Assembly: GCA_017417465.1 (NCBI GenBank)
Contig: JAFPZD010000025.1
Location: 1-37,569 of the forward strand
Direction of reading: 5' to 3'
Source: Prevotella sp.
GTDB taxonomy: Bacteria > Bacteroidota > Bacteroidia > Bacteroidales > Bacteroidaceae
DNA: 37,569 nt
Part shown: in pieces, positions 1-37,569 of the stretch
How positions within the stretch are numbered: position 1 is the stretch's first letter
How the letters are laid out: every line of letters starts with the position of its first letter
Position numbers and translations under genes: made by a program
The notes under the pieces: generated by a model
What the model saw: only the letters and a program-made list of their open reading frames with translations
Told to the model about the DNA's origin: nothing
Database searches by the model: none

Positions 1-2
1 CT

Positions 3-113
3 GTCGAGAACGTCAAAGTATCAAGTATATTGGCCAATAAACGGTGGACAACGGAAATAACCTCAAGGGATGCGATGTACCTCGAAAAACTCGGAGTCAA
101 GCTGACCGTCTGA
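3..113 (+). CDS. C-terminal end of an unidentified protein (gene cut by window edge)
   Basis: An open frame runs from the first bases of the window to a TGA at 111-113 and gives about 36 residues ending in LEKLGVKLTV. No start is visible because the gene begins outside the window. The stop lies 46 bp before the preferred ATG of the KilA-N gene, so the two may be co-transcribed. Nothing in the short tail identifies a family. Confidence 0.45.
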   Translation, partial: VENVKVSSILANKRWTTEITSRDAMYLEKLGVKLTV

Positions 114-159
114 TTTGAGTACATATTATCTCACTTTTAGGATAATAGATATATTACCT

Positions 160-960
160 ATGGCAAAGATTAATGTCCAGAATACAGAGATTACCATCGT
201 TTCGCACAATGACGATGATTACATATCGCTGACCGATATGGCTCGTAGTCAGTTGCAAGAGCACATTATCTTCCGTTGGCTCAGTCTGAAAAGTACGATA
301 GAGTACCTTGGAGAATGGGAGATGCTCTACAATCCCAATTTTAATTGTACCGAATTCGGTACATTTAGAAATATGGCAGGTAGCAATAACTTCGTTCTGT
401 CAGTCAAGACATGGATAGAAAAGACCAATGCTATTGGCATTTTCTCTAAGGCAGGTCGCTACGGTGGAACATACGCCCATAGAGATATCGCCTACCATTT
501 TGGAATGTGGATAAGTCCAAAGTTCCAACTGCTACTCGTTAAGGAATACCAGCGTCTGAAAGCTGAGGAGCAAAAGATGCTAGGCTGGACGGCAAAGCGA
601 GAACTATCAAAAATCAACTATCATATTCATACCGATGCAATCAAAAGCCACTTGGTACCAGCAGAAATCACGGCTGCACAGGCAAGCATCATCTATGCCG
701 AGGAAGCCGATGTACTAAATGTGGCTATGTTTGGCATGACAGCCAAACAATGGCGAGAATCCAATCCTGACTTGAAAGGCAACATCCGCGACTACGCCAC
801 TATCAATGAGCTTATCTGCCTCTCAAATATGGAGAACATCAACGCAGTGCTTATCAACGATGGTGTGCCACAGGGAGAAAGGCTTGTGAAACTCAATCAG
901 ATTGCCATTCAGCAGATGCAAGTGCTGGAAGGAAATGAGGGTAGGAATCTACTGAAGTAA
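160..960 (+). CDS. KilA-N domain protein
   Basis: A predicted DNA-binding protein of the KilA-N/APSES-like class, found in phages, mobile islands and bacterial accessory regions. The N-terminal half carries the domain landmarks: YISLTDMAR near residue 24, then FRWLSLKSTIEYLGEWE, and the closing stretch AYHFGMWISPKFQLLLVKEY followed by a charged helix. The C-terminal half (AEEADVLNVAMFGMTAKQWR and onward) is a helical extension often seen in Bacteroidota copies. The frame is also open from a TTG at 115, but the ATG at 160 (MAKINVQ) fits the domain start better and gives 266 aa. Codon use is AT-richer than in the housekeeping genes to the right, which fits horizontal acquisition. The target and role are unknown. 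The family call is strong; the function is inference. Confidence 0.85.
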   Translation: MAKINVQNTEITIVSHNDDDYISLTDMARSQLQEHIIFRWLSLKSTIEYLGEWEMLYNPNFNCTEFGTFRNMAGSNNFVLSVKTWIEKTNAIGIFSKAGRYGGTYAHRDIAYHFGMWISPKFQLLLVKEYQRLKAEEQKMLGWTAKRELSKINYHIHTDAIKSHLVPAEITAAQASIIYAEEADVLNVAMFGMTAKQWRESNPDLKGNIRDYATINELICLSNMENINAVLINDGVPQGERLVKLNQIAIQQMQVLEGNEGRNLLK

Positions 961-971
961 GTTCTGCTTTT

Positions 972-1493
972 TTATTCGTCCCTAATAACGATTTTTCCAC
1001 CGCCTGGGCCAAATACGAAGTCACCTATTAGGCGTACAGATTTTGGTATGCTGAGTGTCACAAACTGGCGACACGTTGCGAAAGCCATAGAGCAGATGGT
1101 TACTACACCATCAGGCACAACGTACTCATCACCCGTGAACGAGAAACGGGCAAATAGCAACCGATTCCCATCAAAGCTATACGCTACTCCATTATCATCT
1201 ATACGGAACTCCCCTTCATCCTCAAAGGCCCACGTCTCTTCATCGCGATTAGCATATTCTTTCGTCCAGAAATAGACTGCTGGCGTTATTTCCTCATTCT
1301 CCTCCGCATCCTCACTGAACACCAACTGATCATGTTCATGCAAAAGAGCCGTCCAAGGCACATGTAGCGTACCAATCCGGCACCCCAACAATGCTCCTGG
1401 TTCTATTTCCTCTACCCCCTCTGGAATCCAATAAGCACCCTTCACGCTTGCCCCCTTCAACAATCGTTTCCCATCTGAGTAGTTACTTCTAAA
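972..1493 (-). pseudogene. 5'-truncated BspA-type leucine-rich repeat (LRR_5) protein
   Basis: The translated frame contains LRR_5 features: DGKRLLKGASVKG, then IPEGVEEIEPGALLGC near the N-terminus, and later VPDGVVTICSMAFATC and LSIPKSVRLIGDFVFG. These repeats are typical of BspA-like proteins of Bacteroidota. The only start in the open stretch is a TTG at 1463, which falls inside the conserved RLLKG segment. Homologous-looking sequence (FRSNYSDGKR) continues upstream in frame to about 1493 with no ATG, and an in-frame stop lies at 1536-1538. The gene therefore looks as if it lost its 5' end, and the missing part is replaced by the DinD-like fragment that overlaps it. A short translated protein from the TTG cannot be excluded. 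Confidence 0.6.
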
Positions 1494-1921
1494 TCCATTA
1501 TCTGGTCTGTGGATAAACCACCAAACAGGGCATAGTCACCTTTTGAACGGATACGGCCAAAGCCACGATCGTCCACTCCACGTTGATAGATATTACGGCT
1601 TAACTGCTTTTCAGAGGCTCGTAAGCGTTCACGAGTATTCAGACGCGCCACTTCATTTAATCGTTCTTCAATAAGTTCTGCCTTGCGGGTCTGGACAGCA
1701 AAGTAACTTTGTGCAAAAGCCACTTCTTCTTTCTTCGGGTCACCATTCTGCGCTATTAAAAAGCAGGCATACCGTGTGAGCATAAAGTCTTGAACTTCAC
1801 GCTGAGCACCTTTAGCCAAAGCTATCATTTTCGTGCCTTCACGAAAATGATTATCAATACTGATTCCCAGTGTTTTACACGATTCCATAGCACGCCGAGC
1901 GGAGGAGGTAAAGAAGGATAG
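1457..1921 (-). pseudogene. DinD-like (DNA-damage-inducible protein D) fragment, truncated at both ends
   Basis: The frame resembles the middle of DinD/BRO-N-related proteins: ARRAMESCKTLGISIDNHF, then MLTRYACFLIAQNGDP, then FAQSYFAVQTRKAELIEE, and near the end GDYALFGGLSTDQIM. In E. coli DinD the corresponding segments read LSRYACYLVVQNGDP and GQTYFAIQTRRQEL. The family's N-terminal BRO-N portion is missing: upstream of about 1921 the frame runs into a repeat region with a GTG start at 2020, giving residues unlike DinD. An in-frame ATG lies at 1888. The C-terminus stops shortly after ALFGG, where the LRR_5 remnant begins in another frame. A working DinD is unlikely; this is probably a recombination remnant. 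Confidence 0.65.
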
Positions 1922-1934
1922 TCTTGACGCTATG

Positions 1935-2260
1935 AAACGCTTGAGAGGGCACACCTCCCTAAATCGCTGGAAACGCCTTTGTACACAGGAGGTTAAGGAA
2001 GGGAGGTGTAGACGTGACACCTCCCTTAGACCTCCCTTAGACCTCCCCTACGCAGCCTTTTCCAATGGGATGACCTTATAGTGGAGTACACGGTCTCGTG
2101 GTAGAAAAAAAGTTGTACTTTCCCTCTTGAAATGCAAGAGGGGAAGAAGGGAGGTTCAAGGGAGGTGTAAGGGAGGTGTAAGGGAGGTGTGCCTTGAACA
2201 CCTCCCTTGCCAAAGTCCCTTTATACAAAGGGGTTTCCTGAAATTTAGGGAGGTTAGGGT
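1935..2260. repeat. Degenerate inverted repeat region built on AGGGAGGTGT units
   Basis: The stretch contains many copies of AGGGAGGT(GTA) on one strand and ACCTCCCTT on the other. The minus-strand sequence at about 1937-2012 and the plus-strand sequence at about 2195-2257 share the same order of words: CACCTCCCTT, then TACAAAGG, GTTTCC and ATTTAGGGAGGT. The whole therefore forms a long imperfect inverted repeat with a loop of roughly 180 bp. Its left arm supplies the spurious N-terminus of the DinD-like frame. No gene is seen here. Confidence 0.6.
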
Positions 2261-2313
2261 TCTTAATGAGACATGGCTATGCAACCGTCTGACGAGATGC
2301 GCATAACAGGCCC

Positions 2314-2400
2314 TCGCGAAGTGCCACTTTCAGACACGCGAAGTGCCATTTCTCGACATGCAAAGTGCCGGATTGCGACACGCTAACCGGCACTTCGCGA
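2314..2400. repeat. Inverted and direct repeats with the core CGAAGTGCC
   Basis: A perfect 12-bp inverted repeat, TCGCGAAGTGCC at 2314-2325 and GGCACTTCGCGA at 2389-2400, encloses two further direct near-copies (CGCGAAGTGCCA around 2337 and GCAAAGTGCCG around 2360). No open frame of note covers it. It belongs to the roughly 700-bp gene-free gap before cysS. Confidence 0.6.
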
Positions 2401-2473
2401 CTTTCACGAACCTGTCAGGGGGTGGAAAATGATCACAGAAAACGTCCCATTTAATCCCTCTAAAGTACATGTA

Positions 2474-2562
2474 AAAATGAAGTTAGGGTTCGTAGGCCTA
2501 CGAACCTATGTTCATCGCCCTACGAACCTATGTTCGTAGCGCTACGAACATAACTTCATTTT
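2474..2562. repeat. Nested palindromes (GTTCGTAG/CTACGAAC) inside a 12-bp inverted repeat
   Basis: Outer arms AAAATGAAGTTA (2474-2485) and TAACTTCATTTT (2551-2562) enclose two perfect 18-bp palindromes. One is centred on AGGCCT (2488-2505) and the other on AGCGCT (2532-2549). A 17-bp direct repeat beginning CCTACGAACC occurs at 2497 and 2519. The structure sits about 80 bp upstream of the cysS promoter. Confidence 0.7.
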
Positions 2563-2640
2563 CGTATGGCACTTAGATGTTGTAAGTATGATAGTTAACA
2601 AGCGGGCAGTTTGGTCATGAGCCGTGATGAAACGCAATAA

Positions 2641-2694
2641 TTACACATTTTGTGTTACACATTTTGTGTAATCAAAAAATAATTCGTACCTTTG
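2641..2694 (+). promoter_or_regulatory. cysS promoter with two tandem 14-bp dyads
   Basis: TTTG at 2663-2666 and TACCTTTG at 2687-2694 are separated by exactly 20 bp, matching the Bacteroidota -33/-7 promoter. The 14-mer TTACACATTTTGTG occurs twice head to tail (2641-2654 and 2655-2668), and each copy has ACACA...TGTGT dyad symmetry. The second copy covers the -33 element, so a repressor or activator site is plausible. Confidence 0.6.
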
Positions 2695-2727
2695 CAGCGA
2701 TTTTAAAGCAATATAAACAGTTAAGGT

Positions 2728-4233
2728 ATGAAGAATCCGATGTCAAAGCTTGTCATCTACAATACGCTGACGCGCCAGAAAGAGCGCTTCGAGCCATTGC
2801 ACGCCCCACAGGTGGGCATGTATGTCTGTGGTCCCACGGTTTATGGCGACCCCCATCTGGGTCACGCCCGTCCGGCCATCACCTTCGACCTGGTGTTCCG
2901 CTACCTGAAGCACTTGGGCTATAAGGTGCGCTATGTACGTAACATCACCGACGTGGGCCATTTGGAGCACGATGCCGACGAGGGTGAGGACAAGATAGCA
3001 AAGAAGGCTCGCCTGGAGCAGGTAGAGCCGATGGAGATAGCGCAGTACTACACCAACCGCTACCACCAGGCGATGGATGCGCTGGGTGTGCTGCGTCCGA
3101 GCATTGAGCCACATGCCACGGGCCATATCATCGAGCAGCAGCAGCTGGTGCAGCAGATTCTGGAGCGGGGCTTTGCCTACGAGTCGAATGGCTCGATCTA
3201 CTTCGACATCGAGGCCTACAACAAGCAATATAAATATGGTGTGCTCTCAGGACGCTCGTTAGAGAACGTCAAGGATGCCAGTCGTGAGCTCGACGGGGTA
3301 GGGGAGAAGCATAATCAGGCCGACTTCGCGCTGTGGAAGAAAGCCCAGCCCGAGCACATCATGCGGTGGCCATCGCCGTGGAGTGACGGCTTCCCCGGCT
3401 GGCACTGCGAGTGTACGGCCATGGGCCGCAAGTATCTCGGTGAGCAGTTCGACATCCACGGTGGCGGCATGGACCTCGTGTTCCCCCACCACGAGTGCGA
3501 GATTGCGCAGGCCGTTGCCTCGCAGGGCCATGAGATGGTGAAATACTGGATGCACAACAACATGATCACCATCAACGGACAGAAGATGGGCAAGTCGCTT
3601 GGCAACTTCATCACGCTGGAGCAGTTCTTCACTGGCAACCACCCGTCGCTGGAAAAAGCCTACGCGCCGATGACCATCCGCTTCTTTATCCTCTCGGCCC
3701 ACTACCGTGGCACGGTGGACTTCTCGAACGATGCGCTCTTGGCTGCTGAGAAGGGATTAGAAAAACTGTTCGACGGCATGGCAGCCCTGGAGCGCGTACA
3801 GCCCTCGGCGCAGTGCGATACCGAGACCGAGCGTGTCGTGAAGGGACTGCGTGAACGCTGCTACGATGCGATGAACGACGACTTCGCCACACCGCAGGTC
3901 ATCAGCCACCTGTTCGAGGCCTGCACCGTCGCCAACAAGTTGGCCGACCACAAGGCCACGATCTGTGCCGACTGCCTGCAGGAGCTGAAGGAGGTGATGC
4001 ACCTCTTCGTTGTCGACCTGTTGGGTCTGCAGCCTGCTGCCCAGAGCGGAGCTGCCAACGAGGCCCGCGAGGAGGCTTTTGGCAAGGTTGTCGACATGGT
4101 GCTGGAGCTGCGTGCCAAGGCAAAGGCTGCTAAGGACTGGGCCACCAGCGACCAGATACGCGACGCCCTCGCTGCTGCCGGCTTCGAGGTGAAGGACACC
4201 AAGGACGGCGTGACGTGGAAGCTACTCAAGTAG
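2728..4233 (+). CDS. cysS: Cysteine--tRNA ligase
   Basis: A class I aminoacyl-tRNA synthetase that charges tRNA-Cys with cysteine in the cytoplasm. The HIGH-type motif is HLGH at residues 43-46, within [14 protein letters not shown], and Cys34 in [10 protein letters not shown] is the expected first zinc ligand. [15 protein letters not shown] and [10 protein letters not shown] carry the remaining zinc-site residues. The KMSKS loop reads KMGKS at 286-290. The length of 501 aa is normal to slightly long for the family, with a C-terminal DALR-like helical tail ending in [16 protein letters not shown]. The ATG at 2728 is chosen because it follows the promoter closely; an internal start at 2740 (MSKLVIYN) is also possible. 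The gene is convergent with the M16 peptidase gene, 11 bp from its stop. Confidence 0.97.
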
Positions 4234-4244
4234 TGGTGAGGCCA

Positions 4245-5534
4245 TCACTTATAGACCAGTGTTAGAATGCGTTCTTCTTGGAAGAGCGCATTCGCTGTCT
4301 CTTGGAGGTCGTAAGGCGTGAGGCCTTCGATGTGGCGCATGATGTCGTTGAGGTCGCGCAGCTTGCCAGAGTGGAGGTAGTTCTTGGCAAAGTCGAGGGC
4401 AAACTGTTCGCGGTTGTCGCTGGCAATGGTCAGCTGTCCCTGCAGCTGGCGCTTGGCGGCTGTCAGTTGGCGGTCGTTCAGGGGATGGCTCATCAGGCGG
4501 TTCAGTTCCGTGCGTACCAGTCGGCAGCAGCGCTGTACGTCGTCAGGGTCACAGCCGAAGTAGACTGCCCACAGCCCCATGTCGCTATAGCTCACCATCG
4601 AACTGTCGACGGTGTAGACCAGCCCACGGCGTTCGCGCAGCGCAATGTTAAGGCGTGAGTTAAGGCCAGGGCCGCCAAGGATATTGTTCAGCAGATAGAG
4701 CGACCAGCGTCGCGGGTCGTCGGCGGCAAAGGCCGTGGAGCCAATCATCACATGCGCCTGATGGGTGCCACGATGGCGGATGATAGTGCCAACGGCCCCC
4801 CCTACGGCCCCCGAGGGGGCCATGCCCGAGCTTTGCTCGCCTACCCGTAGCCTTTCTATAGTTTTGCTGGCGGACTTATCTATCGTGTCCCCCTCGGGGG
4901 ACGAAAGGGGGGCTTCAGGGGCTTTTGGGGCTCCTTTTGCAATTTTCGCAAAGTCGATGTCGCCACTGGCAAAGAAGACGCAGTTCTCTGGACGGTAGTG
5001 ACGAGCCGTGAAGCGGTGAGCATCGTCGGTGTTGTAGCTTCTGACCTTCTCGCGCGTACCTAATATATTATGTCCTAAAGGATTGCCAGCAAAGAGCAGG
5101 TTCTCGAACTCGTCGTAGATAAGTTCGGCGGGTGTGTCCTCATAACTCTCTATTTCCTCGCACACCACCTCGCGTTCCTTCTCAACCTCGGCCTGCGGGT
5201 ACTCACTACAGAAGACGATGTCGAACAGCACGTCGACGGCCCGCTTGAAGTGGTTACGGCTGATGGCACAGTAGTAGATGGTGTCCTCCTTGTTCGTGAA
5301 AGCATTCAGCTCGCCGCCAACACCTTCGATGGCATTGATAATCTGTACGGCCGAGCGCCGCTGTGTGCCTTTGAACGAAAGGTGTTCGCAGAAGTGAGCC
5401 AGTCCCTCCTCGCCCGGCAGCTCATGGCGGGAGCCGGCCTTCACGCCGATGCCGCAGTAAACGACGGGCGACGCCGACGGCAGGTGTATGATGCGCAGCC
5501 CGTTGTCGAGCGTGCCGATGTTGTAGTTTCCCAT
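4245..5534 (-). CDS. M16 family zinc peptidase with an apparent in-frame repeat insertion
   Basis: A predicted cytoplasmic insulinase-family metallopeptidase of the processing-peptidase type. The inverted zinc motif HxxEH is HFCEH at residues 47-51, and the downstream acidic helix containing CEEIESYEDTPAEL supplies the third ligand region. The C-terminal M16 half has the usual NSRLNIALRERRGLVYTV segment. There is no signal peptide. At 429 aa it is slightly longer than typical single-chain members, and the excess lies near residues 197-248. That segment is low-complexity, Pro/Ala/Ser-rich and is encoded by a dispersed repeat (see the entry at 4790-4945). Its removal would leave the two M16 halves joined by an ordinary linker. 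The substrate is unknown. Confidence 0.92.
   Translation of the reverse strand: MGNYNIGTLDNGLRIIHLPSASPVVYCGIGVKAGSRHELPGEEGLAHFCEHLSFKGTQRRSAVQIINAIEGVGGELNAFTNKEDTIYYCAISRNHFKRAVDVLFDIVFCSEYPQAEVEKEREVVCEEIESYEDTPAELIYDEFENLLFAGNPLGHNILGTREKVRSYNTDDAHRFTARHYRPENCVFFASGDIDFAKIAKGAPKAPEAPLSSPEGDTIDKSASKTIERLRVGEQSSGMAPSGAVGGAVGTIIRHRGTHQAHVMIGSTAFAADDPRRWSLYLLNNILGGPGLNSRLNIALRERRGLVYTVDSSMVSYSDMGLWAVYFGCDPDDVQRCCRLVRTELNRLMSHPLNDRQLTAAKRQLQGQLTIASDNREQFALDFAKNYLHSGKLRDLNDIMRHIEGLTPYDLQETANALFQEERILTLVYK
4790..4945 (-). repeat. Dispersed repeat inserted in frame in the M16 peptidase gene
   Basis: The segment is C/G-run rich, with GGCCCCCGAGGGGGCC-type palindromes, unlike the surrounding coding sequence. 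Positions 4818-4855, read on the minus strand, match intergenic sequence at 32044-32081 at about 34 of 38 positions. In both places the frame would read ERLRVGE or QRLRVGE followed by (Q/R)SSGM. No stop or frameshift is introduced. The boundaries are approximate. Confidence 0.65.
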
Positions 5535-5586
5535 AATCGTCAGTATTACAGGGAACCGCGTTTGCCACGGTTCCGCTTTTGGGCTG

Positions 5587-5618
5587 CAAAAGTAATCATT
5601 TCCTTTGAAACCACCAAG
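5587..5618 (-). promoter_or_regulatory. Promoter of the M16 peptidase gene
   Basis: On the minus strand TACTTTTG (5587-5594) matches the -7 consensus. The -33 position carries CTTG (5615-5618) instead of TTTG, 20 bp away. A small hairpin GGAACCG/CGGTTCC follows in the leader at about 5551-5573. Confidence 0.5.
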
Positions 5619-5660
5619 GAAAAGGGAATGAAAAATGTCTATTTGGCGCTCTTCTGCCAG

Positions 5661-6236
5661 TCACTTGTCTTCAGGGTCGTCACGCTCTTCTGCTGCCATC
5701 GGCATTTGCATGCCCTCTTCGTCCCATTGCGGATAGGCGACAACGACGGCCTGATGGTCCTGCAGCCAGATGTGGTTCAGCGTGAAGGCGATGGCGTTCA
5801 GGGTCTCCTCCCGTTTCGATGGCTTCAGTTCACACTCCCATACCGTGATGCAGTGCCACCCCATTGCCGCCAGCTTCTTCTGCTCTTCCTTGTCCCGTTC
5901 CTTGTTGCGCCTGATCTTCTTCACCCAAAACGCCCTGTTCGTCTTAGGAATCTTACAGCATGCGGAATTCTCAATCATCGATAGCCCATCGTCAGATGGT
6001 GGCAACTCCACATCGTGTCCGTGCCAGAAGCATCCATTCACAAAGATGCACGTCCTGTACTTCTTCAGCACCAGGTCAGGATGTCCGGGCAGCCGCTTAT
6101 GGTTTAGCCGGTATCGGAATCCACGCTTCCACAGTCCACGCCGCACTATCATCTCAGGCTTCGTGTCCTTCGACCGAATAGCTGCCATATTGGCGTGTCG
6201 TTCTTTGCTTACCAAGGCGATGGTGGGCTCTTCCAT
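5661..6236 (-). CDS. vsr: Very short patch repair (Vsr) endonuclease, orphan
   Basis: Vsr enzymes nick DNA beside T:G mismatches that arise when 5-methylcytosine deaminates; they usually accompany a cytosine-C5 methyltransferase. Landmarks: MAAIRSKDTKPE at 17-28 (Glu28 matches the N-terminal catalytic Glu), GHPDLVL with Asp54 in the place of E. coli Asp51, FVNGCFWHGH at 65-74, FWVKKIRRNKERD, and a late TVWECEL with the zinc Cys. Two points are odd. Val66-Asn67 stand where E. coli has Thr63-His64. There is also extra sequence (about residues 75-93, VELPPSDDG...) between the zinc-site HGH and KIPKTN. At 191 aa it is longer than E. coli Vsr (156 aa), partly because of a C-terminal acidic tail. 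No DNA methyltransferase gene lies in the window. Confidence 0.93.
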   Translation of the reverse strand: MEEPTIALVSKERHANMAAIRSKDTKPEMIVRRGLWKRGFRYRLNHKRLPGHPDLVLKKYRTCIFVNGCFWHGHDVELPPSDDGLSMIENSACCKIPKTNRAFWVKKIRRNKERDKEEQKKLAAMGWHCITVWECELKPSKREETLNAIAFTLNHIWLQDHQAVVVAYPQWDEEGMQMPMAAEERDDPEDK

Positions 6237-6260
6237 ATTGCTTGCGTTTCACATCGTGTG

Positions 6261-6292
6261 CAAAGGTACGAATAAGTGAGCGAAAAACCAAA
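6261..6292 (-). promoter_or_regulatory. vsr promoter within the 50-bp repeat
   Basis: Minus-strand TTTG (6289-6292) and TACCTTTG (6261-6268) are 20 bp apart and lie 25 bp before the vsr ATG. The second repeat copy offers the same boxes (6361-6364 and 6336-6343), but spaced only 17 bp. Confidence 0.65.
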
Positions 6293-6399
6293 TTTATTTG
6301 TGTTTTTCCGAACGAGAGTACTTTCGGCCGCAGGCCAAAGGTACGTATTGAGCGAAAAACCAAATTTATTTGTGTTTTTCCGAACGGGAGTACTTTCGG
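6261..6399 (-). repeat. Two direct copies of a 50-bp promoter-bearing repeat
   Basis: Positions 6278-6327 and 6350-6399 are nearly identical 50-mers, 72 bp apart, each containing CAAATTTATTTG and ending in GAGTACTTTCGG on the plus strand. Each is preceded by CAAAGGTACG, which on the minus strand is a TACCTTTG -7 box. This accounts for most of the 323-bp gap between vsr and the acyltransferase gene. The remaining 6400-6559 contains only the divergent -7 box described below. Confidence 0.75.
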
Positions 6400-6501
6400 C
6401 TACCACTGTCTGATGCCTATGGCATCGGCTGTGCAGATCTTTTGAAACTTGAATTATGCATTTTTAAGCACGTAAAAAGGCGATAATTGGGAAATAATCA
6501 C

Positions 6502-6509
6502 TAACTTTG
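6502..6509 (+). promoter_or_regulatory. -7 box upstream of the acyltransferase gene
   Basis: TAACTTTG fits the Bacteroidota -7 consensus and lies 50 bp before the ATG. No clear TTTG is seen 20 bp further upstream. Confidence 0.4.
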
Positions 6510-6559
6510 CACCGTTTATACTCCAGAGAAATACGACAGTGTCAGCTTGAACCCCGCCA

Positions 6560-7570
6560 ATGACCAATCAGAGCAACAAAACCATACAAGCCCTTCGGTT
6601 TATATTTGTCATGATGATTTTCATGTCACATTTCCACTATCCCGACGTACCGATTTTCGATGCTGGTGGTGATTGCGGCGTAGCTTTCTTCTTTCTGCTC
6701 AGCGGCTTCGTGCTATCTATGGGCTATGGAAAAAAGATCGACGACAAGACGTTTAGCTTTAATCGTTATTTCAAGCGCAGACTATTCAAGATCTTTCCGT
6801 TGCACTTACTCTGCCTGGTCATCTTCCTGATCGTCTTCAGGCCATCAATCGACCATCGGCTGCTCCTAAACGTATTGTTGCTACAATCATGGGTTCCCGA
6901 CGGCGACTACTACTTCTCCTACAATGCCGTGTCCTGGTTCCTTTCCTGTCTGCTATTTAGCTATGTCGTTTTCCCCTTCGCCTATCGTCATGCCAACAAG
7001 CGCACGCTGTTAGTGGTGCTTGGTTGTTACATTGCTGCCTATGTCCTGATTCCTTATAGCAAGGTCAACGCCTTGCTCTATGTGTCGCCATTGATTCGTT
7101 TTGTCGACTTTTTCCTTGGCATCATGCTCTATAAGGTTTTTAGCAGCAGAAAGGGAGATTTGACGAACGCCTCTTTTGTAGAGTTGTCATTAGTGGTATT
7201 GTTGGTCATGGCACTGATAGCCTATCCATATACGGACGAAAAACTGCGAAACGCCCCGCTCTATTGGTTGGTGTTGCTGCCCATCATCTACGTTTTCACA
7301 CAGCAGCAGGGCGTGGTGTCACGCTGTCTGCAGTGGCAAGGATTGCAATGGCTTGGAGCGCTGAGCATGCCCATCTTTATGACGCATCCCATCGTCATCC
7401 ATACCATGTTTCATTTCTTTCCATCCCTACCGTACGCCGTGTTACTTGCGGCGTGTTTTACGATAACTGTTGCCCTGAGCTGGGCGATAGATCATTTTTA
7501 TTTGCGGAACTCACTATTTTTTTGTAACTTTGCACGCATAAAACCAAAACAACATTCAAAACAACTATGA
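6560..7570 (+). CDS. Acyltransferase family 3 (OafA/YrhL-type) membrane protein
   Basis: A polytopic membrane enzyme that is expected to transfer an acyl group, often acetyl, to a cell-surface sugar such as an O-antigen or capsule unit. The N-terminus shows the family pattern: IQALRFIFVMMIFMSHFHYP, with the conserved Arg and His of the R-x10-H motif in the first membrane segment, then GGDCGVAFFFLLSGFVLSMGYG. About ten hydrophobic segments follow, including LFKIFPLHLLCLVIFLIVF and the late HPIVIHTMFHFFP. The length of 336 aa is typical. The sequence is AT-richer than its neighbours and stands alone, without a polysaccharide cluster. Its TGA overlaps the ATG of the next gene (ATGA at 7567-7570). 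The acceptor is unknown. Confidence 0.9.
   Translation: MTNQSNKTIQALRFIFVMMIFMSHFHYPDVPIFDAGGDCGVAFFFLLSGFVLSMGYGKKIDDKTFSFNRYFKRRLFKIFPLHLLCLVIFLIVFRPSIDHRLLLNVLLLQSWVPDGDYYFSYNAVSWFLSCLLFSYVVFPFAYRHANKRTLLVVLGCYIAAYVLIPYSKVNALLYVSPLIRFVDFFLGIMLYKVFSSRKGDLTNASFVELSLVVLLVMALIAYPYTDEKLRNAPLYWLVLLPIIYVFTQQQGVVSRCLQWQGLQWLGALSMPIFMTHPIVIHTMFHFFPSLPYAVLLAACFTITVALSWAIDHFYLRNSLFFCNFARIKPKQHSKQL
7501..7532 (+). promoter_or_regulatory. Promoter of the flavodiiron gene, inside the end of the acyltransferase gene
   Basis: TTTG (7501-7504), 20 bp, then TAACTTTG (7525-7532), 34 bp before the ATG at 7567. The promoter lies wholly in the last 25 codons of the upstream gene, so the flavodiiron gene can be transcribed independently despite the 4-bp overlap. 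Confidence 0.65.
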
Positions 7571-8745
7571 AACAGATTACAGACAAGATTTACTATGTCG
7601 GCGTGAACGACCGTAACAAGAACCTTTTTGAGGGCCTATGGCCGTTGCCGGCAGGCGTGAGCTACAACGCTTATCTGATAGACGACGAGAAGACATGCCT
7701 GGTGGACACCGTTGAGGCCGACTTCTTCCTGCCGTTCCTTGAGAACCTGCGTGAGGTGCTGGGCGACCGGCCGCTTGACTATGTGGTGGTGAACCACATG
7801 GAGCCTGACCATAGCGGATCGCTGGCACTCATCAAGCAGTACTACCCTGGCGTGCAGATCATCGGCAATAAGAAGACGTTCGACATGATGCGTGGCTTTT
7901 ACCGCTTGGAGGATGGACTGATGGAGGTGAAGAACGGCGACACCCTGTCGCTGGGCACGCTGACGCTGAGCTTTGTGCTGACGCCGATGGTTCACTGGCC
8001 TGAGACGATGATGACGCTCTGCGGCACAACACTGTTTAGCGGCGACGCCTTTGGGTGCTTCGGCGCCCTGAACGGTGCCTGGATTGACGAGCAGATGAAC
8101 TGTGACGACTTCTGGGCTGAGATGGAGCGCTACTACTCGAACATCGTTGGCAAGTATGGCACGCCCGTGCAGATGGCGCTGAAGAAGCTTGCTGGCGTGA
8201 AGCTTGACTATATTTGTGCCACCCACGGTCCCGTGTGGCATCAGTATATCGAACGCGTGGTAGCCCTTTACGACCGTCTGTCGCGCTATGAGGCCGAGCC
8301 GGGACTGGTCATCTGCTACGGCACAATGTATGGCAACACTGAGCGTGCCGCTGAGGTCATTGCCCGTGCTGCTGCCGAGGCTGGCGTGAAGAACATCGTG
8401 ATGCACAACGTGTCGAAGTCGCACCACTCTTATATTATTCGTGACGTGTTCCGCTACCGTGGCCTCATCGTCGGCGCACCGACCTACAACACTGGGCTCT
8501 ATCATGAGATGAACGTCTTACTCGACGAGCTGTCGCAAAAGGACATCAAGGGTCGACTCATGGGGTGGTTTGGCAGTTACAGCTGGGCATCAAAGGCCGT
8601 TGCCGAGATTGCACGCTGGAATAACGAGAAGCTGCACTTCGAGGCAGTGGGCACGCCCGTGGAGATCCGTCAGGCCCTGACGCCTGAGACCTTTGCACAG
8701 TGTGAGGCCCTTGGGCATGAGATGGCACAACGGTTGTTGAGTTGA
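7567..8745 (+). CDS. FprA-family A-type flavoprotein (flavodiiron protein)
   Basis: Flavodiiron proteins reduce O2 to water and/or NO to N2O in the cytoplasm of anaerobes, with electrons from rubredoxin or similar carriers. The N-terminal metallo-beta-lactamase-like domain has the full set of diiron ligands: HMEPDH (His77, Glu79, Asp81, His82), His143 in VHWPETMM, Asp160 in SGDAFG and His220 in ATHGPVWH. The C-terminal flavodoxin domain starts at about residue 258 with the FMN loop ICYGTMYGNTERAA. At 392 aa it is the minimal two-domain form with no fused rubredoxin or reductase. Its stop codon lies at the edge of a GAATTGA-type repeat that leads into the LUD gene. A role in oxygen tolerance is inferred from the family. 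Confidence 0.95.
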   Translation: MKQITDKIYYVGVNDRNKNLFEGLWPLPAGVSYNAYLIDDEKTCLVDTVEADFFLPFLENLREVLGDRPLDYVVVNHMEPDHSGSLALIKQYYPGVQIIGNKKTFDMMRGFYRLEDGLMEVKNGDTLSLGTLTLSFVLTPMVHWPETMMTLCGTTLFSGDAFGCFGALNGAWIDEQMNCDDFWAEMERYYSNIVGKYGTPVQMALKKLAGVKLDYICATHGPVWHQYIERVVALYDRLSRYEAEPGLVICYGTMYGNTERAAEVIARAAAEAGVKNIVMHNVSKSHHSYIIRDVFRYRGLIVGAPTYNTGLYHEMNVLLDELSQKDIKGRLMGWFGSYSWASKAVAEIARWNNEKLHFEAVGTPVEIRQALTPETFAQCEALGHEMAQRLLS

Positions 8746-8772
8746 GAGTTGAAAATTGAGAATTGAGAATGA
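8741..8772. repeat. GAATTGA-type heptad repeat joining the flavodiiron stop and the LUD start
   Basis: Four to five 7-bp units of the form (A)TTGAGA/ATTGAAA fill the whole 23-bp gap. The repeat includes the TGA stop of the upstream gene at 8743-8745 and the ATG at 8769 of the downstream gene. Confidence 0.7.
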
Positions 8773-9404
8773 CACCGAAAGAATTGAGAAACGAGCGACT
8801 GGCTGCGCGGCTTATCAAGAGCCTGAAGCTTCGCAACATGGAAGCCTTCTACTGCCCGACGGCAGCGGAGGCAGTGAGACAGGTGTCGGCACTGATAGCC
8901 GATGGGAGCAGTGTGACGTGGGGCGGGTCGATGACCATCCGCGACATAGGCATCCCACAAGCGTTGAAGCAGCGGGGGACACTGGAGATACTCGATCGCG
9001 ACGGGGTGACCGACCGCGCTGAGGTGGTGAAAATCTATGAGCGTGCCTTTAGTGCCGACGTCTACCTGTCGAGTGCCAACGCCATCAGCGAGGATGGCGT
9101 CATTGTGAACATCGATGGCAACGGCAACCGCGTGGCCGCCATCACGTGGGGACCGAAACGTGTCATCTTCGTCATCGGTATGAACAAGGTGGCGCAGACG
9201 GTGGAGGCTGCCCTGCAGCGGGCACGCTCGACAGCCTCGCCCACCAATGCTGCCCGCTTCGACATCAAGACGCCCTGCCAGGTGGACGGCGTTTGCCATA
9301 ACTGCAACTCGCCAGAGAGCATCTGCAACTACGTTCACTTCCTGCGCAACTCACCACGGAGCAGACACACCGTGGTGCTTGTGGGCGAAGATCTCGGGTA
9401 CTGA
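8769..9404 (+). CDS. LUD domain (lactate utilization, LutC/YkgG-like) protein
   Basis: A single LUD-domain protein (DUF162 family). Relatives (LutC, YkgG) belong to L-lactate oxidation complexes, but stand-alone copies like this one are of uncertain function. Visible landmarks are SVTWGGSMTIRDIGIPQAL (about residues 54-72), SADVYLSSANAISEDGVIVNIDGNGNRVAA, WGPKRVIFVIGMNKV, and a cysteine-rich tail TPCQVDGVCHNCNSPESICN that could hold a metal or cluster. The ATG at 8769 (MTPKELRNERLAARL) is preferred over the in-frame TTG at 8763, giving 211 aa. No lutA or lutB partner is in the window. The gap from the flavodiiron gene is only 23 bp, so co-transcription is likely. Confidence 0.88.
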   Translation: MTPKELRNERLAARLIKSLKLRNMEAFYCPTAAEAVRQVSALIADGSSVTWGGSMTIRDIGIPQALKQRGTLEILDRDGVTDRAEVVKIYERAFSADVYLSSANAISEDGVIVNIDGNGNRVAAITWGPKRVIFVIGMNKVAQTVEAALQRARSTASPTNAARFDIKTPCQVDGVCHNCNSPESICNYVHFLRNSPRSRHTVVLVGEDLGY

Positions 9405-9467
9405 GGATTAAGGGACGACGTGAAAGAATATGTCAATGCCACAACTATCGTTTTTCCAAAAAGTAAT

Positions 9468-9532
9468 ATCACTAATATCACAAACGACGCATGCCTTTGT
9501 ATTACAACGGGTTAAAGTGTGATATTAGTGAT
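9468..9532 (-). terminator. Perfect 15-bp inverted repeat spanning the MATE stop codon
   Basis: ATCACTAATATCACA (9468-9482) and TGTGATATTAGTGAT (9518-9532) are exact reverse complements with a 35-bp loop. The right arm encodes the last residues of the MATE protein (ITNIT). Read on the minus strand, the distal arm is followed by ATTACTTTTTGG, so a weak intrinsic terminator or 3' stabilising hairpin is possible. The stem is AT-rich, which makes the terminator call tentative. Confidence 0.4.
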
Positions 9533-10942
9533 GATGCGGCTGAAGTAGATTGTCTGCACAATGCCACGAAGCAGGAGGTAGGTGAGCAGTGCGATCCATA
9601 GTGCGTGGTTGCCAAGGGTGGGGGACAGCGCCAGATAGATGGTGAAGAAGGCAACGGCGGCAATGAGGCATGCCCAGAGCATGGCCCGTGAGGCAGTGAT
9701 GCCGATGAACACACCGTCCCAGACAAAGGCCGCCATGCCGGCTACGGGGATAAGGATGGCCCACGGCAAGTAGGTGGCGGCCGTGCTGACGACACTGCCA
9801 TCGGTGGTGAGCAGGCGCAGGAACGGCGTGCCGCCCGCCCAGTAGACGGCCGTGAAGATGATGACCATCGTGATGCCCCATCCGAACAGGCGGCGCACGG
9901 TCTGTCGGAGCATTGGCTTGTTATTGGCACCATAATAGCGGCCAGCAAGTGCCTCGCCAGCGAACGCAAAACCGTCCATGACATAGCTGAAGAGCGTGAA
10001 CAGCTGCATCAGCAGGGTGTTGGCCGCCAAGATTTCTGCCCCTTGTGCTGCCCCCGCTGCCGTGAAGTAGAAGTTGACGGCGACAAGACAAAGCGTACGC
10101 AGGAAAATGTCGAGGTAAAGCTTAAGATTGAGAATTGACAATTGAAAATTGGGGTATGAAAGCCTGCGAGCATGCGATGAAACAAGGGGAGTGTTGAGGA
10201 CGGACTTACCATATTTGAAGATGACGAAAGCAATGGCGGCAGCGAACCCTGCCCACTGGGCGATGAGTGTGCCGAGGGCCACGCCTTTGACCCCCATTCC
10301 GCAGACGAGCACCAAGAAGAGCGACGTGCCGATGTTGACCACGTTCTGACCAATGGCCACGAACATCGGCGTCCGCGTGTCCTGCATGCCAACAAACCAG
10401 CCCGTGAGTGCATAGAGGCCAAGCATGGCTGGGGCACCCCAGATACATATATAATAATAAGGTGTACAGAGACGGGCCACCTCGGCCGTGGGATGCATCA
10501 GCCAGAAGGTGAGCCACTGGAGTGGCACTTGCAGCAGCAGAATGCACAGGCCAATGGTCAGCGCCGTGAGCAGGCTCTGCCGCAAAATGACGTCCACGTC
10601 CCTTAACTCCTCAACGCCCTCATTCCTCCGCTCGGCCGAAGGACGATTGCTACCATCGGGATGCAAGCACTCCTCAACAGCTTCTCTTTTCTCTCCTCTT
10701 CCAAACGCTTGGGCCGTGAGTCCGCTGGTACCCATGCGCAGAAATCCGAAGAGCCAGTACATGACGTTGAAGATCATCGACCCCACGGCGATGGCTCCGA
10801 TATGCGTAGCGCCACCGACGTGCCCCATGATTGTCACGTCGCATAATCCCAAGAGCGGCACCGTGATGTTCGACACGATACTCGGAATGGCCAACCTCAA
10901 GATGTCGTTATGGATTATTTTTGTACTTTTTTTAGCCTTCAT
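9512..10942 (-). CDS. MATE family (DinF-like) efflux transporter
   Basis: An inner-membrane Na+ or H+ coupled multidrug or metabolite exporter. The N-terminus ILRLAIPSIVSNITVPLLGLCDVTIMGHVGG, with the conserved PSIV and D of the first membrane segments, then FLRMGTSGLTAQAFGRG, are typical of the DinF-like branch. Later segments include FVGMQDTRTPMFVAIGQNVVNIG and VMDGFAFAGEALAGRYYGA. The length of 476 aa exceeds the roughly 440 aa usual for the branch. The excess corresponds to two cytoplasmic-loop insertions: 21 codons bounded by a 9-bp direct repeat (10607-10678), and a segment encoded by a GAATTGA-type repeat (about 10127-10190). Both keep the frame. The substrate is unknown. Confidence 0.92.
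   Translation of the reverse strand: MKAKKSTKIIHNDILRLAIPSIVSNITVPLLGLCDVTIMGHVGGATHIGAIAVGSMIFNVMYWLFGFLRMGTSGLTAQAFGRGEKREAVEECLHPDGSNRPSAERRNEGVEELRDVDVILRQSLLTALTIGLCILLLQVPLQWLTFWLMHPTAEVARLCTPYYYICIWGAPAMLGLYALTGWFVGMQDTRTPMFVAIGQNVVNIGTSLFLVLVCGMGVKGVALGTLIAQWAGFAAAIAFVIFKYGKSVLNTPLVSSHARRLSYPNFQLSILNLKLYLDIFLRTLCLVAVNFYFTAAGAAQGAEILAANTLLMQLFTLFSYVMDGFAFAGEALAGRYYGANNKPMLRQTVRRLFGWGITMVIIFTAVYWAGGTPFLRLLTTDGSVVSTAATYLPWAILIPVAGMAAFVWDGVFIGITASRAMLWACLIAAVAFFTIYLALSPTLGNHALWIALLTYLLLRGIVQTIYFSRIITNITL
10127..10150 (-). repeat. GAATTGA-type heptad repeat inside the MATE coding sequence
   Basis: The repeat reads ATTGAGA, ATTGACA, ATTGAAA, ATT on the plus strand. On the coding strand it gives the residues NFQLSILN, in a loop between two membrane segments. 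The same heptads occur in intergenic positions at 8741, 24385, 26531 and 37437. Confidence 0.65.
10607..10678 (-). repeat. 63-bp in-frame insertion bounded by a 9-bp direct repeat in the MATE gene
   Basis: CTCCTCAAC occurs at 10607-10615 and again at 10670-10678, exactly 63 bp apart. The enclosed sequence adds 21 codons (CLHPDGSNRPSAERRNEGVEE). Deleting one repeat plus the insert would restore KREAVEELRDVDVILRQSLL, which matches the usual spacing of this loop in MATE proteins. Confidence 0.6.
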
Positions 10943-10961
10943 TCTTTTTTTAATTCGCTTG

Positions 10962-10993
10962 CAAAGTTAGCATATTTCTTTCAAAAAAACAAA
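10962..10993 (-). promoter_or_regulatory. MATE gene promoter
   Basis: On the minus strand TTTG (10990-10993), 20 bp, TAACTTTG (10962-10969), then a 19-bp leader to the ATG at 10942. Confidence 0.65.
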
Positions 10994-11061
10994 AAAGTGG
11001 CCTTTTTTTTGCACAATAGCCCCCCCCCTGTGCAGTTGAAAGTCAGTTTTCTTCCAAAAAA

Positions 11062-11093
11062 TTTGCATAATTCGGAGAAAATGAGTTACTTTG
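11062..11093 (+). promoter_or_regulatory. acpP promoter
   Basis: TTTG (11062-11065) is 20 bp from TTACTTTG (11086-11093), a one-base variant of the -7 consensus. The acpP ATG is 64 bp downstream. Confidence 0.55.
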
Positions 11094-11157
11094 CACCCGA
11101 TTTTCAAGATATTATTGAAAGAGAACGTAATTATTAACAATTAAAAAGAAAAGAAAC

Positions 11158-11394
11158 ATGTCTGAAATTGAAGCTAAAGTAAAAGAGATTATCGTCGATA
11201 AACTCGGTGTTGATGAAGCAGAGGTTAAGCCCGAAGCAAGTTTTACCAACGACCTGGGTGCTGACTCACTTGACACTGTTGAGCTCATCATGGAGTTTGA
11301 GAAGTCTTTCCAGATTTCTATTCCTGACGACAAGGCCGAAAAGATTAGCACCGTGGCCGACGCCATTGCTTATATCGAGGATAATCTGAAATAA
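11158..11394 (+). CDS. acpP: Acyl carrier protein
   Basis: The small acidic carrier that holds growing acyl chains on 4'-phosphopantetheine in type II fatty acid synthesis. The attachment site is Ser37 in [16 protein letters not shown], the invariant DSL motif. The length of 78 aa is standard. A clear ATG is preceded by an A-rich leader. fabF follows 92 bp downstream on the same strand, the common acpP-fabF arrangement, but a C/G-run hairpin is placed between them. Confidence 0.97.
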
Positions 11395-11402
11395 GTAAGT
11401 AC

Positions 11403-11475
11403 CCCCCCTACTGCCCAAAGGTTGATTCTTTAGATAATGATTACTAAAGAAGTCCCCTTGGAGGCAGTAGGGGGG
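11403..11475. repeat. 13-bp inverted repeat of C/G runs between acpP and fabF
   Basis: CCCCCCTACTGCC (11403-11415) and GGCAGTAGGGGGG (11463-11475) are perfect complements with a 47-bp loop that contains AGTCCCCTTGG. It fills most of the acpP-fabF gap. The same word type, AGTCCCCTTRG next to G runs, recurs after fabF. Confidence 0.7.
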
Positions 11476-11486
11476 ACTGCTTTAAC

Positions 11487-12752
11487 ATGTTTTCTATGGA
11501 ATTAAAAAGAGTCGTTGTAACGGGTCTGGGTGCCGTGACGCCCGTGGGTAACACACCTGAAGAGATGTGGCAGAATCTGCTGGCAGGAGTCAGCGGCGCA
11601 GCCCCGATTACAAGTTTCGATACAACCAAATTCAAGACAAAGTTCGCCTGCGAGGTCAAGAACCTCAACGTGAACGACTATCTCGACCGCAAAGAGGCAC
11701 GCAAGATGGACCGCTATACGCAGTTGGCCCTCATTGCTGCCAAGCAAGCCGTTGAAGACAGCGGCATGGACTTGGAGACCATCGACAAGAACCGTGTGGG
11801 CGTGGTCTATGGCGTCGGTATTGGCGGCATAAAGACTTTTGAAGAAGAGATTTGCTACTATGGTGCCCATCATGACGATGGCCCGAAGTTCAATCCTTTC
11901 TTCATCCCGAAAATGATTGCCGACATCGCCGCTGGACAGATTTCCATCATGTATGGTTTCCATGGCCCCAACTACATCACGTCGTCGGCTTGCGCTTCGT
12001 CGAGCAACGCCCTCGCCGATGCCTTCAACCTGATTCGCTTAGGCAAGGCCAACATCATCCTTGCCGGTGGTGCCGAGTCGGCAGTGTGCGAGACAGGTGT
12101 CGGTGGCTTCAATGCCATGCACGCCCTCTCCACCCGCAACGATGAGCCTGAGAAGGCCAGCCGCCCGTTCAGTGCCAGCCGCGATGGGTTTGTCATGGCC
12201 GAGGGTGCCGGATGCCTCATCCTTGAGGAGCTGGAGCATGCCAAGGCTCGTGGTGCGAAGATCTATGCCGAGATGGTTGGCGCAGGCATGAGTGCCGACG
12301 CTTACCACATCACCGCCTCTCATCCCGAGGGCCTCGGTGCCAAGCTCGTGATGGAGAATGCCCTTGAAGATGCCGGTTTGCGTCCTGAGGATATCGACTA
12401 CATCAATGTTCATGGCACGTCGACACACGTTGGCGACATCTCTGAGGCCAAGGCCATCAAGGACGTGTTTGGTGAGGCAGCCTATAAGCTCAACATATCG
12501 TCGTCGAAGTCGATGACCGGTCACCTGCTGGGTGCCGCCGGTGCCATTGAGGGCATGATTACCGTGCTCGCCGTGAACCGCGACATGGTGCCTCCCACCA
12601 TCAATCACGATGAGGACGACAAGGATCCCGAGATTGACTATAACTTGAACTTCACTTTCAACAAGGCGCAGCAGCGCACCGTGCGCGCCGCCCTGAGCAA
12701 CACCTTCGGCTTTGGCGGTCACAACGCCTGCGTGGTGTTCAAGAAATATTAG
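11487..12752 (+). CDS. fabF: Beta-ketoacyl-[acyl-carrier-protein] synthase II
   Basis: Condensing enzyme that extends acyl-ACP with malonyl-ACP. The Cys-His-His triad is complete: Cys169 in SSACASSSNAL, His309 in NVHGTST and His346 in GHLLGAAGA. The C-terminal NTFGFGGHNACVVF is the usual glycine-rich closing motif. The length of 421 aa is normal for FabF. The start could be 11487 (MFSMELKRVV) or the internal ATG at 11496 (MELKRVVVTG), which fits the family better. It lies between acpP and rnc, all on one strand. Confidence 0.96.
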   Translation: MFSMELKRVVVTGLGAVTPVGNTPEEMWQNLLAGVSGAAPITSFDTTKFKTKFACEVKNLNVNDYLDRKEARKMDRYTQLALIAAKQAVEDSGMDLETIDKNRVGVVYGVGIGGIKTFEEEICYYGAHHDDGPKFNPFFIPKMIADIAAGQISIMYGFHGPNYITSSACASSSNALADAFNLIRLGKANIILAGGAESAVCETGVGGFNAMHALSTRNDEPEKASRPFSASRDGFVMAEGAGCLILEELEHAKARGAKIYAEMVGAGMSADAYHITASHPEGLGAKLVMENALEDAGLRPEDIDYINVHGTSTHVGDISEAKAIKDVFGEAAYKLNISSSKSMTGHLLGAAGAIEGMITVLAVNRDMVPPTINHDEDDKDPEIDYNLNFTFNKAQQRTVRAALSNTFGFGGHNACVVFKKY

Positions 12753-12910
12753 TCCCCTTAGTTAGGGGGTTGGGGGTCTGAACAGTGAAAAAGGTTCTGC
12801 CTACACCCCCTAGCTTTTAGGCTATTTAAATATTAACTTTCCTGCACAAGTATTTTTCTTCTAGGAGATTTTTGCTTGTTCAGACCCCTAACCCCCTAAC
12901 TTAGGGGGCT
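12753..12910. repeat. Imperfect inverted repeat of about 31-33 bp between fabF and rnc
   Basis: The left arm (12753-12783) contains TTAGTTAGGGGGTTGGGGGT and the right arm (12878-12910) contains ACCCCTAACCCCCTAACTTA. They are complementary over about 31 bp with a few mismatches, and the loop is about 94 bp. The arms begin right after the fabF stop and end 6 bp before the rnc ATG, so the element occupies the whole gap. Confidence 0.7.
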
Positions 12911-12916
12911 CGAACT

Positions 12917-13966
12917 ATGAACTTTAGAGACATCATCGAACGTCTGCGCCTGCCCTTCCGTGGCGATGAGAAGGAGCTGCGTCAGCAGTTACGCGACATC
13001 ATTGGCTTTTATCCGCACACCATAACTTATTATAAGACAGCGTTGACGCACAAGAGCACCGGCCAGCGTAACGACAAAGGACGCCCGCTGAACAACGAGC
13101 GGCTGGAGTTTCTTGGCGATGCACTGCTCGACGCCGTCGTGGGCCACATCGTCTTCGAGCACTTCGAGGGCAAGCGCGAAGGGTTCCTTACCAACACGCG
13201 CTCGAAGCTCGTCAGTCGTGAGTCGTTGGGCAAGTTGGCGCAGGAGATGGGGCTGACTGACCTGATACAGAGTAACGGTGCGGCGCGCTCGCATAACAGC
13301 TACATGGCAGGCAACGCTTTCGAGGCCCTTGTCGGTGCCATCTATCTTGACCAGGGCTATAGTGCCGTCATGCGGTTTATGAAGAAGCGCATTTTAAAGC
13401 AGATGGTCAACATCGACAAGGTGGCCTACAAGGAGGTGAACTTCAAGTCCAAGCTCTTGGAGTGGACACAGAAGAACCGTGTACGCATGGACTTCCGCAT
13501 GCTGAAGCAGGACAAGGACGACAAGGGGTCGCCCATCTTCGGATACCAAGTGATGATCGAGGGTGTTGAAGGCGGAAAAGGGCAGGGCTACTCGAAGAAG
13601 GAGGCGCAGCAGTCGTCGGCGAAAGAGACCTTGGAACGGTTGCGCCGTGAGCCGCAGTTCATCGATGCTATCTTTCTGGCCAAGTCCGAGCGAACCAAGA
13701 TGGAAGAGATGCCAACTGCCGTTGCACCCGACCTTGAAGCCGAGAAGACCGACTTTATCATTCAGGAGCCTCAGGAAGCCAAGGAGTTGCGTGCCGAGCG
13801 AAAGAAGGCACGTGACAACCGTAAGCCCCGCGAAGACGACAACGACAGCAGCGCCCCCACTAACGTTGACAGCGACGAGTTCGACCTTAGCGACATCACT
13901 GCCAACCCCGGCGAGCCATCGCGTGAGGACATCATTGCTGCCGCTGAGGCTGCTGCCTACGAGTAG
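12917..13966 (+). CDS. rnc: Ribonuclease III with a charged C-terminal extension
   Basis: Double-strand-specific endoribonuclease that processes rRNA and mRNA. The signature NERLEFLGDALLDAVV lies at about residues 56-71 and the second acidic site is in GNAFEALVGAIYLDQGY. A dsRNA-binding domain follows (about residues 175-245: FKSKLLEWTQKNRV..., ending KKEAQQSSAKETLERL). E. coli RNase III is 226 aa; this one is 349 aa. The extra roughly 100 residues are acidic and lysine-rich (ELRAERKKARDNRKP, then DSDEFDLSD) and probably disordered. The next gene starts 4 bp after the stop, so translational coupling is likely. Confidence 0.95.
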   Translation: MNFRDIIERLRLPFRGDEKELRQQLRDIIGFYPHTITYYKTALTHKSTGQRNDKGRPLNNERLEFLGDALLDAVVGHIVFEHFEGKREGFLTNTRSKLVSRESLGKLAQEMGLTDLIQSNGAARSHNSYMAGNAFEALVGAIYLDQGYSAVMRFMKKRILKQMVNIDKVAYKEVNFKSKLLEWTQKNRVRMDFRMLKQDKDDKGSPIFGYQVMIEGVEGGKGQGYSKKEAQQSSAKETLERLRREPQFIDAIFLAKSERTKMEEMPTAVAPDLEAEKTDFIIQEPQEAKELRAERKKARDNRKPREDDNDSSAPTNVDSDEFDLSDITANPGEPSREDIIAAAEAAAYE

Positions 13967-13970
13967 GACT

Positions 13971-15203
13971 ATGAGACGACGAGCGGCCTTTATTGTTTGT
14001 CTGCTGTTGGCAGCAGCTTTCTTTGCTTGCCAGCGCCCACTCTTCGCCGGTCGTCAGCGTCCGCTCTTAACTTACAATCTTAATTTTCAGCTATCGCAGA
14101 CCAACTTTGTCGACACCATCGCCATTGACTGGGAACGCCATCAAGTGCTGGTGCCCGTGACCATTGGCGGTCGTGAGTACCGGTTCTTGTTCGACACGGG
14201 GGCCAGCCAGTGTGTGGTCTATGACGATGCGCCCATCGAAGGCTGTCGGCACGCAGGTCACATCCCCTCATACGATGCCATCGGGCGCCGCGACACGGTG
14301 GAGGTGGTCACCCTACCGCCGATGACCATTGGCAGCACAACCTTCACGGGCTGCCAAGCCACTGTGCAGCATCGTACCGTTCGCCGCCATGACATTGACG
14401 GCATTGTGGGCTTCAGTCTCATTGCCAAGGGACTGAGCGCGAAGATTGACGTGCGTCGCCAACACCTGATTCTTACCGATCGGCGTGACTTCTTCAGTCG
14501 TGAGACGAGCTACACTGAGCGCTACCGCCTCAACTACAATGTGCCCTATGTCCGTGTCAACCCCTTTGGACGCTACACCGAGCAGGTCATGTTCGATACT
14601 GGCAGCCGACAGTTCTATGCCATCAATGCCACCAGCTTCCAGCGGGCAACGGCCCGACGTGGTGCTGATGCCACCGATGGCGTACAGCTCTTGGGGCGTG
14701 CCTTTGGGCGCCAGGCCATTGGCTTTTCGGGGGCTGAGCCCGCCGGCGAGCTGCTGCGCCTGAAACTGTCGGCCCTCCGCTTTGGCGACTTCCTGTTTAC
14801 GGATGTGGTTACGGCCACCACCCGTGGCGGTTCACATCTTGGGGCTGCCATGCTCGACTATGGTACGCTGACCATTCTGCCACGCCGTCGCCTGCTCTGT
14901 TTTCAGCCTTACGATGGCGGCAATCAGTGTGCCGTGCGCAACGAACAGCCCGACATCGCCTTCATCGATGCCGACGGCCAGCCTGCCGTGGGCATGGTCG
15001 TCGATGGCAGCACACCCTATCAGCGGGGCTTCCGTCCAGGCGACGTCATTATCAGCATCGACGATCGCCCAGTCAGCAGTTTCTCCCAGTTTGTCGGCTG
15101 GGGCTTTGAGCAGGGGCGCGAGTACCGCTTCTTAGTGCGCCACCAGAGCGGCCTCACGGAGGAGCTGCGCTGGGTGCGCCGACCCTTAACAACAAAAGAA
15201 TAA
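13971..15203 (+). CDS. Retropepsin-like aspartic protease with two DTG motifs and a PDZ domain
   Basis: A predicted envelope protein. The start MRRRAAFIVCLLLAAAFFAC gives a signal sequence; Cys20 could be a lipidation site, but the lipobox is poor. Two aspartic-protease-like halves follow: FLFDTGASQCVVYDD with Asp75, and VMFDTGSRQFYAIN with Asp209. A C-terminal PDZ domain (about residues 325-395) has GMVVDGSTPYQRGFRPGDVI. The frame is open upstream to 13563, but that part only shadows rnc; the ATG at 13971, 4 bp after the rnc stop, is clearly the start, giving 410 aa. greA begins 10 bp downstream. Family members are annotated as aspartyl protease or PDZ proteins in Bacteroidota; the substrate is unknown. 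Confidence 0.85.
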   Translation: MRRRAAFIVCLLLAAAFFACQRPLFAGRQRPLLTYNLNFQLSQTNFVDTIAIDWERHQVLVPVTIGGREYRFLFDTGASQCVVYDDAPIEGCRHAGHIPSYDAIGRRDTVEVVTLPPMTIGSTTFTGCQATVQHRTVRRHDIDGIVGFSLIAKGLSAKIDVRRQHLILTDRRDFFSRETSYTERYRLNYNVPYVRVNPFGRYTEQVMFDTGSRQFYAINATSFQRATARRGADATDGVQLLGRAFGRQAIGFSGAEPAGELLRLKLSALRFGDFLFTDVVTATTRGGSHLGAAMLDYGTLTILPRRRLLCFQPYDGGNQCAVRNEQPDIAFIDADGQPAVGMVVDGSTPYQRGFRPGDVIISIDDRPVSSFSQFVGWGFEQGREYRFLVRHQSGLTEELRWVRRPLTTKE

Positions 15204-15213
15204 CACAACACTC

Positions 15214-15678
15214 ATGGAATACATGTCAAAAGAAGGCTACGACAAGCTCGTGGCCGAGCTCCGCCAGATGGAGCTTGTGGAACTGCCGCAGGTTCGCGAA
15301 GCCATTGCCGAGGCCCGCGACAAAGGCGACCTCAGCGAGAACTTCGAATATCATGCCGCCAAGCGTGAGCAGGGAAGGCTGCTGGGGCGCATTCGTTTCA
15401 AGCAGCGTGTGCTGGCCAATGCGCGTGTCATCGACACCTCAAAGCTCACCAGCGACTGCGTGCAGCTGCTCAGCCGTGTCGAGATGACCAATCTGGCCAA
15501 CAACAGCCGCATGACCTATACCATTGTCAGTCCTCACGAAGCCAATCTGCGCGAGGGCAAAATCTCCATCAATTCGCCCATTGGGCAGGCACTGCTGAAG
15601 AAGCACGCCGGCGATACCGTTCAGGTGCATGTCCCAGCAGGCCTATTAAATCTTCGAATTGAGAACATTGAGCTGTAA
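15214..15678 (+). CDS. greA: Transcription elongation factor GreA
   Basis: Cleavage factor that enters the RNA polymerase secondary channel and rescues backtracked complexes. The N-terminal coiled coil carries the acidic tip in ARDKGDLSENFEYHAAK (about residues 33-49). The C-terminal FKBP-like domain contains YTIVSPHEANLREGKISINS and SPIGQALLKKHAGD. The length of 154 aa is standard. It closes the rnc-protease-greA run. Confidence 0.96.
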   Translation: MEYMSKEGYDKLVAELRQMELVELPQVREAIAEARDKGDLSENFEYHAAKREQGRLLGRIRFKQRVLANARVIDTSKLTSDCVQLLSRVEMTNLANNSRMTYTIVSPHEANLREGKISINSPIGQALLKKHAGDTVQVHVPAGLLNLRIENIEL

Positions 15679-15701
15679 AACGGTAATTTATTGGCATTTT
15701 A

Positions 15702-15733
15702 TTTGGCGGTTTACTAAATAAGTGTTACTTTTG
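15702..15733 (+). promoter_or_regulatory. Promoter of the large Omp28-like secreted protein gene
   Basis: TTTG (15702-15705), 20 bp, TACTTTTG (15726-15733), 60 bp before the ATG at 15794. This supports the downstream ATG over the upstream in-frame non-ATG start at 15722, which would overlap the -7 box. Confidence 0.65.
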
Positions 15734-15793
15734 CAGCGCAAAATTAGCAACAAGCAAACTCATATAACACAACTATTACTAAACACTAGTTCA

Positions 15794-18700
15794 ATGAAAA
15801 AGTTTACCTTGATCCTGCTTGCTGCCTGCTTCGTGGCAGCAACGACCATGGCCCAGAAAGGGCCTCAGAGAGTGGTGAACCTGCCCGCTGCCAAGACTGA
15901 GCAGCTGAAGAAGTTCACAAGTAAGCAACACCACCACCAGATGCGGCCTAACCTGCAGCAGCAGCATGGCCAGCTGACGGGCAAGGACGCCCGCCTGCTG
16001 TCGGCTCTGTCAGACCGCAACGGCCTTCCCAAGATGTCGTGGCAGAAAGCCCATTCGCCACGTAAGGCCGGCATGATTACCACTCAGCCCGATGGCAATT
16101 ACATGGCTTTTGAGCGCAATGGCGACAGCTACGTTTCCACGCTCTACGGCGTCTATTACAACGAGGTGATAGGCAAACTTGGAGAATTGGTGTTTGCCAG
16201 CGACAACAAGGTCTACATGAAGGACATCATCTCACAGTATGTCTTTGACACCTGGGTGGAAGGAACATTCAATGGTACCACCATTACCTTCACTTTCCCG
16301 CAGATGGTGACCACGGTTGACGGCGAGGATTTCTATGCCATGGTGATGGACTTCGATGCCGACGAGATGACCTATGTGCCCACTGCCGGCGACGGTACGA
16401 TGACGCTGAACTTCGATCCCAAGCGCCGCATCGTCACGACCAGTGATCCCGACTTTGTCAGTGGTGACAAGGTGATAGGCCTTGCCTATGCCAATGGCGC
16501 ATGGGCAGGCAGTGCCGACTGGAACATCACGATGCGCCCCATCACCGACGAGCCCGTCAGTGCTCCCGAGGGACTGGAGACAGCACAGTTCATTGTGGCG
16601 GCCGACGGCTTTAGCGGCACCATTGCCAATGTGGGCTTCGATGGCAACGACGTCTATGTGCAGGGCATCTATCCCTCCTTGCCCGATACTTGGGTGAAGG
16701 GTACCATCGAGGGCGACAAGGCCATCTTCAAGAGTGGTCAGTTCTTGGGTTTAGACGCTGAAAACGGCTATGTAGAGTATCTTATCTCTGCCACGGCTGA
16801 GACCACTCACGTAGAGGATCCCGAGTGGGGCGATTACGACGAGACCTACTATTACGTTAGCAATGAGGACATCGTCTTCGACTATGATGCCCAGACGCAG
16901 ACCTTCACTGGCACAACCCTTTTCATGGCCAATGCTGGCAAGACGAAGGTGTACTACGGTGCCATCTATGAGAATTGCATCATCAAGCCCTTTATCGAGG
17001 TGGCTGCCACGCCGATGGCTCCTTACGACCTGTTTATTGAAGAGGGTGGCTTTGACTATTACAACGAAGGCTGGGGCTGGGGCTATTTTGAGTTCGTCGC
17101 GCACAATAACGACGAGGATGGCAACTACATCCTGCCCGAGAAGCTCTCGTATCAGTTCTGGGTGCGTGTCAATGGCGAGGAGAAGCCGTTGGTGCTCCAC
17201 AACTATGACTACAAGAACATGGAGGCCACTGAGATGGCCGAGATTCCATTTGGCTATAACGATGGTTGGGACATGGCCGTCACTGACGCTTATGCCTACC
17301 TCTATTATTATGTCGTGGGTCCCGAGGCCTACGGTGTGCAGGCCATCTATCGTGGTGCCGGCGAGGAGCGTCGCTCTGAGATTGCGTGGGTAGAGGTGGA
17401 GAACTTGGGTGCTGAAGTGCAGCCCGATGCCGCCACTCCCGCCTATCCCGACGTTGACCCCGACGACGTGGGCAATACCATTACCTACGGTTCATACACT
17501 GGCAACGAGAGCCGCGTGACCTTTGGTGAATGGAAGCCGCAGACCTACGACGTGGCGATGAAGATTGACGAAGGCTCCGTCGTGGGCACCCATATCGATG
17601 CTGTCACCTTCAATATGAAGACCATCAATGGCATTAGCAACCTGAAGGTGTGGCTCAGCAGCCAGCTGCGCGTCGAGAATGGTGAGAACGTGCCCGACCT
17701 GGTAAGCATCGATGTGCCGATGCCCACCAAAGCCGGCGATGTCACCGTGACGCTGCCGAAGCCTTATATCGTCCCCGCTGAGGGCGTCTACGTCGGTTAC
17801 TCGTTTACAGTGTCTGAAGATGCCTATTCGTATGCCAACGCTCCCGTCACCGTCATCGACGAGGTGAAGCCTTGCGGATTCTATATCCACTCCACGGCCA
17901 GCATCGTGAAGTGGCTCGAGCTCTCTGAGCAGAGCGGCTACTCCACCTGCATGACCATTACGCTCAGCGGCAAGACCGTGAAGGCCAACGCCGTGGCACC
18001 CGTTGATGGCGAGCCCGTCTATGTGCTGAAGGACGAGGCCATCGAAGTCCCCCTGACATTCGCCAATCAAGGCTCCGAAGGCATCAAGTCAATCGACTTC
18101 AACTATACGTTCAACGGCGCCACCGCTTCGAAGCATATCGACCTTAATTCATCCGTAAAGGGCTTCCTCGGCATGACCTATGATTACAGTCTCACTCTGC
18201 CTGCTATTAACGAGCCTGGCAACTACGACCTCGACGTGGAAGTCGTAAAGGTGAATGGCGTGGACAACGAAGCCGACGTGACGACGGCAGCCACGACAGT
18301 CACAGTGATGGGTTGGATGCCCAAGCACCGCACCCTGTTAGAGGAATACACCGGCCTGTGGTGTGGCTGGTGCCCGCGTGGATTCGTTGCCCTTGAGCTT
18401 CTCAAAGAGCAGTATCCCGACGAGTTCGTCTGCGTGAGCTACCACAATGGCGACCCGATGGAAATTACCGATTTCTACCCCTCATTGGTTGAAGGATTCC
18501 CCTGCGCTTGGGTTGACCGTGGCATGGAGGTCGATCCCTACTATGGTCTTGGTGAAGACGACTTCGGTGTGCTCGACGTGCTGCAGTGGCGCAACACCAT
18601 GTTTGGCTATGCCAACCTGGAGGTGACAGCCACGCTGTCTGACGACAACAGCACCGTCGACGTGAATGCCGACGTGACCTTCCCTTACAGCAGCGACAAC

Positions 18701-19207
18701 GTAAACTTCTCACTTGAGTATATGCTCGTAGAGGACGGCTTGACTAGCGATGACTGGCTGCAGGCGAACTACTACGCTGGTGGTGACAATGGCGACATGT
18801 CGACGTTCGACGAAGCCCCCGAGGACGTGCCCGGCCTGGTGTTCAACGACGTGCTGGTAATGCAGTCAGAGATGGGTGGCATCTACGAGAGCCTGCCCAC
18901 GGAGGTTACTGCTGACGTACCCGTCAACCATACTTACGCCTTCGAGCTTGACTACGCCCTGAACATGGATTGGGAGCCCATCATTCAGGACTACTCGCAG
19001 CTCTTCGTCGTGGCTCTGCTCATCGACAACGAGACAGGCATTGTGGCCAACGCCATCAAGGTGCCTGTGGGCACTGCTACTGTGGGCATCGAGAATGTGA
19101 AGACGCAGAATGTCGGTGCACAGCGCATCTACGACTTGATGGGCCGCCGCGTGTTGAACCCGCAGAAGGGTCTCTACATTGTCAACGGCCGCAAGGTTGT
19201 GAAGTAA
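15794..19207 (+). CDS. Large secreted protein with an Omp28/thioredoxin-like domain
   Basis: A 1137-aa exported protein beginning with a clear signal peptide (MKKFTLILLAACFVAATTMA). The first 800 residues are beta-rich and acidic, with no family I recognise. Near residue 850 comes EEYTGLWCGWCPRGFVAL, with a CxxC pair (Cys857, Cys860) and a following YPDEFVCVSYHNGDPM, as in Omp28-related and thioredoxin-fold outer membrane proteins of Bacteroidota. The C-terminus YDLMGRRVLNPQKGLYIVNG...KVVK resembles the short sorting tail common in Prevotella secreted proteins, which suggests export by a type IX-like system and surface location. A redox or adhesion role is possible. The downstream gap carries a strong hairpin. 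Confidence 0.8.
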   Translation: MKKFTLILLAACFVAATTMAQKGPQRVVNLPAAKTEQLKKFTSKQHHHQMRPNLQQQHGQLTGKDARLLSALSDRNGLPKMSWQKAHSPRKAGMITTQPDGNYMAFERNGDSYVSTLYGVYYNEVIGKLGELVFASDNKVYMKDIISQYVFDTWVEGTFNGTTITFTFPQMVTTVDGEDFYAMVMDFDADEMTYVPTAGDGTMTLNFDPKRRIVTTSDPDFVSGDKVIGLAYANGAWAGSADWNITMRPITDEPVSAPEGLETAQFIVAADGFSGTIANVGFDGNDVYVQGIYPSLPDTWVKGTIEGDKAIFKSGQFLGLDAENGYVEYLISATAETTHVEDPEWGDYDETYYYVSNEDIVFDYDAQTQTFTGTTLFMANAGKTKVYYGAIYENCIIKPFIEVAATPMAPYDLFIEEGGFDYYNEGWGWGYFEFVAHNNDEDGNYILPEKLSYQFWVRVNGEEKPLVLHNYDYKNMEATEMAEIPFGYNDGWDMAVTDAYAYLYYYVVGPEAYGVQAIYRGAGEERRSEIAWVEVENLGAEVQPDAATPAYPDVDPDDVGNTITYGSYTGNESRVTFGEWKPQTYDVAMKIDEGSVVGTHIDAVTFNMKTINGISNLKVWLSSQLRVENGENVPDLVSIDVPMPTKAGDVTVTLPKPYIVPAEGVYVGYSFTVSEDAYSYANAPVTVIDEVKPCGFYIHSTASIVKWLELSEQSGYSTCMTITLSGKTVKANAVAPVDGEPVYVLKDEAIEVPLTFANQGSEGIKSIDFNYTFNGATASKHIDLNSSVKGFLGMTYDYSLTLPAINEPGNYDLDVEVVKVNGVDNEADVTTAATTVTVMGWMPKHRTLLEEYTGLWCGWCPRGFVALELLKEQYPDEFVCVSYHNGDPMEITDFYPSLVEGFPCAWVDRGMEVDPYYGLGEDDFGVLDVLQWRNTMFGYANLEVTATLSDDNSTVDVNADVTFPYSSDNVNFSLEYMLVEDGLTSDDWLQANYYAGGDNGDMSTFDEAPEDVPGLVFNDVLVMQSEMGGIYESLPTEVTADVPVNHTYAFELDYALNMDWEPIIQDYSQLFVVALLIDNETGIVANAIKVPVGTATVGIENVKTQNVGAQRIYDLMGRRVLNPQKGLYIVNGRKVVK

Positions 19208-19265
19208 ACGATAACGGTCGTTAAGAGTCCCCCCTCGCTCGGCTTTGCCGCTTCGCTCTGCGAAG

Positions 19266-19341
19266 AACCCCTCCTGGAGGAGGAGGATAAGATAGACCTG
19301 CAACGGAAAAGGTAACTTATCCCCCTCCTACAGGAGGGGTT
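19266..19341. repeat. 26-bp inverted repeat after the Omp28-like gene
   Basis: The left arm (19266-19291) begins AACCCCTCCTGGAGG and the right arm (19316-19341) ends CTACAGGAGGGGTT; about 24 of 26 positions pair, with a 24-bp loop. It lies 58 bp after the stop and could act as a transcript-end hairpin. No U-tract follows. It is part of the 507-bp gap at 19208-19714. Confidence 0.65.
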
Positions 19342-19397
19342 AGGGGAGGTCTCTTTCTGCCAATTTTAGTTTTTGTCATTTCGCTCTGAGCAGTCTG

Positions 19398-19529
19398 GCA
19401 GACTTCTCCGAGAACTCCCGCAGACTTCTCCTAGAAGTCCCGCAGACTTCTCCTAGAACTCCTGCAGACTTCTCCGAGGACTCTGGAAGTCTTTTCCTAG
19501 CACTCCAGCAGTCTTCTCCTAGCAGTCTG
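19398..19529. repeat. Six degenerate 22-bp tandem repeats
   Basis: Six consecutive 22-bp units carry the core GCAGACTTCTCCTAGAACTC, the last two more diverged. There are no spacers, so it is a tandem repeat and not a CRISPR array. It makes up most of the gene-free stretch before the DUF2975 gene. Confidence 0.7.
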
Positions 19530-19646
19530 ACGTCCACAAACGGCCGACCACCCCTCGAACTCAAAATCCCCCTTTGCCCGCCGACCTGCTGTTTTATCGT
19601 TAATTAAAACAAAAATATCGTTTTTCGATAAATTTTTATTGAAACA

Positions 19647-19678
19647 TTTGGTTGTTTCAAAAAGAATGCTTACCTTTG
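19647..19678 (+). promoter_or_regulatory. Promoter of the DUF2975/HTH pair
   Basis: TTTG (19647-19650), 20 bp, TACCTTTG (19671-19678), 36 bp before the ATG at 19715. Confidence 0.65.
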
Positions 19679-19714
19679 CCGCCGAAAATCGTGATTCATT
19701 GAAATAAGCAAATT

Positions 19715-20359
19715 ATGAAAAGGAGATTGAATATTCTTTGCTTGCTGGTGTTCATAACCGTTTCCATCGGCTTCTTGCCCTTCCTTTATGCCGTGGGCAT
19801 CGGGTTCCAGACCGGCGTGGAGGGTAACCATAATCAGAGCGTCGAGCTGGACCAGTATGTTGAGGCAGCCTCGGTGAACCTGATGCCTGCCCGCTTCGTA
19901 GGCTTGAGTCACGGCACTATTATTAATAAGGTGACGGGCGAGTCGGTAGACATCTGGCCGGAGCGCATTGCCGTGAACATGCCCGTCAGCTATCCGCAGT
20001 GGTTTGTGGTCGTCAACGATGTCAGCCGCTATCTGGTCTATGCATTGCTCATTGCCATCGTTGTGCTGTTCCTAAAGCTCATCGTGCGCGTCAACCGCGG
20101 CCTTGTGTTCGAGTGGCGCAACGTGCGGCTGCTGCGGTGGCTGGGCGGCATCGAGCTGACAGGCAGCATCGTCACCACGGTCATTCAGATCTATGGAGCA
20201 AGCATCGTCAGTAGTCAGTTCGGCGTTGGCGGCTTCCTGCCCGACTACTTCAGCTACGTGTCGGTGATGGAGCTGACCGTAGGCCTGGTGGCACTCATCG
20301 TGGCTGAGATCTTTGCTGTGGGCCTGAAAATGAAGGAGGAGCAGGACTTAACTGTGTAA
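19715..20359 (+). CDS. DUF2975 membrane protein
   Basis: A small integral membrane protein with four hydrophobic segments: residues about 5-28 (ILCLLVFITVSIGFLPFLYA), 105-125 (YLVYALLIAIVVLFLKLIV), about 145-165, and 188-208 (LTVGLVALIVAEIFAVGL). The pattern after the second segment (VNRGLVFEWRNVRLLRWLG) is the DUF2975 hallmark. Between segments one and two is an extracytoplasmic loop of about 75 residues. It is followed 9 bp later by a YozG-like HTH gene, the usual pairing for this family. The function is not established; a sensor or regulator link with the HTH protein is inference. Confidence 0.85.
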   Translation: MKRRLNILCLLVFITVSIGFLPFLYAVGIGFQTGVEGNHNQSVELDQYVEAASVNLMPARFVGLSHGTIINKVTGESVDIWPERIAVNMPVSYPQWFVVVNDVSRYLVYALLIAIVVLFLKLIVRVNRGLVFEWRNVRLLRWLGGIELTGSIVTTVIQIYGASIVSSQFGVGGFLPDYFSYVSVMELTVGLVALIVAEIFAVGLKMKEEQDLTV

Positions 20360-20368
20360 AGGAGTGCT

Positions 20369-20584
20369 ATGGGTAAGATAATCGTAAACCTCGACGTAGA
20401 GATGGCCAAGCGCAAGATGTCGCTGGGCGAGCTGGCCGAGCGCATTGGCTTGACACAGGCCAACCTCTCCATCCTGAAGACGGGCAAGGCACGCGCCATC
20501 CGCTTCTCGACGCTTGAAGCCATCTGCCACGAACTGGGCTGCCAGCCTGGCGACCTGCTGGAATACAGAGAAGATGAAAAATGA
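20369..20584 (+). CDS. YozG-like XRE-family HTH regulator
   Basis: A 71-aa single-domain Cro/CI-type DNA-binding protein. The helix-turn-helix is in SLGELAERIGLTQANLSILKTGKARAI (about residues 18-44), and the tail ICHELGCQPGDLLEY is typical of the YozG/YgzD branch. It sits directly downstream of the DUF2975 gene and is probably co-transcribed and functionally tied to it. Its last codons and TGA (EDEK-stop) are already part of a GAAAAAT-type 7-bp repeat. Confidence 0.88.
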   Translation: MGKIIVNLDVEMAKRKMSLGELAERIGLTQANLSILKTGKARAIRFSTLEAICHELGCQPGDLLEYREDEK

Positions 20585-20628
20585 AAAATGAAAAATGAAA
20601 GATGAAAGATTAAAAATGAAAAAAAGAG
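20571..20628. repeat. 7-bp GAAAAAT-type tandem repeat overlapping the HTH stop codon
   Basis: GATGAAAAATGAAAAATG and its continuation give about seven 7-bp units, with variants GAAAGAT and TTAAAAAT. The HTH gene stop at 20582-20584 lies inside the array. No promoter of the standard form is evident between here and 20715. Confidence 0.7.
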
Positions 20629-20714
20629 CAGGAAGCTGTAGTTTTTTCGCCTATAATGGCGTCTAAATAGTAGAAACGTATCATTTTATATTAACCAAAT
20701 CAAACCAAAACAAG

Positions 20715-23558
20715 ATGAACATGAAAAGATTTTTCGTCTCGGCCATGATGCTCTGCATGAGCACCGTCGCCATGGTGGCACAAGAGGCCATGATGCCGCA
20801 GATGCCGCCCATTCCCGTCGATCCTGATGTGCGCATCGGAAAGCTCGACAATGGTCTGACCTACTACATCCGCCACAACGAGTGGCCGGAGAAGGTGGCT
20901 AACTTCTACATCGCACAGCGCGTGGGCTCCATCCAGGAGGAGGAGTCACAGCGCGGCCTTGCTCACTTCCTCGAGCACATGGCTTTCAATGGCTCGGATA
21001 ACTTCCCCAATGTGCCCGGTAAGAGCATCCTCGACTTCACACGTCGTCAGGGCGTGGAGTTCGGCTCCGACCTGAATGCTTACACGGCCATCGACAAGAC
21101 CGTCTACCGCATCTGCAACGTGCCCGTCACGAAGGGACAGGAAGTGCTCGACTCGTGTCTGCTCATTCTGAAGGACTGGTCGTGCGGGCTCTCACTGCTA
21201 CCGGAAGAAATCGACAAGGAGCGCGACGTCATCCATAACGAGTGGCGCATGGGCGAGAGCGCACAGCAGCGCATGATCACCAGCGCCCTGCCTAAGATGT
21301 ACCCCGGCTCGAAGTACGGTGAGCGTATGCCCATCGGCCTGATGTCGGTCGTCGACAGCTTCCAGCCTCAGACGCTCCGTGCCTACTACCAGAAGTGGTA
21401 CCGCCCCGACAACCAGGCACTTATCATCGTCGGCGATGTTGACGTTGACCACATCGAGGGCAAGATTAAGGAGCTCTTCAGCGGCATCACCGTGCCTGCC
21501 AATGCTGCCCAGGTGGTGCGCGAGCAGGTTCCCGACAACGAGCAGCCCATCTACATCTTCGAAAAGGACAAGGAGCAGCAGATGAACATGATCCTGTTGT
21601 TCATGAAGCACGACGCCACTCAGCCCGAGGAGAAGGGCTCGATGGAGTATCTCTTCGAGGTCTACATCAAGAGCGTCATCGCACAGATGTTTAACAGCCG
21701 CCTGCGCGAGATGGCCGAAGACCCCGACAGCCCCTTCCTGCTGATTCAGGGCGACGACGACGACTTCCTGCTGGCCAACACGAAGGCTGCCTTCCAGATG
21801 CAGGGTGTGCCCAAGGAGGGCCGCGACATGGAGACGCTCACCGCTATGTATCGTGAGGCACGCCGCGTGGCACAGTTCGGATTCACGGCTACTGAGTATG
21901 AGCGTGCGAAGGCCGACTTCCTGAGCTCGCTGGAGAAGCAGTACACCAACCGCGCCAAGATCACCAACGACCAGTTTGGTAACGACTACACCGACCACTA
22001 TCTGACCAACGAGCCCATCCCCAGCATTGAGATGCTCTATCAGCTCATGAACCAGATTGCACCGAACATTCCCGTTATGGCCATCAACCAGGTGCTGCCG
22101 CAGCTCATCAGCGACCAGGACAAGAACCTCGTCGTCATGGAGTGGGCCCGTGAGGGCGAAGGCCTGGTCTATCCCACCGAGGCCGACATGAGCGCTGCCA
22201 TCGCCAAGGCCCGTGCCGAGGAGCTCACCGCCTACGTCGACAATGTGAAGGACGAGCCACTGATGACCCAGCTGCCAAAGGCTGGCACCATCAAGAAGGA
22301 GGCCGACTATAAGTTCGGTGCCAAGGAGCTGACGCTCTCAAACGGTGCTACCGTCATCTTGCTGCCCACCGACTATAAGGACGACCAGGTGGTGCTACAG
22401 GCCTTCTCGAAGGGCGGCAAGAGTCTTTATGGCGAGGCTGACTACAACAACCTGAAGGTCTTCGACCAGGTTATCGGCCTCAGCGGCATTGGTAACTTCT
22501 CGAGCACCGAGCTCTCGAAGGCTCTTGCCGGCAAGGAGTGCAACGCCGACGCTACGATGGGTCTCACCCGCCAGTATGTCACGGCTCACTCCACACCGAA
22601 GGATCTGGAAACCATGTTCCAGATGATGTACCTCTACTTCACCTCTGTGAACAAGGACGAGAAGCAGTTCAGCAACTTGATGACGCAGATGGAGATGGCC
22701 CTGAAGAATAAGGGTCTCTCACCCGACGCCGTCTACAGTGACTCGCTCACCGCCACGATCTACAAACACAACCCGCGCTTCACCAACATGCAGGTGGACG
22801 ACCTGAAGAGTATCAGCTACGACCGCATCCTCGAGATCCACAAGGACCGCTTTAAGAATGCCGCACAGTTCACCTTCGTCATCGTCGGTAAGTTCGACGA
22901 GGCCACCATCCGTCCCTTCATCGAGCAGTACATCGCTTCGCTGCCTGTCACCAAGGATAAGGCTGAGGACTTCCGCGACGTGCGCACCATCGCTGAGGGC
23001 AAGGTGAAGAACGCCTTTACCATCGATGCCGAGAACAAGTGCATGGACGTCATCCTGTGGAACGCAAAGGCTCCCTACACGGTTGAGAACAGCGTGCTCG
23101 CCGATGCCGCCGGACAGGTGCTCTCGATGATCTACCTGAAGAATATCCGCGAGGAGGAGAGTGCTGCCTACAGCTGCGGTGCCAGCGGTGGCTTCAACCT
23201 CAGCGGACGTGAGCCCATGATTCAGCTGCAGGCCTACTGCCCCATGAACCCCGACAAGCAGGAGATTGCTGTCCGACTGCTCCACGAGGGCATCGCCGAA
23301 TGTGCTAAGAGCATCGATGCCGAGCAGCTGAACCAGGTCAAGGAAGCCATGCTCAAGCAGGCCGACATCAGCTTCAAGAACAACAACTACTGGGTGAACA
23401 CCCTCACCACGTGGAAGGACTACGCACTCGATGTGCACACTGGCTACAAGGCCGCCGTCGAGGCCATCACGCCTGAGAAGCTCGCCGCCTTCTTCCGCAA
23501 CGTCATCCTTGCCAGCGGCAACGAGATCGAGGTCATCATGACTCCGGCGAAGAAGTAA
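20715..23558 (+). CDS. Secreted two-domain M16 zinc peptidase (PqqL-like)
   Basis: A large exported insulinase-type metallopeptidase. A signal peptide is present (MKRFFVSAMMLCMSTVAMVA after the first two residues). The active N-terminal M16 domain has HFLEH at residues 84-88 within RGLAHFLEHMAFNGSDNFP, and the third-ligand helix around EEIDKERDVIHNEW. A second, catalytically empty M16 half starts at about residue 535 (YKFGAKELTLSNGATVILL). The length of 947 aa is usual for the periplasmic or outer-membrane PqqL-type clamshell proteins. The start may be 20715 or the ATG at 20721. It is followed by a good terminator and is monocistronic as far as can be seen. Confidence 0.94.
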   Translation: MNMKRFFVSAMMLCMSTVAMVAQEAMMPQMPPIPVDPDVRIGKLDNGLTYYIRHNEWPEKVANFYIAQRVGSIQEEESQRGLAHFLEHMAFNGSDNFPNVPGKSILDFTRRQGVEFGSDLNAYTAIDKTVYRICNVPVTKGQEVLDSCLLILKDWSCGLSLLPEEIDKERDVIHNEWRMGESAQQRMITSALPKMYPGSKYGERMPIGLMSVVDSFQPQTLRAYYQKWYRPDNQALIIVGDVDVDHIEGKIKELFSGITVPANAAQVVREQVPDNEQPIYIFEKDKEQQMNMILLFMKHDATQPEEKGSMEYLFEVYIKSVIAQMFNSRLREMAEDPDSPFLLIQGDDDDFLLANTKAAFQMQGVPKEGRDMETLTAMYREARRVAQFGFTATEYERAKADFLSSLEKQYTNRAKITNDQFGNDYTDHYLTNEPIPSIEMLYQLMNQIAPNIPVMAINQVLPQLISDQDKNLVVMEWAREGEGLVYPTEADMSAAIAKARAEELTAYVDNVKDEPLMTQLPKAGTIKKEADYKFGAKELTLSNGATVILLPTDYKDDQVVLQAFSKGGKSLYGEADYNNLKVFDQVIGLSGIGNFSSTELSKALAGKECNADATMGLTRQYVTAHSTPKDLETMFQMMYLYFTSVNKDEKQFSNLMTQMEMALKNKGLSPDAVYSDSLTATIYKHNPRFTNMQVDDLKSISYDRILEIHKDRFKNAAQFTFVIVGKFDEATIRPFIEQYIASLPVTKDKAEDFRDVRTIAEGKVKNAFTIDAENKCMDVILWNAKAPYTVENSVLADAAGQVLSMIYLKNIREEESAAYSCGASGGFNLSGREPMIQLQAYCPMNPDKQEIAVRLLHEGIAECAKSIDAEQLNQVKEAMLKQADISFKNNNYWVNTLTTWKDYALDVHTGYKAAVEAITPEKLAAFFRNVILASGNEIEVIMTPAKK

Positions 23559-23579
23559 TTTCCGCAAGTGCGAATTAGA

Positions 23580-23625
23580 AAATTGGCTGGCGCCTGAATA
23601 TCATTCGATGCCAGCCAATTTTTCT
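23580..23625 (+). terminator. Rho-independent terminator after the secreted M16 gene
   Basis: A 12-bp stem AAATTGGCTGGC / GCCAGCCAATTT with an 18-bp loop, followed by TTTTTCT. It lies 22 bp after the stop and faces a convergent gene, so it may work in both directions. Confidence 0.8.
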
Positions 23626-23662
23626 ATTTGACTATTTCACTATTTCTCTATTTCACTATTTT
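23624..23662. repeat. CTATTTCA short tandem repeat
   Basis: Five units of the type CTATTT(C/G)A follow the terminator and run up to the stop codon of the convergent SDR gene. Confidence 0.6.
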
Positions 23663-23664
23663 CC

Positions 23665-24375
23665 TCAATCCTCTTTCACTATTGGGTAGAGCTCGAGGAA
23701 CTCGCCTTGATGGTTTTGCCCGTCGTTGATGAGTTCTGCAAACTTCTGGCCTACGGTGTCCGTATCGTGGAATCCAGGCAGTGCCATGTTGCCATTTAGG
23801 TCGGTGGTTGTGGGGCCAGGGTGAACGGCGAAAATCTCTATGGGCGTGCCCGCCTGCTGAAATTCGACGGCCATCACACCCGTCATGGCATTCTGTGCCG
23901 CCTTGCTGGTGACGTATGCCAGCGGGTGCCAGTAAGGGCTTACCTCTGACGGAACGGTGATATTAGCTATCCGTCCACCATTCTTGGCCAGCAGGGGCAG
24001 TAGCGCCTTCGTGAGGGCGAATGTTCCGATGAAGTTCACGTTCAGCGTCTCGCGGATGGTGCTGATCTCTGTGTGCTCGCTGTCAACGCTCATGTCGCCA
24101 GGGATGCCCGCATTATTCACCAGCAGCGTCAGCGCCGGAAAGCGCTCGCCAATCTCCTTGGCAGCACGTTCGAGGCCTTCGAGGTCGTTCAGTTCGATGT
24201 TCACCCAGCCAAGCGCATCGATGCCTTGCGCCCTTAGTGCGCCAAGGGCTTGTTCTGCCCGCTGTTGGTCGCGCGCGCCGACGATAACTTTCCACCCGTT
24301 GAGGCCGAGGTGTTTTGCGATTCCAAACCCGATGCCTTTGTTGGCACCTGTTACCAGGACTGTCTTTTCGTTCAT
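23665..24375 (-). CDS. Short-chain dehydrogenase/reductase (SDR) family oxidoreductase
   Basis: A classical SDR with a Rossmann fold. The nucleotide-binding motif is TGANKGIGFGIA (about residues 9-20), NNAG is near residue 87, and the catalytic Tyr154 and Lys158 are in AYVTSKAAQ. The catalytic Ser position falls in ITVPSEVSP. The 236-aa length fits the family. The family is known for oxidation or reduction of alcohols and ketones with NAD(P); the substrate cannot be read from sequence. It lies 31 bp downstream of metY on the same strand, with a GAATTGA-type repeat in between, so it may be the tail of the metY transcript. Confidence 0.92.
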   Translation of the reverse strand: MNEKTVLVTGANKGIGFGIAKHLGLNGWKVIVGARDQQRAEQALGALRAQGIDALGWVNIELNDLEGLERAAKEIGERFPALTLLVNNAGIPGDMSVDSEHTEISTIRETLNVNFIGTFALTKALLPLLAKNGGRIANITVPSEVSPYWHPLAYVTSKAAQNAMTGVMAVEFQQAGTPIEIFAVHPGPTTTDLNGNMALPGFHDTDTVGQKFAELINDGQNHQGEFLELYPIVKED

Positions 24376-24384
24376 TGTTTAGTT

Positions 24385-24422
24385 CAGAATTCTCAATTCT
24401 CAATTTTCAATTCTCAATTCTC
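24385..24422. repeat. GAATTGA-type heptad repeat at the metY stop codon
   Basis: Five reversed units (TCTCAATT, TTTCAATT) fill the gap between the SDR start and metY. The metY stop and its last two or three codons (IEN) lie inside the repeat. Confidence 0.7.
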
Positions 24423-25702
24423 TCCAGTGCTTGCGCGAGGTCGTCGATGATGTCGTCGATATGCTCGGTACCAATGCTGAGGCGGATGGTCGAAGGCGTG
24501 ATGTGCTGTTCGGCCAGCTCCTCAGGCGACAGCTGCGAGTGGGTGGTGGTGTAAGGATGGATGACCAGGCTCTTCACGTCGGCCACGTTGGCCAGCAGCG
24601 AGAAGATTTGCAGTGCATCGATAAACTTCCACGCCTCCTCTTGTCCCCCTTTGATTTCGAAAGTGAAGATTGATCCGCCGCCGTTGGGGAAGTATTTCTG
24701 GTAGAGTGCGTGGTCAGGATGGCTCTCCAGTGCCGGATGGTTCACCTTGGCCACCTTCGGATGACCGTTCAGGAAGTCCACCACTTTTAGCGCGTTCTCC
24801 ACATGGCGTTCCACACGCAGGCTCAGCGTCTCGACGCCCTGCAGCAGGATGAAAGCGTTGAAGGGCGATATGGCAGCACCAGTGTCGCGTAGGATGACGG
24901 CACGGATGCGGGTGACGTAGGCTGCAGCCCCCACAGCTTCGGCAAAGACGATACCGTGGTACGACGGGTCGGGCTTGGCCAGCGTGGGAAACTTATCGGG
25001 ATTTGACAACCAGTCGAACTTGCCGCCGTCGACGATGACGCCACCGAGTGAGCTGCCATGACCACCGAGAAACTTTGTTGCCGAATGTACCACGATGTCG
25101 GCACCGTGCTCCAGCGGACGGATGAGGTAGGGTGTGCCGAAGGTGTTGTCGACGATGAACGGAATGCCGTGCTTATGGGCCACGGCAGCTACCCCTTCGA
25201 GGTTGAGCACGTCGCTGTTGGGATTGCCGAACGTCTCGGCATACACCACCTTCGTGTTAGGCCGGATGGAGGCTTCGAGTGCCTCGAGGTCGTTCACGTT
25301 GACAATTGTGTTGGTGATGCCCTGTGTGGCCAACGTATGGGTGATGAGGTTGTAGGAGCCGCCGTAGAGGTTGTCGGCAGCCACGATGTGGTCGCCTGCC
25401 TGAACGATGTTCTGCAGGGCGTAGGTGATGGCGGCTGCACCAGAGGCCACGGCCAGTCCGGCCACACCGCCCTCGAGGGCAGCGACGCGATCCTCGAACA
25501 CTCCCTGTGTCGAGTTGGTCAGGCGGCCATAGATGTTACCGGCATCGCGCAGGCCGAAGCGGTCGGCAGCGTGCTGGGAATTGTGGAACACGTAGCTTGT
25601 GGTCTGGTAGATGGGCACCGCACGTGCATCGGTTGCGGGGTCTGCCTGTTCTTGTCCAACATGAAGTTGTAAGGTCTCGAAACGATAATTCTTTTTACTC
25701 AT
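24407..25702 (-). CDS. metY: O-acetylhomoserine sulfhydrylase (aminocarboxypropyltransferase/cysteine synthase family)
   Basis: A PLP enzyme of the Cys/Met metabolism family that condenses O-acetylhomoserine with sulfide to homocysteine. The N-terminal FETLQLHVGQEQADPATDAR and VPIYQTTSYVF are hallmarks of the MetY branch. The PLP lysine is Lys210 in HSATKFLGGHG, and the phosphate-binding and ring-stacking region is SGAAAITYALQ and ADNLYGGSYNL. The length of 431 aa is typical of MetY and longer than MetB/MetC. It is divergent from an Lrp-type regulator and in the same block as metF and metH, which use its product. The leader of about 225 nt carries 52-bp tandem repeats. Confidence 0.95.
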   Translation of the reverse strand: MSKKNYRFETLQLHVGQEQADPATDARAVPIYQTTSYVFHNSQHAADRFGLRDAGNIYGRLTNSTQGVFEDRVAALEGGVAGLAVASGAAAITYALQNIVQAGDHIVAADNLYGGSYNLITHTLATQGITNTIVNVNDLEALEASIRPNTKVVYAETFGNPNSDVLNLEGVAAVAHKHGIPFIVDNTFGTPYLIRPLEHGADIVVHSATKFLGGHGSSLGGVIVDGGKFDWLSNPDKFPTLAKPDPSYHGIVFAEAVGAAAYVTRIRAVILRDTGAAISPFNAFILLQGVETLSLRVERHVENALKVVDFLNGHPKVAKVNHPALESHPDHALYQKYFPNGGGSIFTFEIKGGQEEAWKFIDALQIFSLLANVADVKSLVIHPYTTTHSQLSPEELAEQHITPSTIRLSIGTEHIDDIIDDLAQALERIEN

Positions 25703-25746
25703 AACTGAATCCTTTCCAAATTTCTTTTGTGTTACTATTGTTTTTG

Positions 25747-25918
25747 TGTTACTCTGTTACTGTGTCTTACCCTTTCCCTTTTCCCAATTTGTTACTTTTG
25801 TTACTCTGTTACTGTGTCTTACCCTTTCCCTTTCCCCAATTTGTTACTTTTGTTACTTTGTTACTGTGTCTTTATTTCCTACTTTGTTACTGTGTCTTTA
25901 TCAATTACTGTGTCTTTT
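25747..25918. repeat. 52-bp tandem repeats in the metY leader
   Basis: TGTTACTCTG (or TTTG) begins units at 25747, 25799 and 25851, exactly 52 bp apart. Each continues with TTACTGTGTCTTACCC and a pyrimidine-rich run. Shorter units with TTACTGTGTCTTTAT follow to about 25918. The array lies between the metY -7 box and the metY ATG, so on the minus strand it is transcribed as leader RNA. It takes up most of the 361-bp gap at 25703-26063. Confidence 0.75.
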
Positions 25919-25926
25919 CGACGGTG

Positions 25927-25958
25927 CAAAGGTACAAAGTTTAGAAATATCCTCCAAA
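25927..25958 (-). promoter_or_regulatory. metY promoter
   Basis: On the minus strand TTTG (25955-25958), 20 bp, TACCTTTG (25927-25934). Transcription would begin about 220 bp before the metY ATG. Confidence 0.7.
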
Positions 25959-25961
25959 TAT

Positions 25962-25993
25962 TTTGTATAATTCAGAAAAAAGACCTAAATTTG
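25962..25993 (+). promoter_or_regulatory. Promoter of the Lrp/AsnC regulator gene
   Basis: TTTG (25962-25965), 20 bp, TAAATTTG (25986-25993). Its -33 box is only 3 bp from the metY -33 box on the opposite strand, so the two polymerases would compete and a single bound regulator could affect both. Confidence 0.7.
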
Positions 25994-26063
25994 CAGCCTG
26001 TAAAGAAACATTATTCCGTTCAGGGCCACTTTTAGCCCCTTCAATAGAATATCATTCCAAAAC

Positions 26064-26528
26064 ATGGCAGAAATCCTCGACGAAACCGATCTGCAGATCC
26101 TGAAAACGCTGCAAAAAAACGCGAAACTGACCACCAAAGAGCTGGCCGATGCCGTTCATCTGACGCCGACGCCCGTCTTTGAGCGCCAGAAACGTTTGGA
26201 AAAGAAAGGCTATATCAAGAAGTATGTGGCCATCCTCGACCCCGAGAAGCTGAACCAAGGCCTCTTGGTGTTCTGCAAGGTGAAGCTTAAGCAGATCAAC
26301 CGTGAGATAGCCGAAAGCTTCGTGCGTCGCATCCTGCGCATCCCCGAGGTCATCGAGTGTTACAACACCTCGGGAGCCTACGATTACTTATTAAAGGTTC
26401 GTGCGCGCGACATGAAGCAGTACCAAGAGTTTGTGCTCACCAAGCTTGGCGACATCGACACCGTCGGCTCCATTGAAAGCACCTTCGTCATGAGTGAGGT
26501 GAAGCAGAACTATGGCATCAACCTGTAG
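26064..26528 (+). CDS. Lrp/AsnC family transcriptional regulator
   Basis: A feast/famine regulator. The N-terminal helix-turn-helix domain (about residues 5-60) has LDETDLQILKTLQKNAKLTT and the recognition region TPTPVFERQKRLEKKGYI. The C-terminal RAM domain (about 68-145) has VFCKVKLKQINRE, VIECYNTSGAYDYLLKVRA and a late IESTFVMSEVKQ. The length of 154 aa is standard. It is divergent from metY with face-to-face -33 boxes, so self-regulation and control of metY are likely but inferred. Effectors of the family are amino acids; methionine or a related one would suit the context. Confidence 0.93.
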   Translation: MAEILDETDLQILKTLQKNAKLTTKELADAVHLTPTPVFERQKRLEKKGYIKKYVAILDPEKLNQGLLVFCKVKLKQINREIAESFVRRILRIPEVIECYNTSGAYDYLLKVRARDMKQYQEFVLTKLGDIDTVGSIESTFVMSEVKQNYGINL

Positions 26529-26530
26529 TA

Positions 26531-26645
26531 AATTGAGAATTTAGAATTGAGAATTGAGAATTGAGAATTAGGCTAACGCCGTCCCCGTCTACAGAAGGTA
26601 TGGCGTGAGCCCAATTCTCAATTCTCAATTTTCAATTCTCAATTA
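26531..26645. repeat. Composite element: 41-bp palindromic core flanked by inverted GAATTGA heptads
   Basis: Left heptads (26531-26570), core GGCTAACGCC...GGCGTGAGCC (26571-26611), then inverted heptads (26612-26645). The core is the reverse complement of the one at 37526-37569. The right heptads contain the metF stop; the left ones begin 2 bp after the lrp stop. The element fills the convergent gap and may form a hairpin. Confidence 0.8.
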
Positions 26646-27595
26646 GAAAATACTTCCCGTACAATTTGGCAGACGTTGTCGGGCTTAGCCATCGTGTAGT
26701 AGTGGATGGCAGGCGCACCGTGTGCCAGCAGGTCGTTGCTTTGTGCGATGGCCCACTCGATGCCCACCTGATAGGCATTGTCGGGCGTCTTGTTAAGTCT
26801 GCTGACCAACTCTTGCGGAATATCGATGTGGAACGCGCGTGGCAGGAAACTAATCTGCCGCAGGCTTGAGATGGGCTTCAGGCCAGGTATGACGGGCACG
26901 GTGATGCCCGCCTGGCGCAGTCGGTCGACAAACCGATAGAACTGGCTGTTATCGAAAAACATCTGAGTGACGATGTAGTCGGCCCCAGCCTCCACCTTCG
27001 CCTTCAGGTATTGGATGTCCACGTCGAGGTTGGCGGCCTCGTAGTGTTTCTCAGGATAGGCAGCCACCCCCACGCAGAAGTCGGTCGACAGGCCGTTCGT
27101 GACGGTGGGGTCGAGATACTGCCCGCGGTTCAGATTGCTTACCATGGCCACCAGTTCCGCACTATGGCTGAACCCGTCGGCCTCGGGTGTGAAGTATCGC
27201 TGCCCGGGCATGGCATCGCCGCGCAGGGCCATCACGTTCTGGATGCCAAGGAAGTGGAGGTCGAGCAACTCGCTTTCAACACGCGACTGCGAGGCACCCC
27301 CACAAATGACGTGTGGCACGATTTCGAGCTGTGGGTAGCGCCTCATGATGGCTGCCACGATGGCGATGGTGCCCGGTCGCTTAGCCAGCGTCATCTTTTT
27401 GTATGTTCCGTCGTCGTTAGGCACATACTCCACCTCGTCGCGGTGACAGGTGACATTGATGAACGGCGGCTGGAACTGCATCAGTGGGTCGATGCTGCTG
27501 TACAGTCGGCTGACGTCGCTGCCCTTGAGTGGTGGTACGAGCTCGAAGCTGGCGAAGGGTCGCTCTGAGCTATTGATGATGTCGATAACTTTCAT
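26639..27595 (-). CDS. metF: Methylenetetrahydrofolate reductase
   Basis: A FAD enzyme that reduces 5,10-methylene-THF to 5-methyl-THF, the methyl donor for MetH. It is a TIM barrel with the N-terminal Glu18 in ASFELVPP, matching the catalytic Glu of the family. It also has FINVTCHRDE, VPHVICGGAS, MALRGDAMPG and the later QMFFDNSQFYRFVD. The length of 318 aa compares with 296 in E. coli. The frame is open far upstream, but that only shadows metH; the ATG at 27595 overlaps the metH stop as ATGA (27595-27592), which fixes the start and indicates translational coupling. The stop codon is provided by a GAATTGA-type repeat. Confidence 0.95.
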   Translation of the reverse strand: MKVIDIINSSERPFASFELVPPLKGSDVSRLYSSIDPLMQFQPPFINVTCHRDEVEYVPNDDGTYKKMTLAKRPGTIAIVAAIMRRYPQLEIVPHVICGGASQSRVESELLDLHFLGIQNVMALRGDAMPGQRYFTPEADGFSHSAELVAMVSNLNRGQYLDPTVTNGLSTDFCVGVAAYPEKHYEAANLDVDIQYLKAKVEAGADYIVTQMFFDNSQFYRFVDRLRQAGITVPVIPGLKPISSLRQISFLPRAFHIDIPQELVSRLNKTPDNAYQVGIEWAIAQSNDLLAHGAPAIHYYTMAKPDNVCQIVREVFSN

Positions 27596-30500
27596 GGTTG
27601 TTCTTCGTTTTGTGTTGCAATGTATTTCGAAAGCAGTTGCTCGCCCTCGGCAATGGTGATGCCACGGCGCTGGCAGTAGTCGGCCAGCTGGTCCTTGTCG
27701 ATGCGCCCCACTGCGAAGTAGCGAGCCTCGGGGTGGGTGATGAACATGCCGCAGATGGCTGTCGAGGGCTGTATGGAATAGTGGTCGGTCAGCGTTGCAC
27801 CGAGCAGGCGCTCGGCGTCCAGCAGGTCGAAGACGATGCGTTTCAGCGAGTGGTCGGGACATGTGGCATAGCCAAAGGCTACGCGTAGCGCCGTGGGCAG
27901 GGCATCCTGGCGTGCGATGTGCTCGGCACAGGCCTCCGCCAGTCGGGCGCAGATGGCGTGGCACATCAGCCGTTCGCCCTCGTCGGCAGGCTGCTCCTTG
28001 GGTTGGCAAACGATGGTAAAGAGCCTGATGGGACTCGGCAACTCACTATCGAAGAAGTCGGCCAGGCAGAGGAAGTGCGACGTGGCACTCTGACTGCGCA
28101 GCATGGGCAGCGTGGTGCCGTCGCTCAGCACGATGTCGTTGCCACGGCGGGTGGCTGTTTCCGAGCGTTGCACCACTTGCAGGCTCAGGCTGTCGTGTGC
28201 GATGGCTTGTTCCAGATAGGCCTGCCCCTCCTTCAGGGTGCGCTCGGCCTCGGGGTTCACCAACAGCTGTTGCAGTGTCTCGCCCTTAAAGCCCCAGAAG
28301 AGCAGGAACATGCGCCAGTCAATCAGTGGGAGGACGATGGCGGGGGAAAACGCCTCCCGGCCTCCCTGAAGGCGATGCGACGCGATGTCGCTCACAGGCG
28401 TCGGTGCGAAGTGTGGGGCCTTAGCGTTGGCTTCAGTGTAGGGGGTCAGCCGTGTGTGGCGCTCCTCGTAGGCCTCTCTCAGCTGCTGTTGGTCAGCTTT
28501 CACCTGGGCGATGGTGCTGGCGGTGTCCATCTGCAAGTGCTTGGCAATGAGCGACGTCTGCGAAGCATCGCCGCCAAAGATCACGCCGCCCTCATAGAGT
28601 GGTGTCAGCTTCACGGCTGTATGAACGGCCGAGGTGGTGGCGCCGCCCACCACGATGGGCACATGCAGCCCTTCGCGCTGGAACAGCAGGCATAGCTGCT
28701 CCATCTCCTTCAGCGAGGGTGTTATCAGCCCGCTGATGCCCACCAGACAGGGTTTCTGCTTTTTCGTCTCTTCGAGGATGGTCTCGTTGGCCACCATCAC
28801 GCCCAGGTCGGTCACCTCGAAGCCGTTGCACCCCAGGACGATGCTCACAATGTTCTTCCCGATGTCGTGCACGTCGCCGTTGGCCGTGGCCAGCACCACG
28901 CGAGGGTGCGCCGTGTCGTCGCCCGCTTTCTCCTCGTCGATGTAGGGTTGCAGCAGGGCCACGGCATCCTTCATCACTTTGGCTGACTTCACCACCTGCG
29001 GCAGGAACATCTTGCCTTCGCCAAACAGCTGGCCGATGTGCTCCATCGCTTGCATCAGTGGCTGTTCTATCACGTCGATGGGTCGCCCGTATTTCTGCAA
29101 AGCCTCGGGGATGTCGGTAGCCAGATGGTCGCCGACGCCTTTGCTCAGGGCATAGGCTAGGCGCTCTTCTACCAGCTTCTTGCGCCAAGCGTCAGTCGTG
29201 GCGGCAGGGCTCTTGCCTGTCGAGGTGTCGGCGAGCACGCTGGCGGCTACGGCTATCAGCCGCTCTGTGGCACCGTCGTCGCTGTTCAGTATGACGTCTT
29301 CCACGGCTTTCAGCAGCGCGGGGTCGATGTCGTCGTAGACCTGTAGCATCGAGGGGTTGACGATGGCCATGTCGAGCCCCGCACGGATGGCATGATAGAG
29401 GAACACGGCGTGCATGGCCTCGCGAACCTTATTGTTACCGCGGAAGCTGAACGAGAGGTTGCTCACGCCGCCGCTGGTCTTTGCCAGGGGCAGGTGCGTC
29501 TTGATCCATTCCACGGCCCTGATGAAGTCGACGCCGTAGGCCTGGTGCTCCTTCAGTCCTGTGCCCACCGAGAGGATATTGACGTCGATGATGATGTCCT
29601 GAGCAGGGAAGCCGATGGCCGTCAGCAGCTTGTAGGCACGCTCGGCAATGGCTATCTTACGCTCGTAGGTGGTGGCCTGGCCATCCTCGTCGAAGGCCAT
29701 CACCACCACGGCAGCACCCAGCCGGCGCAGTTCGCGGGCCTTGCTGACGAAGTCGTCCTCGCCGTTTTTCAGGCTGATGGAATTGACGATGCACTTGCCT
29801 TGCGCGTTCTTCAGGCCGGCCAGTATGGTGTCCCAGTCCGACGAGTCGATCATTAGCACGGCGCGGCCGACGGCCGGGTCGTTGGCAATATGTCGGCAGA
29901 AGGTCTGCATCTCCTGTCGGCTGTCGAGCATAGCGTCGTCCATGTTGATGTCGATGATCGCGGCGCCGCCCTCTATCTGCTGGCGTGCCACGCTCATGGC
30001 CTCCTCGTATTTCTTCTCGGCTATCAAGCGTGCAAACTTCCGCGAGCCGGCCACGTTGGTGCGCTCGCCCACGTTGGTGAAGTTCCGCGTCTGCTTGTCT
30101 ACCAGCAGTGGCTCAAGGCCCGACAGCCATAGTTGCTGGCTGCGGGGAGCGGGGACTCTGGGCTTCACGCCCTTCAGGGCTTCGCTGATGGCGCGGATGT
30201 GCATTTCGTTGGTGCCGCAGCAGCCGCCAGCAATGTTGATAAGGCCGGCCTCGGCCATCTGGCGCAGGTGGCTGGCCGTATAGTTAGGCAGCTCGTCGTA
30301 CTCGCCCATCTCGTTGGGCAGTCCGGCGTTGGGATAGATCGACAGGAAAACGGGAATACGGCTCGACAGCTGCTCGACGAATGGACGCAGGTCGGTGACG
30401 CCGAACGAGCAGTTGAGGCCAAAGCTCAGCAGCCGAGGGTAGTGGGCGATGCTGATGTAGAATGCTTCCAGCGTCTGACCCGTCAGCGTGCGGCCACTGC

Positions 30501-31125
30501 GGTCGTTGATCGTTGCCGACACCATGAGGGGTATCGCCTGGGCGCGCTCCTCGTTCAGTTGTTCAATGGCATAGAGTGCCGCCTTGGCGTTCAGGGCGTC
30601 GAAGCAGGTCTCCAGCAGCAGCAGGTCGGCACCACCCGCCATCAGCGCCTTGGCCTGCTCGTAATAGGCCGCCACCATCTGGTCGAAGGCGGTGGTGCGG
30701 AAGCCGGGATCGCTCATGTCCGAAGCCAGCGACAGCGACCGTGACGTGGGACCCATTGAGCCCGCCACCCAGATGGGGCGCTGCGGCGTTGCAGTGGCCA
30801 CTTCGCGGGCGATTTTGGCACCGGTGAACGCCATCTCGCGGGCCACCTCGTCGCAGCCATACTCATGCTGGCTGAGGCGGTTGGCCGAGAAGGTGTTCGT
30901 GGTGATCATGTCGGCTCCGGCATCGATATATGCCTGATGCACCGTCCTGACCACGTCGGGGGCCGTCAGGCAGAGCAGGTCGTTATTGCCCGTCAGCGAC
31001 ACTGGCCAGTGGGCAAAGCGTCCCTGATGATAGTGCGCCGGCGTCAGGCCCATCGACTGCAGTTTGGTGCCCATCGCCCCGTCAAGGATCACGATGCGTT
31101 GTCGTAGAATCGATTCCAAATTCAT
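27592..31125 (-). CDS. metH: Cobalamin-dependent methionine synthase
   Basis: Transfers the methyl group of 5-methyl-THF to homocysteine through cobalamin. All four modules are visible. The homocysteine domain has zinc ligands Cys239 (LNCSFG) and Cys302-Cys303 (GGCCGT). The pterin domain starts at about residue 345 (NFTNVGERTNVAGSRKF). The B12 domain has DVHDIGK with His753, the lower cobalt ligand. The C-terminal AdoMet activation domain has FGYATCPDHSLK and HPEARYFAVG. At 1177 aa it is slightly shorter than E. coli MetH (1227 aa) but complete. It is the first gene of a metH-metF operon. No cobalamin riboswitch is recognisable in the short leader. Confidence 0.97.
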   Translation of the reverse strand: MNLESILRQRIVILDGAMGTKLQSMGLTPAHYHQGRFAHWPVSLTGNNDLLCLTAPDVVRTVHQAYIDAGADMITTNTFSANRLSQHEYGCDEVAREMAFTGAKIAREVATATPQRPIWVAGSMGPTSRSLSLASDMSDPGFRTTAFDQMVAAYYEQAKALMAGGADLLLLETCFDALNAKAALYAIEQLNEERAQAIPLMVSATINDRSGRTLTGQTLEAFYISIAHYPRLLSFGLNCSFGVTDLRPFVEQLSSRIPVFLSIYPNAGLPNEMGEYDELPNYTASHLRQMAEAGLINIAGGCCGTNEMHIRAISEALKGVKPRVPAPRSQQLWLSGLEPLLVDKQTRNFTNVGERTNVAGSRKFARLIAEKKYEEAMSVARQQIEGGAAIIDINMDDAMLDSRQEMQTFCRHIANDPAVGRAVLMIDSSDWDTILAGLKNAQGKCIVNSISLKNGEDDFVSKARELRRLGAAVVVMAFDEDGQATTYERKIAIAERAYKLLTAIGFPAQDIIIDVNILSVGTGLKEHQAYGVDFIRAVEWIKTHLPLAKTSGGVSNLSFSFRGNNKVREAMHAVFLYHAIRAGLDMAIVNPSMLQVYDDIDPALLKAVEDVILNSDDGATERLIAVAASVLADTSTGKSPAATTDAWRKKLVEERLAYALSKGVGDHLATDIPEALQKYGRPIDVIEQPLMQAMEHIGQLFGEGKMFLPQVVKSAKVMKDAVALLQPYIDEEKAGDDTAHPRVVLATANGDVHDIGKNIVSIVLGCNGFEVTDLGVMVANETILEETKKQKPCLVGISGLITPSLKEMEQLCLLFQREGLHVPIVVGGATTSAVHTAVKLTPLYEGGVIFGGDASQTSLIAKHLQMDTASTIAQVKADQQQLREAYEERHTRLTPYTEANAKAPHFAPTPVSDIASHRLQGGREAFSPAIVLPLIDWRMFLLFWGFKGETLQQLLVNPEAERTLKEGQAYLEQAIAHDSLSLQVVQRSETATRRGNDIVLSDGTTLPMLRSQSATSHFLCLADFFDSELPSPIRLFTIVCQPKEQPADEGERLMCHAICARLAEACAEHIARQDALPTALRVAFGYATCPDHSLKRIVFDLLDAERLLGATLTDHYSIQPSTAICGMFITHPEARYFAVGRIDKDQLADYCQRRGITIAEGEQLLSKYIATQNEEQP

Positions 31126-31160
31126 AATGTTTAGTTTCCAATAAGCCGCAAAATTGCGTG

Positions 31161-31192
31161 CAAAGTTACAAACTATTATTCATTTGGCCAAA
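31161..31192 (-). promoter_or_regulatory. metH-metF promoter
   Basis: On the minus strand TTTG (31189-31192), 20 bp, TAACTTTG (31161-31168), 35 bp before the metH ATG. The leader is too short for a B12 riboswitch. Confidence 0.7.
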
Positions 31193-31247
31193 CTTTTTGT
31201 AAATTATGTATCGTTTGCCGCCCTAAAGTTGATACTCCGCCAGTGCT

Positions 31248-31332
31248 GCCAGTGTAGGGGCAGGCCCATTCTTGCGTCCCTGCGGTAGCAAGCGAGCGCA
31301 GCTCGGGAATGGGCCTGCCCTACATTGGCGGC
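31248..31332. repeat. 24-26 bp inverted repeat around GGCAGGCCCATTC / GAATGGGCCTGCC
   Basis: The left arm (31248-31271) and right arm (31307-31332) pair almost fully, with one extra base. The loop contains GCGAGCGCAGCTCGG. The right arm and loop recur at 32059-32099, and part of the loop recurs inside the M16 gene at 4818-4840. Confidence 0.7.
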
Positions 31333-31382
31333 CAACATCCGCGGCCAACGGATACTGGCGGCATCGCCTGGCACCTGACACT

Positions 31383-31633
31383 GACCCGTGTAAAAACCGT
31401 TAAGAACCGATGCCACAAAAAAACGTGTAAAAACCGTGTAGAATCGATGCCACAAAAAAACCGTGTAGAATCGATGCCACAAAAAAACCGTGTAGAACCG
31501 ATGCCACAAAAAAACCGTGTACCACCGATGCGTTGTTGCGGATGGGCGCTGCGCCCAGGATGTTGTCCGTGTTCATTCGGTGGTTGGATAAGTTGTTCAG
31601 GTTGTGTGGGTTGTCTTAAAAAAAAGGCACACT
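31383..31633. repeat. Long repeat copy A with expanded 27-bp tandem units
   Basis: It starts with TGACCCGTGTAAAAACCG, continues with five or six 27-bp units of the core CCGTGTAGAATCGATGCCAC plus an A-run, and ends with a unique part to GGCACACT. Positions 31488-31633 match copy B (31870-32018) with only a few differences. Confidence 0.8.
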
Positions 31634-31699
31634 CTTCCGATGTGGATTGTTTTTCCACTCCACCAGATACTTATCAATCTTTCTTTTAAGCAGTTCCAT
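31634..31699 (-). pseudogene. 5' remnant of a Bacteroidota AAA ATPase (DUF4143-type) gene
   Basis: A minus-strand ATG at 31699 starts MELLKRKIDKYLVEWK, then NNPHRK. This N-terminus is characteristic of the AAA/DUF4143 ATPases common in Prevotella and Bacteroides, where a Walker A segment follows within about ten residues. Here the homologous frame ends after about 22 codons, exactly at the edge of repeat copy A. A -7 box TATCTTTG lies 24 bp upstream on the same strand (31723-31730). The gene is therefore a stub that kept its promoter and start. The family call rests on a short stretch. Confidence 0.55.
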
Positions 31700-31705
31700 A
31701 CCCAA

Positions 31706-31783
31706 AATCACATTTTCGGCTGCAAAGATAAGCAAAAAATCACATTTTCGGGCATAAAATCAGATAAAAAATCACATTTTCGG
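31706..31783. repeat. Three 14-bp repeats AATCACATTTTCGG at 32-bp spacing
   Basis: Copies lie at 31706-31719, 31738-31751 and 31770-31783, exactly 32 bp apart. The first two flank the -7 box of the ATPase remnant, so they could be operator sites of that lost gene. Confidence 0.7.
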
Positions 31784-31855
31784 GCATATCATCAGGTTAA
31801 TGCACAGACGCTCCCGTTTGTGCAACCGTTTTTCTTTACACGCACTTAAGACAGT

Positions 31856-32018
31856 GACCCGTGTAAAAACCGTGTAGAACCGATGCCACAAAAAAACCGT
31901 GTACCACCGATGCGTTGTTGCGGATGGGCGCTTGCGCCCAGGATGTTGTCCGTGTTCATTAGGTGGTTGGATAAGTTGTTCAGGTTGTGTGAGTTGTCTT
32001 AAAAATAAAAGGCACACT
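31856..32018. repeat. Long repeat copy B
   Basis: Starts TGACCCGTGTAAAAACCG and ends GGCACACT like copy A, but has only two 27-bp units. The two copies differ by an extra T in GCGCTTGCGCCC, a few substitutions and the tandem unit number. Confidence 0.8.
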
Positions 32019-32019
32019 G

Positions 32020-32100
32020 GCCCTTGGGCCAACGGGCTGGCACAAAGGCTACGGGTAGGCGAGCGCAGCTCGGGAATGGGCCTGCCCCTACATTGGCGGC
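32020..32100. repeat. Mosaic repeat with GGCGAGCGCAGCTCGGGAATG
   Basis: Contains the 38-bp word shared with the M16 insertion (32044-32081) and the right arm shared with the inverted repeat at 31307 (32059-32099). It closes the 1.1-kb gene-free region before the C10 peptidase; 32101-32173 shows nothing recognisable. Confidence 0.7.
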
Positions 32101-32173
32101 ATCGCCGAGCATGGGGTGCTGAGTAATTCCCCGCCCCGCCCCGTATGTTATCACTTGTTAAATAATGTGCGGA

Positions 32174-32207
32174 TTTGCGGCTGTTTGGATAATAATTTGT
32201 AACTTTG
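32174..32207 (+). promoter_or_regulatory. Promoter of the C10 peptidase gene
   Basis: TAACTTTG (32200-32207) is a full -7 match, 36 bp before the ATG. The nearest upstream TTTG (32174-32177) is 22 bp away, slightly wide. Confidence 0.55.
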
Positions 32208-32243
32208 ACGCCAAATACGCAAACATATTAAAACGAAACGACT

Positions 32244-35200
32244 ATGAAGAGATTGCATTTTCCCCTCATTGCCCTTCTGCTGGCCACTGTGCTGAGCATC
32301 GTGGGAACCATGGAGGCCCTTGCAGGCCACGTGACTCCCGAGCAGGCCGAGCAGTCGGCCAGGGCATTCCTTGACAGCCGCCAGCGTGCAGGCCAGTCGG
32401 CGAGGCTGAAGATGGCGCGCCGCCAGCCGATGACGCAGGCCAGCGACAATGCCGCCTACTACGTGTTTAACGTCGGCGAGGATGCCGGCTTCGTCATGGT
32501 GAGCGGTGTCGACCGCACACCCGCCATCCTGGGCTATACCGACAGCGGCACGTTCGACGCCACCAAGCTGCCGGCCGACGTGCGTGCCTGGTTCGACGGC
32601 TATGCCGAGCAGCTGAGCTATCTGGAGCGGACTGAGGGCCGCTACGAGGCGCCCCGTGTGGCCAACAGCTGGGAGCCCGTGGGACCGCTGCTGATGACCA
32701 AATGGGACCAGAACTCGCCCTTCAACGACCAGTGCCCCATCGACCCGTCGACTGGCAATCGCAGTGCTGCCGGCTGTGCCGCCATTGCGATGGCCCAGGT
32801 GATGAACTATTATCAGTACCCATCGTGGACGGCGGCCACCATTCCCGCTTACACCACTAAGACGCAGAAAATTAGCATGCCAGCCGTCGACCCGACCTCC
32901 ATCGACTGGGACGGGATGCGCTTCGTCTATGGCAACATGGCTAACGACAAGCAGAAGAATGCCGTGGCATGGCTGGTGCTGCTCTGCGGACAGTCGGTCG
33001 AAATGGACTACGGCAGCAAAGGTAGCGCTGCCGTCTCGCTGCTCGCCGTCAATGCGCTGCAGAACTACTTTGGCTACGACAAGACGGTGCGCAACATTAG
33101 GCGTAGCGATTTCACTGCCTCAGAGTGGGAGTCGCTGATCTACGCCGAGGTGGCTGCCGAGCGGCCCGTGTTCTACAGCGGCCAGTCGGTGGGCGGCGGA
33201 CACGGTTTCGTCGTCGACGGCTACGACGGCGAAGGCCTGTTCCACATCAACTGGGGCTGGGGCGGCCACAACGACGGCTACTTCCGCCTGTCGGTGCTCA
33301 ACCCCTACACCACGACGGAGGTGGGCGCCAGCTCGTCGACCGACGGCTTCAGCTTCCAGCAGGAAGCCATCGTGGGCATTCAGCACGGCACCGACGAGGT
33401 TGCCAACGAGCGGCTCACGGTCGGCAAGATCTCAGCATCGGGCGGGACGACATACACGCGGAGCGGCAACGGCAGCAACTTCACAAACGTCAAGGCGACT
33501 ACCACCTGCTACAACATAGCGGGCATCACGTACACCTTCAATTTTGGCTTCGCGCTCTATGATGCCAGCGGCAAGATGGTCGGCGACGCCCCACTGTTTG
33601 TGTACAATTCCGTTGAAATGGACAACTATGCTATGTTCTCGGATTTGGAGACGACGCTCAACTTCGGCGCGGGGCTTGCCAACGGCGACTACTGGATAGT
33701 GCCCGTGTCGCGCACCGATGCTAATGGTGCGTGGAACCCCTGCTACGGTGCCGACGTCTTCCGCCTGAAGGCCATCATCGACGGTGAGACGCTGACGCTC
33801 GAGGAGCCGTCGGTCAGCCTCACCGCCCAGCTGCGCACCACGGGTGCCTGCGAGGCTGGCAAGTCGCTGCCGCTGACGGCCACCGTGACGAACAACGGGT
33901 CGATGTTCAACGACGAGATCTACATCTTTGTCGACGGCCAAAAAGCGGGCGCACGCACACTCTCGCTCGAGGGTGGCGCGACGGCCGACTTCGAGATCGA
34001 CTTCATTCCCCAGAGCGGAGGCTCGAAGCAGGTTATGCTGGCCTACATCAAGGACAATGAGTATGTGGCGTTCGCACAGACGACCGTCAGCGTGGCAGCA
34101 GCGGCGACCAACAGCCTGTCGACAGCCATCACCGTCGAGAACCTCTCCTCGGGCAAGCTTACCGTGGACAATGCCTCGGTCAAAATCGTCATCACCAACA
34201 ACGGGCAGACAAAGTACGAGCAGGCCGTCGAGGCAGACCTCATGTATTATAATGAGGATGACGGCTACTATTACATTTTAGACTATTTGACGCAGGACAT
34301 CAGCGTGAAGGCGGGCGGCGTGGCGGAGCCACGCTTCCAGTTCCTCAATGTACCGTCGGGCATCAAAGCCATGGTTGCCCTGCGCTATTTCTCAAATGGA
34401 AAAATGACATTTGCGCAGCCCTATGGTACACCGTTCGACGTCAGCTACACGCCTAAGGGCCTGATTCATGCAAAGTCGCTGACGCTCGAGGGCGCCGATG
34501 CCAACAACGTGCTGCAGGAGCCGACGGCCGTGATTACCGCCACCGTCACCAACCGAGGCGACGCCAATGCCTCGTACGTGCCCATCATCATCGAGCTCTT
34601 CAGGCGTAACGACAGCAATGGCAACTACTTCAAAGTGGATGAGGATCGGGGCGAACTGGACATTCCGCAAGGATCGAGCGCGTCGCTGCGGATAACGTTC
34701 GACGGTCTGGAGCGCGGAGCCCACTACAAGGCCAAGGTGGGTTGCGCAAGCTATTCCCGCGTCCCCTTTGTGAGCAACGATATGGAGCTGAACTTCAGCG
34801 TTGCACCGCCGGCCCCCGTCAGCGGAACACTGCACATTCCGCAAATCAACCATGTGACCGTCAGCGTCGCACGCGGCGACACACCACTTGCCGACGGCGA
34901 CCAGGTAACGGCCGGTGACCAGCTGACCATCACTTACACGGCCGAAAGTCCTTACGTCATCAAGGGCAGCGGCAGCAACACGCTGGTGGAGACGGTGACG
35001 CTGACGAACGACGACTTCGTGTCGGAGGAATATACCGTCAAGGTGGTCGAAGTGGAACTCCCCGCCGGCAGCGCGCCGTTGATCTTCCCGGACATCAGGC
35101 ACGTGGACATCACCGTTGCACGCGGCGGCACACCGCTTGCCGAGGGCGACCTGGTGGTGATTGGCGACCAGCTGACCGTCGGCTACGAGTCGGAACTGCC

Positions 35201-37439
35201 CTATATGATCAAGCGTAGCATCAGCAGCCATCTGGAGGAGACGGTGACGGTGGCCGCGGCTGACTTTCGGCCGTGGGGCGACACGGTGTTAGACACGCTG
35301 ATTGACGGCGCGGCGCAGGGCTTTACCCAGGTGACACCCGAAGCACCTTATGGCGCCGACTGGATGGAGCCTGGCTGGCCTCGTCCGACAGGCTGGTTTG
35401 TCCACATGCCCATATGGGCCGAAGGCCCGGGCAGCCGCACCCTGAAGTATGTCTATCAGGGCACAGGGCCGACCACCATCAGTTACATGCATTCAATTGA
35501 CGGTTACTTTTGGCAATATGGTGAGTTCAAAATGTATTGTAAGGTGAATGGTGAAGTCATTGAGTCCACAGTCCGTGAAAGTGTCAATGGGGCAACCATT
35601 CCGGGGATAACGCTGCTGAAAGACACCATCACATTCAACGCGACTGGCAACGATGTCATCGAGTGGGTGTGCGAAAAGATGTACTGGAGCAACTGGGCCG
35701 ACGACAATGGCCGACCATACTTCATCGGGAACATTACGGTGATCGACAAGCAGGCGTATAGCGTCAAGGAGATAGAGCTGATGAAATTCGACACGAAGGT
35801 GCGCATTCCGCAATTCAACCAGGTGAACGTCAGCGTCTGGCGCGGCGACACGAAGCTTGCCGACGGCGACAAGGTGGCGATTGGCGACGAGGTGGTCGTA
35901 GACTACCGTGCCGCCCGTCCTTATCTGATCAAGGAGGCTGGCGGCGGCGAGATGTGGAAGACGGTGACGCTGAGCAAGGATGACTTCCGGCTGAATGGCG
36001 TCGAAGTGCTTGACACGCTGATCGACGGTGCTGAGCAGGGCTTTACGGAGGTGACGCCCGAGTCGCCTTATGGCACCGGGGTCGATGACGAGAATGAGGG
36101 ATGGCAGTGCCAGTCAGGCTGGTTTGTCCACATGCCCACTTATAAACAAGGCACTGGCAGCCGTACGCTGAAGTATGTCTATAAGGGCACGGGTCCGACA
36201 ATCATCAGTTATGTACACTCCATCGACGGCTACTTCGAACAGTGGGGTTGGTTCAAGATGTATTGCAAGGTGAACGGTCAGGTCATTGCGTCCACAGTAC
36301 GTCAAAGCATCTATGGTGCAACCATTTCGTGGCAAACGCTGCTGAAAGACACCATCTCGTTCCAGGCCACGGGCAACGACGTCATCGAGTGGGTCTGCGA
36401 AAAAATGTTTAGGGGCACTTGGGCCGACGACGGTGGCCGCCAATACTTCGTCGGAAACATTACGGTGATCGACGAGCTGGCATATAGCCCCGAGAACGTG
36501 AAGCTGACCGAAGCGACTGCTAAGCTGCACATTCCGCAGGCCGACCACATGGCCGTCAGCGTCACACGCGACGGCATGACGCTCGACGATGGCGACGAGG
36601 TGAACATCGGCGACAAGCTCGAGGTTACCTACACGGCCGACGAGGGCTATCAGATAATGGGGCAGACGGGCCGTGAGCTGGTGGACAGCGTGACACTGAG
36701 CGCCGACGATTTCAAGTCGGTTGCCGACTGCCTGATTGACACGCTGATCAACGGTGCTGAGCAAGGCTATACGGAGGTGACGCCCGACAACCTGTATGGC
36801 GGAACGACCGAAGCTGAAGGCTGGCCACGCACCACGGGATGGTTCACCATCATGGCAGACCGAAGTCACACCACCGACGTCAAGACCTTAACGTACACCT
36901 ATACTGAGACTGGGCCCACGACCATCAGCTTCGTGCAGAACCTGAGCAGTCCGTTTATACAGTATGGCAAGTTCATCCTGTACTGCAAGGTGAATGGCCA
37001 TATCTCGGAATCGACCGTGCACGACTATACGGTAAATCCAATCGAAAGCTATGAAACGCTGTTGTTCGACACCATCTCATTTAATGCAACGGGCAACGAC
37101 GTCATTGAGTGGGTCTGCGAAAAGAAAGGTATAGGCTCATGGACTGACGGTGGACGTCCGTACTACATCGGAGAAATCACTCATAATTCAGAGATGTTTA
37201 CGATACCTGCCTACGAGGCCGAGCTGGCAACCCTGAGGGGTGACGTGAATCTCGACGGACAGGTCGGCATCGGCGACATCGTGAGCATCACCAATGTCAT
37301 GGCCGGCATCTTCCCAGAGGATATGGACGAGGAGGCCATCGCAGCGCTCAAGGTTCGTGCCGACGTCAACGGCGACGGCGAAGTGGGCATCGGCGACATC
37401 GTCACCATCACGAACATCATGGCAGGAGGACAGGAGTGA
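32244..37439 (+). CDS. C10 (streptopain-like) cysteine peptidase with repeated modules and a dockerin-like end
   Basis: A secreted 1731-aa protein. It begins with a signal peptide (about residues 1-27), then a Spi-like propeptide (about 28-130: VTPEQAEQSARAFLDSR...YYVFNVGEDAGFVMVSG). The C10 catalytic domain has Cys178 in SAAGCAAIAMAQVMNYY, His320 in GGGHGFVVDGYDG, and the NWGWGGHNDGYF segment. Ig-like linkers follow (about 400-860). Next come four short units beginning near 864, 947, 1187 and 1429 (VSVARGDTPLADGDQV type). The last three are each followed by a roughly 150-170 residue module starting DTLI(D/N)GAxQG near 1017, 1257 and 1499. The end (1665-1731) has two RGDVNLDGQVGIGDIV / RADVNGDGEVGIGDIV repeats, dockerin-type calcium loops. 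Host-protein degradation is plausible by family. Confidence 0.9.
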   Translation: MKRLHFPLIALLLATVLSIVGTMEALAGHVTPEQAEQSARAFLDSRQRAGQSARLKMARRQPMTQASDNAAYYVFNVGEDAGFVMVSGVDRTPAILGYTDSGTFDATKLPADVRAWFDGYAEQLSYLERTEGRYEAPRVANSWEPVGPLLMTKWDQNSPFNDQCPIDPSTGNRSAAGCAAIAMAQVMNYYQYPSWTAATIPAYTTKTQKISMPAVDPTSIDWDGMRFVYGNMANDKQKNAVAWLVLLCGQSVEMDYGSKGSAAVSLLAVNALQNYFGYDKTVRNIRRSDFTASEWESLIYAEVAAERPVFYSGQSVGGGHGFVVDGYDGEGLFHINWGWGGHNDGYFRLSVLNPYTTTEVGASSSTDGFSFQQEAIVGIQHGTDEVANERLTVGKISASGGTTYTRSGNGSNFTNVKATTTCYNIAGITYTFNFGFALYDASGKMVGDAPLFVYNSVEMDNYAMFSDLETTLNFGAGLANGDYWIVPVSRTDANGAWNPCYGADVFRLKAIIDGETLTLEEPSVSLTAQLRTTGACEAGKSLPLTATVTNNGSMFNDEIYIFVDGQKAGARTLSLEGGATADFEIDFIPQSGGSKQVMLAYIKDNEYVAFAQTTVSVAAAATNSLSTAITVENLSSGKLTVDNASVKIVITNNGQTKYEQAVEADLMYYNEDDGYYYILDYLTQDISVKAGGVAEPRFQFLNVPSGIKAMVALRYFSNGKMTFAQPYGTPFDVSYTPKGLIHAKSLTLEGADANNVLQEPTAVITATVTNRGDANASYVPIIIELFRRNDSNGNYFKVDEDRGELDIPQGSSASLRITFDGLERGAHYKAKVGCASYSRVPFVSNDMELNFSVAPPAPVSGTLHIPQINHVTVSVARGDTPLADGDQVTAGDQLTITYTAESPYVIKGSGSNTLVETVTLTNDDFVSEEYTVKVVEVELPAGSAPLIFPDIRHVDITVARGGTPLAEGDLVVIGDQLTVGYESELPYMIKRSISSHLEETVTVAAADFRPWGDTVLDTLIDGAAQGFTQVTPEAPYGADWMEPGWPRPTGWFVHMPIWAEGPGSRTLKYVYQGTGPTTISYMHSIDGYFWQYGEFKMYCKVNGEVIESTVRESVNGATIPGITLLKDTITFNATGNDVIEWVCEKMYWSNWADDNGRPYFIGNITVIDKQAYSVKEIELMKFDTKVRIPQFNQVNVSVWRGDTKLADGDKVAIGDEVVVDYRAARPYLIKEAGGGEMWKTVTLSKDDFRLNGVEVLDTLIDGAEQGFTEVTPESPYGTGVDDENEGWQCQSGWFVHMPTYKQGTGSRTLKYVYKGTGPTIISYVHSIDGYFEQWGWFKMYCKVNGQVIASTVRQSIYGATISWQTLLKDTISFQATGNDVIEWVCEKMFRGTWADDGGRQYFVGNITVIDELAYSPENVKLTEATAKLHIPQADHMAVSVTRDGMTLDDGDEVNIGDKLEVTYTADEGYQIMGQTGRELVDSVTLSADDFKSVADCLIDTLINGAEQGYTEVTPDNLYGGTTEAEGWPRTTGWFTIMADRSHTTDVKTLTYTYTETGPTTISFVQNLSSPFIQYGKFILYCKVNGHISESTVHDYTVNPIESYETLLFDTISFNATGNDVIEWVCEKKGIGSWTDGGRPYYIGEITHNSEMFTIPAYEAELATLRGDVNLDGQVGIGDIVSITNVMAGIFPEDMDEEAIAALKVRADVNGDGEVGIGDIVTITNIMAGGQE

Positions 37440-37569
37440 ATTGAGAATTGAAAATTAGGAATTGAGAATTGGGCTAACGCCGTCCCCTTCGTGAATTGAG
37501 AATTGAAAATTAGGAATTGAGAATTGGGCTAACGCCATACCTTCTGTAGACAGGGACGGCGTTAGCCCA
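37437..37569. repeat. Composite element: duplicated heptads plus a 44-bp palindromic core, at the window end
   Basis: A segment of about 45 bp (GAATTGA heptads plus GGGCTAACGCC) occurs twice, at 37437 and 37492, 55 bp apart; the first copy contains the C10 peptidase stop. The second runs into a complete hairpin core, GGGCTAACGCC...GGCGTTAGCCC (37526-37569), which is the inverse of the core at 26571-26611. The element may continue beyond the window. Confidence 0.8.

Follow-up and report, generated by a model that had tools for sequence, protein, structure and literature searches.

The window, that is, the whole stretch of 37,569 nucleotides analysed here, is contig C88 of a Prevotella genome (G000; 4.42 Mb in 278 contigs, 90.8% complete and 5.5% contaminated). 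On its minus strand, positions 4245 to 5534 hold an M16 peptidase gene. As the first-pass annotation of this DNA had stated, its frame is kept open (429 codons), and both M16 halves are recognised by Pfam (PF00675, 7e-34; PF05193, 5e-26). The gene carries a composite palindromic insert (4795..4915, minus strand), which encodes APLSSPEGDTIDKSASKTIERLRVGEQSSGMAPSGAVGGA and consists of one element, here called A, together with 33 bp of a second, nested element, B. The inverted arms of element A are located on the minus strand at 4880..4915 (the 5′ arm on the gene strand, AAGCCCCCCTTTCGTCCCCCGAGGGGGACACGATAG, delimited by sequence comparison) and at 4795..4821 (the 3′ arm, GGCCCCCTCGGGGGCCGTAGGGGGGGC), and the two pair with each other in the RNA fold. 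Nested element B (4820..4855, minus strand) was delimited by an inverted-repeat pair and by alignments; it lies in frame and contributes RLRVGEQSSGM to the protein. Directly upstream of the element, AAGCCCC-like units can be read from the sequence (4916..4940, minus strand; KGAPKAPE in the protein), and runs of this kind also adjoin some other copies of element A. The RNA of the insert (4795-4918) is predicted to fold at -63.4 kcal/mol (z -4.4), a stability reached by 0 of 200 shuffles.

Element B also stands alone in intergenic DNA of the window (32044..32082, plus strand; L016), where no coding frame is present by the genic rule given below. The first-pass annotation had matched 4818-4855 to 32044-32081, and indeed inverted copies were recovered at 4817-4855 and 32044-32082 (39 nt, 90% complementary). 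The related word which it had placed at 31292..31316 (plus strand) is a partial B-type repeat, whose 25 bases are identical to the copy at 32044 and recur exactly within 32040-32100. The hairpin of element B is GTAG-tagged (GGGTAGGCGAGC..GCTCGGG, read directly), and the word GGGCTGGCAC borders many B copies. The claim that a dispersed repeat lies in frame in the M16 gene therefore stands; the insert as a whole is not the repeat at 32044, since B is merely nested in the larger element A. The annotation had further proposed a search for copies in the genome, and bases 32-70 of the insert query match seven places in G000 at E 5e-8 (window copy included), besides further weaker matches. Chance or low complexity as the source of the match was ruled out by multi-copy BLAST matches in G000 and in two further genomes, G059 and G250.

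The window contains other repeats as well. Inverted arms of 95 nt (80% identity), 112 nt apart and built of runs like CACCTCCCTTAGACCTCCC, are found at 1953-2254. Inverted runs of AATTGAGAATTGAGAATT and AATTCTCAATTCTCAATT lie at gene ends (26531-26644 and 37439-37567; 74-nt arm pair, 95%), and tandem repeats of 27 bp (AAAAACCGTGTAGAACCGATGCCACAA) at 31377-31530 and 31850-31930, together with a pair of 76-nt copies (31550 and 31933).

Element A is a palindrome of about 86 bp with nested inverted arms, each of its two arms containing a smaller palindrome. The clearest copy lies in lpxB of G000 (contig C59) and reads, on the gene strand, AAGCCCCCCTTTCGCCCCCCGAGGGGGGCACGATAG, a short spacer and CTATAGAAGCCCCCTCGGGGGCCGTAGGGGGGGCT. 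As RNA, four copies of A fold at -51 to -63 kcal/mol (z -4.0 to -8.6), and 0 of 200 shuffles reached such stability. The 33 bp of B occupy the identical position in the 3′ arm of A in both the M16 gene and a gene on contig C254 (AraC-type domain). This identical junction in two genes suggests that A and B were copied as one unit, a reading drawn from two copies.

For the M16 protein, 80 relatives were kept out of 313 found. The nearest are uncultured Prevotella, several of them derived from roe deer, and the first six are 67-72% identical. In the comparison with orthologs that the first-pass annotation had proposed, only L060 (70%) and L064 (68%) among the 80 show this type of loop; an ancestral loop of the M16 family was ruled out on this reading of the alignment. 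Both carry element A at the M16 site without the nested B. Among the 55 of 81 M16 sequences that could be anchored, the anchor-to-anchor length is 73 residues in our protein versus a median of 54 in those relatives whose linker lacks an inverted repeat. The net gain is thus about 19 residues, instead of the added loop of roughly 50 residues that had been claimed, because the native linker has lost a portion.

Outside the linker, the M16 protein of L060 is 96% identical to that of L064. Their A elements share an identical 38-bp core and spacer and lie in opposite orientations, both in frame; the spacer was found in none of the other loci compared. An in-place inversion through the arms would be the simplest reading of this pair, with two insertions from one source as the alternative. 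L065, about 90% identical, carries another palindrome at that linker. Altogether, 16 of the 81 M16 linkers contain an in-frame inverted repeat that was matched by 0 of 100 codon shuffles, and unrelated palindrome sequences are found among them (L063, L065, L066, L071, L079 and L085; also listed are L108 and L137). Hence this linker repeatedly receives or generates coding palindromes, a phenomenon that is wider than element A.

BLAST with the 160-bp insert as query gave at least 78 pieces in G000; at least 91 were obtained in G059 (99% complete) and at least 62 in G250 (98% complete). Grouping these by hand resulted in at least 27, 40 and 23 sites of element A, respectively. The site counts are lower bounds, since only 40 first-look candidates were scored per genome (40 of 56 in G000, 40 of 81 in G059 and 40 of 45 in G250). 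The G000 count omits an exact core judged to be chance (C56, L038), most one-mismatch matches and the weak piece C206:74880, and retains two weak sites on C91 and C138; in G250, only pieces with a retrieved locus were grouped.

A copy was scored as genic if the frame is open across it and the codon usage is coding-like on both sides, the element itself being excluded. By this rule, 29 of 40 sites are genic in G059 (30 of 41 rows, one site occurring twice) versus 107 of 164 control windows, and 20 of 23 in G250 versus 60 of 92; for G000 the number is 18 of 27, counted without control windows. The GltX and FKP copies of G000 fail the rule, yet they are genic by domain matches. None of the 14 stand-alone B copies of G000 with a fetched locus lies in a gene by the same rule; it is A that occurs in genes, not B. 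Compared with the control windows, A does not avoid genes and its enrichment is at most mild; in G059 it is hardly commoner in genes than the control windows are. As the rule requires an open frame, out-of-frame copies are scored as non-genic. Three of the eleven rule-failing G059 rows (L243, L291, L299) are coding-like on both sides in differing frames; they could represent either disrupted genes or adjacent ones. Most of the non-genic copies examined begin 1-20 bp past a stop codon (L215, L226, L234, L235, L236, L155, L027 and others), where they may act as terminators.

The hosts of element A are diverse. In G000, Pfam and NCBIfam matches identify GltX, LpxB, XseA, FKP, DPP-IV, Omp85, GH2, GltD-like, UvrA-like, APH-RapZ and Kdo transferase proteins, among others, as well as a GH35 protein at a contig end and a LolD-like protein with the copy at its C-terminus. 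G059 adds Dxs, CTP synthase, glutamine synthetase III, RlmN, M3 and M50 peptidases, a class-V aminotransferase, OmpA, DUF2264 and others. UvrA-like genes carry A at differing places in the three genomes (L151 on C5 of G000, L293 on C36 of G059 and L317 on C16 of G250). Some A insertions are common to two species, and five pairs of frame-1 insertions (the frame described below) are common to G059 and G250.

Direct comparison with relatives is possible for several hosts. The GltX of G000, the single match above the family cut-off in that genome, has 34 unaligned residues at the element versus 2 in PDB 6brl. The LpxB linker is longer in G000, and an A-like element occurs in 1 of 29 aligned relatives (G097); some of the other relatives have a different extra sequence and most have none. 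In glutamine synthetase III the element is absent from all 18 aligned relatives, which are 77-94% identical to the G059 protein. The relatives read DHIE, 11-12 residues such as KADVSDILAMAG, and KQGLKMD, and the G059 protein reads DHIE-APHSSPEGDTIDIKSIEAPSGAVGGA-KHSWKMD; by this alignment, the element appears to have been gained and the native loop of 12 residues lost. A second glutamine synthetase III, 75% identical, is encoded in G059. Judged by alignment only, A falls in the linkers of M16 and LpxB and in a loop of glutamine synthetase.

One reading frame is used in 65 of the 67 genic A copies of the three genomes, with the peptide APxSxPEGxTI...TIEAPSGAVGGA (consensus also given as APxSxPEGxTI...TI(E/V)xPSGxxGGA). 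The two off-frame copies lie at the same place of the related genes L227 and L314 (MacB/FtsX-type, as judged from L227). In the LpxB copy, either orientation leaves the loop frame open, and the remaining forward frames contain stops. The loop frame alone is open in 27 of the 45 genic frame-1 copies of at least 78 bp. Where a second frame is open, the loop frame is used by 18 copies versus 2 (p 2e-4, assuming even odds and ignoring shared descent). The stops in the other frames make the frame bias less telling and explain it in part; an even-odds statistic of p 1.5e-17 was dropped, as the second frame is interrupted by stops in many copies. With respect to orientation, 52 of 65 copies are forward, 10 reverse and 3 unclear; in this set, GltX and FKP substitute for the C91 and C138 sites. 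Differences between copies amount to 0.18, 0.17 and 0.18 at the three codon positions in the 5′ arm and to 0.09, 0.12 and 0.13 in the 3′ arm. Third positions are hardly more variable, which provides no convincing indication that the peptide itself is under selection; with this little or no third-position excess, selection acting on the encoded residues of inserted copies was rejected.

Across the genus, a query of 93 bases without the outer 5′ arm found A in 55 of 299 genomes, own genome included (E 1e-4; many of the genomes are incomplete). Spread through the order was rejected, as G000 alone out of 393 genomes gave matches (E 1e-5); in this draw, only two other genomes of the genus are among the rows listed. 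The A-bearing Prevotella are probably of rumen type. Concerning possible movers, the A core was found beside none of 19 Y1-transposase loci (flanks covered, some loci cut short), two of which contain only the 8-base word GGGGGGCT, and a RAYT as mover of A is therefore unsupported. For element B, the word GGGCTGGCAC flanks the Y1 gene of L141 on both sides; as the B core itself is absent there, this provides no more than a lead towards a RAYT origin for B. A further Y1 gene of RAYT type (L140; G000 C91:5147-5485 and flanks) is embedded among arrayed copies of CGGGGGCTGATACCCCCGCCTGTATTCTGCCGCCCTTTCAGGGC, a third palindromic repeat, which is present on both sides. A MITE of an insertion sequence would have terminal inverted repeats and a target-site duplication. 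Inverted arms are seen in A; no target-site duplication was found at A insertions, and at the glutamine synthetase site 12 native residues are missing.

The M16 insert is very likely one of the many copies of a palindromic element that occurs in a Prevotella clade and persists in genes as an in-frame loop. We base this reading on the dispersal of the element and its anatomy of inverted repeats, its presence in frame within many recognised genes, the near-exclusive use of one frame among genic copies, one gene at which relatives have an empty site and one site with both orientations. Element A would have spread through the genome, possibly by a transposase acting in trans. Its one frame that is open in either orientation, and thanks to which it would survive inside genes, specifies a loop of about 25-30 residues that is rich in Pro, Ala, Ser and Gly and presumably flexible. 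Copies would be retained where they fall in tolerant loops or in linkers between the domains of core enzymes, in some cases at the expense of the native loop, and frame-breaking copies would be purged by a presumed selection against other frames. In the M16 gene, a piece of the normally intergenic B lies within A, likewise in frame. The genic copies are presumably translated.

Several other explanations have to be weighed. The palindromes may have been born locally, through template switching in linkers that tolerate them, with base composition as the only reason why the copies are alike. The inverted repeats in the 16 M16 linkers, several of them unrelated to each other, make local birth plausible for that wider phenomenon; A, however, keeps its sequence across 80-100 bp from one unrelated gene to the next (identity of 77-89% for the 30 best pieces in G059), and for A itself we regard a local origin as improbable. 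Even less probable is that A is a terminator- or REP-like intergenic hairpin that overlaps genes by accident, the genic copies being misread or broken genes. The stable folds, the position of most examined non-genic copies shortly after a stop codon and the 11 of 40 G059 sites that are not gene-internal by our rule would fit such a hairpin. Nevertheless, frames with recognised domains cross the copy in GltX, LpxB, XseA, Dxs, CTP synthase and others, and some genic copies have been inherited by two species.

That the insert goes untranslated, because the ribosome skips it or the mRNA loses it, is the least probable of these readings. It could draw on the very stable hairpin predicted for the mRNA, but skipping needs no frame, and in G059 the frame is open across 29 sites versus at most three that possibly break a gene. 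A bolder extension of the in-frame loop reading is that A is an invertible, frame-neutral linker module, which could flip inside working genes because the loop frame is open both ways (as the L060 and L064 pair would exemplify), import other repeats and progressively displace native loops of core enzymes across the Prevotella clade. We consider this a tentative idea, rather doubtful at present.

Several families of palindromic repeats are known with which A can be compared. Rickettsia palindromic elements, which the first-pass annotation had aptly named as the precedent, are described in the available text of the sources as short palindromes lying in frame in unrelated genes, including housekeeping genes, and adding peptide to the product; coding palindromes are also described there from Wolbachia and Methanocaldococcus (PMC10969869, PMC2996958). 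Element A resembles them as a multi-copy palindrome within one genome, in frame in unrelated and in housekeeping genes and with a conserved encoded peptide. It differs by its occurrence in another phylum, its GC-rich nested arms, the opposite orientations at one site and the nested second repeat. By these descriptions they appear to be the closest known kind, the likeness being one of behaviour.

The GTAG/CGTC REPs are mostly intergenic; intragenic ones, often dimers encoding 20-30 residues, are described within uvrA and tRNA synthetases, and Bacteroidetes are named once, with CGTC repeats, in the text available (PMC3733652). Like these intragenic REPs, A is palindromic and present in genes of the uvrA type and of a tRNA synthetase. 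Unlike GTAG/CGTC REPs it is mostly genic in three genomes and has no core at the 19 Y1 loci. CGTC stands beside the hairpin in some A copies, M16 included, and CGCC or CGGC in others. It is B that is like the GTAG REPs, in its GTAG-tagged hairpin and intergenic location. PARCEL repeats, as far as the available text describes them, are palindromic coding repeats thought to be mobile, which form tandem amphipathic domains associated with membrane proteins (PMC2996958). Element A shares with them the palindromic coding repeat and differs in forming a single loop in unrelated enzymes. As the first-pass annotation had already assumed, no description of coding palindromes in Prevotella was found in the literature searched (preprints and most subscription journals lay outside its coverage).

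Element A is a selfish-like palindrome in dozens of protein genes of some Prevotella, and the M16 peptidase is one host among many. Coding selfish palindromes are best known in Rickettsia and Wolbachia, and their usual explanation is weak selection in intracellular life. High-copy coding palindromes in core enzymes of Prevotella allow this explanation to be tested in a genus of which hundreds of relatives have been sequenced. They also provide dozens of natural enzyme pairs that differ in the presence of the loop, one of them apparently flipped in place.
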